64,000 nt of DNA from NCBI RefSeq assembly GCF_040538665.1, contig NZ_JBEWXT010000001.1, positions 248,001 through 312,000 on the forward strand. The letters are read 5' to 3'. A model generated the notes under the pieces. That model searched no databases and was not told the DNA's origin. It worked only from the letters and a program-made list of their open reading frames with translations. Shown here one piece after another: positions 1-64,000 of this stretch; the first letter of the stretch is position 1; each line of letters begins with the position of its first letter. The stretch comes from Aureibaculum sp. 2308TA14-22. Lineage in GTDB: Bacteria; Bacteroidota; Bacteroidia; Flavobacteriales; Flavobacteriaceae. Both the position numbers and the translations under genes were made by a program.

Positions 1-1988
1 GAGAATTTTCTAAAAGTAAATCCTGCAAATAATTTTGTGTTTGTGGCAGGGTTTACAACATAGCCACCTTGCAAATCGGCAATAAATATCCGGGTGTTAT
101 TACCTTGTAAAAGTTCAATTCCTGTGTCGGCAGTTCTATCATCATAACTTAAATAAATATTTCCACCATAATTTAAGCCGTTAATATCGAAACCTTTATT
201 GCCCATGTTTATTTTGGCACTACCAAACCATCTGTCTTTTTTATAACGTGCTATTCCTACAAATTCCCAAAAATTACTTCCCCAGAGGTGTCCCAAAGGT
301 TGATTGTAATGGGCATAATTTAAAGTGGGTTCTTTATGTGAAAAAGTATAAGGTCTAACTAAGTTAAATTCACCTTGCAGGTATAAATTATCAACATTAA
401 AAGCGTTATGGTACTTTGCACCAACTTGAATTCCGAATTTATTAGCCCAATAACCAGTCCCATCAAATATTCTTCCAACAGTCAATTCATCCAACACAAA
501 TTGTGTATATGTAGAAAAATTTTGGGAAACTTTATACTTAGTACCTAGTCCAATTATAGCATTTCCTCCGCGAGAACCTCTTGAAAATTCAACAGCTCTG
601 TAAAAAATTATGGGATTAAAATAATTGATATCAAAACCGGTATTTTCATCTTTTTTTGTAATAGCAGCTTCAAACAAACTAACATTCAGTCTATCGGTTA
701 CGTTATAGCTTAAATGATGCATTGCTACAAATTTTCTAGTGTTTAGACCATTAATATTGAGTGAAGGTCTTACATCTTCTAACCACATCCAGACATTAGT
801 ATATTTAATTTTCCAGAATTGTGTACTAATTTTTAGATGTGGATACGATGTTGTAACATCTGATAGCATTAGCGAGCGATAACCGTCTCCCACAAAATTT
901 TTACCATGTCCAAACTGGAAATTGAAAAATTTGCTGGGTGTATAAGTCAAATACGCTTCGGCAACCGGATAGTCAAAACTATTTGTTTTAAAAATCTTGG
1001 CCTTGCCACGGCCTGGGACTAACCCATAGCCTTCGGATGGTCTGTTGGCTCTTGCATAGTCATTTATATAATCAGCAAAACGTCCTTGGCTTTCATAAAT
1101 TGAAGCAGAAAAATTGAACTTTTTCCCCAATCCGCCTTGAATTTGAACTGCCCTTGTATTGTTGTAGGTATAGTCAACATCATCGGAATTGTCCTTGCCA
1201 ATTTGCAAGTCAAAAATTGGGTTTATGGTAAACCAATAATCTTCTTTTTGCACTTTAAAAAAATGCTCGTTCCATAATTTTTTGCCCCATTTTGACGATT
1301 TGTTTTTGAACAATCCTGTTTTTTGGGCATCTAAGTCAACGTATTTAGCCGTTTCACTGTATAAAAAAGGCTTAAAACCTGTATGCGAATTATCGTCTTG
1401 GTCGTAATAATAACTTAATTCATCATAAGTGCTATGTGTAAGCGGAATGTTCAATTCACTTTGATGTTCAGGAAAATAGGTGCCAACAATTGCTTTTTGA
1501 ATATCTTTTTGTTCTGCTTTTGCAGTTGAAACGGGATTGTTAACCACTATATTTTCTTGAACGTCTTCTTTTGTAACCTTAGTAGGTAAGGATTGAGAAC
1601 CCAATGGAATTTGAATAGGTAATCCAAAACGCATATCAATAGGTCTGCCATTATAGGTAGCCGGTTTGGCATTTGGCAATAATGCAAAAACCCTTTTTGC
1701 TTCGGCCTCTAATTCCTTATATGCCGAACGTACATATAAAACCTCGAACTCGCCAGTTTTAGTGACTAAAAAAATTATATTGACTGTACCCTTATAATTA
1801 TCCTCTTTAACTTTTTCAGGAACTTTAAATTCAGCTAATACATCTTTTGTAAGGTTTTTATTAAAACATGAAGCCAAAGTGGTTTCACTTGAAGCATCAC
1901 AGCCCTTATAAACAGGATAAATATCTTCTTGTGCAATTAAGCAGTTTGAAACAACTGAAAAAAGGATGACTATAATAAGTTTTCTCAT
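1..1988 (-). CDS. remB: RemB-like gliding motility outer-membrane protein (3' end beyond window)
   Basis: Translating the minus strand from the ATG at 1988 gives an open frame to the window edge. It starts with a signal peptide (MRKLIIVILFSVVSNCLIAQ), followed by a module of about 100 residues that resembles the TonB C-terminal domain (PVYKGC near residue 25, a CF pair, LEAEAKRVFALLP, GLPIQIPL). A long region rich in aromatic residues and alternating beta pattern follows, as in Wzi/capsule-assembly-type barrels. This architecture matches proteins annotated RemB in gliding Flavobacteriaceae, where RemB is involved in gliding motility. The gene is last of a likely minus-strand operon with the acetyltransferase and deoC (35-nt gap). 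The family assignment is from remembered sequence character; the C-terminus cannot be judged. Confidence 0.72.
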   Translation of the reverse strand, partial: MRKLIIVILFSVVSNCLIAQEDIYPVYKGCDASSETTLASCFNKNLTKDVLAEFKVPEKVKEDNYKGTVNIIFLVTKTGEFEVLYVRSAYKELEAEAKRVFALLPNAKPATYNGRPIDMRFGLPIQIPLGSQSLPTKVTKEDVQENIVVNNPVSTAKAEQKDIQKAIVGTYFPEHQSELNIPLTHSTYDELSYYYDQDDNSHTGFKPFLYSETAKYVDLDAQKTGLFKNKSSKWGKKLWNEHFFKVQKEDYWFTINPIFDLQIGKDNSDDVDYTYNNTRAVQIQGGLGKKFNFSASIYESQGRFADYINDYARANRPSEGYGLVPGRGKAKIFKTNSFDYPVAEAYLTYTPSKFFNFQFGHGKNFVGDGYRSLMLSDVTTSYPHLKISTQFWKIKYTNVWMWLEDVRPSLNINGLNTRKFVAMHHLSYNVTDRLNVSLFEAAITKKDENTGFDINYFNPIIFYRAVEFSRGSRGGNAIIGLGTKYKVSQNFSTYTQFVLDELTVGRIFDGTGYWANKFGIQVGAKYHNAFNVDNLYLQGEFNLVRPYTFSHKEPTLNYAHYNQPLGHLWGSNFWEFVGIARYKKDRWFGSAKINMGNKGFDINGLNYGGNIYLSYDDRTADTGIELLQGNNTRIFIADLQGGYVVNPATNTKLFAGFTFRKF

Positions 1989-2023
1989 TCGATTCTAATT
2001 ATCTTGAATTTTGAGCAAAGGTA

Positions 2024-2605
2024 TCAATATATTTTGGCTACCCTATTATTTTTTAATTGATATTTCTCTTTGCTTTCAGGGCAAATGGCAAAACTTTTTT
2101 CATCAAAATTCAAACGATGTCCGTATTCGCTAACCCATCCTATTTGCCTTGAGGGATTGCCTACAACTAAAGCATAATTCGGAATTTCTTTAGTTACAAC
2201 ACTACCAGCTCCGATTAGAGAAAATTCTCCAATTGAATTTCCGCAAACTATTGTGGCATTAGCACCTATACTTGCTCCTTTTTTTACCAATGTTTTTTTG
2301 TATTCGTCACGTCTAATAATTGCACTTCTAGGATTAATTACATTGGTAAACACCATTGAAGGCCCTAAGAAAACATCATCTTCACACACCACGCCTGTAT
2401 AAATAGAAACATTATTTTGGACTTTTACATTATTGCCCAAAACCACATCTGTAGATACCACAACGTTTTGTCCAAAACTACATTTTTCGCCAATTACACA
2501 ATTGGACATAATATGACTAAAATGCCAAATTTTTGTACCTTTACCAATAGAGCAGTTATCATCTATGACTGCTGTTTCATGTGCAAAATAATCGGAACTT
2601 TCCAT
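2024..2605 (-). CDS. Hexapeptide-repeat N-acetyltransferase, WbpD/WlbB type
   Basis: A 193-residue left-handed beta-helix acyltransferase. Imperfect hexapeptide repeats run through most of the chain (for example IGKGTKIWHFSHI, IGEKCSFGQNVVVS, LGNNVKVQNNVSIY, IGANATIVCG, IGAGSVVTKEIP). The segments WHFSHI, FTNVINPRS and the end motif VVGNPSRQIGWVSEYGHRL are typical of the UDP-2-acetamido-3-amino-2,3-dideoxyglucuronate N-acetyltransferases (WbpD/WlbB), which make acetylated diamino sugars for surface polysaccharide. The exact sugar substrate is inference. It starts 3 nt after the deoC stop and is followed by remB, so the three are probably co-transcribed. A role in surface glycan synthesis would fit the neighbouring gliding gene. 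Confidence 0.85.
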   Translation of the reverse strand: MESSDYFAHETAVIDDNCSIGKGTKIWHFSHIMSNCVIGEKCSFGQNVVVSTDVVLGNNVKVQNNVSIYTGVVCEDDVFLGPSMVFTNVINPRSAIIRRDEYKKTLVKKGASIGANATIVCGNSIGEFSLIGAGSVVTKEIPNYALVVGNPSRQIGWVSEYGHRLNFDEKSFAICPESKEKYQLKNNRVAKIY

Positions 2606-2608
2606 ATT

Positions 2609-3352
2609 TTAATAGTCGTTTTTAGTTTGTTTGCCATCAGCAATTGCCTTAGCTGATGATGTGCCTATTCTGTTTACGCCTAAATTAATCATTTTAATGG
2701 CGTCTTCGTAATTTTTTACACCTCCAGCAGCTTTTACTTGTAAAGGTTTTGCATTTTCAATAATTAATTTCATGGCCTCAAACGTAGCTCCCGAAGGTTT
2801 ATTGTTATCCGTTTTGTAAAACCCTGTGGATGATTTTACGAATACTCCATTAGCATTTTCTTCACCAAAATTATTTAGAACTACATTCTTAATCAGTCGC
2901 GTTATTGCTATGATTTGATTGTTTGTCAGAGCTGCAATTTCAATAATCCATTTTACGGTTTTACTATGTGCTAATCCTAATTTAGTGCCTTTAAAAATTT
3001 CGCTTTTTACTAAATTAATATCCTCATTTAAAAAGGCATTGTAATTAATAACAAAATCGAGTTCATCTACATCGTCTTCAATTGCCTTTTTTGCTTCCTT
3101 TAGTTTTTCTTCAACAGAAGTTGTTCCTTCGTGGAAACCTATTACAGTGCCAATTAGTACATTACTTTTAGCATTGGCAATCAATTCCTTTGCAAGTGAA
3201 ATAAATTGAGGTCTAATCATTACCAATTTAAAATTTTCGGTAATGGCCTCTTCGATTAGTCCAATTACATTTTTACATGTTTCTTCTTCTGTTATTGCTG
3301 CTTGAGAAGCAGTTTTTAAATAGGTAGAATCTAAATATTGGTTAATGTTCAA
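2609..3352 (-). CDS. deoC: Deoxyribose-phosphate aldolase
   Basis: A 247-residue class I aldolase that cleaves 2-deoxy-D-ribose 5-phosphate to glyceraldehyde 3-phosphate and acetaldehyde in deoxynucleoside catabolism. The barrel contains DELDFVINYNAFL, the Schiff-base lysine motif VFVKSSTGF and the second conserved lysine motif VKAAGGVKNYEDA. The length is usual for DeoC. It is the first gene of the deoC-acetyltransferase-remB string; the gap to the next gene is 3 nt. A terminator-like hairpin just upstream separates it from the TonB gene at 3440. I see no clear TAnnTTTG promoter in the short gap. Confidence 0.95.
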   Translation of the reverse strand: MNINQYLDSTYLKTASQAAITEEETCKNVIGLIEEAITENFKLVMIRPQFISLAKELIANAKSNVLIGTVIGFHEGTTSVEEKLKEAKKAIEDDVDELDFVINYNAFLNEDINLVKSEIFKGTKLGLAHSKTVKWIIEIAALTNNQIIAITRLIKNVVLNNFGEENANGVFVKSSTGFYKTDNNKPSGATFEAMKLIIENAKPLQVKAAGGVKNYEDAIKMINLGVNRIGTSSAKAIADGKQTKNDY

Positions 3353-3390
3353 TGGGACTTTATTTGTTGTAAAAATAGTGATTTTAATAC

Positions 3391-3425
3391 AAAAAGAAAT
3401 CCTGCAATTAGCAGGATTTCTTTAT
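3391..3425 (-). terminator. Rho-independent terminator after the first TonB gene
   Basis: A perfect 13-bp inverted repeat (AAAGAAATCCTGC / GCAGGATTTCTTT) with a 5-nt loop at 3393-3423. Read on the minus strand it ends in a run of U from the A run at 3391-3395. It lies 15 nt past the stop of the TonB gene at 3440-4189. Confidence 0.85.
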
Positions 3426-3439
3426 TAGTTATTTTTAAA

Positions 3440-4189
3440 CTATTGTATTTTAAAAACAATAGGTAGCGTATATTTTACAGGGACTGGTTGTTTACGCTGT
3501 TTGCCTGGAATCATTTCAGGTAACTTTTGAATAACACGTAATGCTTCTTTTTCCAATCTTTTGTGAGGTGCTCTTATTTGAATATCTGTTACCAATCCGT
3601 TTATGTCAATTGTAAACAGAGCAGTAATACGTTGTTTTCCCTTCAAATCTAATCCTTCGGCAATACCAGCATTAAATTTCCTATTTACAAATTTTGTCAT
3701 TTGTTTGGTAAAACATGCTTTTGATTCTACTTTTTCCAATCCTTCACAACCTGGAAAAATAGGTGCTTCTTCCAAAACAATAAAGTTAATGGGTTCTGTA
3801 GTTTCAGGTGGGTCAATTACTTCAACTATAGCATCAATTTTGTCTTGTATGGATGTGTCTTCCTTGGGTAAATCCGTTAAGATTTCTGTTGGAGTGTCAT
3901 CTGGAACTATTTTTGGTTTTACTAAAACTACTTTTTTTGGAGCTTGTTGTTTTTTTGGATTTTGTTTTTTTTCGATAGTAAAATCGTGCAGGACGTTGAA
4001 CATGTAGATAGTAGTTTCATCAGGAATAGGATCATCTATAAAGGTAATGGTTTTGGTAGATGAGTACTCTAACGATACGTAAACTATTACTAGTGCTAAC
4101 ACCAAGCCTAACTGCATAAAGATAGCTGAGCTACGATAGAATTTCTCGGTTGGTGGTTGATTTTTTTGAGGTTGTTTTGAAAAATTCAT
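3440..4189 (-). CDS. TonB-family energy transducer (divergent paralogue)
   Basis: A 249-residue protein with a cytoplasmic N-terminus, one membrane segment (about residues 24-43, MQLGLVLALVIVYVSL), a periplasmic spacer and a TonB C-terminal domain (about 140-249) with FPGC, RLEKEALRVIQKLPEMIPGKQ and VPVKYTLPIVF. TonB proteins carry proton-motive energy from ExbBD to outer-membrane receptors. This copy lacks the poly-proline run of the next two paralogues; its spacer is lysine-rich (KKQNPKKQQAPKK). It follows the paralogue at 4266 by 76 nt and ends in a strong terminator. ExbB/ExbD are not in the window. Which receptors it serves is unknown. Confidence 0.88.
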   Translation of the reverse strand: MNFSKQPQKNQPPTEKFYRSSAIFMQLGLVLALVIVYVSLEYSSTKTITFIDDPIPDETTIYMFNVLHDFTIEKKQNPKKQQAPKKVVLVKPKIVPDDTPTEILTDLPKEDTSIQDKIDAIVEVIDPPETTEPINFIVLEEAPIFPGCEGLEKVESKACFTKQMTKFVNRKFNAGIAEGLDLKGKQRITALFTIDINGLVTDIQIRAPHKRLEKEALRVIQKLPEMIPGKQRKQPVPVKYTLPIVFKIQ

Positions 4190-4265
4190 AGTGATATGTT
4201 TAAAGTGTTAAAACTATGTTAACATCAATAAACATACCACGGTTGTGTTTTGTAGATTTAATTTA

Positions 4266-4997
4266 TCACATTCTGACTTCCAAGGTAATAGGTAAGGTAT
4301 ATTTAACACCAACAGGCACACCACGTTGTTTGGCTGGTATCATTTTAGGTAATTTTTGTACTACTCTAATAGCTTCCTTTTCTAATCTTGCATGAGGTCC
4401 TCTTGCTTGTACTTTAGCTATTTTACCATTCCGGTCTATACTGAACAAAACAATTACTCTCTTTTTACCTTCTTCTAAACCCAATTCGTTTGTTAAGTTC
4501 TTGTCGAAGTTCTTACCAACATGATCCATAATTTTTTTCTGCAAACATTTTCTTAGTTCAGCTTTATTTCCTTTACAACCTGGAAAAATGGGTGCATCTT
4601 CAATTACGGCAAACGGAACATCATCTACAATTACTTCTTCTTCTACAACTTCTACAACTTCATCAATTTCAGCAACCTCAACAACATCATCTTGATCAGT
4701 TTCTGTTGACTCAAGCATTGTTTCTTCTACTTCCATTTCATCTTGTACTACCTCTATAACTTCGGGGGCGGGTGGAGGAGGTGGAGGAGGCTTAATTTGC
4801 TCAATTCGTTCTGTAATGGGTATATCTTCCACAATCTGTTCTTCTACCATAAGACCCGCTAAGTCTGATACTGTTCTTTCATATACTCTATGTTGTATGG
4901 ATAGATATACAATGATTAACGATAGTGTCAGCCCTAATTGTAAAAACAACCCACTATAATTTTCTAATTTGGCTTTGGGATTTTTCTTGACTTCCAT
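4266..4997 (-). CDS. TonB-family energy transducer with poly-proline/acidic spacer
   Basis: A 243-residue TonB: membrane segment at about 17-34, a run of seven prolines at about 70-76 inside IEQIKPPPPPPPAPEVIE, a strongly acidic Val/Glu-rich spacer to about residue 125, then the TonB C-terminal domain (FPGCKGNKAELRKC, ARLEKEAIRVVQKLPKMIPAKQ, GVKYTLPITLEV). It is very close to the copy at 5385 over the whole length, including an identical stretch before and through the proline run, so the two are a recent tandem duplication. A 387-nt spacer containing a terminator separates them, so they are probably separate transcription units. Receptor partners are not visible. Confidence 0.9.
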   Translation of the reverse strand: MEVKKNPKAKLENYSGLFLQLGLTLSLIIVYLSIQHRVYERTVSDLAGLMVEEQIVEDIPITERIEQIKPPPPPPPAPEVIEVVQDEMEVEETMLESTETDQDDVVEVAEIDEVVEVVEEEVIVDDVPFAVIEDAPIFPGCKGNKAELRKCLQKKIMDHVGKNFDKNLTNELGLEEGKKRVIVLFSIDRNGKIAKVQARGPHARLEKEAIRVVQKLPKMIPAKQRGVPVGVKYTLPITLEVRM

Positions 4998-5384
4998 AAT
5001 TCAAAAGTTTAAGTTTACTACTAATATTAAGTCGATAATTATATTACCTACTTTTATAAGGACAGTACTAAGGTCTTACTTATTGAATAGAAAAAGAATG
5101 ATAAATGTCATGTAACATGTTGAATTACAGACCAAATAAAATTCATAAAAAACTTAAAATAGATTCTAATACATCAATATTTTTAGAAATTATATGAATT
5201 TAAGTTTGTAAACGAAACGTTTTGTTATTAATTTAATGTTTGTAACGAAAGTGAAGGTTTTATATGTTTTGTTAAATAGAAGGAAATAAAATAGAGTTTA
5301 GATGTGGTTATTGTTAAATAAGTGCAATAAAAAAGACCCTCAAAAGAGGGTCTTTAATAAACTTTTTAATGTTTTATATTTTCA
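4998..5384. other. 387-nt intergenic region between two TonB genes
   Basis: No convincing gene. It holds the terminator of the downstream TonB gene (5329-5356) and must contain the promoter for the TonB gene at 4266-4997, but I find no good TAnnTTTG match on the minus strand. Two similar segments, TTTGTAAACGAAACG (about 5205-5219) and TTTGTAACGAAAG (about 5240-5252), form an imperfect direct repeat that could be a regulator site; this is weak. Confidence 0.5.
5329..5356 (-). terminator. Rho-independent terminator of the gcvH-vanZ-TonB unit
   Basis: Inverted repeat AAAGACCCTC / GAGGGTCTTT with an AAAA loop (TTTT on the minus strand), followed on the minus strand by a U run from the A run at 5329-5334. 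It is about 30 nt past the stop of the TonB gene at 5385. Confidence 0.85.
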
Positions 5385-6104
5385 CTACTCTACTAATAAA
5401 GTAATGGGAAGTGTATATTTTACACCAACTGGTCTACCACGTTGTTTCCCTGGAATCATTTTAGGTAAAGTGTTAACTACTTTAACACCTTCTTTTTCTA
5501 ACCTGGCATGAGGCCCTCTGGCTCTTACATCTACAATTTTACCATTTCTGTCAATTTTAAATTGCACATATACTTTCTTTTTGCCAGGATCTAGTCCTAG
5601 TTCACCGGCTAAATTGACATCGAATTTTCTGTTAACATGTTTCTTTATGGATTCCTGTAAACAATCTCTTAATTGCTTTTTATTACCCTTGCACCCTGGA
5701 AAAATTGGAGCATCTTCAATAATAGCAAAAGGAACATCTTCTGCAACTTCTTCTTCTTCTACAACTTCTACAATTTCTTCCACTTCAACTACTTCGTCCT
5801 CATCAGTTTCTGTTGACTCCAACATAGTTTCTTCAACCTCTTCCTCGTCTTCTACAACCTCAATAACTTCTGGTGCAGGCGGAGGTGGTGGAGGTGGTTT
5901 TATTTGTTCTATACGCTCAGTAATTGGAATATCCTCTTCAAGTTCTTCAGATAGGTTAAGCATACCTAAATCACCAATATCTCTATCAAAGGTTTTAAAT
6001 TCAATACCTAAATAGACAATAAGTAATGCAAGTACTAGACCTAACTGTATAAATAGCTTGCTGTAATTTTCCAAATTCGCTTTTGGACTTTTCTTTGTTT
6101 CCAT
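5385..6104 (-). CDS. TonB-family energy transducer with poly-proline/acidic spacer
   Basis: A 239-residue TonB paralogue. A membrane segment lies at about 17-35, seven prolines at 70-76, an extremely acidic spacer at about 82-124 made mostly of Glu, Asp and Val, and the C-terminal domain at about 130-239 (FPGCKGNKKQLRDC, ARLEKEGVKVVNTLPKMIPGKQ, VGVKYTLPITLLVE). TonB spacers are usually Pro/Lys/Glu alternations, so a spacer this acidic is unusual. The gene lies 62 nt downstream of the VanZ-like gene and may be transcribed with gcvH. The Ser-rich frame on the opposite strand is only the shadow of the acidic repeat. Confidence 0.9.
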   Translation of the reverse strand: METKKSPKANLENYSKLFIQLGLVLALLIVYLGIEFKTFDRDIGDLGMLNLSEELEEDIPITERIEQIKPPPPPPPAPEVIEVVEDEEEVEETMLESTETDEDEVVEVEEIVEVVEEEEVAEDVPFAIIEDAPIFPGCKGNKKQLRDCLQESIKKHVNRKFDVNLAGELGLDPGKKKVYVQFKIDRNGKIVDVRARGPHARLEKEGVKVVNTLPKMIPGKQRGRPVGVKYTLPITLLVE

Positions 6105-6166
6105 GGATAAAAAGTATTAATTTCTCTGCTAATTTAATAAATAAATCTACTAAAACAAGAAATATT

Positions 6167-6544
6167 TTAATTCTCTCGTTTTTTTAACCACAAATAAGAT
6201 ACTAATAGAGCTATTAGCACACCACTTGCGTTGGCAAATTCATCATACAAATCTGCTGTTCTGTATGTGGTTAACGTTCCTTGTAATCCCTCAAGAACCA
6301 TGCCGTAAATTATTAGTAAAAGTGTAATGTACAGCCACTTTTTTCGTTGTTTTTTAAAAACATGGAACCAGCTTAGGCCTAATATAAAATAGGCTACCAA
6401 GTGTCCGATTTTGTCAGAATTGCTAATATTTATTTTCGCAACTCCTTTTAAAGACACAAGACTCAAAAAAGCAATAATAAATGTAAAGGATACAGCAATT
6501 AACAAAGCATTACGCTCCAATAACCGCTTTATAGGTGTCGGCAT
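6167..6544 (-). CDS. VanZ-like small integral membrane protein
   Basis: A 125-residue protein with about four membrane helices and the VanZ-like pattern [17 protein letters not shown], then YGMVLEGLQ and [19 protein letters not shown] (the D...H and D...N polar positions of the family). VanZ-like proteins are named after a teicoplanin-resistance factor, but the biochemical role of these short homologues is unknown. The ATG lies inside the end of gcvH (35-nt overlap); no better downstream ATG exists, so translational coupling to gcvH is likely. The gcvH-vanZ-sprA neighbourhood is familiar from Flavobacteriaceae. Confidence 0.82.
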
Positions 6545-6890
6545 CTAATAAACTATCTACTTGAGAAGTATCACTAATTTTTATTTTTATCATCCATCCA
6601 TCCCCATATGGGTCAGTGTTTACATTTTCTGGACTATCCTCTAGGTCTTCGTTAAACTCAACAACCTCACCAGATAATGGCATAAATAAATCAGAAACCG
6701 TTTTTACGGCTTCAACAGAACCAAAAACTTCGTCTTTATCTATAGTTTCGTCAAATGTATCAACATCAACATAAACAATATCTCCCAGTTCGCTTTGAGC
6801 GAAATCGGTTATACCAACTGTAGCAACATCGCCATCAATTTTTATCCACTCGTGGTCTTTAGTGTATTTTAATTCTGCAGGAATGTTCAT
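6510..6890 (-). CDS. gcvH: Glycine cleavage system H protein
   Basis: A 126-residue lipoyl carrier protein that shuttles the aminomethyl group between the P, T and L proteins. The lipoylation site is in [21 protein letters not shown], with the modified lysine in EAVKTVSD. The start [25 protein letters not shown] is typical of GcvH, as is the length. gcvP and gcvT are not in the window. A promoter-like site lies 29-60 nt upstream. The gene overlaps the VanZ-like gene. Confidence 0.96.
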
Positions 6891-6918
6891 TGTAATTACA
6901 ATTAAATGTTAAAAAAGA

Positions 6919-6950
6919 CAAAGTTAGTAAATAAATAAGGTATGCTGCAA
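6919..6950 (-). promoter_or_regulatory. Bacteroidota-type promoter for gcvH
   Basis: Minus-strand TAACTTTG (plus CAAAGTTA, 6919-6926) matches the TAnnTTTG -7 element exactly. A TTG (plus CAA, 6948-6950) lies 21 nt upstream as a -33 element. Transcription would start about 20 nt before the gcvH ATG. Confidence 0.6.
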
Positions 6951-7036
6951 CTATTTTTTTACACGCTACTTACTCTCCTTAAGAAGAGAATTTAGGTATG
7001 CTTTCTTTAGCTTTGATCCTTGGTCTTCTGATTGAA

Positions 7037-10000
7037 TTAATTGCCAATAGTATAACGAATAGTTATACCAGCACTAACTGATTTTCTTGGGAAAGTGGTA
7101 GATATTAAGAAACGCGAACTATTCTGATCATAATAAAATGATGCTAATAAATTTTTATTCAATTGATAATCTGCCTTAAATTTAAAAGACAATAGACGTT
7201 GCCCACCCGTTACTTGATTGTTTAGCACATCAATTGAGCGAATAGTAGTTGAGTTATTACGAATACCAATATCACCAGTAAAATTAACATCACCTTTAAA
7301 GCTGGTTAAGGTGTTGCCTGTTCTAATTTTTAATTTAACATCTTTAAGGCGATAGCCTAATCCTAAAACATATTCTTTACCTCTAATTTCTGTAATGGTA
7401 TTGTTACTTACGTTTAAATTCAAGGCTTTATCTTGTTTGAGTTCTGCTCTTACAGAAAAAGAATTTTTCATACGCATATCCACTTTTATTAAAGGATTGA
7501 ATTCCTCAATTAAATTTACACCTGAAAATATTCTTTCTGATCTGTAATATTGATTGTCATCTAGCTCCGTAAATTTATTAGCTTCGTTGTACAATAAATT
7601 ATTATTAAAGCCTATTACTGAATAGGTAGAATTGTATTGATGTTCAACAATAAAGCTTCTAAAGTGCTTTTTAAACCACTTGAACTTCATAAAACCTTTG
7701 TAGGTTAATCGCCAATTAGGAATAGGAATATCTCTAAAAGCACTCAATTTTACTTTATTCGCATCTCTACCAGAATAGGTTGCTAAAAAAGCAGGAATCA
7801 ATACTTGTTGGCTGTTTTCTCCAAAGCCAGAAATATTAGCACCAGACTGTTGAGCCAAACGTTGCTGAATAATAGCCCTATTGGCTTTAAACTCGTCGAA
7901 AGTAGCATCACCATTACCATCAAAGGCTTTGCCCAACATAAAATGGCTAATGCTGAAATTACCAATTTCATTAAAAGGTTGATCTGTTAAATTTCCATTG
8001 ATAACATCTATTTGCTGCGATTTGTTTTTAGTAAATATTTTATTGGCAGAGAGTTCTATATTCAAATCTTTAAAAGGCCTAAGGTCTGCATTAATATCTA
8101 ACTTGTTTAAATGGGTGGTTGCAAAAGTTCTACTGTAATAAGAGTCTGGATCACGTCCACCAACAGTTGAAGTATCTCTAGATACCAACCAAGCATTTGC
8201 AGCGGCTAAACTTCTCATATCTCTCTGACTACCAAAAACAAACCCTAGAGTAGGTGCAAGGCCGCCATTGTATCTATCTCTTCCTAAAAAGCCAACTTCG
8301 GGTTTAAATCCGGGCAAAATGGTACCGTTTTGTTCTGAATAAGCAATTCTTACTTTTTTAACTGATGTAACTACATCTACTAAGCCTTGCAATACTTTTT
8401 GTCCACCCGTTTTATTTTTAGTTTCAATTACCCTTCTGGTTCTGGGAGCAGCTATTTTTTTAGTGGTAGAATCGCGTTTTTTAGCGTTTTTGTCTCTTTT
8501 TGGTCTTTTGGTTTTTTTCTTAGCTAAGTCGGTAAGACCTGTTCGCTTATAAAGTTTGGTCATATCCAAGTCGGCAGAAAAAGTATGTGTATTGGCATTT
8601 TGTATGGTATTACCTATATCTTCAACATAGGCAGGTGCCGAGGCTTGCCAATCAAAATCAGCGGTATAACTATATGTTCCGCTTAAAAAGTCAAACCAAG
8701 AAATTTTGTTTAGCGGAATTTTATAAGTAGCATCTAAGGTTTGATGGTATTGATTAGGTCTACCAACACTAAAGAAATTATCGAACAATTCTCCATTTAG
8801 AACTTCTCTACTATTGTTAGGGTCTTTTTCAAACCGATCATTTATATAGCTATTTGCTGCTCTAAAACTGAATTGTAATGACTTGGTAAGATCATATGCA
8901 ATATTATAATCCCAATCAAACAAAAAGCGTCTTTGAGTAAATTTTACAGGGTCAAATCCTGAGACCAATGCTCTTGAAGCTTGTTCGTTATAACTCCTTA
9001 TAATATTAGAGTTAACTGAGATTGAAGTCGGTAGCGGATTCAAATTAAAATCTTTTACAAACTTAAACAAGCTGTTTTTTTCTAAAAATTTAGAATTTTT
9101 AAAAGGTTGAAGTTCTAGAGGTTTAAATCCGTAATTATAAGTTGCCGCAGCTCTTACATTTTTATCGACAAATTTTTCAACCACATAATCTTTGTGATAG
9201 GTATCGTTATAGGCATAAGAGACCGAAAGATTTTCGACATCGTAAAAACGTTGTTTTTTCTCGGGGTTTGTTCTTTCCTTTCTGACATTAATTAAGTTTA
9301 AACTTCTGCGTTTTGTATAATCCCTAGAACTTTCTGCTTCTGCATCGTTTTTACTAAAACGTACATCTTGATATCTTTGATTCCATTTAGGATCTGCAAA
9401 TTCTTCACCGTAACTTACATTTAACGGAATTTTAATTCCAGCAGATTTAGGCAACAATTGGCCTACGTTTATATTACTGATAACATCGTATTGCTTTACA
9501 TCTTCTTGACTTCTTTCGTTTACAGTTTGTTCCAACGAACCAAAACCTTGGGAGTTTGCTCTACCAGAAACCGAAATATCTGCAAAATCTGCAAAGTTGG
9601 CATCAGCGTTTACAACAGCCGCCCAGCCACCTTCATTATCGTAATCGGAAACACGCAATTCGTTAAACCACATTTCGGCACTTTTTGCCATGTTCGATTT
9701 ATTTTTTACCCCAATCATTATGGTTCTGATATTCCCTAAGTTCGGATTTCCTTTCATACGCAATCTGGCATCGGGCTCAGCGGTTTCACTAGGATATAAA
9801 TCTGTTGGTAATGTGGAGGATGAAATTCGTTCTATTTTTAACCGTCCAAAAGCTTTTAGATCTGCTAATATTTCATTAGCCTCTGGCCAAATTTCCTCAT
9901 CAAAAGTAGCACCAAATGGTGTTATTTTTAAAGGAATTTCGTATTGGTAAAAATTATTGTCAGTATCACTACCTAACCTTATAATAGCTACCAAATCGTC

Positions 10001-13000
10001 ATCATTAACTCCCAATTGTCCTGCAATTGCTTCAGCATGCACAAACATTTTTAAGGAGTTGAACATACGCATGTCAAATTGCGTATTTTTAAAAACTGCT
10101 CTGGTCTCACCAGCGGGTAAATCATTTATTCGAACCAATAGAGATTGTTCATTTTGTTCCTGTAAGGTTGTTGTACCTTGTAATCTTTCTCGACGCAAAC
10201 CAGGTGGTAATACATAAGGTATTGGTATTTTTCGTTCGTTTTCTTGAACATTAACTACGCCAACTTCAAAGTTTCTGTTTTCTTCTTCGGTTAATTCTTG
10301 TGGCGGGTTAATGGCATCATCTAATGTTTTGGTATATCTTCTCCAATCGCCACGTACTAATTCTAACTCACCAAAACGCAATACCACAGGTATTTTAAAT
10401 TTAGTCAAGAACATTCGCATAAAGCGGATGGAATTAAAATCTGAAATTTGACCAACAGTTTCCTGAGGTGTGGTAATAGGAATTCTAAATTGATACCATT
10501 TAGTTTGTTGTTGCGTACCATCAGGTAAACTAACAGCTACAATTTTTTCATCAACAATATTGTTTTGCCCTACTACGAATTTGGTAGGGTCAATATCCAC
10601 TTTATACTGAAAGTAACCCTCAACTGTACTCATAGTTTGGTCTTTGTTGATGTCTTCAATATCAGGAAAAGAACTAGCCGCCGTAGGATAAGATTCTGTT
10701 GAATTATTGATAGTAGGTGAGTTGCCCTGTGTTTTATTAAAATTTCTATATCGAGTTAAAATGGAAGCATCTGCAGCATCTAATTCACCTCCTCTAAAAA
10801 AGTTATAATTGTCATTGGCAGGGTCAGGGCCAAATTGTGTACCGAATCGTATAGCTTCTTCGTTATCTTTTAAACCGTCCAATCCTAAATCTTGATTTGG
10901 TCTTTCATCATCCTTTTCGGTGAAGGCATAGATTAAGGATTGCTTTATGGGTATATCTGACCAAGCAGTTTGGTCAACATTTGCTCCAATATTGGGTTTG
11001 GGAATTTTAACACCATCTTCAGGCAAACCGTTTTCGTACATTCTTCTGTTATCCGTTAAAATATCTTCGGAAATATTACCCAAGTTAAAATACAATTCAC
11101 CGCCAAAATCAGCTGAATTTACAGTTGTAGGGCCACCTTCTTCTGGGGTGATGGAATAATTCTCATAAGGATCCATTAACCAGAACTGAATATATTCTAC
11201 ATTGGCTTGTTGAAAATCTGTAGTGTTTAACGAACGCATAATACCCGCCCATCTGTTTTCTGGGTCGGTAAACTTTCCGTTTACAACATTTTGGTTGTCA
11301 AAGTTATACGAACCACGCTCTTGTGGAAAATAAGCTAAATCTAGTGTGTTTACGATATTGGATTGTGTTATGTCTAAATCTAATTCAGGGAACAATTCGT
11401 TAAAGCCCACTTGACGGACTTCGGCCCTGGAGAGTTCTTCATTATCGATGTTGTTTGGCTTTAATGAATTACCATAGAATAACCTATCAATAGTGTACCA
11501 AGCCAATTGCGATCTTTTTTTACCAAATTTTAGTTGATCCGTGTCGGCATCGTTATAAAATTGCAAGTCAGGGTTGTTTTGATTTTGAGGGACACTTGCC
11601 AAAAACCATTGTCTGTACGAACTAATATCCAATGGAATTTGAGAGCCTTCAAAATCGTCGATATACGAAGCATTTTCACCGCTAATTCCACCATTTCTAT
11701 TTTTGGCGGTTCCCGGCATTAAATAAGCGGCATCTGCACGGATAGAAAAATTGGAAGCTACATCGGTATCTATATTTGGCAGTTTGTTTACCCATTTTGT
11801 GAATTTTGGAACCTCAGTTTGATAGCTAAAATTAAATCCAGCAAGGGTATTGTTTACGGATTCTTGACCAAACTGCATTTTACCATAGGGTCTTTCACGC
11901 ATGTTAATTAGTGTACCACCAATGGCAAAATTTTCGGAAAAAACATGTTGTATGTCAATTCCTAAATACCTACGCTGCTGCTGGTTAAATCCGTTATTAT
12001 TTTCTACTTTAACTTCAATAGGAGCATTAGAAGCCTGTAAATTTGGATTGATAATTTGTACTGTTCCAGTCGTCTCATCAACGATATAATCTACATTTTC
12101 TATTAATTCTCTTCCGCCAGAAGTTACAGTTACTGACTCTTTTGTTACATTAAAAGCCCCTAAGGGGATGCCTCTTTCATTTTCCGTTTTAAAATACCCT
12201 TTAATAAGGTATTTGTCTTTGTATTGAAAATCGTTTTGAGCTTGAGATTTTGTTCTGTCATATAATTCTGTAAATACATATTGCTCGTCCGCAGCATCGG
12301 TAAGGATTTCTCCTAATTCCCCTAGTTCGTTTGTGTTTGAGGTATTACTCTTTCCAAAAGGTTCTACCGTTGGAAAAATTACATATCCTTCTTGCGAGTT
12401 TATTGTAATTCGCTCCACATAATCAAATAATCCATCACCTTCTTCAACAGGGTCGTTGGATTGATCTAGTCGGTCAACACGCAGTAAATTGAGTAGGGTT
12501 TTACTATTTACCCCAGTTGTTGTAGCATTTTGCAAAATGTTTAATGGAACACCTTCTTTGTCATCTTGATACATTACTTCTAATCTAAATCCGTCAGGAC
12601 TTAATTGATAAGCACCCGGTAGGGCATAAATATTTTTCATCATCAAATCCCACATTGGTATTGTAGTATTTACAATTTCGCTACGTAATAATTTTACCAC
12701 TAAATTGGCAGGTGCTGTAGCCCCATCTGTAGAAAGTTCACCAACTCTAAAAACATTTTCTCCTGGAACATTAGTATCGGTGTATTCAAAAGCTACTGCT
12801 AAAATTTCACTATCGGCTAACCTTCTGTTTAAGGTAATATAACCCAATTGAGGGTCTAACGTGAAATCGATTCCTAAAATCAATTTTCTGGCATTTTCTA
12901 AAATGGTATAATCAGTACCTTGCTGATATCCTGCTAAGGTAGAGCTTACTGTAGAAATGTCTCTGATGCCGCCATTAGGAGTCAAAAGATTAGTTAGGCT

Positions 13001-14209
13001 ATTAGCATCGTTCGAGGGGTCTTTTTCACCTGATACCGGATTCACCAAACCAGAATGAATATTGGTTGGGTCATTCTCACCCAAATCAGCTAAGGCTACT
13101 ATATTGCGAACATCTTCAGTAAAATTATTTCTATTTGTGACCCAAACCTCAATTTGTGTCACTTGCTTAGAACTACTAATCAACGGAAATCTGGCCATAG
13201 ATTTGTTAAAATCATCACGGAAACGTTGTGATAAAAAGAAGTGTCTATTATCATCATAATCACTGGCACTCATGTCAAATTCGGTAATGGTAGCACCACC
13301 TTCTGCGGCTACAGAACGGGTCTGAGAATTTTGCTTAGAAAACACTCCCGTTACCGTTGTTTTACCAAATTGTAATTGTGTTTTAAAACCAAAAAGGTTT
13401 TGAGCACCACTAACTAATGAATTTTGAATGGGCATACTAATATTACCTACTTCAATTTTTTGGATAATATCATCTTCGGTTGGTGTGTATTCTAATTTTA
13501 TTTGGTTTTGGAAACTAAAGGTTGATTGAGTATCAAAAGCTGCATTTACTCTTAAACGTTTACCAACTGTAGCATTTAAGCTGGCACCAATTTCAGCATC
13601 AAAATCAAATGTAGTGCTTTGTCGATTGCGTTGTGACAGTTGTGGATTCTCAACTTTTTGAAACAATATGCCCATCCGAATCCCAACATACCCAGTGGGG
13701 TTTACCTCAATGGTATTGCCTCCAAAAATGTTTTCAAATAAATCTGATTTTACATAATATCTTGGTAAAAGATTTCTTTCAGCATCACTCCCTTTATTTC
13801 TACCACTAGCCGCACTTACCTTTTCTTTAAAGTAGTCTAGCATATCTTTATTTAAGCGATATTCCTTATACTCCTCTTCGGTCATATAAGAAGGATGTTT
13901 CACATAATAATCGCCCACTTTTTTTACAAAAATGTATTGTTTTTTCTCGGCATCGTAAAGAATCTCATATTCAGATAGGCCATCTAAGAAAAGGCTACCT
14001 TTTTGATCGCGTCTAAAGTTATATGGTAACTTCGGTAAGGTATCTTTTTTTAGGGTGTCAGTAGGTTTATTGACTGATTTAGTGTTAGTTACCTTGGTTG
14101 AGTCTTTTGGTTTTGGAGCAGAAGGGGGTGTTTGAGCAAAAATGTAGGTTGATGCAAAAAAGAGTACTAATAAAAATAGACTATATGTCCTTTTTAAGTT
14201 GATATTCAA
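7037..14209 (-). CDS. sprA: Type IX secretion system outer-membrane translocon SprA
   Basis: A 2390-residue exported protein, the usual size of SprA/Sov. A signal peptide (MNINLKRTYSLFLLVLFFASTYIFAQ, cut after the last alanine) precedes a Thr/Lys/Pro-rich linker and a giant beta-rich chain. Characteristic segments include AGASLNATVGKRLRVNAAFDTQ-like text near residue 210, VPKFTKWVNKLPNIDTDVASNFSIRA near 800 and YIDDFEGSQIPLDI near 850; the chain ends in aromatic beta-strands. SprA forms the very large barrel through which type IX substrates, including gliding adhesins, cross the outer membrane. It follows ruvA by 4 nt, so the two are co-transcribed. A single intact frame is seen, with no sign of breakage. 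The other type IX genes are outside the window. Confidence 0.95.
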   Translation of the reverse strand: MNINLKRTYSLFLLVLFFASTYIFAQTPPSAPKPKDSTKVTNTKSVNKPTDTLKKDTLPKLPYNFRRDQKGSLFLDGLSEYEILYDAEKKQYIFVKKVGDYYVKHPSYMTEEEYKEYRLNKDMLDYFKEKVSAASGRNKGSDAERNLLPRYYVKSDLFENIFGGNTIEVNPTGYVGIRMGILFQKVENPQLSQRNRQSTTFDFDAEIGASLNATVGKRLRVNAAFDTQSTFSFQNQIKLEYTPTEDDIIQKIEVGNISMPIQNSLVSGAQNLFGFKTQLQFGKTTVTGVFSKQNSQTRSVAAEGGATITEFDMSASDYDDNRHFFLSQRFRDDFNKSMARFPLISSSKQVTQIEVWVTNRNNFTEDVRNIVALADLGENDPTNIHSGLVNPVSGEKDPSNDANSLTNLLTPNGGIRDISTVSSTLAGYQQGTDYTILENARKLILGIDFTLDPQLGYITLNRRLADSEILAVAFEYTDTNVPGENVFRVGELSTDGATAPANLVVKLLRSEIVNTTIPMWDLMMKNIYALPGAYQLSPDGFRLEVMYQDDKEGVPLNILQNATTTGVNSKTLLNLLRVDRLDQSNDPVEEGDGLFDYVERITINSQEGYVIFPTVEPFGKSNTSNTNELGELGEILTDAADEQYVFTELYDRTKSQAQNDFQYKDKYLIKGYFKTENERGIPLGAFNVTKESVTVTSGGRELIENVDYIVDETTGTVQIINPNLQASNAPIEVKVENNNGFNQQQRRYLGIDIQHVFSENFAIGGTLINMRERPYGKMQFGQESVNNTLAGFNFSYQTEVPKFTKWVNKLPNIDTDVASNFSIRADAAYLMPGTAKNRNGGISGENASYIDDFEGSQIPLDISSYRQWFLASVPQNQNNPDLQFYNDADTDQLKFGKKRSQLAWYTIDRLFYGNSLKPNNIDNEELSRAEVRQVGFNELFPELDLDITQSNIVNTLDLAYFPQERGSYNFDNQNVVNGKFTDPENRWAGIMRSLNTTDFQQANVEYIQFWLMDPYENYSITPEEGGPTTVNSADFGGELYFNLGNISEDILTDNRRMYENGLPEDGVKIPKPNIGANVDQTAWSDIPIKQSLIYAFTEKDDERPNQDLGLDGLKDNEEAIRFGTQFGPDPANDNYNFFRGGELDAADASILTRYRNFNKTQGNSPTINNSTESYPTAASSFPDIEDINKDQTMSTVEGYFQYKVDIDPTKFVVGQNNIVDEKIVAVSLPDGTQQQTKWYQFRIPITTPQETVGQISDFNSIRFMRMFLTKFKIPVVLRFGELELVRGDWRRYTKTLDDAINPPQELTEEENRNFEVGVVNVQENERKIPIPYVLPPGLRRERLQGTTTLQEQNEQSLLVRINDLPAGETRAVFKNTQFDMRMFNSLKMFVHAEAIAGQLGVNDDDLVAIIRLGSDTDNNFYQYEIPLKITPFGATFDEEIWPEANEILADLKAFGRLKIERISSSTLPTDLYPSETAEPDARLRMKGNPNLGNIRTIMIGVKNKSNMAKSAEMWFNELRVSDYDNEGGWAAVVNADANFADFADISVSGRANSQGFGSLEQTVNERSQEDVKQYDVISNINVGQLLPKSAGIKIPLNVSYGEEFADPKWNQRYQDVRFSKNDAEAESSRDYTKRRSLNLINVRKERTNPEKKQRFYDVENLSVSYAYNDTYHKDYVVEKFVDKNVRAAATYNYGFKPLELQPFKNSKFLEKNSLFKFVKDFNLNPLPTSISVNSNIIRSYNEQASRALVSGFDPVKFTQRRFLFDWDYNIAYDLTKSLQFSFRAANSYINDRFEKDPNNSREVLNGELFDNFFSVGRPNQYHQTLDATYKIPLNKISWFDFLSGTYSYTADFDWQASAPAYVEDIGNTIQNANTHTFSADLDMTKLYKRTGLTDLAKKKTKRPKRDKNAKKRDSTTKKIAAPRTRRVIETKNKTGGQKVLQGLVDVVTSVKKVRIAYSEQNGTILPGFKPEVGFLGRDRYNGGLAPTLGFVFGSQRDMRSLAAANAWLVSRDTSTVGGRDPDSYYSRTFATTHLNKLDINADLRPFKDLNIELSANKIFTKNKSQQIDVINGNLTDQPFNEIGNFSISHFMLGKAFDGNGDATFDEFKANRAIIQQRLAQQSGANISGFGENSQQVLIPAFLATYSGRDANKVKLSAFRDIPIPNWRLTYKGFMKFKWFKKHFRSFIVEHQYNSTYSVIGFNNNLLYNEANKFTELDDNQYYRSERIFSGVNLIEEFNPLIKVDMRMKNSFSVRAELKQDKALNLNVSNNTITEIRGKEYVLGLGYRLKDVKLKIRTGNTLTSFKGDVNFTGDIGIRNNSTTIRSIDVLNNQVTGGQRLLSFKFKADYQLNKNLLASFYYDQNSSRFLISTTFPRKSVSAGITIRYTIGN

Positions 14210-14213
14210 AGTT

Positions 14214-14795
14214 TTACAAGTTTTTTAATGCTTGCTTTATGATATTTTCAAGAGTAGTATCAGGGGCTTCTTGAATTATTTTTTGTACTAATTTCTCCAC
14301 TTGTTTACGCGAAAACCCAAGTACTTCTAAAGCAGATAACGCTTCATCTTTAATAGTATTGTTGTTAGAAGCAGAATCTTCTGAAATTTGGTAAGTTTTA
14401 ACAATTTTATCACGTAAATCTATAATAACACGCTGTGCGGTTTTGGCTCCAATACCTTTTACAGATTGAATGGTTGCAACGTCTTCAGAGGCAATGGCAT
14501 GTTGAATTTGCTCTGGAGTCATTGAAGAGAGCATGGTACGCCCAATGCTTGGACCTACACCGGAAACGGAAATCAAAAGTTTGAAAATTTCACGTTCCAC
14601 TTTATCGGCAAAACCAAAAAGTGTGTGCGAGTCTTCTTTTACGTTGAGATACGTATATAATTTTAACGCTTCCGCATCGGGAATTTTGGCATAGGTATTT
14701 AAAGAAATATGCAAAAAATAACCAACTCCGTTACATTCAATTATAACATAAGTGGGATTTTTTTCTACTAGTTTTCCATTAAGATGGGTTATCAT
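14214..14795 (-). CDS. ruvA: Holliday junction DNA helicase subunit RuvA
   Basis: A 193-residue protein with the three RuvA domains: an OB-fold N-terminus (MITHLNGKLVEKNPTYVIIECNGVGYF), a tandem helix-hairpin-helix centre (LISVSGVGPSIGRTMLS and IQSVKGIGAKTAQRVIIDL) and a small C-terminal domain (DEALSALEVLGFSRKQVEK) that binds RuvB. RuvA holds the Holliday junction while RuvB drives branch migration. ruvB is 6 kb away on the same strand, not adjacent. ruvA is directly upstream of sprA with a 4-nt gap. Confidence 0.96.
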   Translation of the reverse strand: MITHLNGKLVEKNPTYVIIECNGVGYFLHISLNTYAKIPDAEALKLYTYLNVKEDSHTLFGFADKVEREIFKLLISVSGVGPSIGRTMLSSMTPEQIQHAIASEDVATIQSVKGIGAKTAQRVIIDLRDKIVKTYQISEDSASNNNTIKDEALSALEVLGFSRKQVEKLVQKIIQEAPDTTLENIIKQALKNL

Positions 14796-14955
14796 TTAGA
14801 CTAAAAAGTTAGAGTTATTAATTTAATCTGTAAATGTAGTTTTTAAAATTTGAATAGCGAAAAAAATTGTTGAAACGTTAACCTGTTTAATTGTTTATGT
14901 GTGTAATAGTGGAATTGTTGGGTTTATGTTTTGATTTCTTATAGAATGAACTTAT

Positions 14956-16533
14956 CTATTTCTGTTTATTTGAGATTATATCAGCAAGTTTAACCGCTTT
15001 GTAAGCATTTAGAATACCGCCAGATATGGAAAGGTCTGAAAACGGTACTTTTTCTCCATTTTCCAAAGTAATATCCACGTTGTATTTATCTACGGATTTA
15101 TGTAGTATTTCTTTTATTTGTGAGATTGTTAAATTAGGATAATGAGATTTGATTAGTGCAATGGTTCCTGCTACCAATGGGGCAGACATAGAGCTTCCAG
15201 AAATTAATTTAGTTTCTTTTAAAACTTCCGCAGTTAAAATATCTTCACCTGGTGCAAATAAATCAATTTTATTTTTACCATAGTTTGCCCAACTCGGCTT
15301 TAATGATTTTTCAATACTTTTACCAGATGCACCAACAATTAAAAAATTAGTCAGGTTATTGTCGTTATTTGGGAATGTAGTATATTCATCAATATTCTGA
15401 CCGCTATTACCTGCGGAACGCACAAAAATAACACCTTTATTTTCTGCATATTTTAATGCTTGTAGGACAATTTCATTATTAGGTGAAAAATCATTGCTTG
15501 AACTCATATTTATTACTTTAGCACCATTATCTACAGCATACCTTATAGCTTTGGCCAAGTCTTCATCGGTATGGCTACCAGTTTTTGGTGTAATAGATAA
15601 AATCATTATTTTGGTATTATCAAAATAGTTTAAAACACCTGAAACGGCAGTACCATGCCAAAGAATATTTAAAAAACTATTAACTATTCCGCTACCATAG
15701 TGAATATGATTAATTGACATTGAATTATCTTTAAGGGAGCTTCTGTCGTAATAATCTAAATTGTTAGTTCTAGAAACTTTAAAGTGAGCTTCTTCTTTAT
15801 ATTTTTCTGCAAAATCATCCTCCATTTTAAGACGTTTAAAACTATGCATAAACTTAATTCGTTTAAATAATTTATCATCACCCTTATATAGAAATTTTAA
15901 ACTATCTAAATCTTCAAGAGTATAATTTTTGCCATAAAAAATTGAATCAACAACTTTTTTTGAAATTGGATAATTATCTCTTATAAAATATAAAAACTCT
16001 AATTCTTTTTTTGCATTTTCTAAACTATTCTTATGCGAATTCCATGCTTGCTTGTATATATCTAAGCTAATGGAATCTTTACTTTTTCTTAATAAAGTTG
16101 TATCCTTAAACTGTTTTTTAAATTGGGTTATGTACCTTATTGCCGAAGAGGAGGCATAATTGATTCTTGTGCCTTTTTTGTTTCTTAAATAATTCCATCC
16201 ATGAATATCATCGATATAACCATTACCATCGTCATCTAGACCATTGTCGGAAGTTTCATCAGGGTTTGACCATAAAATGTCTTTTATCCACGAATGATCA
16301 ATATCTACATCACTGTCAATAACAGCTATAACTATGGGCCGGCTTTTTTTGTCCTTTAAAAAATTAAGAGCTCGGGATAAATCAATTCCAGGAACACTAT
16401 CTAACTCAAAACTATTTAAATGCCAGAGTTCCTCCTTTGATAAACCTGATAATGAGTTAGTAGATTTGTCTGATTTTTGTGCTAAACAATGACTTGCGAA
16501 AAGTAGTATTGCGATAAGATAAATATTTTTCAA
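14956..16533 (-). CDS. Secreted S8 (subtilisin-like) serine peptidase
   Basis: A 525-residue exported peptidase. The signal peptide is MKNIYLIAILLFASHCLAQ. The catalytic triad can be placed: Asp73 in VIDSDVDIDH, His293 in WHGTAVSGV and Ser448 in SGSSMSAPLVAGT, with the oxyanion Asn376 in SAGNSG. A calcium-type loop follows the Asp (DDDGNGYIDDIHGWNY, about 100-114). Between the Asp and His motifs sits a charged, mostly helical insertion of about 160 residues (120-285), much longer than in classical subtilisins. There is no obvious type IX sorting domain at the C-terminus, so it may stay periplasmic. The substrate is unknown. Confidence 0.88.
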   Translation of the reverse strand: MKNIYLIAILLFASHCLAQKSDKSTNSLSGLSKEELWHLNSFELDSVPGIDLSRALNFLKDKKSRPIVIAVIDSDVDIDHSWIKDILWSNPDETSDNGLDDDGNGYIDDIHGWNYLRNKKGTRINYASSSAIRYITQFKKQFKDTTLLRKSKDSISLDIYKQAWNSHKNSLENAKKELEFLYFIRDNYPISKKVVDSIFYGKNYTLEDLDSLKFLYKGDDKLFKRIKFMHSFKRLKMEDDFAEKYKEEAHFKVSRTNNLDYYDRSSLKDNSMSINHIHYGSGIVNSFLNILWHGTAVSGVLNYFDNTKIMILSITPKTGSHTDEDLAKAIRYAVDNGAKVINMSSSNDFSPNNEIVLQALKYAENKGVIFVRSAGNSGQNIDEYTTFPNNDNNLTNFLIVGASGKSIEKSLKPSWANYGKNKIDLFAPGEDILTAEVLKETKLISGSSMSAPLVAGTIALIKSHYPNLTISQIKEILHKSVDKYNVDITLENGEKVPFSDLSISGGILNAYKAVKLADIISNKQK

Positions 16534-16565
16534 ATAATTCTATTTTAGTCAAATTACATTTTATT

Positions 16566-16593
16566 CTAACCTCTAACCTCTAACCTCTAACCT
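16566..16593. repeat. Heptanucleotide tandem repeat (CTAACCT)x4
   Basis: Four perfect copies of CTAACCT at 16566-16593. The array lies in the gap between the S8 peptidase and maeB, and its last copy contains the maeB stop codon (TAG on the minus strand, 16589-16587). Because the stop lies in the first unit read by the ribosome, changes in copy number would not alter the protein. Confidence 0.9.
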
Positions 16594-18866
16594 TTCCTCT
16601 TCTCATTTTCTTGAGCATCTATAACGGCAATGGCGGCCATATTTACCATTTCGTCAACACTAGAGCCTAATTGTAAAATATGGGCTGGTTTTTTCATACC
16701 CAACAAAATAGGGCCAATAGATTCTGCACCATACAATTCTTTCATTAGCTTATACGTAATATTAGCAGAGTCTAAATTTGGAAAAATTAGGACATTTACT
16801 TTTTTATCGACCAATTTCGAAAACGGAAATTCTTTTTTCAGCATTTCAGCATTTAAGGCAAAATCAGCTTGTATTTCACCATCAATTACCACATTAGGAT
16901 ACTCTTGATGAATTTGCTTAATGGCATCCGCTATTTTGGTACACTCTTTATCTTTAGAAGCCCCAAAATTAGAATAAGACAACAGGGCTATGTTGGGCTG
17001 TATATGGAAAAGCTTTGCCAATGAAGCCGTCATTCTAGATATTTTTGCTAAATGTTCTGCTGTTGGATCAACATTAATAGTTGTATCCGCCAAAAACATA
17101 GGGCCTCTTTTGGTCAACATTAAATTGGTAGCAGCTATTCTAGTAACACCATCAGCCATACCAATTAATTCTAACATTGGTTTTACTACTGAAGAATAAT
17201 TTCTGGAATAACCTGTAAGTACAGCATCGGCCTCGCCTTCATTAACCATCATGGCAGCAAAGTAATTCCGTTCTCTCATTAGTTTTTGAGCATCTAATAA
17301 CTTTATACCATTTCGATGTCTGGCTTGCCAATAACTTTTGGCAAATCTATTTTTTCGTTCGTTTTCTTCATCAGTTTTTGGATCAATAATTTCAACATCT
17401 TCATCAAAACCAATTTCTGCTTTTAATCCTAAAATAGTTTCTTTTCTACCTAGCAAAATTGGAATGCCAATACCTTCGTCATTTACAATTTGTGCTGCTT
17501 TTAGTACATCTAAATGGTCAGCTTCGGCAAATACCACTTTTTTAGGATTGGCTTTAGCTCGGTTGTGTATTAGTCTAATTACCTTGCTTCCAGTACCTAG
17601 GCGTTCCATCAATTGATCCCTATAATTTTCCCAATCTTTTATGGGTGCAGTAGCTACGCCGCTGTCCATTGCCGCTTTTGCTACGGCAGGTGGAATTTCA
17701 TAAATCAACCTTGGGTCAAAGGGCTTAGGGATAATATATTCTTTACCAAAAGCCAAATTAACTTCGTCATATACAATATTAACTTGCTCAGGAACAGGGT
17801 GTTTGGCCAAATCGGCCAAAGCATGTACTGCAGCCATTTTCATTTCTTCGTTAATTTTTGTAGCACGTACATCCAAAGCTCCTCTAAAAATAAAAGGGAA
17901 TCCCAATACATTATTGACCTGATTGGGTGTGTCCGATCGACCCGTTGCCATGATAATATCCTTACGGGTTTTAACTGCTAAGTTGTAATCAATTTCAGGA
18001 TTTGGATTTGCCATGGCAAAAACAATAGGGTTTTCTGCCATTGATTTTACCATCTTTGCACTCAATATGTTGGGTTGAGATAAGCCTATAAATACATCGG
18101 CACCATTCATCGCTTGTTCCAAAGTATGAATGTCAACATTACTAGCAAATTCAGCTTTTTCAGGTGTTAAGTTGTCGCGGTCTTTACGAATTACACCTTT
18201 ACTGTCTAGCATTACAATATTTTTAGGATTTGCTCCCAATTTAATATAAAGTCGTGTACATGAAACTGCGGCTGCACCTGCCCCACTCACTACGATTTGC
18301 ACTTTTGAAATGTCTTTTTCAGCAATTTCTACTGCATTTTTCAAAGCAGCTGCAGAAATAATTGCCGTACCGTGTTGATCATCATGCATTACGGGAATGT
18401 CCAATTCCTCTTTCAATCTGCGTTCAATTTCAAAAGCTTCAGGAGCTTTTATGTCCTCTAGGTTAATACCTCCAAAAGTAGGGGCAATTGCCTTCACGGT
18501 TTCTACAAATTTATCAACGTCAGTAGCATCCACTTCTATATCAAAAACATCTATGTCCGCAAAAATCTTAAAGAGCAATCCTTTACCTTCCATTACAGGT
18601 TTGGATGCTTCCGGGCCAATGTTTCCTAATCCTAGAACTGCAGTTCCGTTAGAAATAACGGCAACCAAATTTCCTTTGGAAGTATATTTATAAGCATCGT
18701 CTTTGTTTTTTTCAATAGCCAAACAGGGTTCGGCAACTCCTGGAGAATACGCTAAGGCCAGATCGCGTTGTGTTGCATATTTTTTGGTGGGTACTACTTC
18801 AATTTTTCCAGGTTTAGGTAACGCATGGTATTTTAAGGCTTCATTTTTCTTCTTTCTGCTATCCAT
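16587..18866 (-). CDS. maeB: NADP-dependent malic enzyme with phosphotransacetylase-like C-terminus
   Basis: A 759-residue fusion of the MaeB type. Residues 1-430 form the malic enzyme, converting malate to pyruvate with CO2 and NADPH: YSPGVAEPC, DIDVFDIEVDATD, MHDDQHGTAI, VVSGAGAAAVSC (nucleotide-binding loop) and MANPNPEID. Residues about 440-759 resemble phosphate acetyltransferase (VVFAEADHLDVLKAAQI, ADAVLTGYSRNYS, VNVLIFPNLDSANITYKL); in this family that domain is regulatory rather than a proven transferase. The length is normal. The 3' end lies in a heptamer repeat, and a -7-like site is just upstream. Confidence 0.95.
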   Translation of the reverse strand: MDSRKKKNEALKYHALPKPGKIEVVPTKKYATQRDLALAYSPGVAEPCLAIEKNKDDAYKYTSKGNLVAVISNGTAVLGLGNIGPEASKPVMEGKGLLFKIFADIDVFDIEVDATDVDKFVETVKAIAPTFGGINLEDIKAPEAFEIERRLKEELDIPVMHDDQHGTAIISAAALKNAVEIAEKDISKVQIVVSGAGAAAVSCTRLYIKLGANPKNIVMLDSKGVIRKDRDNLTPEKAEFASNVDIHTLEQAMNGADVFIGLSQPNILSAKMVKSMAENPIVFAMANPNPEIDYNLAVKTRKDIIMATGRSDTPNQVNNVLGFPFIFRGALDVRATKINEEMKMAAVHALADLAKHPVPEQVNIVYDEVNLAFGKEYIIPKPFDPRLIYEIPPAVAKAAMDSGVATAPIKDWENYRDQLMERLGTGSKVIRLIHNRAKANPKKVVFAEADHLDVLKAAQIVNDEGIGIPILLGRKETILGLKAEIGFDEDVEIIDPKTDEENERKNRFAKSYWQARHRNGIKLLDAQKLMRERNYFAAMMVNEGEADAVLTGYSRNYSSVVKPMLELIGMADGVTRIAATNLMLTKRGPMFLADTTINVDPTAEHLAKISRMTASLAKLFHIQPNIALLSYSNFGASKDKECTKIADAIKQIHQEYPNVVIDGEIQADFALNAEMLKKEFPFSKLVDKKVNVLIFPNLDSANITYKLMKELYGAESIGPILLGMKKPAHILQLGSSVDEMVNMAAIAVIDAQENEKRKG

Positions 18867-18888
18867 AAAATTATTTTAGTTAGAAAGA

Positions 18889-18896
18889 CAAATTTA
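18889..18896 (-). promoter_or_regulatory. Possible -7 element for maeB
   Basis: Minus-strand TAAATTTG (plus CAAATTTA) matches TAnnTTTG 23 nt before the maeB start. No clear -33 TTG is seen at the right distance, so this is tentative. Confidence 0.35.
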
Positions 18897-18899
18897 AGA

Positions 18900-19832
18900 C
18901 TATTCGTTTAAAAATCTAATATTGCGTTGTAAACCTGAAAATTTGGTTCGCTTAACCGCAGATTTTTTAAACACTTTTTTGAATACATCTTCGGTAAGTT
19001 CTGTCCAATCTTTTTTAGTCATAGATAGTAGTTCTGGGTGAGGATTGAATAATGGCTCATTATGAGCTTTTGAAAAACGATTCCAAGGGCAAACATCTTG
19101 ACAAATATCACAACCGAACATCCAATCGTCAAAATTTCCTTTTACTGAAGTGGGAATTTCATTTTTGAGTTCAATGGTGAAATAGGAAATGCATTTGCTA
19201 CCATCAACAACATAAGGTTCTACAATAGCATTGGTGGGGCAAGCATCTATACATGCAGTGCAAGTACCACAATGATCGGTTGTTGGTGTGTCATATTCTA
19301 GTTCCAAATCAATAATTAATTCAGCTATAAAATAAAATGAGCCGACTTCTTTGGTAAGTAAATTACTATGCTTACCAATCCACCCCAAACCACTTTTTGC
19401 AGCCCATGCTTTGTCTAAAACTGGTGCGGAATCTACAAAGGCTCTACCATTAACCTTTCCTATTTCTTCTTGAATAAAATGTAATAAACTTTTTAACTTA
19501 TCTTTTATTACAAAATGATAATCCGTTCCATAAGCGTATTTAGAAATTTTAAAACTATCGTCAACCTGTTCTTTTTCAGGATAATAATTAAGGAGCAATG
19601 AAATAACCGACTTCGAATCTTCAACTAGTTTTGTGGGGTCAAGTCGTTTGTCAAAATGATTTTCCATGTACTGCATTTTTCCATGCATATTTTGGTTGAG
19701 CCATTTTTCTAAACGTGGAGCTTCTTCTTCCAGAAATTCTGCTTTACTGATGCCACTAGACAAAAAACCAAGACGTTTAGCTTCGGTTTTAATTAAGTTA
19801 GACCACTTTGTGGAGTTATTATTAACTATCAA
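18900..19832 (-). CDS. queG: Epoxyqueuosine reductase
   Basis: A 310-residue iron-sulfur, cobalamin-dependent enzyme for the last step of queuosine tRNA modification. Two [4Fe-4S] cysteine clusters are visible: [16 protein letters not shown] and [14 protein letters not shown]-terminal family features are [20 protein letters not shown] and [13 protein letters not shown], with [24 protein letters not shown] before the clusters. The apparent start is TTG at 19832, directly after an in-frame stop; no upstream ATG exists, and starting at the first internal Met would remove conserved sequence. The C-terminal HEAT-like repeats found in some longer homologues are absent here. Confidence 0.94.
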
Positions 19833-19899
19833 AGTTTAATATAAGTTTATTGTGCTAAAGTACATAAACAATTTATTTTTTTTGTCTAAATTTACTGCG

Positions 19900-20316
19900 A
19901 TGAACTACTTACTAATATGTTTTTTGCTTTTATCTAGCAATGATTATAATGAAAATCCTGAATTAACTATTAAAATTGACAATATAGGTCTGCTTGAAGG
20001 TCAAATTAGAATTGGAGTTTTTGATAAGAAAAAAGGTTTTTTAAAACGAGAAGCCGCAATTAAACATTATTACATAACTGTTGAAAATACTACAGAAATT
20101 ATAAAAATAAATGATTTGCCAAAGGGCGATTATGCCTTTTCTATGTTTCATGATGAAAACTCTGATGATGAGTTTAATCAAGGTTTTCTTGGAATTCCGA
20201 AAGAACCTTACGGCTTTTCAAATAATATAAAACCGAAATTTTCGGCACCTTCTTATGAAGATTGTAAGTTCTCATTGATTGAAGACCTTGTACTTGAGGT
20301 TACACTCAGTGATTAA
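19900..20316 (+). CDS. DUF2141 domain secreted protein
   Basis: About 138 residues from the ATG at 19900, giving a short signal peptide (MNYLLICFLLLSS). A GTG at 19852 would add 16 residues without a better signal, so the ATG is preferred. The body has the DUF2141 pattern: GQIRIGVFDKKKGFLKRE, INDLPKGDYAFSMFHDENSDDEFNQ, GIPKEPYGFSNN. The family is a small periplasmic or secreted beta domain of unknown function, common in Bacteroidota. It is transcribed away from queG across a 67-nt gap. Confidence 0.85.
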   Translation: MNYLLICFLLLSSNDYNENPELTIKIDNIGLLEGQIRIGVFDKKKGFLKREAAIKHYYITVENTTEIIKINDLPKGDYAFSMFHDENSDDEFNQGFLGIPKEPYGFSNNIKPKFSAPSYEDCKFSLIEDLVLEVTLSD

Positions 20317-20385
20317 AATTGCAGCTTAAAAGGTTTAACCATAATTTATTTATCAATTGATAAAAAGACACCTTATGTGATAATT

Positions 20386-20613
20386 CTATTTCTTGAATTT
20401 TGTTTCCAATAAATTCAAATTATTACAATCAAAATCCATTGTTTTCCTAAGATCCTTTAGAATTTTATTGATAAAATAACCAACAATCAGTAATATTTCT
20501 AGGCTTACAAAAAGCAATGGGTCAATGCCTTTTACAAGTTGTGCAATAGGTTCTGAAAGTAATGCGGTAGTGTTAAATAGAATTAAAATGATAAGTAAGG
20601 CAGAAGTTTTCAT
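20386..20613 (-). CDS. Small hypothetical two-helix membrane protein
   Basis: A 75-residue frame with a hydrophobic start (MKTSALLIILILFNTTALL), a second hydrophobic helix (LLFVSLEILLIVGYFINKIL) and a basic, Asn-rich tail. The first segment could be a signal peptide. I do not recognise a family. It sits alone between the convergent DUF2141 gene and ruvB. It is probably a real gene because it has a clean start, a plausible topology and no better overlapping frame. Confidence 0.55.
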   Translation of the reverse strand: MKTSALLIILILFNTTALLSEPIAQLVKGIDPLLFVSLEILLIVGYFINKILKDLRKTMDFDCNNLNLLETKFKK

Positions 20614-20724
20614 AGTTTTTTGTTGTAAAACTACAAAGTTGAATACTGGCTGTCAAGGGGAATAAACCTAAAATTTTAAGGGGATTTTGCCTAATAGCAA
20701 CCGGGTATTTTTCCTAAAGTGACT

Positions 20725-21747
20725 TTAAAAAAGTCCGCCTTGAATACTTCCTTTAATTTTTCCTAAATGTTTGTAAGCTAGTTCGGTTACTTCTCTTCCA
20801 CGTGGTGTACGCATTATAAAACCTTGTTGAATTAAAAAGGGCTCGTAAACCTCTTCAATAGTTTCCGCACTTTCACTAACCGCAGTAGCCAAGGTGGTTA
20901 TTCCCACAGGCCCGCCCTTAAATTTGTCAATAATGGTAACTAATATTTTATTGTCCATTTCATCCAATCCATGAGCATCTACATTCAAAGCTTTAAGAGC
21001 AAATTTGGCAATATTAATGTCAATAGTGCCATCACTTTTAATTTGAGCAAAGTCACGGACTCGTCTTAACAACGCATTAGCAATACGTGGTGTGCCACGA
21101 CTTCTACCTGCAATTTCAATAGCAGCTTCCATGGATATAGGCACATTTAAGATGGTTGCACTACGCTGTACAATTGTAGTTAATAAATCAGTTTGATAAT
21201 ACTCCAATCTACTATTAATTCCAAAACGAGCACGCATTGGAGCGGTTAATAGTCCTGATCGTGTGGTGGCACCTACCAATGTAAAAGGTTCTAAATTAAT
21301 TTGAACGGTTCTGGCATTTGGGCCAGACTCAATCATAATATCAATTTTATAATCCTCCATTGCGGAGTAAAGATATTCTTCTACTATGGGACTCAATCGG
21401 TGAATTTCATCAATAAACAATACATCACGTTCACCTAAATTGGTTAGTAATCCTGCTAAGTCACCTGGTTTATCTAGAACGGGACCCGAAGTAACTTTTA
21501 TGTTTGCATTAAGTTCGTTCGATAAAATGTGTGCTAAGGTGGTTTTCCCTAATCCTGGTGGACCATGAAACAATGTATGATCCAACGCTTCTTCTCTTAA
21601 GTTGGCAGCTTCTACAAAAATTTTTAGATTTTCAATAACCTGATCCTGCCCTGTAAAATCATAAAAATTTAGAGGTCGTAATTTTCTCTCAATATCTAAT
21701 TCTTCGTTAGAAAGATTTTCATCGGATGGATTTAGGTTTTCGTTCAT
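20725..21747 (-). CDS. ruvB: Holliday junction branch migration ATPase RuvB
   Basis: A 340-residue AAA+ motor that pulls DNA through the RuvA-bound junction. Seen: [19 protein letters not shown], Walker [12 protein letters not shown], Walker [10 protein letters not shown], sensor/arginine region ([16 protein letters not shown]), [21 protein letters not shown] and the C-terminal winged helix ending [17 protein letters not shown]. The length is standard. It is separate from ruvA. A TACCTTTG (TAnnTTTG match, plus 21752-21759) lies just 4 nt before the ATG, which would imply a nearly leaderless message if used. Confidence 0.97.
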
Positions 21748-21807
21748 ATAACAAAGGTAAGTTATTTGCGGAAGTGTTGCTAGTTAAAAGCAATGATTAA
21801 TTGCAAT

Positions 21808-21835
21808 TGTCATTCCGACGAAGGAGGAATCTTTT
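21808..21835. repeat. Short intergenic palindrome, probable dispersed repeat
   Basis: TTGTCATTCCGACGAAGGAGGAATC contains ATTCC and GGAAT arms. The sequence type is familiar as a short repeat scattered between genes in Bacteroidota genomes; only one copy is in this window, so the assignment rests on recollection. Confidence 0.45.
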
Positions 21836-21862
21836 AAATAAACAGTTCTTAAATGAATTAGA

Positions 21863-22270
21863 TTAACCCTTCTTAACATCAATCAATTCAGGCAATACGA
21901 TGGCTCCCAAATAAGCTTCTTTAATTTCGACCAAAGCCCTGTCGGCTTCCAACCGTGTTTTGTAATTGCCAACGCGTACTTTCCAATCTGGCGGAAAATT
22001 TTCGACTTTTAAATACACTTCAGGGAAAAGAGACTTAAATTCTTCACGGGCTTTATATGCACCTTGTTCACTCCCAAAAAATATCTGAATTCGGTATCCT
22101 TTAACTTTTGTTGTGTTTTTATTATGAGCTTTCTTTTTAGCTATAATATTTTTTATGCTCTCACTGCTTTGAATAGTTAAACTACCTTCTTCTTGAGCAG
22201 TTATTAAATTTATGCTTAATAGAGAAATTATAAGGATTATGATACTGTATCTGTTTAAAAATGATTTCAT
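21863..22270 (-). CDS. SPOR domain-containing exported protein
   Basis: A 135-residue protein with an N-terminal signal peptide (YSIIILIISLLSINLITAQ) and a C-terminal SPOR-type domain (about 58-130): KGYRIQIFFGSEQGAYKAREEF, YLKVENFPPDWKVRVGNYKTRLEADRALVEIK. SPOR domains bind denuded peptidoglycan glycan strands, often at division sites. A TAAATTTG -7-like element is 18-25 nt upstream. It is transcribed divergently from the act operon. No partner gene is evident. Confidence 0.85.
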   Translation of the reverse strand: MKSFLNRYSIIILIISLLSINLITAQEEGSLTIQSSESIKNIIAKKKAHNKNTTKVKGYRIQIFFGSEQGAYKAREEFKSLFPEVYLKVENFPPDWKVRVGNYKTRLEADRALVEIKEAYLGAIVLPELIDVKKG

Positions 22271-22287
22271 TATAGTTTTAGTTTTGG

Positions 22288-22295
22288 CAAATTTA
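22288..22295 (-). promoter_or_regulatory. Possible -7 element for the SPOR protein gene
   Basis: Minus-strand TAAATTTG (plus CAAATTTA) matches TAnnTTTG 18 nt before the ATG. No clear -33 element is seen. Confidence 0.35.
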
Positions 22296-22371
22296 AAATT
22301 TTGTTTCTAGCTTTAATATATATTTCGTTATTTAGAACCATTATAAATTACATTTAACATTATTTTTAGAT

Positions 22372-22401
22372 TTTGCTTCTATACAAATAATGTTATTTTT
22401 G
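22372..22401 (+). promoter_or_regulatory. Promoter of the act-cox respiratory operon
   Basis: TTTG at 22372-22375, an 18-nt spacer and TATTTTTG at 22394-22401 match the Bacteroidota -33/-7 consensus TTTG...TAnnTTTG. The predicted 5' leader before the actA ATG is about 65 nt. No other good match occurs in the 202-nt divergent gap on this strand. Confidence 0.65.
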
Positions 22402-22472
22402 TCAAATATTTCTAAGAATGTCTTTTCGTTTCTAAGAATAGAAAAAATCGTACCAAAACGATACTTGATAAT

Positions 22473-24011
22473 ATGATTTATAATATGAAAAGTGTGAATC
22501 AACACCGTAAAACCTTGAGATTACTTATTTCTAGTCTTGCTTTTATTTTACTTTTTACGTCACAGTTATTTGCTCAAGAGGCCGATATTGATAATGGTAA
22601 AAAATTATTTAATTCCAATTGTGCCGCTTGCCATAAATTAGAAGGTAAATTAATCGGGCCACCGCTAAAAGGTATTTCCGAAAAGAGAGAACAAGATTGG
22701 TTAATTGCTTGGATTAGGGATAATGAAGCGTTAAGAGCTAGTGGAGATGAGGATGCCATTGCAATTTATGAGGAGTATAATAAATTGCCAATGATTGCTT
22801 ATCCGCAATTTTCGGATCAAGATATTATAGATATTTTAGCATATACAGATGATAAACCGGTTGAAAAAGCAGATACTGGTGATTCAGGTGTAGTAACCGC
22901 AGCTTCTTTAGGTATTGACTCATTGGAGGTAGTTAAAGGTAAAAAAATATTTAATGCCAATTGTGCCGCTTGTCACAAGTTAGAGGGCAAATTAATTGGA
23001 CCTGGTTTAGCGAATATTCAAGATAAACGAACTGACGAATGGCTAAATGCTTGGATAAAAGACAATGCTGCATTAAGGGCAAGCGGTGACGCGGATGCTA
23101 TTGCTATTTTTGAAGAGTATAATGGTTCACCAATGACAGCTTTTCCACAGTTAAGTGATGCCGACATTGATGCTATATTGTTATACACAAAGCATTCTTC
23201 TATTTTAGAAGGCCCAAAAGATGCTACTGAAGTTAGTTCAGTTGCTGAAACAGCACCAATTCCGTGGGCAACCTATTTGGTATTATTGGTTTTAGCAATT
23301 GCCGTAGTATGGGTTTACTTTGTGAGTAAAAATGAATTTGTAAAATTAGTAACTACCATCGCATTATTGTTAACGGTTGGTTATTTTGCCTATTGGGGTA
23401 TGATGAGTATTGGTGTAGATCAAGGGTATAAACCTGTACAACCTATTGCATTCTCACATAAAATACATGCAGGTGATAATAAGATAGATTGTCAGTATTG
23501 TCACTCTTCGGCAAAACACAGTAAAACCTCAGGTATTCCATCGGTTAATGTATGTATGAATTGCCATAAAGGAATTTCAGAATATAACGGACCAGTTACC
23601 GCTGAATTCGATAAAGAATTTTACGATGCGGAAATCCAAAAAATATATGATGCTGTGGGTTGGGATAAAGAAGAGAACCAATACATAGCAGGTTACGAAC
23701 AAAAACCGATTGAATGGGTACGTATTCATAACTTACCTGATTTTGCATATTTCAATCACTCACAACACGTAACTGTTGGTGGTGTAGCTTGTCAAAAATG
23801 TCATGGTCCAGTAGAGGAAATGGAAGAATTAGAGCAATTCTCTCCATTAACAATGGGTTGGTGTATCAATTGTCATAGAGAAACCGAAGTAAAAGTTGAG
23901 GATAATGAGTACTATGCTAAAATCCACGAAGAACTATCAAAGAAGTATGGTGTTGAAAAAGTAACTGTAGCACAACTGGGAGGTATGGAGTGCGGTAAAT
24001 GTCACTATTAG
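22473..24011 (+). CDS. actA: ActA: multihaem cytochrome c of alternative complex III with two fused cytochrome c domains
   Basis: A 512-residue exported cytochrome with seven CxxCH haem sites. After a signal segment (about 15-34) come two tandem class I cytochrome c domains with CAACH at 50-54 and 164-168 and Met ligands in PMIAYP (107) and PMTAFP (221). Two membrane segments follow (about 265-285 and 291-312), then the ActA pentahaem domain with CQYCH, CMNCH, CQKCH, CINCH and CGKCH. ActA carries electrons from the quinol-oxidising core towards the oxidase. By hand alignment the two N-terminal domains are about 70% identical, a recent duplication. The start is the first ATG; a second ATG lies four codons later. 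Confidence 0.9.
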   Translation: MIYNMKSVNQHRKTLRLLISSLAFILLFTSQLFAQEADIDNGKKLFNSNCAACHKLEGKLIGPPLKGISEKREQDWLIAWIRDNEALRASGDEDAIAIYEEYNKLPMIAYPQFSDQDIIDILAYTDDKPVEKADTGDSGVVTAASLGIDSLEVVKGKKIFNANCAACHKLEGKLIGPGLANIQDKRTDEWLNAWIKDNAALRASGDADAIAIFEEYNGSPMTAFPQLSDADIDAILLYTKHSSILEGPKDATEVSSVAETAPIPWATYLVLLVLAIAVVWVYFVSKNEFVKLVTTIALLLTVGYFAYWGMMSIGVDQGYKPVQPIAFSHKIHAGDNKIDCQYCHSSAKHSKTSGIPSVNVCMNCHKGISEYNGPVTAEFDKEFYDAEIQKIYDAVGWDKEENQYIAGYEQKPIEWVRIHNLPDFAYFNHSQHVTVGGVACQKCHGPVEEMEELEQFSPLTMGWCINCHRETEVKVEDNEYYAKIHEELSKKYGVEKVTVAQLGGMECGKCHY

Positions 24012-24066
24012 TAATTGATACTCAATACTAATAACAAATAATAATAAGAAATAATCAATATAAAGA

Positions 24067-27000
24067 ATGGCGTCAAACAAGAAATACTGGAGAGGTGTTG
24101 AAGAGCTTAACGAAAATAGCTCTATTGTTGAAAAGCTAAAAACATCAGAATTTGTTGAAGATTTACCAACAGATGCGTTTCTTGGAGATAAGAAAACATT
24201 GGAAACTTCATCAACTTCTAGACGAGACTTTTTAAAATATGTAGGCTTTACAACTGCAGCAGCTTCTTTAGCAGCGTGTGAAGGACCAGTAGTTAAATCT
24301 GTTCCTTATTTGGTAAAACCAGACGAAGTCACTCCTGGTATAGCCGATTATTACGCAACATCTATAGCAAACGGACAAGATTTTGCCAATGTTTTGGTTA
24401 AAGTTCGTGAAGGCCGTCCTATAAAAATTGAACCAAACAAATTAGCAGGAGAACTAGGTGCCACAAATGCAAGAGTACAAGCATCCGTATTGTCTTTATA
24501 TGATAACAATCGTTTACAAAATCCTAGAGCCAACGGTGAGCCTGTAAATTGGAGTACCTTTGATAAGGAAACCATGGCTAAGTTAAACGAGTTGAAGGCC
24601 AATAATGAAACCATTGTGTTTTTAACAGGTACTACTGCTAGCCCAACTACTAATAAATTAATTGAAGATTTTAAAGCATCATATGCGAATACACAACATG
24701 TCGTTTACGATGCTGTTTCTGAATCAGCTGCATTAGATGCATTTGAAACTTTATACGGAGAAAGGGCGTTACCAGATTACGATTTTTCAAAAGCGGAAGT
24801 AATTGTAAGTATTGGTGCCGACTTTTTAGGAGATTGGCAAGGTGGTGGTTTTGAAGTAGGTTATTCAAAAAGTAGAATTCCTACTAAGAAAGGAAAAATG
24901 TCTCGCCATGTGCAGTTTGAGTCTAATTTGTCCTTAACAGGGGGTAATGCTGATAAGCGTTATATGGTTAAGCCATCTGAACAAAAACAAGTATTATTAA
25001 ATATTTATAATGCCTTAGTGGGTGGTGGTTCAGCAAAATCCACTTCTGTTGATGACGGATTAAAACAAACAATAAAACAATTACAGGCTGTAGGTAAAAA
25101 TGCAGTAGTAGTAACCGGAATACAAGATAAAAACGCTCAATTATTGGCATTGGCCATTAATAAAAGTATTGGTAGCGAAGCTGTAAATACGGCTGCACCT
25201 AAATATGTTAGAAGTGGTAGCGATGCCAAAGTATCTCAATTAATTGCGGATATGAATGCGGGTAAAGTTGGTGGATTAGTTACGTATATGACCAACCCAG
25301 CTTACACATTGGCTAATGGTGCTGAATTTATTGAAGCACTAAAAAAAGTCAAATTGTCAATTGCTTTCTCAATGAGTGACGATGAAACGGCTTCTGTCGC
25401 TCAGTATGTAGGAGCTACTCCTCATTATTTAGAGTCGTGGGGTGATGTTAGGATTAAAAAAGGACATTTAGGGTTAATGCAACCAACTATAAGACCTTTA
25501 TTCAATACACGTCAATTCCAAGATACCTTATTAAAATGGAATGGCAGTAGCCAATCTTATCACGATTATTTAAAATCGTATTGGAAGTCTAATGTTTTAA
25601 AAGGGCTTTCATGGAATAACACATTACATGATGGTGTTCGTCATCTAGGTGTAGTAGCAGATGAAGTTGAAACAGTTACTTTTGATGAGGAAATTCCAAG
25701 TCAAGTACAACCGGAAATATTGTCTGTTCAAGCAGCATTGTCCGCATTGTCGGCAACCATAAAACCAGCTGATTTAGAATTGGACTTATATACTAAAACA
25801 AGCTTAGGTGATGGGCAAATGGCAAACAATCCTTGGTTACAAGAATTGCCAGATCCTATTACAAGAACATCTTGGGACAATTATATTACAATGTCAAGAG
25901 TTGATGCTGAAGCAAAAGGGATTACTAACAGAACGGTTTCTAATGGAGCCCTAAATGGTGATTTAGCAAACATCACAGTAAATGGTGTAACCTTAGAAAA
26001 TGTACCAGTTTATATTCAACCAGGTCAGGCACCAGGTAGTATCGGTTTAGCATTGGGTTATGGTAGAAAATCAAATGCAGTTCAAGAGAATATGCAAGTA
26101 GGTGTTAACGCTTATCCTTTATATCAAAATTTTTCAAATCATCAGACAGTAACAATCGAGAAAGTTGCTGGAGAACATGAGTTTGCTTGTATTCAATTGC
26201 AACATACATTAATGGGTAGGGATGAAATTACCAGAGAAACTACCTTAGATGATTTTATAAATAAACCAAAACACGATTGGAATCCTAAACCACATGTTCA
26301 ATTAGACCATCAAAATGTTGATTTAGAAAAAGTGGATTTATGGGAAGACTTCAAGGATGATATAGGGACTAAATTTAACTTATCTATAGATTTAGCAACG
26401 TGTACGGGTTGTGCAGCATGTGTTGTAGCTTGTCACGCAGAGAATAATGTACCTGTTGTTGGTAAAGACGAAATCAGAAAAAGTAGAGATATGCACTGGT
26501 TGCGTATTGACAGATATTACTCTTCAGATATGACCGAGGAAAGAGGTAAAGAAGAAGGTATTTTTGGTACGGGTAAATATTTTAACGCCCAAACGCATCC
26601 TTCTGATAATCCTGATGTTACTTTTCAACCTGTAATGTGTCAGCACTGTAATCACGCTCCTTGTGAAACAGTTTGTCCAGTTGCTGCAACATCACACGGT
26701 CGTCAAGGTCAAAACCAAATGGCATATAACCGTTGTATCGGTACACGTTATTGTGCAAATAACTGTCCGTACAGAGTACGTAGATTCAACTGGTTTAAAT
26801 ATTTTGATAATAATGAGTTTGATTACAATATGAACAGTGATCTAGGTAGAATGGTATTAAACCCAGATGTGGTTGTACGTTCTAGAGGGGTTATGGAAAA
26901 ATGCTCTATGTGTATTCAAATGACGCAAGCAACTATATTAAAAGCGAAGAAAGAAGGAAGACCAGTTAAAGATGGTGAATTCTCTACGGCTTGTTCAAAT

Positions 27001-27162
27001 GCATGTAGTACTGGTGCTATGGTATTTGGTGATGTAAACGATAAAGAAAGTAAAGTAGCACATATTAAAGAAGATGATAGAACTTTCCATTTATTGGATT
27101 TTGTAGGTACACAGCCTAATGTGTTCTATCAATTAGATGTTAGAAATACAAACGAATCATAA
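24067..27162 (+). CDS. actB: ActB: iron-sulfur/molybdopterin-like subunit of alternative complex III
   Basis: A 1031-residue fusion of a molybdopterin-oxidoreductase-like domain (about 80-720) and a four-cluster ferredoxin domain (about 770-1010). The N-terminus has the extended Tat pattern YWRGVEELNE then TSRRDFLKYVGFTTAAASLAAC (twin Arg 52-53, possible lipid-anchored Cys71). Cysteine groups are CTGCAACVVAC (from 779), CQHCNHAPCETVC (from 858), CIGTRYCANNC (from 890) and CSMC with CSNAC. In this family the large domain does not bind molybdopterin. ActB links quinol oxidation in ActC to the haems. It lies 55 nt after actA. Confidence 0.95.
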   Translation: MASNKKYWRGVEELNENSSIVEKLKTSEFVEDLPTDAFLGDKKTLETSSTSRRDFLKYVGFTTAAASLAACEGPVVKSVPYLVKPDEVTPGIADYYATSIANGQDFANVLVKVREGRPIKIEPNKLAGELGATNARVQASVLSLYDNNRLQNPRANGEPVNWSTFDKETMAKLNELKANNETIVFLTGTTASPTTNKLIEDFKASYANTQHVVYDAVSESAALDAFETLYGERALPDYDFSKAEVIVSIGADFLGDWQGGGFEVGYSKSRIPTKKGKMSRHVQFESNLSLTGGNADKRYMVKPSEQKQVLLNIYNALVGGGSAKSTSVDDGLKQTIKQLQAVGKNAVVVTGIQDKNAQLLALAINKSIGSEAVNTAAPKYVRSGSDAKVSQLIADMNAGKVGGLVTYMTNPAYTLANGAEFIEALKKVKLSIAFSMSDDETASVAQYVGATPHYLESWGDVRIKKGHLGLMQPTIRPLFNTRQFQDTLLKWNGSSQSYHDYLKSYWKSNVLKGLSWNNTLHDGVRHLGVVADEVETVTFDEEIPSQVQPEILSVQAALSALSATIKPADLELDLYTKTSLGDGQMANNPWLQELPDPITRTSWDNYITMSRVDAEAKGITNRTVSNGALNGDLANITVNGVTLENVPVYIQPGQAPGSIGLALGYGRKSNAVQENMQVGVNAYPLYQNFSNHQTVTIEKVAGEHEFACIQLQHTLMGRDEITRETTLDDFINKPKHDWNPKPHVQLDHQNVDLEKVDLWEDFKDDIGTKFNLSIDLATCTGCAACVVACHAENNVPVVGKDEIRKSRDMHWLRIDRYYSSDMTEERGKEEGIFGTGKYFNAQTHPSDNPDVTFQPVMCQHCNHAPCETVCPVAATSHGRQGQNQMAYNRCIGTRYCANNCPYRVRRFNWFKYFDNNEFDYNMNSDLGRMVLNPDVVVRSRGVMEKCSMCIQMTQATILKAKKEGRPVKDGEFSTACSNACSTGAMVFGDVNDKESKVAHIKEDDRTFHLLDFVGTQPNVFYQLDVRNTNES

Positions 27163-27187
27163 TAATAATTAAGAATACAATATAATT

Positions 27188-28930
27188 ATGGGTCATTACG
27201 AAGCACCTATTAGAGAGCCAATTATCACGGGAGATAAGACTTACCATGATATTACACTAGACGTAGCCGCTCCAATTGAAGGTAAAGCCAATAAAAGTTG
27301 GTGGATTGCTTTTATCATTGCACTAGTAGCCTTTCTTTGGGGAGTTGGTGCTATTGCTTATACCATTGGTACAGGTATTGGTGTTTGGGGTCTAAACAAT
27401 AGAATTAACTGGGCTTGGGATATTACCAACTTTGTTTGGTGGGTAGGTATCGGTCACGCTGGTACATTAATCTCAGCGGTATTATTACTTTTCCGTCAAA
27501 AATGGAGAATGGGTATTAACCGTTCTGCGGAAGCTATGACCATCTTTGCGGTTTTTCAAGCAGGTTTGTTTCCGTTAATACATATGGGTAGAATCTGGAA
27601 CGGTTTCTATACCTTACCAGTTCCCAATCCATTAGGTTCGTTATGGGTAAACTTTAACTCACCATTATTATGGGATGTATTCGCAATTTCAACATATTTA
27701 TCAGTATCATTAGTATTTTGGTGGACAGGTTTATTGCCTGATTTTGCCATGATTAGAGATAGAGCTACTAAACCTTTCCAAAAGAAAATTTACAGTTTAG
27801 TTAGTTTTGGATGGAGTGGAAAAGCTAAAGATTGGCAACGTTTTGAAGAAGTTTCTTTAGTATTAGCTGGTTTAGCAACACCATTAGTACTTTCAGTACA
27901 TACTATTGTATCGTTTGACTTTGCCACATCAGTAATACCAGGGTGGCACAGTACGGTGTATCCACCTTATTTTGTTGCAGGTGCGGTATTCTCAGGTTTT
28001 GCAATGGTACAGACCTTATTATTGATCATGCGTAAAGTTTGTAATCTTGAAGATTATATTACTAGAGTTCACATAGAAAACATGAACAAGGTAATTTTAG
28101 TTACTGGCGGTATTGTAACCGTTGCCTATCTATCTGAATTGTTTGTAGGATGGTACACAGGTAGTAGCTATGAAGACTTTGTATATTTATCAGTAGGTGC
28201 TGCAACAGGACCGTATTGGTGGGCGTTTTGGTCGTTGATTATCTGTAACTCAATAATTCCTCAATTATTCTGGTTTAAGAAAATAAGAACTAATTATATC
28301 TGGACATTTATCATTGCCATTTTTATCAATATTGGTATGTGGTTTGAGCGTTTTGATATTATTGTTATCAACTTAAGTAGAGGGCATTTACCATCGTCAT
28401 GGACACAGTTCTCACCTACATTTGTTGATATAGGGATCTTTATCGGTACGTTAGGATTTTTCTTTGTTTTATTTTTACTTTATGCAAGGACATTCCCCGT
28501 GATTGCTCAAGCTGAAGTAAAATCCATATTAAAATCATCGGGTAATAATTACAAAAGAGAAAGAGACAATCCAAGTGCTGTTAAAGCTAAGGTTAATAAA
28601 GAACCAATTATAATTAAAGAAAAGATTGTCAAAGAAGAAATTAAGATTGAAAAAACTTCGGATGATGATAAACAATCTAAGACAAACGCTTTATTAGAAA
28701 GTATCGGGACATTTGACGCTGCAACACAAAAAGCTGACAATCTTAAAAAAATAAGTGGTGTTGGTCCAGTAATGGAAAAAACATTAAACCAAATAGGCAT
28801 TTATACGTTTGCACAAGTTGGTAAAATGACAAATAAAGAATATGACTTGTTAGATTCGATCACAGGTTCTTTCCCAGGTAGGGCACAAAGAGATGATTGG
28901 GCAGGACAAGCTAATAAACTTAAATCGTAA
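27188..28930 (+). CDS. actC: ActC: NrfD-type quinol-oxidising membrane subunit with C-terminal helix-hairpin-helix domain
   Basis: A 580-residue protein. Residues 1-455 are the NrfD/PsrC-like membrane core with about ten helices (for example WWIAFIIALVAFLWGVGAI, FVWWVGIGHAGTLISAVLLLF, PLVLSVHTIVSFDFA). It normally oxidises menaquinol. Residues about 455-518 are a charged Lys/Glu linker, and 519-580 are a compact helix-hairpin-helix-like domain beginning LKKISGVGPVMEKTLNQIGI and ending in a short DDWAGQANKL segment. That tail is not part of the usual NrfD core. It is in frame, without a break, and actD starts 2 nt after the stop, so it is not a separate gene. Confidence 0.93.
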   Translation: MGHYEAPIREPIITGDKTYHDITLDVAAPIEGKANKSWWIAFIIALVAFLWGVGAIAYTIGTGIGVWGLNNRINWAWDITNFVWWVGIGHAGTLISAVLLLFRQKWRMGINRSAEAMTIFAVFQAGLFPLIHMGRIWNGFYTLPVPNPLGSLWVNFNSPLLWDVFAISTYLSVSLVFWWTGLLPDFAMIRDRATKPFQKKIYSLVSFGWSGKAKDWQRFEEVSLVLAGLATPLVLSVHTIVSFDFATSVIPGWHSTVYPPYFVAGAVFSGFAMVQTLLLIMRKVCNLEDYITRVHIENMNKVILVTGGIVTVAYLSELFVGWYTGSSYEDFVYLSVGAATGPYWWAFWSLIICNSIIPQLFWFKKIRTNYIWTFIIAIFINIGMWFERFDIIVINLSRGHLPSSWTQFSPTFVDIGIFIGTLGFFFVLFLLYARTFPVIAQAEVKSILKSSGNNYKRERDNPSAVKAKVNKEPIIIKEKIVKEEIKIEKTSDDDKQSKTNALLESIGTFDAATQKADNLKKISGVGPVMEKTLNQIGIYTFAQVGKMTNKEYDLLDSITGSFPGRAQRDDWAGQANKLKS

Positions 28931-28932
28931 TT

Positions 28933-29457
28933 ATGAGTTCTAAAGTAATACATGCATTGTACGATGATGATGATGTGCTTTTAAATGCCGTAAAAGAGGT
29001 AAGAGCTGCACACCATCATATTGAAGAGGTATATACTCCTTTTCCGGTTCACGGTTTAGAGAAAGCAATGGGCATACCACCAACACGTATGGCTATAACT
29101 GCTTTTTTATATGGGATAACTGGTTTGGCTTTTGCAATTTGGTTTTTAAACTATATTATGATAGCAGATTGGCCACAAAACATTGGTGGTAAACCTAGTT
29201 TTAGTTTTTTAGAAAACATGCCTGCATTTGTGCCGGTAATGTTTGAAATGACTGTATTTTTTGCAGCCCACTTAATGGTAATTACCTTTTATATGCGAAG
29301 TAAAATATGGCCGTTTCAAACAGCGGACAATCCTGACCCTAGAACAACGGATGATAAGTTCCTTATGGAAGTTGCGGTTAACGATAACGAAGATGCAGTG
29401 ATTGCCTTATTAGAAAAAACAGGTGCTGAAGAAATTTCAGTGAAAGAAAAACATTAA
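28933..29457 (+). CDS. actD: ActD: DUF3341 membrane subunit of alternative complex III
   Basis: A 174-residue protein with two membrane helices (MAITAFLYGITGLAFAIWFL and PVMFEMTVFFAAHLMVITF) between soluble ends. Family signals are IHALYDDDDVLLNAVKEVRAAHHHIEEVYTPFPVHGLEKAMG and the C-terminal sensing-like part VAVNDNEDAVIALLEKTGAEEI. ActD is a small subunit that packs beside ActC; no cofactor is expected. It starts 2 nt after actC and ends 6 nt before actE, consistent with one operon. Confidence 0.93.
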   Translation: MSSKVIHALYDDDDVLLNAVKEVRAAHHHIEEVYTPFPVHGLEKAMGIPPTRMAITAFLYGITGLAFAIWFLNYIMIADWPQNIGGKPSFSFLENMPAFVPVMFEMTVFFAAHLMVITFYMRSKIWPFQTADNPDPRTTDDKFLMEVAVNDNEDAVIALLEKTGAEEISVKEKH

Positions 29458-29463
29458 ATAATA

Positions 29464-30060
29464 ATGATGAAAAGTTTTATCAAATATACTTCAATAGTAG
29501 CATTAGTAGTACTGATGGTATCTTGTGCTGGTGATAGCCAAAGAACTAGAGAAGTGCAATACATGGGTGATACCGATATGTACGATGCCGTACCTTACGA
29601 AACGTATTCTACCAATCCAGTTTTTAAAGATGGAATTTCTGCTCAACTACCTGTAGAAGGTACTATTGCTAGAGGGAAAACCACTTATGATGTTCCAAAT
29701 TCAGAAGTTGGATATGCTTACGCTAGAGATTCTGTACGTTCACCGTTATGGGAAAAAGCACCAACGGATTCTATTGCCAAAATATCCCAAAAGAATATGG
29801 ATCAAGGTAAGTATTTATATGGTATTTATTGTGCTTCTTGCCATGGTAACACAGGCGATGGTCAAGGTGTTTTGGTTCAAAACGAGAAATTTCTTGGGGT
29901 TCCTAATTATAAAGACAGAGTAATTACAGAAGGTAGTACTTACCATGTAATTATGTATGGTAGAGGTATAATGGGATCGCATTCGTCTCAATTAAATGAT
30001 TTAGAACGTTGGCAAGTTACCGCATATGTTCAGAAATTAAGAAATGATTTGTTAAAATAA
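29464..30060 (+). CDS. actE: ActE: monohaem cytochrome c lipoprotein of alternative complex III
   Basis: A 198-residue lipoprotein with the lipobox VLMVSC near residue 20 and one haem site, CASCH at 123-127, followed by GNTGDGQG and the distal-ligand region YGRGIMGSHSSQL. ActE is the monohaem cytochrome of the complex and probably hands electrons to the oxidase. Two consecutive ATGs (29464 and 29467) make the start ambiguous by one codon. The gap to actD is 6 nt and to actF 27 nt. Confidence 0.93.
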   Translation: MMKSFIKYTSIVALVVLMVSCAGDSQRTREVQYMGDTDMYDAVPYETYSTNPVFKDGISAQLPVEGTIARGKTTYDVPNSEVGYAYARDSVRSPLWEKAPTDSIAKISQKNMDQGKYLYGIYCASCHGNTGDGQGVLVQNEKFLGVPNYKDRVITEGSTYHVIMYGRGIMGSHSSQLNDLERWQVTAYVQKLRNDLLK

Positions 30061-30087
30061 TATTGATTTAGCAAGAATTAAAAAGAT

Positions 30088-31449
30088 ATGTACACAGTTT
30101 CAAGTAGATTAAAAACCTTCACATTTGCACTAATGATTATTGGTGCATTAGGTATAGGGTATGGCTTTTTAACAGGTCCAAAAACGGTTGACGACGTAAA
30201 AGAAATGTTGCACAACGCTGATGATTCTCATGGAGTATCAGCAGATGAACATACAACCGCAGATACTCATGCCATCGAAGGAGCGAAAGATGCAGAACAC
30301 GGCAATGATAACGCCCATGGTGATGAGAATGCACATTATGAACATGTTTTAGACCAAGCTAAAAACAGACCTTGGACAGCTATTTATGTGCCTATGATAT
30401 TCTTTTTATTAATCAGTGTTTGTGCATTGGTATATTATGCCATTCAAAGAGCGGCAAGTGCAGGTTGGTCACCAGTGTTGTTTAGGGTTATGGAAGGAGT
30501 AACAGGTTATATAGGCATTGGCTCTTTAATTGTTTTGGCATTTTTAGTGATGTCTGCAATGCATTGGAATCATATGTTTGCATGGATGTTTGTAACTTCA
30601 GATCCTTCTGCAGAAAACTATGATTTTGCTATGGAAACCAAAGAATGGTGGTTAAATGTACCATGGTTTTTAATTCGAGCAGTTATTTATGTTTTAATTT
30701 GGGTTGGGTTTAGGCATTTTATCCTAAAAAGCTCTAGAATGCTAAATGAAACAGGAGATATTAAATATTTTAACAAGAGTTTTAACTTGTCTGTTGTCTT
30801 TTTGGTTGTCTTTTTAGTCTCAGAATTGTTTATGGCTTTTGACTGGTTAATGTCAATTGACCATCACTGGTTTAGTCAATTATATTCATTCTATGTTTTT
30901 GCTAGTATGTTTGTTTCGGCTATAACCGTAATAGCATTGGTTACTATTTATTTAAGATCTAGAGGTCATTTGCCTCAGGTTAATGATAGCCATGTTCATG
31001 ATCTAGCTAAATACATGTTTGCCTTTAGTATTTTCTGGACATACCTTTGGTATGCTCAATTTATGCTACAGTGGTATGCTAACATTCCTGAAGAGGCAAC
31101 GTATTTTTATCCGAGGTTAATCGGTGAGTATCAACCACTATTTATCGGAATGGTAATTATGAATTTTGCATTCCCAATCTTGGTATTGATGAACAGCGAC
31201 TATAAGAGAATTCCTTGGTTTGTAGTTCTGGCCGGAATCATAATTTTAGCAGGCCATTATTTAGATGTATTTGTAATGGTTAATCCTGGTACCGTAGGTA
31301 GTCATTGGCATTTTGGTATCCCTGAAATAGGAGCATTATTGTTCTTTACAGGCTTATTTATTTTTGTAGTGTTCAATTCGCTTACAAAAGCACCGTTGCA
31401 TCCGAAAGAGAATCCGTTTATTAAAGAAAGTGAAGTTTTCCATTATTAA
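30088..31449 (+). CDS. actF: ActF: NrfD-like membrane subunit of alternative complex III
   Basis: A 453-residue polytopic protein with about ten membrane helices (LMIIGALGIGYGFLTGP first, GALLFFTGLFIFVVFNSL last), homologous in fold to ActC. Typical motifs are SAMHWNHMFAWMFV, FDWLMSIDHHWFSQLYSFYVFAS, WTYLWYAQFMLQWYANIPEE and HYLDVFVMVNPG. Between helices 1 and 2 is an acidic, His-rich loop (about 42-85, eight histidines) that could bind metal; this is inference. It is followed by coxB after 18 nt. Confidence 0.94.
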   Translation: MYTVSSRLKTFTFALMIIGALGIGYGFLTGPKTVDDVKEMLHNADDSHGVSADEHTTADTHAIEGAKDAEHGNDNAHGDENAHYEHVLDQAKNRPWTAIYVPMIFFLLISVCALVYYAIQRAASAGWSPVLFRVMEGVTGYIGIGSLIVLAFLVMSAMHWNHMFAWMFVTSDPSAENYDFAMETKEWWLNVPWFLIRAVIYVLIWVGFRHFILKSSRMLNETGDIKYFNKSFNLSVVFLVVFLVSELFMAFDWLMSIDHHWFSQLYSFYVFASMFVSAITVIALVTIYLRSRGHLPQVNDSHVHDLAKYMFAFSIFWTYLWYAQFMLQWYANIPEEATYFYPRLIGEYQPLFIGMVIMNFAFPILVLMNSDYKRIPWFVVLAGIIILAGHYLDVFVMVNPGTVGSHWHFGIPEIGALLFFTGLFIFVVFNSLTKAPLHPKENPFIKESEVFHY

Positions 31450-31467
31450 AAATATCAATCGTAACAG

Positions 31468-32514
31468 ATGAAGGCATTATTTTATATTATCATTTTTGTA
31501 GTTTTAATTGTTGCTTGTTGGCAATTTGTAAAATTATTAGGTTTAACAAAAGTTGATAATCAAACCGCTACAGAAAAAGAAAATAACATTAACGGATGGT
31601 TAATGCTTGGTCTTATGGCCTTTATTTACGGATTAATGATCTATACTTTGGTTCAAGGTAGAATAGTCTTATTACCTGAGCAGTCGGCTTCTGAAGAAGG
31701 ATACCATATAGATGTATTGTTTAAATGGACAATGGGATTGATTTTGGTGGTACAGTTTATAATGCAATTAATATTATTCTATTTTTCATTTAAATATAGA
31801 GGTATTAATAATAGAAAAGCCTTTTTCTTTGCTGATAGCCATAAATTAGAAACGATTTGGACCGTAATACCTGCTATTGTTCTTGCTGGATTTATAATTT
31901 ACGGTATTTGGACATGGAATAATGTAATGGATTCTTCAGACGCAGAAAATCCGATATTTATCGAACTTTACGGAAAGCAATTTTCTTGGGATGCACGATA
32001 CGCTGGACAAGACAATCAGCTAGGTGCTGCCAATGTTCGTTTTATAGAAGGAACAAATACTATGGGTGTTGACATGACCGATAAAAATGCTGCCGATGAT
32101 ATTCCTTTAGTAGTTAATGAAGGTAAATTTGTCAAAGAACTTCATATTCCAAAAGGAAGAAAAGTAATTTTTAAGATTCGTTCTCAAGATGTATTACATT
32201 CGGTATATATGCCTCATTTTAGGGCACAAATGAACGCCGTTCCTGGCATGGTAACTGAAATTGCTTTTACGCCAACGATTACTACTGCTGAAATGCGTTT
32301 AAATGAAGACACTAAGGCAAAGTTTGATGCCATTAATAAACTTAGAGAAGAGAAAGGAGAGGAAGCCGTAGAATTTGATTATCTAATTTTATGTAATAAA
32401 ATATGTGGTTCTTCACATTACAATATGCAATTAAAGGTTGTAGTTGACGAAGAAGCTGACTTTAATAAATGGTTAGCAACTCAAAAAACTTTTGCTCAAC
32501 TGAATACTAAATAA
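31468..32514 (+). CDS. coxB: Cytochrome c oxidase subunit II (CuA subunit)
   Basis: A 348-residue subunit II. Membrane helices occur near 5-25, 45-65, 90-112 and 130-148, more than the usual two. The cupredoxin domain follows, with the aromatic patch YGKQFSWDARYAG and CuA ligands in DVLHSVYMPHF and CNKICGSSHYNM (two Cys, His, Met, all present). It accepts electrons from cytochrome c or directly from ActA/ActE. No fused haem c domain is present. It sits between actF and coxA in one operon. Confidence 0.95.
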   Translation: MKALFYIIIFVVLIVACWQFVKLLGLTKVDNQTATEKENNINGWLMLGLMAFIYGLMIYTLVQGRIVLLPEQSASEEGYHIDVLFKWTMGLILVVQFIMQLILFYFSFKYRGINNRKAFFFADSHKLETIWTVIPAIVLAGFIIYGIWTWNNVMDSSDAENPIFIELYGKQFSWDARYAGQDNQLGAANVRFIEGTNTMGVDMTDKNAADDIPLVVNEGKFVKELHIPKGRKVIFKIRSQDVLHSVYMPHFRAQMNAVPGMVTEIAFTPTITTAEMRLNEDTKAKFDAINKLREEKGEEAVEFDYLILCNKICGSSHYNMQLKVVVDEEADFNKWLATQKTFAQLNTK

Positions 32515-32537
32515 TAAAAAAATAAATATTTTATAAT

Positions 32538-34307
32538 ATGTCAGATCATCATCATAAAGAAACTTTTGTAACAAAGTACATCTTTAGTCAAGATCATAAA
32601 ATGATTTCTAAGCAATACCTTATTACAGGTATTGTTATGGGTTGTATAGGCGTGTTTATGTCTATGTTATTTCGTTTGCAATTAGCTTATCCTGAACAAT
32701 CTTTTAGTATTATAGAAGCATTTTTAGGTAGAGCTGGCGAAGGTGGTGTTATGACGCCAGATATGTACCTGTCTTTAGTTACCATACATGGTACCATCAT
32801 GGTATTTTTTGTATTAACGGCGGCCTTAAGTGGTACATTCAGTAACTTATTAATTCCGTTTCAGATTGGTGCAAGAGATATGGCATCTCCATTCTTAAAT
32901 ATGTTATCGTATTGGTTGTTCTTTATATCCAGTGTAATTATGGTAATTTCATTATTTGTTGAAACTGGACCAGCCAATGCTGGATGGACAATCTATCCAC
33001 CATTAAGTGCCTTGCCTCAAGCCATTTCTGGTTCTGGTTTAGGTATGACCTTATGGTTAGTATCTATGGCAATTTTTATTGCTTCATCATTAATGGGAGC
33101 CTTAAATTACATTGTTACGGTATTAAATTTAAGAACAATCGGAATGAAAATGACAAGGTTACCATTAACCATTTGGGCATTTTTTGTTACCGCTATTATA
33201 GGTGTAGTTTCTTTCCCAGTATTATTGTCCGCAGCTTTGTTGTTAATTATGGATAGAAGTTTTGGAACTTCATTCTTTTTATCAGACATTTATATAGCAG
33301 GTGAAGTATTACACTATAAAGGAGGTTCACCAGTACTCTTTGAACACTTATTTTGGTTTTTAGGCCACCCGGAAGTATATATAGTTATTTTACCTGCAAT
33401 GGGTATTGTTTCTGAAGTATTGGCAACAAATTCTCGAAAACCAATATTTGGATATAGAGCGATGATTATTTCAATTATTGCCATTGCGTTTTTATCAACC
33501 ATAGTTTGGGGTCACCACATGTTCGTTACAGGTATGAATCCTTTCTTAGGTTCTGTATTTACATTTACAACATTATTAATAGCAATACCATCAGCGGTAA
33601 AAGCATTTAACTGGACAACCACGATATGGAAAGGTAATCTACAGATGAACCCTGCCATGTTATATTCTATTGGTTTTGTTTCTACCTTTATTACAGGTGG
33701 TTTAACAGGATTGATTTTGGGAGATAGTGCTATTGATATTAATGTCCATGATACTTATTTTGTAGTAGCTCACTTCCACTTGGTAATGGGTGTTTCTGCT
33801 ATTTTTGGGATGTTCGCTGGTGTATATCATTGGTTTCCGAAAATGTACGGTAGAATGATGAATAAAGATTTAGGGTATCTTCATTTTTGGATAACGGCAA
33901 TTTCTGCATACGGTGTTTTCTTTCCAATGCATTTTGTAGGGTTGGCAGGATTACCAAGACGTTACTATAACAATACAGCATTCCCAATTTTTGATGATTT
34001 GTTGCACATTAATAAAGTAATGACCATTTTTGCCATCATTGGCGGGTTGGCTCAAATTATATTTTTGGCAAACTTCTTCTTTAGTATTTATAAAGGAAAA
34101 AGAGCACCTAAAAATCCTTGGAGAGCCACTACTTTAGAGTGGACTACTCAAGTTGAGCATATTCATGGTAACTGGCCTGGAGAAATTCCAGCAGTGCACC
34201 GTTGGCCTTATGATTATAGTAAGCTAGATGAAAATGGAGAACTATGGGACGGACAAGATTTTACCTTACAAACGGTTCCAATACGTGATGGAGAAGAGGA
34301 GTTTTAG
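32538..34307 (+). CDS. coxA: Cytochrome c oxidase subunit I
   Basis: A 589-residue haem-copper oxidase subunit I of the A1 type. Ligand motifs are present: HGTIMVFFVLTAALSGTF (low-spin haem His), GHPEVYIVILPAMG (CuB His, cross-linked Tyr and the D-channel Glu), WGHHMFVTGM (CuB His pair) and HDTYFVVAHFHLVMG (high-spin and low-spin haem His). A histidine-containing start (MSDHHHKET) precedes the first helix. It is the last gene of the act-cox operon; subunits III and IV are not downstream. A strong terminator follows. Confidence 0.97.
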   Translation: MSDHHHKETFVTKYIFSQDHKMISKQYLITGIVMGCIGVFMSMLFRLQLAYPEQSFSIIEAFLGRAGEGGVMTPDMYLSLVTIHGTIMVFFVLTAALSGTFSNLLIPFQIGARDMASPFLNMLSYWLFFISSVIMVISLFVETGPANAGWTIYPPLSALPQAISGSGLGMTLWLVSMAIFIASSLMGALNYIVTVLNLRTIGMKMTRLPLTIWAFFVTAIIGVVSFPVLLSAALLLIMDRSFGTSFFLSDIYIAGEVLHYKGGSPVLFEHLFWFLGHPEVYIVILPAMGIVSEVLATNSRKPIFGYRAMIISIIAIAFLSTIVWGHHMFVTGMNPFLGSVFTFTTLLIAIPSAVKAFNWTTTIWKGNLQMNPAMLYSIGFVSTFITGGLTGLILGDSAIDINVHDTYFVVAHFHLVMGVSAIFGMFAGVYHWFPKMYGRMMNKDLGYLHFWITAISAYGVFFPMHFVGLAGLPRRYYNNTAFPIFDDLLHINKVMTIFAIIGGLAQIIFLANFFFSIYKGKRAPKNPWRATTLEWTTQVEHIHGNWPGEIPAVHRWPYDYSKLDENGELWDGQDFTLQTVPIRDGEEEF

Positions 34308-34311
34308 CAGA

Positions 34312-34349
34312 AAAGCCTCACCTCAACCCCTCTCCGAAGGAAAGGGGCT
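34312..34349. repeat. Intergenic imperfect palindrome, probable dispersed repeat
   Basis: CCTCAACCCCTCTCCGAAGG then AAAGGGGC: nine-base arms CCCCTCTCC and GGAAAGGGG pair with one mismatch. The sequence resembles a common short repeat in Bacteroidota intergenic DNA (from recollection). It begins a few nucleotides after the coxA stop. Confidence 0.5.
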
Positions 34350-34370
34350 ATTTATAGCGAAAAAAAATAG

Positions 34371-34404
34371 AAAAACCTCCCAAATTTTATTTGGGAGGTT
34401 TTTT
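34371..34404 (+). terminator. Terminator of the act-cox operon
   Basis: Inverted repeat AACCTCCCAAA / TTTGGGAGGTT with a 5-nt loop, flanked by an A run before and a T run after, about 65 nt past the coxA stop. It could work in both directions. Confidence 0.9.
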
Positions 34405-34410
34405 CTGTAA

Positions 34411-34436
34411 TACTGCCAACTGCTACTGCCAACTGA
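34411..34436. repeat. 13-bp tandem duplication
   Basis: TACTGCCAACTGC followed directly by TACTGCCAACTGA, one mismatch at the last base. It lies between the act-cox terminator and the next promoter. Function unknown; it is likely a simple-sequence expansion. Confidence 0.8.
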
Positions 34437-34451
34437 ACACTTCTTTTTCCT

Positions 34452-34459
34452 TATATTTG
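34452..34459 (+). promoter_or_regulatory. Probable -7 element for the penicillin-acylase-family gene
   Basis: TATATTTG matches TAnnTTTG exactly, 18 nt before the ATG at 34478. A -33 TTG is not clear because the upstream DNA is the tandem repeat. Confidence 0.45.
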
Positions 34460-34477
34460 AGAAAACATCCAACTTAA

Positions 34478-36859
34478 ATGCAAATTCTCAAAAAACTTCT
34501 TAAATACTTATTAATTCTACTTGTAATAATTGCGATAGGAGCCTACTTTTTTGTACAAAGTCTAAAACCAACTTACAATGGCGAACTAAAGTTAACTTCT
34601 CTAAAGGATAAGGTTGAAGTTTTTTATGACGATTACGGAATACCACATATTTACGCTCAAAATGAATTGGATGCTCGTAGGGCTTTTGGTTATGTACATG
34701 CCCAAGACAGACTCTGGCAAATGGAGGTAATAAGACGTTTAGCTGCAGGGCGGCTATCGGAACTTTTTGGAGAAGAATTAGTTAGAACCGACAAGCTCTT
34801 TTCAAGCTTGGGTATTGAAGAAGCATCTGTGAAAACCATTGCTGAGTTAGATAAAAATTCAGAGGCATATAAACAGACTATGGCGTATTTAGATGGTATT
34901 AATCAATATATAAAAAACGGACCAAAACCTATAGAGTTTTACCTATTGGGTTTAGATAAGGAAGAATATACCTTGAACGATGTTTACAATGTATTTGGTT
35001 ATATGGCTTTTAGTTTTGCGATTGCTCACAGAACGGATCCTTTGTTAACGGAAATTAAAGAAAAATTAGGTGATGAATATTTGAAAGAATTAAATATCTC
35101 CATTACTGAGAACAGTACTCTAATTAAAAATGAGGTTAATCCTATTTTAGAAAAAGGATTAGCACAAGCAGTTAATGAAATCTATGACAATTTACCTATT
35201 TCACCTTTTATAGGAAGTAATGCATGGGTAATTGGACCAGAAAAAACCAAAAATGGAAAAGTAATTTTAGCTAATGATCCGCACATTGGTTTCGGGCAAC
35301 CATCGGTTTGGTATCAGTCGCATATAAAAACGCCTAATTATGAAATGTATGGTTATAATTTAGCATTAACACCATTTCCCTTGTTGGCTCACAATAGGCA
35401 GTATGCCTTTGGAGTAACTATGTTTGAAAATGATGATGTTGATTTCTATTTTGAAGAAAACAATCCACAAAATGAAAACGAATACAAAACTCCTAATGGA
35501 TATGAAACCTATAAAATGGTAGACAAAGAAATTAAAGTTAAAGATTCAAAACCTGTCAAATATCAAATCAAAGTCAGCAAACACGGCCCGATAATGAATG
35601 GTATTATTGAGCATATTGTCGATGAACGCCCTATAGCCATGAGTTGGGTCTACACACAATTGCCGAATAAAATGTTAGAAGCCTCGTATGGCATGTCACA
35701 TGCAACATCATTGCATAATTTTAAGGATGCAACAGCATTAATTCACGCACCAGGTTTAAACATCATGTATGGCGATACTGATGATAATATTGCATGGTTT
35801 GCTGCCGCAAAGTTGTATAAATTAAATGATAGTGTTAACTCTAAAACCATACTAAACGGAGCAAGTGGAACCGATGAAAAAATAGAATATTTAGATTTTT
35901 CGCAAAATCCACAAGCCATAAACCCGAAAGGTAATTATGTGTATTCAGCCAATAATCAACCCGATTCTATTGCTGGAATGTTATACCCTGGCTATTATTT
36001 GCCAGAAGACAGAGCAAAACGAATCGTACAATTGTTGGAAGCCAAAAACGATTTTACCAAAGAAGATATAATGGTAATGATTAATGATGTTACAAGTGCG
36101 GTAACACCAACAATCGTAGAAAATGCATTAAGTAGTGTTAAGGCGGATGATTTTAATGATGTGGAGAAAAAGGCAATCCAAACTCTTCAAAACTGGGATG
36201 GCAACTACAACTTAGAAATTGTAGCTCCAACCATTTACAATCGCTTTATCTATGAGTTTTTGGTCAATACCTTTAAAGATGAAATGGGGCAGAGTTTTGA
36301 TTTATTTCTCAATAACCGTTTACAAAAAGAGATCAATGCTGTACAAATGGCTAAAGACAGTTCCATTTGGTGGGATGATATTGATACAAAGAATAGAGTA
36401 GAAACCAAACAAGATATTATTACAAAATCCATTAAAAATACTGTTGTATTTTTAGAAAATCAACTAGGAAAATCTGTTGATCAATGGACATGGAACAAAG
36501 TTCATACCTTAGAACACAAACACCCAATGGGCGAAGTTGCTGCCTTGCGAAAGTATTTTAATGTTGGCCCTTTTGAAATTAACGGAGGATCTGAAGTAAT
36601 TAATAATTTGGGTTTTAAATTGGATAGCACAGGTTATTACCAAGTAACTTCTGGTCCTTCTACCCGTAGGGTAATTGACTTTTCTGATATAGAAAATAGT
36701 ATGAGTATTTTGCCTACTGGGCAATCTGGTAATGTATTGAGTAAACATTATAAAGACCAAGCTGAAAAATTTAATAATGGCGAGTTCGTATCGATGCTGA
36801 TGAATGAGAAAGTGATTAAAGGGTTTGGGAGGAAGTTGGTGTTTGTGCCTGAAGAATAA
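34478..36859 (+). CDS. Penicillin acylase family (Ntn-hydrolase) protein
   Basis: A 793-residue S45-family Ntn hydrolase. An N-terminal hydrophobic segment (LLKYLLILLVIIAIGAYFFV) exports or anchors it. The alpha-chain region contains VFYDDYGIPHIYAQNELDARRAFGYVHAQDRLWQM. The self-cleavage site is GSNAW with Ser247 as the predicted nucleophile, followed by LANDPHIGF and SVWYQSHI. C-terminal parts include YSANNQPD and HPMGEVAAL. Members cut amide bonds in penicillin G, acyl-homoserine lactones or other acylated amines; the substrate here is unknown. It stands alone between terminators, with its own -7 element. Confidence 0.92.
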   Translation: MQILKKLLKYLLILLVIIAIGAYFFVQSLKPTYNGELKLTSLKDKVEVFYDDYGIPHIYAQNELDARRAFGYVHAQDRLWQMEVIRRLAAGRLSELFGEELVRTDKLFSSLGIEEASVKTIAELDKNSEAYKQTMAYLDGINQYIKNGPKPIEFYLLGLDKEEYTLNDVYNVFGYMAFSFAIAHRTDPLLTEIKEKLGDEYLKELNISITENSTLIKNEVNPILEKGLAQAVNEIYDNLPISPFIGSNAWVIGPEKTKNGKVILANDPHIGFGQPSVWYQSHIKTPNYEMYGYNLALTPFPLLAHNRQYAFGVTMFENDDVDFYFEENNPQNENEYKTPNGYETYKMVDKEIKVKDSKPVKYQIKVSKHGPIMNGIIEHIVDERPIAMSWVYTQLPNKMLEASYGMSHATSLHNFKDATALIHAPGLNIMYGDTDDNIAWFAAAKLYKLNDSVNSKTILNGASGTDEKIEYLDFSQNPQAINPKGNYVYSANNQPDSIAGMLYPGYYLPEDRAKRIVQLLEAKNDFTKEDIMVMINDVTSAVTPTIVENALSSVKADDFNDVEKKAIQTLQNWDGNYNLEIVAPTIYNRFIYEFLVNTFKDEMGQSFDLFLNNRLQKEINAVQMAKDSSIWWDDIDTKNRVETKQDIITKSIKNTVVFLENQLGKSVDQWTWNKVHTLEHKHPMGEVAALRKYFNVGPFEINGGSEVINNLGFKLDSTGYYQVTSGPSTRRVIDFSDIENSMSILPTGQSGNVLSKHYKDQAEKFNNGEFVSMLMNEKVIKGFGRKLVFVPEE

Positions 36860-36914
36860 TTTTTTACTCTAATGTTAGGAATTTAAAAATAATTTAATAA
36901 CATTTGTCGCAGAA

Positions 36915-36977
36915 ATGAAAACAAGAAATTTAACAAATAATAGTATTCTTAGTATTGTGATTATTAAATCGCAGTGA
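36915..36977 (+). CDS. ilv operon leader peptide
   Basis: A 20-codon frame, ATG to TGA, whose second half reads SILSIVIIK: four Ile, one Leu and one Val within seven residues. The match between these residues and the products of the downstream ilv operon is the hallmark of attenuation leaders. The stop codon ends 31 nt before the terminator stem. No strong ribosome-binding site is seen, which is normal in Bacteroidota. It was found by reading the gap and is too short for ordinary gene calling. Confidence 0.75.
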   Translation: MKTRNLTNNSILSIVIIKSQ

Positions 36978-36978
36978 C

Positions 36979-37039
36979 TAGGAATGTAATATTTTTTCAA
37001 AATATAAGAACCTTCCTAATTTTAGGGAGGTTTTTTTTT
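36979..37039 (+). promoter_or_regulatory. Transcription attenuator of the ilv operon
   Basis: The terminator stem is AACCTTCCTAA (37009-37019) with TTAGGGAGGTT (37022-37032), one G-T pair, followed by T run 37031-37039. TAGGAA at 36979-36984, two nucleotides past the leader stop, is complementary to TTCCTA at 37013-37018 inside the 5' arm, so it can form a competing antiterminator. A ribosome at the stop codon would cover TAGGAA and allow termination; one stalled at the Ile codons would leave it free. The mechanism is inferred from sequence. Confidence 0.7.
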
Positions 37040-37216
37040 GAATTGAATATAATTTATTTTTTTATTTAAAATTCTGAAAATCAGTAAATAATGTGTGAAT
37101 TGGTAAATTGAATTTAATGCAGAGATAGTATAAAGTAATAAAAGAGTTCATGTAAAAACTATTTTCGTACGTTCATAATAAAATTTGAGTACTACCCAAA
37201 TTGATAATAACGTTTT

Positions 37217-38890
37217 ATGATAAATAAATACAGTAGAGTTGTAACCCAAGATGATACACAGCCAGCGGCACAAGCCATGTTACATGCAGTAGGGTTAACG
37301 GATGAAGATTTTAACAAGCCTTTAGTTGGTATTGCAAGTACAGGGTATGAGGGAAATCCTTGTAATATGCACCTGAACGATTTGGCTAAACTGGTTAAAG
37401 AAGGGACTAAAGAAGCTGATGTAGTTGGGCTGATTTTTAATACCATTGGTGTAAGTGATGGTATTTCTATGGGTACGCCTGGGATGCGTTTTTCTTTACC
37501 TTCACGTGATGTGATTGCTGATTCTATGGAAACCGTTGTTCAAGCAATGGCATATGACGGTATGGTAACAGTGGTAGGTTGCGATAAAAATATGCCTGGA
37601 GCGTTAATGGCAATGTTACGATTAAACAGACCTTCTATTTTAGTATATGGCGGTACAATAGCTTCTGGTTGTCATAATGATAGAAAATTGGACATTGTTT
37701 CTGCTTTTGAAGCTTGGGGCGAAAAAGTTGCTGGGACAATGCAAGAAACGGAATACAGAGCCATCATACAAAAAGCAATTCCTGGAGCAGGTGCTTGTGG
37801 TGGAATGTACACTGCAAATACAATGGCTTCAGCTATTGAAGCATTGGGAATGGCATTGCCGTACAATTCTTCAAACCCTGCTATTAGCAAAGATAAAGAG
37901 GAGGAAAGTATCGCTGCTGGAAAAGCCATACGGATTTTACTGGAAAAAGATATAAAACCATCGGATATAGTTACTAGAAAATCGTTGGAAAATGCAGTGA
38001 GATTAGTCACAATTCTTGGAGGTTCGACCAATGCGGTATTGCACTTTTTGGCTATTGCCAGAGCTGCAAATATCGAATTCACATTAGCAGATTTTCAACA
38101 TATAAGTGATACAACACCATTTTTGGCAGATTTAAAACCAAGTGGTAAATATTTAATGGAAGATGTGCATCGCGTTGGTGGTATCCCAGCTGTATTAAAA
38201 TATTTGTTGGTAAAAGGCTTATTACATGGAGATTGTTTAACCGTAACAGGTAAAACCCTAGCAGAAAATTTATTGGATGTTCCTGATTTGGCTGAAAATC
38301 AAGATGTGGTAAAGCCGTTAGAGAATCCAATTAAAGCTACTGGACATTTACGAATCATGTTTGGCAATTTGGCCAAAGAGGGTAGTGTAGCAAAAATTAC
38401 AGGTAAAGAAGGTTTACGTTTTCAAGGGACAGCTAGAGTTTTTGAAAGTGAGTTTGATGCTAATGATGGCATCAGAGACGGGCTAGTTCAAAAGGGTGAT
38501 GTGGTAGTCATTAGATACCAAGGACCCAAAGGTGGTCCTGGAATGCCGGAAATGCTAAAACCCACCTCAGCCATTATGGGTGCTGGTTTGGGCAAAGATG
38601 TGGCATTGATTACAGATGGCCGTTTTTCTGGTGGCACGCACGGTTTTGTGGTTGGGCACATTACGCCCGAGGCACAAGATGGAGGTACAATTGCTTTGGT
38701 TGAAAATGGTGATGAAATAATTATTGATGCAGAAACCAATAACATTTCAGTAAATGTATCTGAAGAGGAACTTAAACAACGAAAAGCCAATTGGAAACAA
38801 CCCGATTTAAAATTTAATAAAGGAGTATTATACAAATATGCAAAAACGGTTTCGTCTGCATCTAAAGGATGTGTAACAGACGAGTTCTAA
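37217..38890 (+). CDS. ilvD: Dihydroxy-acid dehydratase
   Basis: A 557-residue iron-sulfur dehydratase that converts dihydroxy-isovalerate and dihydroxy-methylvalerate to the 2-keto acids of valine and isoleucine. Seen: [31 protein letters not shown] and [14 protein letters not shown] (cluster cysteines), then [21 protein letters not shown] near the C-terminus. The length is usual. It is the first structural gene behind the leader/attenuator, 10 nt before ilvB. The start ATG agrees with the conserved N-terminus [17 protein letters not shown]. Confidence 0.97.
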
Positions 38891-38900
38891 TATATAAATT

Positions 38901-40634
38901 ATGAGTACAGAAACACAAACTGTTAAAAAGACTACAACTTCAAAAAAAGTAAACATTTCGGGTGCTGAGGCCGTTATAAAATGTTTATTGGAAGAAGGGG
39001 TTGATTTAATATATGGCTATCCTGGCGGAGCAATTATGCCTGTTTATGATGAGTTATATAAATATCAAGATCAATTACAACATGTATTAACACGCCACGA
39101 ACAAGGGGCTACGCACTCGGCTCAGGGTTATGCTAGGGTTACAGGTAAAGTAGGTGTTGCAATTGCAACTTCGGGTCCTGGAGCAACCAACTTAGTTACA
39201 GGAATTGCAGACGCTCAAATAGATTCAACGCCTATGGTTTGTATTACGGGTCAAGTAGCAAAACACCTATTGGGTTCTGATGCTTTTCAGGAAACGGATA
39301 TTATTGGTATTTCTATGCCTGTTACCAAATGGAATTATCAAATTACCAAAGCTTCTGAAATACCTGAAATTATGGCAAAGGCATTTTATATTGCTCGTTC
39401 TGGGAGACCAGGACCTGTATTAATTGATATTACCAAAAATGCTCAGTTTGATAAATTTGATTTTGATTATAAAAAATGTACTTCGGTGCGAAGCTATAAA
39501 GCAACCCCCGAAGTAAAAGAGTATGCTCTTAATGCTGCTGCCGAAATTATTAATAATGCTAAAAAACCAATGATTGTTTTCGGACAAGGTGTTATTTTAG
39601 GAAAGGCAGAAGCAGAGTTTAAGGCCTTTATCGAAAAAGCAGGAATACCATCGGCTTGGACTATTTTGGGGTTATCGGCTTTACCAACTGACCATCCTTT
39701 AAATGTAGGAATGGTGGGTATGCACGGAAATTATGGACCTAATAAATTGACGAATGAATGTGACGCACTAATTGCTATCGGAATGCGATTTGATGATCGT
39801 GTAACAGGCGATTTGAATACATATGCCAAGCAGGCTAAGATTGTCCATTTTGAAATTGATCCAGCTGAGGTTGATAAAAATGTAAAAACAGATGTTGCCG
39901 TTTTAGGTGATGTAAAAGAAACGCTGGCTAAAATTTTACCAAAAATCGATAAAAATTCTTATCCAGATTGGATGGAAGAGTTTAAAGAGCACATGACAAT
40001 TGAATTTAATAAAGTCATTAAAAATGATTTGCATCCAGAAAAGGATGGATTGACAATGGCTGAAGTTATAAAAGAGATTAACGAAGCCTCAAAAGGTAAT
40101 GCTATAATAGTTTCTGATGTTGGTCAGCATCAAATGATAGCATGTAGATATGCAAAATTTAACCAATCTAAAAGTAATGTTACATCTGGTGGTTTAGGTA
40201 CTATGGGTTTTGCGTTACCAGCAGCCATTGGAGCCAAAATGGGACAACCGGATAGAGAAGTGGTAGCCATTATCGGTGACGGTAGTTATCAGATGACAAT
40301 TCAAGAACTCGGCACTATTTACCAAACAAAAGTACCTGTTAAAATTGTTGTATTGAATAATGAATTTTTAGGAATGGTACGTCAATGGCAACAGTTATTT
40401 TTTGATAAGAGATATGCTTCAACAGAAATGGTAAATCCTGATTTTGTGACTATTGCAAAGGGTTATCATATGGAAGCGGAACGTGTTTCTAAACGTGAAA
40501 ATTTGGCAACTGCAGTTCAGAAAATGATGGACTCAAAAGATGCGTACTTTTTAGAAGTTTGTGTAGAAAAAGAAGATAATGTATTCCCTATGATTCCTTC
40601 TGGGGCAAGTGTTTCAGATATAAGATTAAGCTAA
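38901..40634 (+). CDS. ilvB: Acetolactate synthase large subunit
   Basis: A 577-residue thiamine-diphosphate enzyme that joins pyruvate with pyruvate or 2-ketobutyrate, the committed step to valine, leucine and isoleucine. The N-terminal domain contains IYGYPGGAIMPVYDEL and RHEQGATHSAQGYAR (catalytic Glu); the C-terminal domain contains the cofactor motif GDGSYQMTIQELGTIYQ with NNEFLGMVRQWQ. A short Thr/Lys-rich N-terminal extension precedes the core. ilvN follows after 2 nt, so the two subunits are co-translated. Confidence 0.97.
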   Translation: MSTETQTVKKTTTSKKVNISGAEAVIKCLLEEGVDLIYGYPGGAIMPVYDELYKYQDQLQHVLTRHEQGATHSAQGYARVTGKVGVAIATSGPGATNLVTGIADAQIDSTPMVCITGQVAKHLLGSDAFQETDIIGISMPVTKWNYQITKASEIPEIMAKAFYIARSGRPGPVLIDITKNAQFDKFDFDYKKCTSVRSYKATPEVKEYALNAAAEIINNAKKPMIVFGQGVILGKAEAEFKAFIEKAGIPSAWTILGLSALPTDHPLNVGMVGMHGNYGPNKLTNECDALIAIGMRFDDRVTGDLNTYAKQAKIVHFEIDPAEVDKNVKTDVAVLGDVKETLAKILPKIDKNSYPDWMEEFKEHMTIEFNKVIKNDLHPEKDGLTMAEVIKEINEASKGNAIIVSDVGQHQMIACRYAKFNQSKSNVTSGGLGTMGFALPAAIGAKMGQPDREVVAIIGDGSYQMTIQELGTIYQTKVPVKIVVLNNEFLGMVRQWQQLFFDKRYASTEMVNPDFVTIAKGYHMEAERVSKRENLATAVQKMMDSKDAYFLEVCVEKEDNVFPMIPSGASVSDIRLS

Positions 40635-40636
40635 TT

Positions 40637-41158
40637 ATGGAAGATATTCAAAAATTCACTTTTTCGGTATATACCGAAAATAATATAGGCATATTAAACC
40701 GTCTTTCTGCAATATTTTTAAAGCGTCATATCAACATTGAAAGTATGACGGTTTCTAAATCAGAAATTGAAGATGTACATCGATTTACTTTTGTGGTTAA
40801 CATTACTAAGTCTCAAGCTGACAAATTAATCGGTCAATTGGAAAAGCAGATTGAGGTGATTAAAGCTTATTCGCATACTGAGGACGAGATTATTTATCAG
40901 GAAACGGCTTTGTTTAAGATCTCTTCAAAACATTTATATGATGAAGATATTCAGAGCAGATTAAAATTTAGAAGAGCAAATATTGTTGCCATCACACCTA
41001 ACTATTTTGTGATTGAAGCTACGGGTCTTAAAGATGAGATAGACAATATGCATGACAAATTAAAACCATACGGTCTATTGCAATTCGTTCGCTCTGGACG
41101 AATCGCCATTTCAAGATCTAAAATGGCAATTTCAGAATTATTACATGAATTTAACTAA
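40637..41158 (+). CDS. ilvN: Acetolactate synthase regulatory subunit
   Basis: A 173-residue small subunit with an N-terminal ACT domain (FTFSVYTENNIGILNRLSAIFLKRHINIESMTVSKS) and the C-terminal domain that contacts the catalytic subunit. ACT domains of this family bind valine for feedback inhibition. The spacing to ilvB is 2 nt. A 105-nt gap with a hairpin follows before ilvC. Confidence 0.95.
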   Translation: MEDIQKFTFSVYTENNIGILNRLSAIFLKRHINIESMTVSKSEIEDVHRFTFVVNITKSQADKLIGQLEKQIEVIKAYSHTEDEIIYQETALFKISSKHLYDEDIQSRLKFRRANIVAITPNYFVIEATGLKDEIDNMHDKLKPYGLLQFVRSGRIAISRSKMAISELLHEFN

Positions 41159-41171
41159 TATGAATAGCTGT

Positions 41172-41205
41172 CCCCTTGAAGATACCGAGCGAAGCTCATT
41201 AGGGG
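41172..41205. repeat. Intergenic hairpin between ilvN and ilvC
   Basis: Outer arms CCCCT (41172-41176) and AGGGG (41201-41205), inner arms GAGC (41187-41190) and GCTC (41194-41197) around GAA. It has no T run, so it is not a standard terminator. It could be a dispersed repeat or an RNA-processing/stability element inside the operon. Confidence 0.5.
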
Positions 41206-41263
41206 CGTTATACTTATGGGTAACATCAAAAAAATTAATCAAACAATAATAAAGTATTAAAAA

Positions 41264-42739
41264 ATGATAAATTATTTTAACACACTTCCTTTACGATTAC
41301 AATTAGAACAATTAGGACAATGTGATTTTATGGATCAATCGGAATTTTCAGAAGGTGTAAAAGCCTTAAAGGGCAAAAAAATTGTAATTGTAGGTTGTGG
41401 TGCTCAAGGACTGAACCAAGGCTTAAATCTACGTGATTCAGGTTTAGATGTTTCTTATGCATTAAGAGAAGGAGCTATCAAAGAAAAGAGAGCATCGTTT
41501 AAAAATGCAAGTGAAAACGGTTTCACGGTTGGTACTTATGACGAATTGATTCCAACTGCTGATTTGGTTTCAAATTTAACACCTGACAAACAACATACTA
41601 ATGTTGTAAAAGCCGTTATGCCTTTGATGAAAAAGGGAGCTACATTATCGTATTCACACGGTTTTAATATTGTAGAGGAAGGAATGCAGGTTAGAAAAGA
41701 CATCACAGTAATTATGATTGCTCCAAAATCTCCAGGCTCAGAAGTGCGTGAAGAATATAAAAGAGGATTTGGAGTACCTACGCTAATTGCGGTACATCCT
41801 GAAAATGACCCTGAAGGAAAAGGTTTTGCTCAAGCAAAAGCCTATGCTGCTGGAACGGGAGGAGATAGAGCAGGGGTGCTAAACTCTTCTTTTGTTGCTG
41901 AGGTAAAATCAGATTTGATGGGTGAGCAAACTATTCTTTGTGGTTTATTACAGACAGGTTCTATTTTGTCTTTTGATAAAATGACCGAAAAAGGAATTGA
42001 TGCGGGTTATGCTTCAAAACTGATCCAATACGGATGGGAAACCATCACCGAAGCTTTAAAACATGGTGGTATTACTAACATGATGGATAGATTGTCTAAT
42101 CCGGCCAAAATAAAAGCGTTTCAGTTATCCGAAGCTTTAAAACAAATTATGCGTCCATTATTTGAAAAACACATGGATGATATTATGAATGGTTATTTTT
42201 CTAAAACCATGATGGAAGATTGGGCTAATGGAGATAAAAACTTATTAAGTTGGAGGGAAGCTACTGGTGAAACCGCATTTGAAAAAACTGAAAACACAAG
42301 TCAAAATATAGCAGAACAAGAATATTTTGATAATGCCGTGCTTATGGTTGCTTTTGTAAAGTCAGGTGTTGAATTGGCATTTGAAACTATGACAGAAGCG
42401 GGTATTAAACCAGAATCGGCTTATTACGAATCGTTACACGAAACACCGTTGATTGCCAATACTATTGCCAGAAAAAAATTGTTTGAAATGAACAGAATTA
42501 TTTCTGACACTGCAGAATACGGATGCTATTTATTTGATCATGCGTGTAAACCATTATTGACTGATTTTATGAAAGGCATAGATACCGATGTAATTGGTAC
42601 ATTTTTTGGAAAAGGCAAAGATGCTGGCGTTGAAAATCAAGAGTTGATTGCGGTTAACAAAGAAATCAGACAACATCCAGTTGAGGAAATAGGAGAAAGT
42701 TTAAGAGCTTCCATGACAGCCATGAAGAAAATAGTCTAA
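41264..42739 (+). CDS. ilvC: Ketol-acid reductoisomerase (class II)
   Basis: A 491-residue long-form enzyme that isomerises and reduces acetolactate or acetohydroxybutyrate. The N-terminal Rossmann domain has [25 protein letters not shown], with [14 protein letters not shown] in the cofactor loop, which suggests NADPH use. The duplicated knotted C-terminal domain contains [12 protein letters not shown] with [14 protein letters not shown] and, later, [20 protein letters not shown]. The long form is usual for plants, enterobacteria and many Bacteroidota. A strong hairpin follows, separating it from ilvA. Confidence 0.97.
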
Positions 42740-42775
42740 ATAACTATTAAAAGTTAGAATTGTAAATATAAAAGT

Positions 42776-42812
42776 AAGACCTCACAGGTTTCAAAAACCT
42801 GTGAGGTCTTTT
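42776..42812 (+). terminator. Perfect 16-bp hairpin after ilvC
   Basis: AAGACCTCACAGGTTT and its exact complement AAACCTGTGAGGTCTT flank a 3-nt loop, followed by only TT and then A. The stem is strong but the T run is short; it may terminate, weaken read-through into ilvA, or be a dispersed terminator-like repeat. The near-perfect symmetry suggests bidirectional use. Confidence 0.7.
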
Positions 42813-42844
42813 AGGAAATTGTATGAGGTTAGCACAATAATTGA

Positions 42845-44107
42845 ATGAAAAAAAACACTCATAATAATATAAACTTAGAATCCGTAAAACAAGCTGCAAA
42901 GATTTTAAAAGATGTAGCAGTAAAAACACCTTTACAGAAAAACCTAAATCTTTCAAAAAAATTTGGGGCTAATGTGTTATTAAAACGAGAAGATTTACAA
43001 CAAGTTAGAAGTTATAAAATAAGAGGAGCGTATCATAAAATTAGCTCCTTATCTACAAAAGAAATTGAAAACGGAATTGTATGTGCGAGTGCAGGAAATC
43101 ATGCCCAAGGAGTTGCTTTTGTTTGTAATAAGCTAAAGATTAAAGGCACAATTGTAATGCCAACACCAACACCTAAGCAAAAGATAGAACAAGTTAAGAT
43201 GTTTGGTGGCACTTTTGTTGAAGTGGTGTTGAAAGGAGATACGTTTGACGATGCTTCCATTAGTGCAAAAAAGCTATGTTCGGATCAGAATAAAACTTTT
43301 GTCCACCCATTTGATGATGTAAAAATTATAGAAGGGCAGGCAACAGTTGGTTTAGAAATTATTGAACAAACCAAAGTACCAATTGACTATGTTTTTTTAG
43401 CCGTAGGTGGTGGTGGATTGGCTTCAGGTCTATCAAGTATTTTTAAACAGTTATCACCTAATACAAGGATTATTGGTGTAGAGCCCTTAGGAGCACCGTC
43501 AATGTCAGAAGCGATACAACAAGAAAGAGTAGTGATTCTAGATAAAATAGACAGATTCATAGACGGAGCTGCTGTAAAACAAGTGGGCGATTTGACCTTT
43601 GAAATCTGCAAAGAAAATTTGTACACCATGATAACCATTCCAGAAGGTAAAGTGTGTCAAACCATTTTAGAGCTGTATAACAAAGATGCTATTGTTGTTG
43701 AGCCTGCTGGAGCATTATCCATATCTGCTTTAGACAATTTTAAGGAAGAAATCAAGGGTAAGAATATCGTTTGTATTGTTAGTGGAAGTAATAATGACAT
43801 TACCAGAACGGCTGAAATTAAAGAAAGAGCCTTGTTGTATGCTAATCTAAAACATTATTTTATCATTCGTTTTCCGCAAAGGGCAGGTGCATTAAGGGAA
43901 TTTGTAGTCGATATTTTAGGGCCAAATGATGATATTACGCATTTTGAATATACCAAAAAACATAGTAAAGAAAATGCCCCAGCGGTGGTGGGTATTGAGT
44001 TAAAAAATGAAGAAGATTTAGAACCACTTATTGCCAGAATGAAAGCTCATAACTTTTTTGGAGATTATATTAATGACAAACCTGATCTGTTTGACTTTTT
44101 GGTTTAA
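42845..44107 (+). CDS. ilvA: Threonine dehydratase
   Basis: A 420-residue PLP enzyme converting threonine to 2-ketobutyrate for isoleucine synthesis. The PLP lysine is Lys58 in RSYKIRGAYHK; the phosphate loop is AVGGGGLASG. Residues about 335-420 form a single ACT-like regulatory domain (HYFIIRFPQRAGALREFVVDILGPNDDITHFEYT), shorter than the two-lobe E. coli type, so isoleucine feedback may differ. It lies 105 nt after ilvC, beyond the hairpin, and may be partly separated in expression from ilvDBNC. Confidence 0.94.
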   Translation: MKKNTHNNINLESVKQAAKILKDVAVKTPLQKNLNLSKKFGANVLLKREDLQQVRSYKIRGAYHKISSLSTKEIENGIVCASAGNHAQGVAFVCNKLKIKGTIVMPTPTPKQKIEQVKMFGGTFVEVVLKGDTFDDASISAKKLCSDQNKTFVHPFDDVKIIEGQATVGLEIIEQTKVPIDYVFLAVGGGGLASGLSSIFKQLSPNTRIIGVEPLGAPSMSEAIQQERVVILDKIDRFIDGAAVKQVGDLTFEICKENLYTMITIPEGKVCQTILELYNKDAIVVEPAGALSISALDNFKEEIKGKNIVCIVSGSNNDITRTAEIKERALLYANLKHYFIIRFPQRAGALREFVVDILGPNDDITHFEYTKKHSKENAPAVVGIELKNEEDLEPLIARMKAHNFFGDYINDKPDLFDFLV

Positions 44108-44190
44108 GTGTGATTACATTTCATTATTAATTTTGTCAACAGCTTTTACTTATTTAGATAATCACAATAAGTTTCCTATCGTAACATTAA

Positions 44191-44222
44191 TTTGACATAA
44201 AAGTAACAAACAAGTAACTTTA
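44191..44222 (+). promoter_or_regulatory. Probable promoter of the serine hydrolase gene
   Basis: TTTG at 44191-44194, 20-nt spacer, TAACTTTA at 44215-44222, which matches TAnnTTTG at seven of eight positions. The GTG start at 44246 lies 23 nt downstream. Confidence 0.5.
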
Positions 44223-44245
44223 TCGTCTTGTAAGAAACTAATCGA

Positions 44246-45442
44246 GTGAGAAAATTAATAAGAATACTTATACCAATTGGACTTCTGATTTTATGTTATT
44301 TCCTTTTTGAACCTGTCTTTACGCATAACTTTGGCAGAACTGAAATGCCAGTTTTGGATAATTTTCAACCTAAAACTCTTTATTCAAAGCCTTCTGCAAT
44401 TAGAGCAAACAAAATAATAAAAGAAGAATTAGTTAAACTTAAAACACCTTCTCTTTCTGTTGCTATTGGGAGGAATGATAGCATAATCTGGTCAAATTCT
44501 ATTGGTTATGCAAATATTAGCAAAAGGATTCTGGCAGATGAACAGACTAAATATAGAATTGGCAGCACATCCAAAACCCTTACTTCTATAGGATTAGGAG
44601 TTTTGTTTCAGGACAAAATTCTTACTCCAAATTCTATTGTAAAAGACCATGTACCGTATGCAAGTAATGAATTGTCTAAATTAACAGTCGAACAATTGGC
44701 ATCGCACACATCTGGCATTAGAAACTATGGTATGTGTTTGTGTTTACCTATTTGGGAGTTTTATGATAACGATGAGTACAGTTCCATTGAGGAAAGTATT
44801 TCTATATTTAACGATGATAAACTTCTATTTGAACCAGGTACAGATTTTAGTTACTCGACGTATAATTACAATTTATTAAGTGGGGTTATTGAAGGAGCTT
44901 CTAAAATGAACTTTCTTGACTTTATGCAAACAGAGGTGTTTGAACCTTTAGCTATGTCTGAAACAATGCCGGACCGAATGGACAATCCAACGGACAATAT
45001 TGCAAAATTCTATGACGTTGAGGGAGGAAAGGTAAAAGAAGCTTACAAAACGAATAGTAGCAGTAAATTTGCTGGTGGAGGCTTTCTTTCTACACCATCT
45101 GATTTAGTAAAATTTGGGAATGCAGTTCTCAATAATAAATTAATAGATGTAACAACAACAAAAATGTTAGTTGAGCCTGTTGTACTTAAAAATGGAACTG
45201 TAAATAAGCAAAACTATGGGTTGGGTTGGCGAATTGATAAGAGTACGAAAGTGTTTAAAGATAATAGAGAAGTAAATATTATTCACCATGGAGGAACAGC
45301 AATGGGTTCTACTGCAATGTTAATTTTGTTGCCAGATTATAATGTAACAGTAGCTGTAGCAATGAATAAAAACGGAAAGTCAACGGACTTGTTTGATGTT
45401 GCCTATAAAATTGCTGAATTGTTTGTGTTAGAACGGAAATAA
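44246..45442 (+). CDS. Beta-lactamase-fold serine hydrolase (class C/AmpC-like family)
   Basis: A 398-residue exported or membrane-anchored protein with hydrophobic N-terminus (LIRILIPIGLLILCYFLFEPV). Active-site motifs of the serine beta-lactamase/D-alanyl-D-alanine esterase fold are intact: SxxK at Ser107-Lys110 in GSTSKTL, the YxN motif in FSYSTYNYNLLSG and HHGG near residue 352 in place of the KTG box. Such proteins are peptidases or esterases more often than true beta-lactamases; the substrate is unknown. The start is GTG. It is a single gene with its own promoter and terminator. Confidence 0.88.
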   Translation: MRKLIRILIPIGLLILCYFLFEPVFTHNFGRTEMPVLDNFQPKTLYSKPSAIRANKIIKEELVKLKTPSLSVAIGRNDSIIWSNSIGYANISKRILADEQTKYRIGSTSKTLTSIGLGVLFQDKILTPNSIVKDHVPYASNELSKLTVEQLASHTSGIRNYGMCLCLPIWEFYDNDEYSSIEESISIFNDDKLLFEPGTDFSYSTYNYNLLSGVIEGASKMNFLDFMQTEVFEPLAMSETMPDRMDNPTDNIAKFYDVEGGKVKEAYKTNSSSKFAGGGFLSTPSDLVKFGNAVLNNKLIDVTTTKMLVEPVVLKNGTVNKQNYGLGWRIDKSTKVFKDNREVNIIHHGGTAMGSTAMLILLPDYNVTVAVAMNKNGKSTDLFDVAYKIAELFVLERK

Positions 45443-45494
45443 CTATTTCTGCCACACAAAGCCAAAAGACTTTTTGGTTTGATATTGGAAATGC

Positions 45495-45530
45495 AATTCC
45501 TCTGCCTAGTACTCGGCAGAGGAATTTTAT
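45495..45530 (+). terminator. Terminator after the serine hydrolase gene
   Basis: A perfect 12-bp inverted repeat, AATTCCTCTGCC / GGCAGAGGAATT (45495-45506 and 45515-45526), with an 8-nt loop and a short T run. It lies about 50 nt past the stop codon. Confidence 0.75.
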
Positions 45531-45637
45531 AATAGATTACATGAAATTAATTTTTTTTTGAGTAAACATCCTTTTTATAAATCTTACTATTCCTTGTCTT
45601 TTAAAACACTAATTTTACTTTTTAAAACGAATTCAAA

Positions 45638-47215
45638 ATGAACATTCCAACACAATATAAAATTTCAGCACCATTACATCAAAACACCTATTTGATTGAT
45701 GGCGAATTAAAAGAATGGACAGGCAAAACTACTGAAGTGTTTTCCACCATTTCTTCTACGGAAGATTATAAACCTACATTGTTAGGTACAATTCCTTATA
45801 TGGAAACAGAAACAGCTGTTGAGGCTCTTGAAGCGGCTTGTAATGCTTATGATAAAGGTCAAGGGGTATGGCCCACAATGAAAGTTGAAGATCGTATTGC
45901 TTGTATGGAAAAATTCGTTGAATTAATGAAAAAGGAAAGAGGCCAAGTAGTAAAATATTTACTATGGGAGATTGGTAAATCTACTGATCATGCTCAAAAA
46001 GAATTTGATAGAACCATAGATTATATATACGATACTATCGAAGAGTACAAACAAATGGATCGAAATAGTGCCCGCTTTGAGAAAAACAGCGGTATCAATG
46101 CACATATTAAAAGAGGACCTTTGGGCGTTGTCTTCTGTTTAGGGCCTTATAATTATCCTCTAAACGAAACTTTTTGCTTGCTAATTCCTGCATTGATAAT
46201 GGGAAATACAACGGTTGTTAAACCGGCAAAGCATGGAGTTTTATTGCTATCTCCATTATTGCAGCTATTTAAAGAATGTTTCCCGAAAGGTGTAGTAAAC
46301 ATTATTTATGGAAGAGGTAGCGTAGTAGCGTCACCAATTATGGAAACAGGTAAAGTTGATGTATTGGCGTTAATAGGGCATAGTACATCGGCCAATGCGT
46401 TGCAAAAGTTACACCCAAAATCAAACAGATTGCGATTGGTATTAGGTTTGGAAGCAAAAAATCCGGCGATTATTTTACCAGATGTAGATTTAGAACTAGC
46501 GGTTGACGAATGTGTTGCGGGTACATTGGCTTATAACGGACAACGTTGTACCGCGTTGAAGATTTTGTACGTTCATGAAGATATCGCTGAAGAGTTTAAC
46601 AAACGTTTTTGTGAAAAAGTAGATGCTTTAAAATTTGCCAATCCTTGGGACATGGATGTAGATTTAACACCCTTACCTGAACCTGGAAAGGTCAATTATA
46701 TAAAAGAATTGATTGCCGATGCCAAAGAAAAAGGGGCCACTATAATTAATAAAAAAGGTGGGGAAGAATATGATAATTTTATATTCCCAGCGGTATTATA
46801 CCCTGTGTTTAAAGACATGCGAGTGTTTGCAGAGGAACAGTTTGGACCGGTAGTGCCCATTCGCACTTTTAAAGATCTTCAAGAGCCTTTAGATGAAATA
46901 GCCGATTCTAATTATGGGCAACAAGTCAGTTTATTTGGTAAAGATGTAAATCAATTATCTAAATTGATTGATGCTTGTGTTAATTTAGTGTGCAGAGTAA
47001 ATCTAAACAGTTTATGCCAACGTGGCCCAGATGTATTTCCTTTTTCTGGTCGTAAAGATTCTGCGGTTTCAACCTTAAGTGTACACGACGCTTTACGTTC
47101 TTTTTCTGTCAGAACTTTTGTAGCTTCAAAGGATAATGATTACAACAACAAAATTTTACAAGATTTGCTGGATTCTAAGAAGTCGAATTTCATAAGTACG
47201 GATTATATTTTGTAG
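45638..47215 (+). CDS. gapN: NADP-dependent non-phosphorylating glyceraldehyde-3-phosphate dehydrogenase type aldehyde dehydrogenase
   Basis: A 525-residue aldehyde dehydrogenase. The catalytic Cys304 is in NGQRCTALK and the general base Glu272 in [10 protein letters not shown]; the cofactor-binding core has [22 protein letters not shown] and [13 protein letters not shown]. The closest group by motif is GapN (oxidises glyceraldehyde 3-phosphate directly to 3-phosphoglycerate while making NADPH). Substrate preference cannot be proved from motifs, so a related aldehyde substrate is possible. It stands alone; a 195-nt gap precedes it. Confidence 0.85.
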
Positions 47216-47266
47216 AATCTTTTGTAAAATAATTTTACTAAAAGAATTATATTGCAACTATAAATC

Positions 47267-47285
47267 AACATTTTATGAAAATGTT
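47267..47285. promoter_or_regulatory. Inverted repeat upstream of the GHKL-nuclease gene
   Basis: AACATTTT and AAAATGTT flank a 3-nt ATG loop, 34 nt before the start of the GHKL gene. No T run follows, so it may be an operator or simply the end region of the gapN transcript. No clear TAnnTTTG promoter was found here. Confidence 0.4.
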
Positions 47286-47319
47286 ATAACATATTTCAAA
47301 AATTAAACGAATAAAACTA

Positions 47320-49371
47320 ATGAAAAGGAAATTTACAGCAAATTCACGATTAATAAATGATCTTTTTACTAGATATTTGAATACGTATTTTGCTTTTTCT
47401 GAATTGTTAAATAATTCAATTCAAGCTTCTGCTGAAAATGTTTGGATTGATATAACCTATTCTAAACCGAGTGAGGTAACTGATAAAGTTATAAAGAAAA
47501 TTGTGGTTAAAGATGATGGTGTTGGGGTTCACATAAATGATGTCAAAGAAAGGTTATTGAATATTGGTACGGCAAATAAAGTTGACGGTAAAGGGATTGG
47601 AAGGTTTGCTTCGCTTCAAATTGGTAAAAAAGTAGAAATTGAAACCATTGCCTATGACTCTGATGATGATACATACTCAAAAATTAATATACCATTAGAA
47701 TATTCCGTTTTCAGCTCTGCACAGAATATTGATGAAATTGAAATAAATACAATAGAAGAAATTTTGGTAGGAGAAAATTACGATACATATTATCAGGTAA
47801 CAATTACTCAACTGTTTGATTACGTTGAAACTGGGAATTCTATTCGAAACAAAATCACAGCAAAATTCTTAAAAGAGAATCTTCCTTTAGCTCTTTTTGA
47901 GAGTTATCCAATGCTAATATTTAACAAAAAGGTTAATTTTCATTTGAATAATAATGTAATAAATCCTAGTAGTTTTATTGATGGAGATCCTACCAATAAA
48001 ATTATTGATTATAAAGATAGAAAAGGGGTAACACATCAAATAGAACTAAACGCTATCAAACTGAAGTCTACATTAGATAAAAGAAAAGTCTTTGTTACTT
48101 CAACAAATGCTGGAGTCAAAACCATAGTTACAGGATATGAATTTGATGCTGATTGGCTAAATCCTCAAATCGGAGATTGGTTTGTTTATTTGAATATTGA
48201 TACTCTGCCAACAAATTTGTTCAGAAACTTAGATATGGGAGATCTAGACCCAGTTGTATCTCATTTCAGAAAACATGTTAAAATAATAGTAAGCGACTTT
48301 TTTAGAGTACGAAATCAACAGTACGAGAATTTTCAAGATAAATTACATTCTGATAAATATTACCCATATAAGAAACATAACGGCAGGCAAAAGATTATTT
48401 CTAAAACTATAGTATTTGATAAATTAGCTTATATAGTTGAAGAAAAATATCAGGTTCTTCAGAATGATCAAAAATTGCGTGAAGTTGTTTACCCTCTTAT
48501 TGATAGGGCAATAGGAAATACAGATATTACTGAAGTATTAAAGTCAATACTAAAATTGAGTGATGACTTTATAGGAAAATTCAGACAAATAATGGACCGA
48601 GCAGATTTAGAGGATCTATTATTATTTAATGAAAAGGTTGTAAATAAACTACAATCAATTTCTTTTTTGGAAAAATTAATTTATACAGATATATCTAAAC
48701 ACGTTAAAGAGAGGACGGAATTGCACAAAATACTTGAAAATATGTTGTGGGTTTTTGGCGAAGAATATAATGATTCAACAAATTTGTTATCAGATAAATC
48801 ACTTTATAAGAATTTATTCGACCTAAGAAATAAAGTAATGAAAACTGAAATTTCTAAGAAAAAAAATGACAACGTCATAGAAAGTGTAAAAGGTAAATCT
48901 AAATCAATAACGGACTTATTCTTATACAGTGAAAAAATTATTGATGAAGACAAAAAAGAAGTTTTGATAGTTGAATTGAAAGCTCCAAGAGTTAAAATTG
49001 GGCATAAAGAAATTGAACAAGCTCAAAAATATGCGTACGAAATTGAGAATCAAGGTAGTTTTTCAGATCAATTACATTATACTATTATCTTGGTAAGTTC
49101 AGATTTAAATGCACGAGGTAAACAGCAATTTAAAGGGGCTAATAAAGCGTTTAATCATCCATATTTGTTTTGGAAGAATGAAAATGAAAATATTTCAATT
49201 TGGATTGTAAAATGGTCTGATTTATTTTATAATTTGAAACGTAAGCTTAATTATATGTCGAAAGGATTAAAAATAAAGGATAATTCAGTTCTTGAAACTA
49301 TAAAGGAAGAATTTTCGACACTTGAATTAACGAAGTTAAGATCGCATTTAAAAAAAGTATCGGTGAACTAG
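47320..49371 (+). CDS. GHKL ATPase fused to a PD-(D/E)XK nuclease-like domain (candidate defence protein)
   Basis: A 683-residue protein of no family I can name. Residues 1-200 are a GHKL (Hsp90/MutL/histidine-kinase-type) ATPase: N box SELLNNSIQAS (Asn31/32), G1 box KDDGVG (65-69) and GKGIGRFASLQIG (90-102). A long middle region follows, helical from about 340 to 520. Residues about 525-640 look like a PD-(D/E)XK nuclease: Asp532 in ITDLFLY, Glu552-x-Lys554 in LIVELKAP and Gln569 in IEQAQKYA. There is no signal peptide, kinase His-box or receiver domain, so it is not a signalling kinase. GHKL-nuclease fusions are known in restriction-like systems (MORC/MutL-like families), and the nuclease part resembles Shedu-type (DUF4263) domains. 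The gene appears more AT-rich than its neighbours and is in a single-gene setting, suggesting transfer. Confidence 0.7.
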   Translation: MKRKFTANSRLINDLFTRYLNTYFAFSELLNNSIQASAENVWIDITYSKPSEVTDKVIKKIVVKDDGVGVHINDVKERLLNIGTANKVDGKGIGRFASLQIGKKVEIETIAYDSDDDTYSKINIPLEYSVFSSAQNIDEIEINTIEEILVGENYDTYYQVTITQLFDYVETGNSIRNKITAKFLKENLPLALFESYPMLIFNKKVNFHLNNNVINPSSFIDGDPTNKIIDYKDRKGVTHQIELNAIKLKSTLDKRKVFVTSTNAGVKTIVTGYEFDADWLNPQIGDWFVYLNIDTLPTNLFRNLDMGDLDPVVSHFRKHVKIIVSDFFRVRNQQYENFQDKLHSDKYYPYKKHNGRQKIISKTIVFDKLAYIVEEKYQVLQNDQKLREVVYPLIDRAIGNTDITEVLKSILKLSDDFIGKFRQIMDRADLEDLLLFNEKVVNKLQSISFLEKLIYTDISKHVKERTELHKILENMLWVFGEEYNDSTNLLSDKSLYKNLFDLRNKVMKTEISKKKNDNVIESVKGKSKSITDLFLYSEKIIDEDKKEVLIVELKAPRVKIGHKEIEQAQKYAYEIENQGSFSDQLHYTIILVSSDLNARGKQQFKGANKAFNHPYLFWKNENENISIWIVKWSDLFYNLKRKLNYMSKGLKIKDNSVLETIKEEFSTLELTKLRSHLKKVSVN

Positions 49372-49450
49372 AAACCAGCTTAGAATCCACCCAATAATAG
49401 TTCTTTCATATTGAACGTTCCCAGGAATTTTTAATAGTTAATAAAAAAAT

Positions 49451-50251
49451 ATGATCCAGGAAAAACACCTCTATAGAATTCTATTTCTAGTCTCAGTATT
49501 TCTCTTACTGATTAACGACTTATACCTAAAATATGAATACCATAATTATCTGACAGGTAAGTTGTCCGATTTTGCAGGCTTATTTGCCTTTCCTTATTTT
49601 TTTAGTTGTTTTTTTCCGAAAAGAATCAAGTCCATTTACATTTTTACAGCACTTTTATTTGTGTTTTGGAAATCAGAATTTTCACAATCGCTTTTTGACA
49701 TTGCTCACGCTAACGGAATTGGTATAAATCGCGTGGTAGATTATTCAGATTTATTTGCCCTATTTATGTTGCCTTTCTCATATCAGTATTGGAATTTGGA
49801 GTTTAAAAGTGTTACTAAAATCAATAAAATATTTAAACCCATAATTGTTGGGATTTGTTGCTTTGCGTTTATTGCCACATCACAACCTAGAATGTCGCAT
49901 AGTTATGATATGAAATCAGATTTCGAAACCATCATAACCTCAGAAATTGATTCCATAAAATTAAATAGGTACTTTTATAGACCTGATAATGTGGGTGGAT
50001 ATAGGTTCACAGTTGATATTCCAGAGAGAAGCACTTGGATTGCGACAAAAGTGCAAATAGAGGAACTACCGGACGGTCAATTTAAAGTTAAGTTGGATAG
50101 TATTTTGAACTACACTATGACTGGAAACGCCAATTTTTTCTTTAGTAGTAATTTTAATAAAGATGATGTTGAGTATATAGAGAATTTAAGCAAGTCCGAT
50201 ATTGAAAAATTATTTGAAGCTCAATTGAAAACTCAACTGATAGACAAATAA
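49451..50251 (+). CDS. Conserved hypothetical integral membrane protein
   Basis: A 266-residue protein with about four N-terminal membrane helices (LFLVSVFLLLINDLYLKY, FAGLFAFPYFFSCFF, IYIFTALLFVFW, IIVGICCFAFIATS) and a soluble C-terminal part of about 110 residues. The segment YLTGKLSDFAGLFAFPYFF, followed by FWKSEFSQ and RVVDYSDLFALFMLPFSY, is conserved in many Bacteroidota proteins of unknown function. It starts 79 nt after the GHKL-nuclease gene with no terminator between, so co-transcription is possible but not shown. No enzymatic motif is visible. Confidence 0.7.
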   Translation: MIQEKHLYRILFLVSVFLLLINDLYLKYEYHNYLTGKLSDFAGLFAFPYFFSCFFPKRIKSIYIFTALLFVFWKSEFSQSLFDIAHANGIGINRVVDYSDLFALFMLPFSYQYWNLEFKSVTKINKIFKPIIVGICCFAFIATSQPRMSHSYDMKSDFETIITSEIDSIKLNRYFYRPDNVGGYRFTVDIPERSTWIATKVQIEELPDGQFKVKLDSILNYTMTGNANFFFSSNFNKDDVEYIENLSKSDIEKLFEAQLKTQLIDK

Positions 50252-50322
50252 CGGTTGTCATGACTAGACATTTATATCTGTCAATTTCATAGATTTAAAA
50301 GTTGTAAGTATCCATACCTAAA

Positions 50323-50958
50323 ATGATTAAATACATTATAATATTAATATTCTTATCGTCCTTAATAGGTTGTTCCATAGAATCAAAAAAGATTACTCGC
50401 CATCCATTCGAAATTGATAAATCCATATCTGGAATTGATTTATTGGATAATGGATATAGGTGGATGCCAGGTGTTGATGTAATTCTTATTGGTAAAAAAA
50501 CAAAAGACACTTTAGACTATTATCAACTTGATTTTCCCGTTGAAGAAATTGATGAAGAAGAAGTGCTTGGTATTGAGGATTATGAAGAAGTTAAAATTCA
50601 AAATCACGACACAACATCTGTCGAATTAGAAGAAACAATTGACCCTCTTGATATGCCGGACTCCATTTACAAAAGGGAATGGATCTCAGACGAAGGGCTG
50701 TATAAAGAGATGTTTAGTAAGGGAATACCAACCACTAGGTATTATTATATCACAATGACTAAGGCAAATCTTGAAAGTTTTATAAAAACTCTAGATGCCT
50801 TAAAATATAAATTGAAAAGAAAGAATGAAATTAGCGATTATTATATTGATGAATTTTCAATTGTAAATTTACAGTCAAAAGATACGTTTAGATGTAGCGT
50901 AAAGGCATTAGAGGATGGGAGATTAGAATTTATGTCTCAGATATCATTAGAAAATTGA
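50323..50958 (+). CDS. Hypothetical lipoprotein
   Basis: A 211-residue protein with a signal peptide ending in a lipobox (LIFLSSLIGC, Cys near residue 17). The mature part is acidic (EEIDEEEVLGIEDYEEV) and has no motif I recognise. The segment FIKTLDALKYKLKR may be a short helix. It lies 71 nt after the membrane protein and 15 nt before the pseudouridine synthase gene. It is probably anchored in the inner or outer membrane; its role is unknown. Confidence 0.65.
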   Translation: MIKYIIILIFLSSLIGCSIESKKITRHPFEIDKSISGIDLLDNGYRWMPGVDVILIGKKTKDTLDYYQLDFPVEEIDEEEVLGIEDYEEVKIQNHDTTSVELEETIDPLDMPDSIYKREWISDEGLYKEMFSKGIPTTRYYYITMTKANLESFIKTLDALKYKLKRKNEISDYYIDEFSIVNLQSKDTFRCSVKALEDGRLEFMSQISLEN

Positions 50959-50973
50959 GTATAATAAAAGTCA

Positions 50974-51570
50974 ATGCTCCATAAACCACACAAACATTTC
51001 AAACTCTACAAACCATTTGGTATTCTTAGTCAATTCAATTCCAATTGTGAGCGTGAATTGCGAAAAAAACGGTTTTTAAGTGAACTATATAATTTTCCAG
51101 AAGGCAGTATGCCGATTGGCCGTTTAGATGAAAAATCTGAAGGCCTATTATTAGTCACCACAGATGGTAAGTTAAGCGATGTCATAAACCGCTCGGGTAT
51201 AGAAAAAGAATATTACGCCCAATTGGATGGCGTAATTACGAAAGAAGCTATCGAAAAGTTAAAAACTGGAGTTGAAATAGGGCTTAATGGGGAAAAGTAT
51301 GTTACAAAACCTTGTACAGTTACCAAATTGAATGTTCCTAATTTGCCAGAGCCAGACACTAAAATAAGGCTAGGTAGACATCGTCCCAATTCTTGGATTA
51401 GCATTATACTTATCGAAGGAAAGTTTCGTCAAGTTAGAAAAATGACCGCGGCTGTAGGGTTTCCTACGTTACGCTTAGTACGCGTAAGAATTGACACGAT
51501 AACTTTAAACCTTATGCAACCAGAAGAAGTAATCAGTATGCCCAATTTGCAAAGGTTTATATCCTTTTAA
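50974..51570 (+). CDS. RsuA/RluE-family pseudouridine synthase
   Basis: A 198-residue protein with the catalytic motif GRLDEKSEGLLLVTTDG (Asp52), KEYYAQLDG, and the C-terminal strand ILIEGKFRQVRKMTAAVGFPTLRLVRVRI. No N-terminal S4 domain is present, as in RluE, which modifies 23S rRNA in E. coli; the exact target here is unproven. It follows the lipoprotein by 15 nt. The start chosen (ATG at 50974) gives the usual short N-terminus before LYKPFGILSQF. Confidence 0.88.
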   Translation: MLHKPHKHFKLYKPFGILSQFNSNCERELRKKRFLSELYNFPEGSMPIGRLDEKSEGLLLVTTDGKLSDVINRSGIEKEYYAQLDGVITKEAIEKLKTGVEIGLNGEKYVTKPCTVTKLNVPNLPEPDTKIRLGRHRPNSWISIILIEGKFRQVRKMTAAVGFPTLRLVRVRIDTITLNLMQPEEVISMPNLQRFISF

Positions 51571-51680
51571 CGAGCCTACTAAATATAAACTTCTATCACA
51601 TACGATGTGGCATTGCTCGTAGTAATTTCTATTTAGTTATTATTCACTAAATTAGTTGTTTAAATTCAAAATCAAGAACC

Positions 51681-52100
51681 ATGAATCCAATTCTAAGAAA
51701 TATTTTAGCCGTTGTAGCTGGGTGGCTGGGCGGTAGTATTGTAAATATGGGGATAATAAAATTAAGCCATATTATATTACCAATAGAAGGTGTAGATGTA
51801 AATGATATGGAAGCTTTTGCAGAAGTTATGCCTACGCTAGGCCCTAAGTATTTTATTTTACCGTTTTTGGCTCATGCATTGGGTACGCTTGTAGGTGCAC
51901 TAATTGCAGGTGTTATAGCTGCCAACAACAAAATGAAATTTGCCTTAGCCATTGGTGTATTGTTTTTGTTAGGCGGTATTGTAATTAATTATATGTTGCC
52001 TGGACCAACTTGGTTTACGGTAGTTGACATACTATTGGCATATATCCCAATGGCATGGATAGGTGGTAAACTAGCCTTAAAGATGTCGAAAACGAATTAA
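51681..52100 (+). CDS. Small hypothetical membrane protein
   Basis: A 139-residue protein with four hydrophobic helices (ILAVVAGWLGGSIVNMGIIKL, FILPFLAHALGTLVGALIAGVIA, FALAIGVLFLLGGIVINYML, VVDILLAYIPMAWIGGKLAL). It resembles short Gly-rich membrane proteins common in Bacteroidota with no assigned role. It is separated from the pseudouridine synthase gene by 110 nt and from the next gene by 35 nt, so it may be transcribed with the oxidoreductase. Confidence 0.65.
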   Translation: MNPILRNILAVVAGWLGGSIVNMGIIKLSHIILPIEGVDVNDMEAFAEVMPTLGPKYFILPFLAHALGTLVGALIAGVIAANNKMKFALAIGVLFLLGGIVINYMLPGPTWFTVVDILLAYIPMAWIGGKLALKMSKTN

Positions 52101-52135
52101 AATTAAAAAACCTTTACTGTAATACATTAATAATA

Positions 52136-53536
52136 ATGATGAAAAACATTAACAGAAGAAACTTTCTTAGAAAAACTTCATTAGCTAGTGCGGCCATAAC
52201 AATGGCACCAATGTTGGCAAAATCGTCAACCATTACATCTGGAAGGCCAGTAAGGCAAACGTATATGGGCGACTTTGCTGCACCAAAATTAGAAAAAGTG
52301 CGAGCGGCATTTATAGGTGTTGGAGCAAGAGGACCGGGACATTTAAAATTCTTTTCTGAATTACCCGGTACAGAAGTGGTTGCAGTCTGTGATCTTTACG
52401 AAGACAAAGCAAAAAAATGGGGAGACACCGCAAAAAAAATTGGAGCTGGAGAGCGACATAAAAATATCAAACTCTATTATGGCGGAGAAAATAAATGGAG
52501 AACAATGCTAGATGAGGTTAAACCTGATGTGGTATTTGTAGTAACCAATTGGAAAAATCATGCTCCAATGGCCATTGAAGCTATGAAAAAAGGGGCACAT
52601 GCATTTGTAGAAGTTCCTCTAGCACTTACATTAGATGAAATGTGGGATATAGTTAACACATCTGAAACTACTGGAAAGCATTGCATGATGATGGAAAATG
52701 TCAACTATGCAAGGGAAGAATTGATGTATCTAAATATGTGTAGACTAGGTGTGATTGGAGAGCCTTTACATGCTGAAGCTTCCTATATACATGAGCTAAG
52801 GGGTCAAATGAATCAGATAGAACGCGGAACGGGTTCATGGAGAACGTATCATTATGCTAAAAGAAATGGCAACCTGTACCCAACGCATGGTCTGGGACCA
52901 GTAGCTCAATATATGAATTTAGCACGTACTGAAGATAATTTTGGAAGCTTAGTTTCTTTTTCTACACCTGCTCGTGGAAGAAAATTATATGCTGAAAAAG
53001 AATTCCCTGCAGATCATAAATGGAATCAATTGGATTTTAAAGGAGGAGATATGAATACTTCTATCATAAAAACACATTTAGGAAGAACAATTATGATACA
53101 GTGGGATGAAACCAGTCCGAGACCTTACTCACGTCATAATTTGATACAAGGTACTAAAGGTACACTTGCAGGCTTTCCTACACGTGTTGCCTTAGAAGGT
53201 GGTGTTGAAGGGGCTACTAAAAATCATCACCAATGGGCACAAGGAGAACAGCTGGCATCACTGTATGAAAAATATGACCATCCTCTTTATAAAAGGTTAA
53301 ATGAAGCGGCAAAAGGAAGTGGACATGGAGGTATGGATGGTATTATGATGTACCGTATTGTTGAATGTCTTCAAGAGGGAATTCCTTTAGATCAAAATGT
53401 ATATGAAGGATGTTTTTGGAGTGCTGTTTCTCCATTAAGCGAACTTTCAGTAGCTCAAGGAGGAATGCCGCAAAAGTTTCCCGATTTTACAAGAGGTAAT
53501 TGGAAGGCTACCAATCCACTTTCAATAATAAAGTAA
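52136..53536 (+). CDS. Gfo/Idh/MocA-family oxidoreductase, GH109 type
   Basis: A 466-residue protein with a Tat signal (NRRNFLRKTSLASAAITMAP, twin Arg 7-8), so it is probably periplasmic. The NAD-binding domain has VRAAFIGVGARGPGHLKFF and VAVCDLYEDKAKKW; the conserved Lys/Pro stretch appears as HAFVEVPLALTLDEMW. Signals YPTHGLGPVAQYMNLAR and GTKGTLAGFPTR match the GH109 glycosidase group (alpha-N-acetylgalactosaminidase), which uses bound NAD. The sugar substrate is inferred only from family likeness. It may share a transcript with the small membrane protein before it. Confidence 0.82.
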   Translation: MMKNINRRNFLRKTSLASAAITMAPMLAKSSTITSGRPVRQTYMGDFAAPKLEKVRAAFIGVGARGPGHLKFFSELPGTEVVAVCDLYEDKAKKWGDTAKKIGAGERHKNIKLYYGGENKWRTMLDEVKPDVVFVVTNWKNHAPMAIEAMKKGAHAFVEVPLALTLDEMWDIVNTSETTGKHCMMMENVNYAREELMYLNMCRLGVIGEPLHAEASYIHELRGQMNQIERGTGSWRTYHYAKRNGNLYPTHGLGPVAQYMNLARTEDNFGSLVSFSTPARGRKLYAEKEFPADHKWNQLDFKGGDMNTSIIKTHLGRTIMIQWDETSPRPYSRHNLIQGTKGTLAGFPTRVALEGGVEGATKNHHQWAQGEQLASLYEKYDHPLYKRLNEAAKGSGHGGMDGIMMYRIVECLQEGIPLDQNVYEGCFWSAVSPLSELSVAQGGMPQKFPDFTRGNWKATNPLSIIK

Positions 53537-53728
53537 TCTGATTTTAGCAATTTGTTATAATCGGATTATTAACTTGCCATGAAGATTGAGAAGATTCAAG
53601 GTTTGCTAAGATTGAACTTTTATAAATTCAATTAAAAAATAAAGATAGCCTCAATGAACAAACAAGTTCATCATGACTTAACATTATAATATTGTTAACT
53701 ATACGTAACCATTTTAAAATTTAAATAA

Positions 53729-54289
53729 ATGAAAACTAAAATTAAATATTTGTCAATTTCAATACTTGCTATGTTACTGTGTACTATTTCGGTACAAGGG
53801 CAAACCATTAAAGCCCCAAAAGAATATTCAACGCAAATAGGGAATATGGTTTCTATGCTAGAAGATTTAAAAAGTAGAGTAACCCGAAGTGTTGCCAATC
53901 TGAGTCAAGAAGAAACAGATTTTTTATTAGATGATGATGCGAACAGAATAGGTGCTTTAATTTATCATTTGGCAGCCACAGAAAAGTACTATCAACTCTA
54001 CACTTTTGAAAATAGAGGTTTTAATAAAGAGGAAGAAAAATGGGATACTGCTCTAAGTTTGGGAGGCAATGCAAGAGAAGTATTTAAAGATAAACCTATA
54101 AGTTATTACCTCAAAATTTGGGATGAAGTGCGTAACGAAACATTACGTCTCTTAAAAACTAAAGATGACAAATGGTTTGAAGCCAATGTAAAAAGAAGTA
54201 ATATGAATAACCATTGGGCATGGTATCATGTAATGGAGCATCAGGCAAATCATATGGGTCAAATAAGGTTGATTACTAAAAGAATGTAA
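53729..54289 (+). CDS. Exported DinB-superfamily protein
   Basis: A 186-residue protein with a signal peptide (YLSISILAMLLCTISVQGQ) followed by a four-helix DinB-like bundle. Metal-type histidines appear in ALIYHLAATEKYYQLY, then HWAWYHVMEHQANHMGQIRLI near the C-terminus. DinB-like proteins are usually cytosolic thiol-dependent transferases, so export is unusual. A 192-nt gap precedes it with no clear promoter match. The substrate is unknown. Confidence 0.82.
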   Translation: MKTKIKYLSISILAMLLCTISVQGQTIKAPKEYSTQIGNMVSMLEDLKSRVTRSVANLSQEETDFLLDDDANRIGALIYHLAATEKYYQLYTFENRGFNKEEEKWDTALSLGGNAREVFKDKPISYYLKIWDEVRNETLRLLKTKDDKWFEANVKRSNMNNHWAWYHVMEHQANHMGQIRLITKRM

Positions 54290-54367
54290 AAAATCATACC
54301 GTTATTTTGGTTAGAATTTAGTACTTATTTGGTAAATTTATAGTCCGTAATTTTAAGATTATCAAAC

Positions 54368-54865
54368 ATGCCTAGACCAAAAACGAAAGCCGAACTGCTA
54401 GATTTGAGTCAAAAGAATTTTAGAAAACTAAATGACTTTGTTGACTCTTTTTCTGACCAAGAACAACACACTGATTTTCCAAAAGGTACCTTGAACCGCA
54501 ACATCAGAGATGTCCTTGCACACTTACACCATTGGCATTTAATGTTCTTAGATTGGTATAAAGTGGGCATGAGTGGAGAAAATCCTGATATGCCTGCCAA
54601 AGGTTATACCTGGAAAACATTACCAGATTTAAATAGGGTTATTTTTGAAAAGTATCAGGATACTAATTTGGAAACTTCCAGACAACTATTCAATGATTCA
54701 TTTAATAAAATTCAAAAGCTAATAGAAAAACATACTAACGAAGAGCTTTTTGAAAAGAAGAGATATAAATGGACGGGTACAACTTCATTAGGTGCTTATC
54801 TTATTTCAGCTACAAGCAGTCATTATGATTGGGCTTACAAATTGATTAAAAAAGTAAAAAAATAG
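54368..54865 (+). CDS. ClbS/DfsB family four-helix bundle protein
   Basis: A 165-residue DUF1706-type protein: RPKTKAELLDLSQKNFRKLNDFVDS at the N-terminus, NIRDVLAHLHHWHLMFLDWY with the conserved HxxxW/H region, and ATSSHYDWAYKLIKK at the end. ClbS, the best known member, protects producers from colibactin; most homologues have no known role. Related by fold to the DinB gene just upstream. It probably forms a small operon with the next two genes (gaps of 19 and 4 nt). Confidence 0.88.
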   Translation: MPRPKTKAELLDLSQKNFRKLNDFVDSFSDQEQHTDFPKGTLNRNIRDVLAHLHHWHLMFLDWYKVGMSGENPDMPAKGYTWKTLPDLNRVIFEKYQDTNLETSRQLFNDSFNKIQKLIEKHTNEELFEKKRYKWTGTTSLGAYLISATSSHYDWAYKLIKKVKK

Positions 54866-54884
54866 AATTAATAGAGATGTTAAA

Positions 54885-55424
54885 ATGATAACATATATAG
54901 CAATTTTAAGAGGTATAAATGTTGGTGGGCATCGCAAAATTTTAATGGCAGATTTAAAATTGCTTTTAAAAAAGATAGGTCTAAAAGATTGTACGACATA
55001 CATACAAAGTGGAAATGTGGTTTTTTCTTCAAATATGTCTTCAAATGAAATAGAAAAAGCAATCAAAGAAGCCATTTTTAAAAAATATGGTTTTGATGTA
55101 CCCGTTCTGATCAGGACGACTGATGAAATAGAAACTGTTTTTAGTAGTAATCCTTTTTTGCCTAAAGAAACGGATATAAATAAATTGTACGTAGCTTTTT
55201 TGGCAGAGAAACCACTTAAAGAATATTTAGAAAAACTAAAGGCAATACATTTTGAAGATGCAAATTACCAGATAATTGGTAATCATGTTTACATTTGTTA
55301 CGATACTAAAGTTAGCAATTCCAAGCTCACAAATAATTTAATAGAAAGTAAATTAAAAGTAACAACTACCATTAGGAATTGGAAAACGGTTACAAAACTT
55401 TTGGAAATGAGTACCAAATTATAA
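54885..55424 (+). CDS. DUF1697 family protein
   Basis: A 179-residue cytosolic protein starting MITYIAILRGINVGGHRKI and containing GLKDCTTYIQSGNVVFSS, the typical DUF1697 pattern, with the later segment YVAFLAEKPLKEYLEKL. The family has no established function. It overlaps nothing and starts 19 nt after the ClbS/DfsB gene. Confidence 0.9.
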   Translation: MITYIAILRGINVGGHRKILMADLKLLLKKIGLKDCTTYIQSGNVVFSSNMSSNEIEKAIKEAIFKKYGFDVPVLIRTTDEIETVFSSNPFLPKETDINKLYVAFLAEKPLKEYLEKLKAIHFEDANYQIIGNHVYICYDTKVSNSKLTNNLIESKLKVTTTIRNWKTVTKLLEMSTKL

Positions 55425-55428
55425 AATC

Positions 55429-55716
55429 ATGTCTGGTCACTTCAATGCATTTAAAAAGAGACAAAAATCTAACGAATCTCATAAATCTTCATTACGGAAT
55501 AAAATCCGTACAAAGAAAAAGCACTTAGTGGAAGATTCTAACTATGCTAAAGATGAATTTGATTTGCCTGATGTGTCTAAAACGGAATTAGAGCAGATAA
55601 AGGAAGAAATAAGAACTAAGATTCAAAAAGAAAAGCGAACACGATTTATAATTACGTTAGTAGTTACAATGGTAATACTTACAGTTATTATTTTCCTTAT
55701 CAGAAACATTTTCTAA
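55429..55716 (+). CDS. Hypothetical tail-anchored small membrane protein
   Basis: A 95-residue, strongly charged protein with one C-terminal membrane helix (FIITLVVTMVILTVIIFLIRNIF), so it looks tail-anchored with a cytosolic basic/acidic domain. No family is recognised. It starts 4 nt after the DUF1697 gene. Its stop codon region overlaps by 4 nt the end of the convergent adaptor gene at 55713. Confidence 0.65.
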   Translation: MSGHFNAFKKRQKSNESHKSSLRNKIRTKKKHLVEDSNYAKDEFDLPDVSKTELEQIKEEIRTKIQKEKRTRFIITLVVTMVILTVIIFLIRNIF

Positions 55717-56819
55717 TTAGTATCTTCCTCTTTCAACTGATTCCAAACTTTAATTTCATCACCTTTAGAAATTCCTTCTTTAACTTCCACTTGAATGCCG
55801 TCACTAACTCCAAGTGTAATATCTTTTCGTTCAAATTCATTGCCATTTTTAATCTCAACAAAAGGAGCTTTTGTGTCTTTGTCAAATTGTACTAATGCTT
55901 CTTTTATTGCCAATACACTATCGGCTCTAGCCAAAATAATGGAAGCATTAGCACTTAAGCCCACTCTAATAAAAGTACTGTCCTGTTTTTTTAGAATACC
56001 TTCTATTTCAAATTGAATAGCTCCATTTTCCAAATTTCCCTTAGGTGCAATATAATCTAGTGTGGCGTCAAAGACTTGATTTTCAACGGCTCCAACAGTA
56101 ATCTCTAGCGGCAAGCCTTCTTTTACTTTACCAACATCTGACTCATCAATTTTGCCTTCAAAAATCAATTTGTTTACATCAGCTAATGAAGCTATGGTAG
56201 TACCCTCATTAAAATTGTTACTCTCAATAACTTGGTTGCCAACTTCTACAGGTACTTCTAACACCATGCCTGAAACGGTAGATCTAATTAATGTGTTTGC
56301 TGAGTTGCCTAAACCACGCGTAGAACCAGTTCTTACAATTTCGTAATTTTGATTTGCTGCATTATACGATTGTTTTGCTTGATTATAAGATACTTCTGCT
56401 TGTTCTAATTCTTGTCTGGAAATAACGCCTTTATCGAACAACCCTTTTTGACGATCGTAATTTCTTTTTTGATCATCTAAAACAATTTTGTTAGACTGAA
56501 TTGCATTTCTAGCATTGTTCACTGATGATGCATTAGGGATAACTTTAATTTTTGCAATCAAATCACCTTGCTTAACATTGTCCCCACCTTTAACATAAAT
56601 TTCCTGAATAACTCCTGAAATATTGGGTTTAATCAATACTTCTTCTATCGGAAGTATACTACCTGTTGCCACTGTTTTTTTTACAATGGTTTGTGTAGAA
56701 GGTTTTTCTGTTTCATATACAACAGGGTCTTCAGCATTTTTTGTGTACAAATAGTACATTGCTGCTGTAAATGTTATAACTATAAAAAGTAATATAAAAA
56801 TGGTTATTGATTTTTTCAT
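55713..56819 (-). CDS. Periplasmic adaptor subunit of an ABC efflux transporter (MacA/HlyD-like)
   Basis: A 368-residue membrane-fusion protein. An N-terminal hydrophobic anchor (ITIFILLFIVITFTAAMYYLY) is followed by a lipoyl-like half (GSILPIEEVLIKPNISGVIQEIYVKGGDNVKQGDLIAKI), a helical hairpin (about 95-155), the second lipoyl half (RSTVSGMVLEVPVEVGNQVI) and a beta-barrel end. It would bridge inner-membrane permeases to an outer-membrane exit duct. It is the third gene of a minus-strand unit with two permeases (17-nt gap), which lacks an ATPase. Confidence 0.9.
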   Translation of the reverse strand: MKKSITIFILLFIVITFTAAMYYLYTKNAEDPVVYETEKPSTQTIVKKTVATGSILPIEEVLIKPNISGVIQEIYVKGGDNVKQGDLIAKIKVIPNASSVNNARNAIQSNKIVLDDQKRNYDRQKGLFDKGVISRQELEQAEVSYNQAKQSYNAANQNYEIVRTGSTRGLGNSANTLIRSTVSGMVLEVPVEVGNQVIESNNFNEGTTIASLADVNKLIFEGKIDESDVGKVKEGLPLEITVGAVENQVFDATLDYIAPKGNLENGAIQFEIEGILKKQDSTFIRVGLSANASIILARADSVLAIKEALVQFDKDTKAPFVEIKNGNEFERKDITLGVSDGIQVEVKEGISKGDEIKVWNQLKEEDTN

Positions 56820-56836
56820 TGGTAATAATATTTAAT

Positions 56837-58096
56837 TTATTCTGTTCTTAAAGCTTCTATTGGTCTAACTTTTATGGCATTTTGTGCTGGGATAAATCCT
56901 GCCAATAACCCTGAAATAATTAATATGGTCAAAGCGGAGGTTACTACTCCTAAATTTACACTTGGGTTAGCAAACATATCTACCGGGCCACTACTGTCTA
57001 TGGCAAAATTAATGAGGTATATAAGTAATGATGCAAAAACAATACCCGCCATACCTGAGATGATTGTTAAAAATACTGACTCGGTAAGTATTTGTCCTCT
57101 GATATTCCAAGGAGAAGCCCCTAATGATCTTCTGATTCCTATTTCTTTGGTACGTTCTTTTACAACAATTAGCATAATATTACTAACACCAATTACCCCG
57201 GATAACAAAACCATGATACCTACAAAATAGGCTATAACCCTTATTGCAGTAAACAGACGTTGTACTCTGCTATATTCTTCGTGCAAATCAAAATGACCTA
57301 TCGCCCTTTCATCTTCTGGATGGATTTTATGATTCTTTCTGACAATAGTAAATATATTTTCTTTTATATCAGTTATGGGTTTGCCATCAACGGCAGTAAT
57401 TGCCATCCAGCCCACACGGTTCCCCATGTTAAATGCTTGAGAAAAAGCGGTAAAAGGAATGAATATTTGTTTTTGAGCTTCCTCACCGTCACCACCTGAT
57501 GATTTCTTCTTATAAACACCAATAACCATAAAATTTACACCTTGAATTTTTATATATGTACCCAATACATCTTCATCTTTTTCATACAAACTGCTTTTTA
57601 CACCCCTACCAATAATAGCTACTTTACGAGTGTTGTTGATATCATTATGATTAATAAATCGTCCTTCTATAATGTCCATTGGTTCTTGCTTTATGATTTC
57701 AGGATAATCTCCATATACGTCAAAAGCTCCGGTATTAAGACCTCTTACTACATTATTAGCTCCATTGAATCCACCCAATTGATTACGTGGAGAAACATAT
57801 AATAAATTTGAAACATTATTTTTAATGTCTTTAACATCAGAAAGTTTGTAGTTAAATCGCCTGTCTTTTGGCATGCCTTGGTAAGCTTTTGTCGCTGTTC
57901 TTGTCCACATAAACATAGTGTTGGTAGCGGTATCTCCAAATTCAAGGTTTACTCCATTTTCAAATCCTTTGCCCGCGGCAAGCAAAATTATAAGTATGAA
58001 AATACCCCAAAATACCCCAAAAGCCGTCAAAACGGTTCTGAACCAATTGCTAGATAGTACTTCTAATATTTCGCTCCAACGGTCTCTACTAAACAT
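56837..58096 (-). CDS. ABC transporter permease, MacB/FtsX type
   Basis: A 419-residue permease: one N-terminal helix (WFRTVLTAFGVFWGIFILIILLAAGKGFENG), a large periplasmic domain (about 50-280) and three C-terminal helices, with GVSNIMLIVVKERTKEIGIRRSLGASPWNIRGQIL and the final VRPIEALRTE. MacB-type permeases work by mechanotransmission and need a separate or fused ATPase. None is fused here. It overlaps the previous permease stop by 1 nt, so the pair is translationally coupled. Confidence 0.92.
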   Translation of the reverse strand: MFSRDRWSEILEVLSSNWFRTVLTAFGVFWGIFILIILLAAGKGFENGVNLEFGDTATNTMFMWTRTATKAYQGMPKDRRFNYKLSDVKDIKNNVSNLLYVSPRNQLGGFNGANNVVRGLNTGAFDVYGDYPEIIKQEPMDIIEGRFINHNDINNTRKVAIIGRGVKSSLYEKDEDVLGTYIKIQGVNFMVIGVYKKKSSGGDGEEAQKQIFIPFTAFSQAFNMGNRVGWMAITAVDGKPITDIKENIFTIVRKNHKIHPEDERAIGHFDLHEEYSRVQRLFTAIRVIAYFVGIMVLLSGVIGVSNIMLIVVKERTKEIGIRRSLGASPWNIRGQILTESVFLTIISGMAGIVFASLLIYLINFAIDSSGPVDMFANPSVNLGVVTSALTILIISGLLAGFIPAQNAIKVRPIEALRTE

Positions 58097-59340
58097 TATT
58101 CATCTCTTAAGGCAACTATAGGTTGAACTTTTGCTGCTTTCCAAGCAGGGAAAAATCCAGCAATGGCTCCAGCAATTATTAATAAAATTACCATAGTCAT
58201 GGCAATTGAAAAGTTTACAGTTGGGTTTGATACGTAGTCTACTTCTATGTTAGGACCTAAAATTTCTAATAAACCCATACTGAGTATTAGTCCGGCAAAA
58301 CCTGAAACCGCAGTTACAAAAATAGATTCGTGTAAAATCATTCCAATAATTGACATTGGTTTGGCTCCTAATGCTTTTCTAATGCCTATTTCTCGTGTTC
58401 GATCCTTAACAATAATCAACATAATATTACTAACTCCAACAACACCCGCTATAATCGTACAAATACCTACAAACCAAAAGAATAAAGAAATATTATTGGT
58501 TAATGTAAAAAAGCGTTTTGCTTCTTCTTGAGCATTATATATTCCTATAGCGTTATCGTCTGGTGCTATTTGGTGGGTTTTTTGTAAATACTGTTTTAAT
58601 TTATCCGTAAATCTTTTAGATGCAAATACTGACTCGTCAAAAGTTTCTTGAGGGGTTAAGGTAAAAGACATATTTGCCATTCTGTTTTTACCGTTAAAAA
58701 CATTTTGAGCAGTAGTTCTAGGTATGTAAATTCGGTTCTCTTCACGCTCGCCACCTTCATCGGTATATACGCCCACAATTTTAAAGTTGATTCCCGAAAT
58801 TTGAAGGCTCTCTATTAAAGGATTTTCAACCTCCTTCATTAATTCACGTTTTATTTTTTTACTGATAATAACTACTTTTTGTAGTTTGTCCATATCAATT
58901 TGATTTAGAAAACGTCCTCTTATCATTTTTACATTTTCAATTTTTTGATAATCAGGACTCACACCTTGAATGCCATAAGCTCCAGACTCTTTTTTGTAGT
59001 TTATTGAAGCGTTCCAAACTCTAAAAACACCAGATTTATATTCTATATCATCAGCAAAAATTGTGGAAGCATAATCAAGATCTGAGTTGCGTAGATGAAT
59101 TGATCTTCCAGGATTTAACCCGTTGTGTTCTTTTGTGGTGACTTCGGTCCATACCCAAACTCTATTAATGGCATCTCCTTCAAATTCTTTACGAATACCA
59201 TTTTCAAAACCCTGTCCAAAACCTAATAAAATTACCAATATAAAAATACCAGAAGCCACTGAAAGTCCAGTAAGAAACGTTCGCAATTTATTTTTGCTAA
59301 TGGTTTCAAATATTTCTTGCCAACGGTCAATATCAAACAT
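58096..59340 (-). CDS. ABC transporter permease, MacB/FtsX type (paralogue)
   Basis: A 414-residue paralogue of the next permease with the same plan: N-terminal helix (KLRTFLTGLSVASGIFILVILLGFGQGFENG-like region), periplasmic domain and three C-terminal helices with GVSNIMLIIVKDRTREIGIRKALGAKP and VQPIVALRDE. The two probably form a heterodimer. It is the first gene of the unit, about 130 nt downstream of the leu terminator; an ATP-binding protein that would normally accompany this set is absent. Confidence 0.92.
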   Translation of the reverse strand: MFDIDRWQEIFETISKNKLRTFLTGLSVASGIFILVILLGFGQGFENGIRKEFEGDAINRVWVWTEVTTKEHNGLNPGRSIHLRNSDLDYASTIFADDIEYKSGVFRVWNASINYKKESGAYGIQGVSPDYQKIENVKMIRGRFLNQIDMDKLQKVVIISKKIKRELMKEVENPLIESLQISGINFKIVGVYTDEGGEREENRIYIPRTTAQNVFNGKNRMANMSFTLTPQETFDESVFASKRFTDKLKQYLQKTHQIAPDDNAIGIYNAQEEAKRFFTLTNNISLFFWFVGICTIIAGVVGVSNIMLIIVKDRTREIGIRKALGAKPMSIIGMILHESIFVTAVSGFAGLILSMGLLEILGPNIEVDYVSNPTVNFSIAMTMVILLIIAGAIAGFFPAWKAAKVQPIVALRDE

Positions 59341-59472
59341 TTGGTGTGGTTTGTTTAAAGTGATTTTAATAAAAGTAAATCTACCTTTTATAATAGACGC
59401 TTCTTAGTATAGGTTTGTTACATAAGTACTGAGAAATATTGAATTTTAACGTTTTGCGGATTTTTTAATAAA

Positions 59473-59499
59473 AAAAACCACGCTTTTGGCGTGGTTTTT
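59473..59499 (-). terminator. Terminator of the leuA-leuB operon
   Basis: AACCACGC / GCGTGGTT extended by A and T runs on the two sides, with a 5-nt loop. Symmetric, but placed 20 nt after the leuB stop on the minus strand. Confidence 0.88.
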
Positions 59500-59519
59500 A
59501 TGAATCCTCCAGTATAAAT

Positions 59520-60635
59520 TCAAATAATAGTGGATTGGCCAATATGAATATTGTGATAATTCATATTTGTATCTTCTGGGTAATTGATAAAGTCAGCAAT
59601 AAAATCACCAACTTTTGTTGTAGTAATTTTAGAATTTGGTAAAATATCTGGTGTAGCTATTTTTAATTCTAACGATTTGTCAACCGCTTTATGGATTAAA
59701 GCAGCTTCTTCAAATAACTCAAAATGTTCCAATAACATTGCCGCTGATAAGATTGAAGCAATAGGATTGGCTATTCCTTTGCCTGTTGCTTGAGGATAGG
59801 AACCATGAATAGGTTCGAAAACCGCATGTTTTTCTCCCACAGATGCTGAAGCTAATAAACCAATAGAGCCACCAATAACACTTGCTTCGTCAGAAATAAT
59901 ATCACCAAATAAATTGTCCGTTAAAATAACGTCAAATTGTGTAGGGTTTAATATCATTTGCATTGCGGCATTATCAACAAACAGATAATCAAGTTTTACA
60001 TCTTTATAGTCTTTGGCAATTTCAGTAACTACTTTTCGCCACAATCTTGAAGATTCTAATACATTGGCTTTATCAACTAGTGTTAATTTTTTTCTTCTAT
60101 TTTGAGCGGCTTTAAAGGCATTATGGGCAATACGCTCAATCTCATAAGCACTATATTCTCCTAAATCTGAAGCAGTTTTGCCGTCTTTACTTATTTTTTT
60201 CTCACCAAAGTAAATACCACCGGTTAGTTCACGGTATATAGTCAAATCTGCTCCTTTAATAATTTCTTCTTTTAAAGGAGATTTATCCAACAATTGTTCA
60301 AAAGCCCTAACAGGTCTAATGTTTGTGTATAGGCCTAAATCTTTTCGCATTTTTAGTAGTCCTTGCTCAGGTCTAACTTTTGCAGATGGGTCATTATCAT
60401 ATTTTGGATCACCAATAGCACCAAAAAGCACGGCATCGTTTTTTAAACAAAGATCCAATGTTTTTTGGGGGAAAGGTTCACCAGTTTTATCGATAGCCAC
60501 AGCACCGACCAACGCTTCTTTAAAAATAAAAGTATGATTGAACTGATGAGCAACTGCTTCTAATACTTTTTTGGCCTGCTTGGTGACTTCTGGTCCTATA
60601 CCATCACCAGGTAAAACGGCAATATTTAATTTCAT
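59520..60635 (-). CDS. leuB: 3-Isopropylmalate dehydrogenase
   Basis: A 371-residue beta-decarboxylating dehydrogenase that makes 2-ketoisocaproate, the leucine precursor. Seen: IAVLPGDGIGPEVTKQ, the substrate region RPVRAFEQLLDKSPLKEEIIKGADLTIYRELTGGIYFG, the metal-site stretch LTDNLFGDIISDEASVIGGSIG and EPIHGSYPQATGKGIANPIA. It follows leuA by 10 nt. leuC and leuD, often next to these genes, are not here. Confidence 0.97.
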   Translation of the reverse strand: MKLNIAVLPGDGIGPEVTKQAKKVLEAVAHQFNHTFIFKEALVGAVAIDKTGEPFPQKTLDLCLKNDAVLFGAIGDPKYDNDPSAKVRPEQGLLKMRKDLGLYTNIRPVRAFEQLLDKSPLKEEIIKGADLTIYRELTGGIYFGEKKISKDGKTASDLGEYSAYEIERIAHNAFKAAQNRRKKLTLVDKANVLESSRLWRKVVTEIAKDYKDVKLDYLFVDNAAMQMILNPTQFDVILTDNLFGDIISDEASVIGGSIGLLASASVGEKHAVFEPIHGSYPQATGKGIANPIASILSAAMLLEHFELFEEAALIHKAVDKSLELKIATPDILPNSKITTTKVGDFIADFINYPEDTNMNYHNIHIGQSTII

Positions 60636-60645
60636 ATATCAATTT

Positions 60646-61818
60646 TTAAGCAACAACAGTATGTTTTATGCTACTAGTTTTAATAATTTCGTGAATATCA
60701 TCATCACCTATCTCTTTTCTTTTATCTGCAAAATTTAAAAAGATAGGATAAACTTCGTCCAATTGGATTTTAGTCAGTTCGTAACCTACTTTTTTAGCTC
60801 TGTACGCCAAAGCGGCTCTTCCGCTTCTTGCGGTTAAAACAATAGCAGAATCGGTTACACCAACATCTTTTGGATCAATAATTTCGTAAGTTTCTCTATT
60901 TTTAATCATTCCATCTTGATGAATGCCAGAACTGTGAGCAAAAGCATTAGCACCTACAATAGCCTTATTGGGTTGCACGTGAATACCCATATTTTCAATT
61001 ACCATTTGACTAGTGTCGTATAATAATTGGGTGTTAATTCCAGTATCTAAATCCAAATATGGATGTTGCTTTAAAATCATTACCACTTCTTCTAAAGCAG
61101 TATTTCCGGCTCTTTCGCCAATTCCATTTATGGTACATTCAATCTGTCTTGCACCATTAATAACTCCCGCAATTGAATTAGCAGTTGCCAAACCTAAATC
61201 GTTATGACAGTGGCAAGACAAAATGGCTTTATCAATTCCTTTTACATTTTCTTTCAGGTATTTCATTTTAGCACCATACTCCTCAGGCAAACAGTAGCCA
61301 GTTGTGTCTGGAATGTTTAATACCGTTGCCCCAGCTTTAATTACAGCTTCACAAACCTGTGCTAAATATTCATTATCGGTTCTACCGGCATCTTCAGCAT
61401 AAAACTCAACATCTTCTACAAAAGATTTTGCATATTTTACAGCATCAACTGCACGTTCTATAATCTTTTCTCGGGTTGAATTGAATTTATGTTGAATATG
61501 AGAATCTGAGGTGCCAATACCTGTATGAATTCTTGGATTTTTTGCATATTTTAAAGCTTGTGCAGCAACTTCAATATCTTTTTTTACTGATCTAGTCAAT
61601 CCGCAAACGGTAGCATTTTTTACTAGTTTTGAAATTTCTTCGACTGATTTAAAATCACCTGGACTAGAAATAGGAAATCCCGCTTCGATAATATCAACGC
61701 CTAATTCGTCTAAACGCTTTGCAATAACCAATTTTTGTTCTGTATTCAGCTTACAGCCAGGCACTTGCTCTCCATCTCTTAGCGTAGTGTCAAATATTTG
61801 AACTTTATCTTTGCTCAT
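60646..61818 (-). CDS. leuA: 2-Isopropylmalate synthase, short form
   Basis: A 390-residue synthase that condenses acetyl-CoA with 2-ketoisovalerate. Catalytic barrel motifs: [75 protein letters not shown] and [13 protein letters not shown]. At 390 residues it lacks the C-terminal leucine-binding regulatory domain of the roughly 510-residue form, so feedback control by leucine may be absent or differ. Homologues with this layout can include homocitrate or citramalate synthases, but adjacency to leuB supports leuA. Confidence 0.9.
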
Positions 61819-61967
61819 TTTTTAATGATATATTTCTTTATTAATGAACGAATTTATATTTTGCTGTGTTTTTCTATGTAAAATATAATGTATTTTTACA
61901 ATGCTTAACCCAAAAAAAATATATTTAAGTTACTGATTATAAATTTAATAGCACATTATTTGTTACA

Positions 61968-63515
61968 ATGACTAGCCCACAAAAAGATAATTTATTTGTT
62001 TTAGTAAAATCACTATCAAAATCAGAAAAAAGACAGTTTAAATTATATGTTGGTCGTCTTGGTGGTAATACCGATTCTAAGTTTTTAGCCCTATTTAATT
62101 TGTTGGATAAATTGAATAAATATGATGAGAAATCTATCTTAAAAAGCGGTATTGTAAAAAAAGCACAACTTTCTAATTTAAAAGCACATTTATACAAGCA
62201 AATTTTAATTAGTTTACGCTTAAATCCATTACATCAAAATACAAGAGCTCAGATAAGAGAGCAGCTAGATTTTGCAACAATTCTCTATCATAAAGGGTTG
62301 TATAAACAAAGTTTAAAGTTATTAGATAAAGCTAAAAATACCGCAATAGCAAATGAAGAAAAAATACTGGCTTATGAGATTGTTGAATTAGAGAAAGTTA
62401 TTGAATCTCAATATATTACAAGAAGTATAAGCAATCGTGCTGATGAACTTACCGAGCAGGCAAAAATGTTGAGCATTCAGAATACAATTACCAGTAAGTT
62501 GTCAAATTTATCTTTGCAATTGTATGGAATTTTATTAAAATCTGGCTATGCTAAAAATAATAAACAATATCAAGAAATTACTGATTATTTTAATGCGAGA
62601 ATGCCAAAATTTAAACTTTCTGAGTTGGGATTCAGAGAAAAACTTTGGCTGTATAAATCGCAACTATGGTATAGCTTTTTAACTCAAGATTTTTTAAATT
62701 CATATAAATACGCAAGCAAATGGGTCGATTTGTTTTTGAAAAACGAAAGTATGATTCGTTTAAATCCTGTGTTTTTTTTAAAAGGATACCACTATTTATT
62801 AGAATCACTTTTTTACACACAATACCATTCCAAATTTAAAAAAGCACTTAGTAAGTTTGAATCCACAATTGACCGTGAGGGTCTTTTGCCAAACGAAGAT
62901 AATGTGAATGTGTTGAGTTTTATGTATCTATTCAGTAACAAGCTTAACTTACATTTTTTAGAAGGTACTTTTAAAGAAGGTCTGCCTTTGGTCGATGAAA
63001 TCTTAAAAGGAATAAAACAATATAAAGATAGGATTGACGATCATCATATTATGGTATTTTACTACAAAATAGCTAGTTTATATTTTGGTGCTGGAAATTG
63101 TAAAAAATGTATAGAATATTTAGATAAAATCATCAATAACAAAACACTAGAAATGCGAGAAGATCTGCTCTGTTTTTCTAGAATATTGAGTTTGTTTGCT
63201 CATTACGAAGTTGGGCTAGATTACCATTTAGAGGTACAATTAAAAAGCACTTATAAGTTCTTGTTAAAGATGAACGAACTGAATGAGGTGCAAAAAGAAA
63301 TGATTAAATTTTTAAGAACTATAGGCGATGTTTATCCTCATGAGTTTAAAAAAGAATTTATAAAATTACACACTACGCTGAAGCAATATGAAGATGATCC
63401 TTACGAGCGTAGAGCTTTTCTGTATTTAGATATTTTGTCATGGTTAGAAAGTAAAATAGAAAACCGACCTATTGATGAAATTATTCAAGAAAAGTTTAGG
63501 TTAGCGAAGCGATAA
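61968..63515 (+). CDS. Conserved hypothetical alpha-helical repeat protein
   Basis: A 515-residue, lysine/leucine-rich protein made mostly of amphipathic helices arranged like TPR-type repeats (for example ILYHKGLYKQSLKLLDKAKNTAIANEEK and YKIASLYFGAGNCKKCIEYLDKIIN). It starts MTSPQKDNLFVLVKSLSKSEKRQFKLYV, a beginning familiar from conserved Bacteroidota proteins of unknown function. There is no signal peptide or membrane segment, so it is probably cytosolic and a protein-interaction scaffold. It is divergent from leuA across a 149-nt gap and convergent with the RluA-type gene. Confidence 0.75.
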   Translation: MTSPQKDNLFVLVKSLSKSEKRQFKLYVGRLGGNTDSKFLALFNLLDKLNKYDEKSILKSGIVKKAQLSNLKAHLYKQILISLRLNPLHQNTRAQIREQLDFATILYHKGLYKQSLKLLDKAKNTAIANEEKILAYEIVELEKVIESQYITRSISNRADELTEQAKMLSIQNTITSKLSNLSLQLYGILLKSGYAKNNKQYQEITDYFNARMPKFKLSELGFREKLWLYKSQLWYSFLTQDFLNSYKYASKWVDLFLKNESMIRLNPVFFLKGYHYLLESLFYTQYHSKFKKALSKFESTIDREGLLPNEDNVNVLSFMYLFSNKLNLHFLEGTFKEGLPLVDEILKGIKQYKDRIDDHHIMVFYYKIASLYFGAGNCKKCIEYLDKIINNKTLEMREDLLCFSRILSLFAHYEVGLDYHLEVQLKSTYKFLLKMNELNEVQKEMIKFLRTIGDVYPHEFKKEFIKLHTTLKQYEDDPYERRAFLYLDILSWLESKIENRPIDEIIQEKFRLAKR

Positions 63516-63519
63516 TATT

Positions 63520-64000
63520 TTAAACACAACTTTTCCAAATTGCATCATCAGGTATATCACCAATAACTGAAATTAATTCCTTGCTTACGGGATGAGTAAA
63601 TTCAATAGCCCTGGCATGCAGACTAATTCCACCGTCGGGATTGCTGCGTTTGGCACCGTATTTTAAATCGCCTTTTATTGGCGATTTTATAACGGCCAAT
63701 TGAGCTCTAATTTGATGGTGTCGTCCCGTTTCTAAATCAACTTCAAGCAAAAAGTAATTATCTAACGCTTTTATAAGTTGATAATGTAATATGGCTTTTT
63801 TCGCTTCTTGAGTCGGATTTGGAAATGCGGTTGATTTATTATTCTTGGGATTCTTTTTTAGATAATGAACTAACGTATCTTTTTCCTTTTCAGGTTTGTT
63901 TTTCACAATAGCCCAATACGTTTTTTTAATCTGCTTATCACGTAACATCTTGTTGAGACGCTCCAATGCTTTTGAAGTTCTAGCAAAAATAACGATACCA
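63520..64000 (-). CDS. RluA-family pseudouridine synthase (5' end beyond window)
   Basis: The minus-strand frame stays open to the window edge; its first visible residues read GIVIFARTSKALERLNKML, so the TTG at 63966 is an internal Leu, not a start. Later motifs KKTYWAIVKNKPEKEKDTLVHYL, LLEVDLETGRHHQIRAQLA and IKGDLKYGAKRSNPDGGISLHARAIEFTHP are typical of RluA-type synthases that modify rRNA or tRNA uridines. The catalytic RLD motif lies upstream, outside the window. The end is convergent with the helical-repeat gene, 4 nt apart. Confidence 0.9.
   Translation of the reverse strand, partial: GIVIFARTSKALERLNKMLRDKQIKKTYWAIVKNKPEKEKDTLVHYLKKNPKNNKSTAFPNPTQEAKKAILHYQLIKALDNYFLLEVDLETGRHHQIRAQLAVIKSPIKGDLKYGAKRSNPDGGISLHARAIEFTHPVSKELISVIGDIPDDAIWKSCV

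Follow-up and report, generated by a model that had tools for sequence, protein, structure and literature searches.

The gene that we describe here occupies positions 47320..49371 of the window, by which we mean the whole stretch of 64,000 nucleotides of the Aureibaculum sp. 2308TA14-22 genome that was analysed. It is a single intact open reading frame (ORF) on the forward strand, which encodes 683 aa, starts with ATG and contains no internal stop, exactly as placed by the first-pass annotation. The gapN gene ends at 47215, 104 bases 5' of it, and an ORF of 266 aa that matches no Pfam family begins 79 bases 3' of it; the other flanking genes are of the housekeeping type, and the earlier remark that the gene sits alone is borne out as far as these flanking genes show. 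It is also, as had been remarked, more AT-rich than its neighbours: its G+C content of 28.4% is the lowest among the 43 window ORFs of at least 150 aa (mean 34.3%, s.d. 2.7). There is no tRNA within the window, the repeats found there resemble short chance matches, and neither an integrase nor a methylase is encoded beside the gene in the window. The protein, hereafter P0001, is the sole match in its own genome at E 0.001.

The features of P0001 are given below, with conservation counted over the rows that carry a letter in alignment A7, whose 32 rows represent 31 proteins (one of them in two pieces and some of them fragments). The sequences were fetched by the patterns WVFGEEYN (genome contigs) and [TLY]WVFGEE with an ELK pattern (viral contigs), which biases part of the conservation counts and makes E552 and K554 of the viral rows conserved partly by construction. 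The smaller alignment A1 (17 rows, P0001 and its relatives from genome contigs) was fetched without the ELK pattern.

47320..49371, forward strand: whole gene, GHKL ATPase-nuclease P0001 (ORF and Pfam)
47320..47814, forward strand: GHKL (Bergerat) ATPase domain, about residues 1-165, approximate limits (HATPase_c_3 at residues 24-146, E 9e-14; fold match to MORC3, Hsp90 and MutL)
47401..47415, forward strand: N box, E28 to N32 (E28 27/27, N32 28/28)
47512..47526, forward strand: G1-type box D65-x-G67-x-G69 (each residue 28/28)
47593..47604, forward strand: G2-type box G92-x-G94-R95 (each residue 28/28)
47935..48324, forward strand: S5-type transducer domain, about residues 206-335, approximate limits (structural alignment with MORC3, MutL and TRAP1 spanning residues 6-335)
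48259..48744, forward strand: helical middle region, about residues 314-475, approximate and overlapping its neighbours (secondary structure; full-length model of low to moderate confidence)
48682..49269, forward strand: C-terminal PD-(D/E)XK nuclease domain, about residues 455-650 (model, fold matches, HSDR_N_2)
48709..48711, forward strand: E464, first acid of the E-D-ExK set (31/31; invariant in A1)
48913..48915, forward strand: D532, nuclease site (31/31; invariant in A1)
48973..48981, forward strand: E552-x-K554, nuclease site (31/31 each, partly by construction in the viral rows; invariant in A1)
49018..49020, forward strand: Q567, conserved helix glutamine (31/31; invariant in A1)

The GHKL ATPase half

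The GHKL boxes had been described as intact, in good agreement with the alignment, in which E28, N32, D65/G67/G69 and G92/G94/R95 are invariant among the rows with a letter and K87 is also kept (28/28). On the other hand, N31, the asparagine singled out earlier, corresponds to W in 22/28 rows, and the invariant residue that accompanies E28 in this box is N32. A histidine kinase was rejected, with a HATPase_c score of 22.2 bits against a cut-off of 26.4 and scores of 11-14 bits against 300 and 750 for two kinase models; zero histidine-kinase families were matched at the curated cut-off, consistent with the earlier remark that a kinase phosphorylation box is missing. MutL proper was likewise rejected (the N-box region scores 16.1 bits against 180 on TIGR00585), as was MzaB (12 bits against 850). 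The profile of A1 matches GHKL proteins in the PDB through its N-terminal part, and there was no direct PDB sequence match for P0001 itself or for the nuclease profile A3. Because of the residues conserved in A7 and A1, the ATPase looks active, and the predicted nuclease site comprises E-D-ExK with Q567. Eukaryotic MORC proteins are not known to have a C-terminal endonuclease.

The nuclease domain and its relation to Shedu and HSDR_N

At the sequence level, the nuclease domain is matched by the Pfam family HSDR_N_2 (residues 526-578, E 2.9e-5), scoring 24.6 bits, just short of the cut-off of 25. When modelled alone (mean pLDDT 74.3, pTM 0.73), it is predicted to exhibit the PD-(D/E)XK fold, i.e. 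the restriction-type fold on whose presence the earlier reading of this region depended; among the PDB matches listed, EndoMS/NucS ranks best, with 8ps4 and 8ti9, two structures of Shedu SduA, within the top eight. The active-site pattern proposed by the first-pass annotation was right with respect to D532, E552 and K554, while its glutamine, Q569, is Q in just 1/31 rows and the invariant glutamine is Q567. E464, which had not been included, completes the E-D-ExK-Q set, all five residues of which are invariant in A1, where the ELK pattern played no role in fetching; W477, E481, Y571 and W632 are also present in 31/31 rows of A7 with a letter.

Shedu-type likeness, which had been suggested earlier, may be reflected in these fold matches; strict membership in DUF4263/Shedu as defined by Pfam is not seen. 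P0001 gives no score with PF14082 (DUF4263) at E up to 1, and this family is absent from the 11 Pfam families that the 17 A1 proteins match at E 0.1; HSDR_N_2 matches 15 of the 17. PADLOC-DB 2.0.0 has no match to P0001 at E up to 1; its SduA model matches 1/17 A1 members (E 0.0047) and its REase_II model 9/17 (best E 4.6e-8). The P0001 family can be aligned over 547 columns (E 3.1e-30) with a sister clade of GHKL-nuclease proteins, whose PF14082 scores are 32.5 (L076), 21.6 (L111), 28.2 (L112) and 19.7 bits (L113), so that two of the four pass the cut-off of 27.

In comparisons of nuclease profiles, the P0001 family matches this sister clade with E 2.2e-14, and the sister clade matches nine classical SduA proteins with E 5.2e-9. 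The direct comparison of the P0001 family with SduA yields E 2.2e-6 and 89% probability, with the later half of the alignment being doubtful, and the comparison with HSDR_N_2 yields E 4.1e-9 over 61 columns; SduA against HSDR_N_2 gives 1.4%. The profile built from these nine SduA sequences matches the Shedu structures 8ti8, 8ti9 and 8ps4, but an HMM of the same nine proteins matched no GHKL protein, L076 included, among those listed at E up to 10. This silence, even on a protein that passes PF14082, argues against a close relationship with classical Shedu. L076 has a relative at E 1e-40 only in its own genome, among 198 genomes of the phylum, and a viral scan with L076 found no relative.

On the basis of the Pfam and PADLOC scores and the profile comparisons, the nuclease is tentatively placed, as far as sequence comparison can tell, as a Shedu-like PD-(D/E)XK domain between the SduA and HSDR_N types. 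It differs from Shedu SduA (PF14082; PDB 8ps4, 8ti8, 8ti9) in the missing PF14082 score, in having a GHKL ATPase as the sensor, and in its core, which is a little closer to HSDR_N_2 in the profile comparison and to EndoMS/NucS in the fold comparison. In contrast to HsdR of Type I restriction systems, which combines HSDR_N with an SF2 helicase, P0001 has no helicase family among its Pfam matches, and its HSDR_N_2 score stays below the cut-off (24.6 vs 25 bits). NucS_C is also not among the Pfam families matched by P0001, and the EndoMS/NucS mismatch endonuclease is not known to carry a GHKL ATPase. As a separate observation, the genome of P0001 encodes a 395-aa protein (L077, ORF 1435-2619 on the reverse strand; G000:C1:2644984-2645412) with a sub-threshold SduA_C score (20.9 vs 27 bits), possibly a diverged Shedu nuclease.

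Distribution and neighbourhoods of the family

At E 1e-10, the gene was found in none of 16 congeners (six of them less than 90% complete) and in none of 43 more distantly related genomes. gapN itself is present in 13/16 congeners, and in the ten of these 13 gapN regions that were examined the gene follows gapN in 0/10; ilvA precedes gapN in 7/10, within the stretch taken. A housekeeping gene was rejected on account of this absence from the congeners and their gapN regions, and the comparison of flanking synteny that the first-pass annotation had called for thus shows that the gene is not conserved at the locus. Different subgroups of the genus carry different gene sets in the stretch after gapN (L093-L102), which looks like a variable site within the genus; in L093, for instance, gapN is separated from the homologue of the window gene at 50323 by three ORFs that have no homologues in the window.

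The scan of genome contigs yielded 22 relatives, comprising four from Bacteroidota (L002-L005) with 49-52% identity and 18 with 21-33%, of which 14 are presumably Alphaproteobacteria, judging from their names. Among 296 genomes of the phylum, 13 have matches at E 1e-20, seven of them full length (the genome of P0001 included) and six to the ATPase end alone. In a tree of 40 hand-picked rows, P0001 groups with L002, L003 and L050 at starred support; the positions of L076 and L092 are untrustworthy due to very long branches. L092 (301-2178, reverse strand) is a relative with HATPase_c_3; the nuclease profile finds no match in its C-terminal region, and it may be an ATPase that lacks a nuclease. 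Three further GHKL proteins, L088 (1489-3402, forward strand), L089 (202-2133, reverse strand) and L091 (1435-3393, forward strand), seem to have M at the position of the ExK lysine (ELMRP or EFMRP), and their C-terminal stretch is possibly an altered nuclease-like domain.

Relatives have been also found on plasmids (40 records), in two phages and at 18 loci in viral contigs, including L050 with 32% identity over residues 1-678. In the Pasteurella phage Pmp3 (L106, 4975-6933) the family member, of 652 aa, is apparent cargo between two anti-repressor genes, the second Pasteurella phage, Pmp14, has a family match likewise, and one plasmid relative stands between conjugation genes. All these contexts would suit a competition nuclease borne by phages or plasmids, i.e. 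cargo that excludes rival elements and protects the cell only incidentally. We consider this improbable for P0001, as the window copy has no adjacent integrase, the window contains neither a tRNA nor repeats of any note, and protection of the carrier by exclusion of rivals would share its biochemistry with defence.

Clustering with defence genes, which the first-pass annotation had proposed to examine, is seen for several relatives, in counts that were made without control regions and do not measure enrichment. Of the Bacteroidota relatives other than L005, which is cut by a contig end, L002 is followed by KwaB, AbiJ_NTD4 and Hypoth_Ymh genes and L003 directly by a NucS_C protein, while L004 has an Eco57I methylase, GmrSD_N, HEPN and a BsuBI/PstI endonuclease just upstream. 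In L004 (10001-12027, Sediminibacterium), the relative that adjoins this BsuBI-type restriction-modification (R-M) cluster is split into two ORFs, of 226 and 432 aa. Among ten annotated records examined of 42, five include named defence or R-M genes near the relative: Drt2, dcm and LlaMI in Psychrobacter, an N-6 methylase in Streptomyces, a type ISP R-M system in Phaeobacter, a methyltransferase in Deinococcus and an abortive infection gene in Bradyrhizobium. The remaining five (a Pasteurella phage, Mesorhizobium, Sinorhizobium, Alisedimentitalea and Methylobacterium) lack such named genes, and three of them contain genes of the toxin-antitoxin type.

Two alternatives have to be weighed against these neighbourhoods. 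P0001 might be the effector or the ATPase part of an R-M system whose methylase is encoded elsewhere in the genome, as several relatives adjoin R-M genes (L004, Psychrobacter, type ISP in Phaeobacter), and unlinked R-M partners were raised as a possibility by Iyer et al. (PMC2292703). However, no methylase lies beside the gene within the window, and the neighbouring R-M genes are of different types at different loci (BsuBI, LlaMI, type ISP, N-6 methylase), which looks like shared defence islands and not like one conserved partner; we regard this alternative as very unlikely. It is nearly as hard to accept P0001 as a DNA repair or mismatch enzyme, in which a MutL/MORC-like ATPase would direct its own EndoMS/NucS-like nuclease to host mismatches or branched DNA. 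Such an enzyme is expected to be conserved, and the gene is absent from all 16 congeners and all 43 more distant relatives; besides, the relatives occur on plasmids and phages, some of them beside restriction or Abi genes, and the fold match is silent on which DNA is recognised.

Known systems of the same design and the proposed function

The design of P0001 is not new, as it has precedents in paraMORC3 and VcSduA. According to Iyer, Abhiman and Aravind 2008 (PMC2292703), paraMORC3 proteins comprise GHKL and S5 domains and a C-terminal domain of the RE fold with E-D-ExK, and they are sporadic, prevalent in Proteobacteria and Bacteroidetes, where the stand-alone subset is mainly found. P0001 exhibits the same N-terminal GHKL domain with intact ATP-binding motifs, an S5-fold domain after it, and a C-terminal RE-fold nuclease with E-D-ExK (E464, D532, E552 and K554 are invariant, and the fold agrees), and its family is widely but sporadically distributed, either stand-alone or with R-M genes; no difference was found in this comparison, which is based on the description of the family. 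The C-terminal endonuclease of MutL has another fold than the P0001 nuclease, as stated in PMC2292703.

VcSduA of Vibrio cholerae WASA strains is described, in PMC12137116, as a single protein with an N-terminal GHKL ATPase, a middle region and a C-terminal PD-(D/E)xK nuclease. It acts against Drexlerviridae, and its activity is abolished by E27A (the GHKL glutamate) or K557A (the nuclease lysine); the growth curves were taken there as direct restriction that spares the host. These two residues, 530 apart, match E28 and K554 of P0001, 526 apart, in order and rough spacing. VcSduA is described as bearing DUF4263, whereas P0001 has no PF14082 match, and the likeness is drawn from the description of VcSduA in that source, which also relays the definition of Shedu type I-D by Gu et al. 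EcSduA, as summarized in a review (PMC12904381), binds DNA ends and nicks at a fixed distance. Among the listed matches from open-licence papers, there was no description of P0001 or of its Bacteroidota branch, and the passages of PMC13092281 that were shown do not mention the family.

We consider it likely that P0001 is an anti-phage nuclease of the paraMORC3/VcSduA kind, encoded by a stand-alone gene that was probably acquired by horizontal transfer. Its domain make-up, invariant catalytic residues and patchy distribution are observed, and so are the defence genes near several relatives and the full-length homology to a sister clade that bears the Shedu nuclease signature. Phage restriction by P0001 itself is probable by analogy with VcSduA, and the candidate single-gene defence protein of the first-pass annotation is thus upheld as a candidate, by the predicted nuclease fold, the absence from the congener locus and the VcSduA precedent.

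As to the mechanism, for which the dimer, clamp, trigger and effect on phages are drawn from the biology of MORC, MutL and Hsp90 and from VcSduA, the GHKL ATPase and the S5 transducer would probably dimerise on ATP binding, as in those proteins. These two domains and the helical middle region would make up a clamp, which would inspect DNA or close around it. The trigger would be a foreign DNA state, most probably free ends or an intermediate of recombination or replication. ATP binding or hydrolysis may then position or release the C-terminal PD-(D/E)XK nuclease, which would cut the phage DNA in a metal-dependent manner; most likely, ATP-driven closure of the GHKL dimer around DNA would license the cutting of foreign DNA.

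A more specific and, in our opinion, unlikely possibility is that the P0001 clade (the Bacteroidota members with ~50% identity and the viral-contig member with 32%) forms a defence branch of its own. Its proteins would combine a MORC/MutL-like clamp with an EndoMS/NucS-like nuclease and would read structures in the DNA of infecting phages, for example mismatches, branches or intermediates of recombination, and not DNA ends as in classical Shedu. If true, it would join DNA inspection of the mismatch-repair type to phage restriction in one protein.

With P0001 as a likely anti-phage nuclease of the paraMORC3/VcSduA kind, a validated but little-studied design, the GHKL ATPase that gates a nuclease, is extended to a distinct branch of Bacteroidota. 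Since neither the Pfam Shedu model nor PADLOC-DB 2.0.0 matches P0001, such proteins may be undercounted. The analysis also supplies precise residues for asking how an ATPase of the MORC/MutL type exerts control over a nuclease, which is relevant to eukaryotic MORCs as well.
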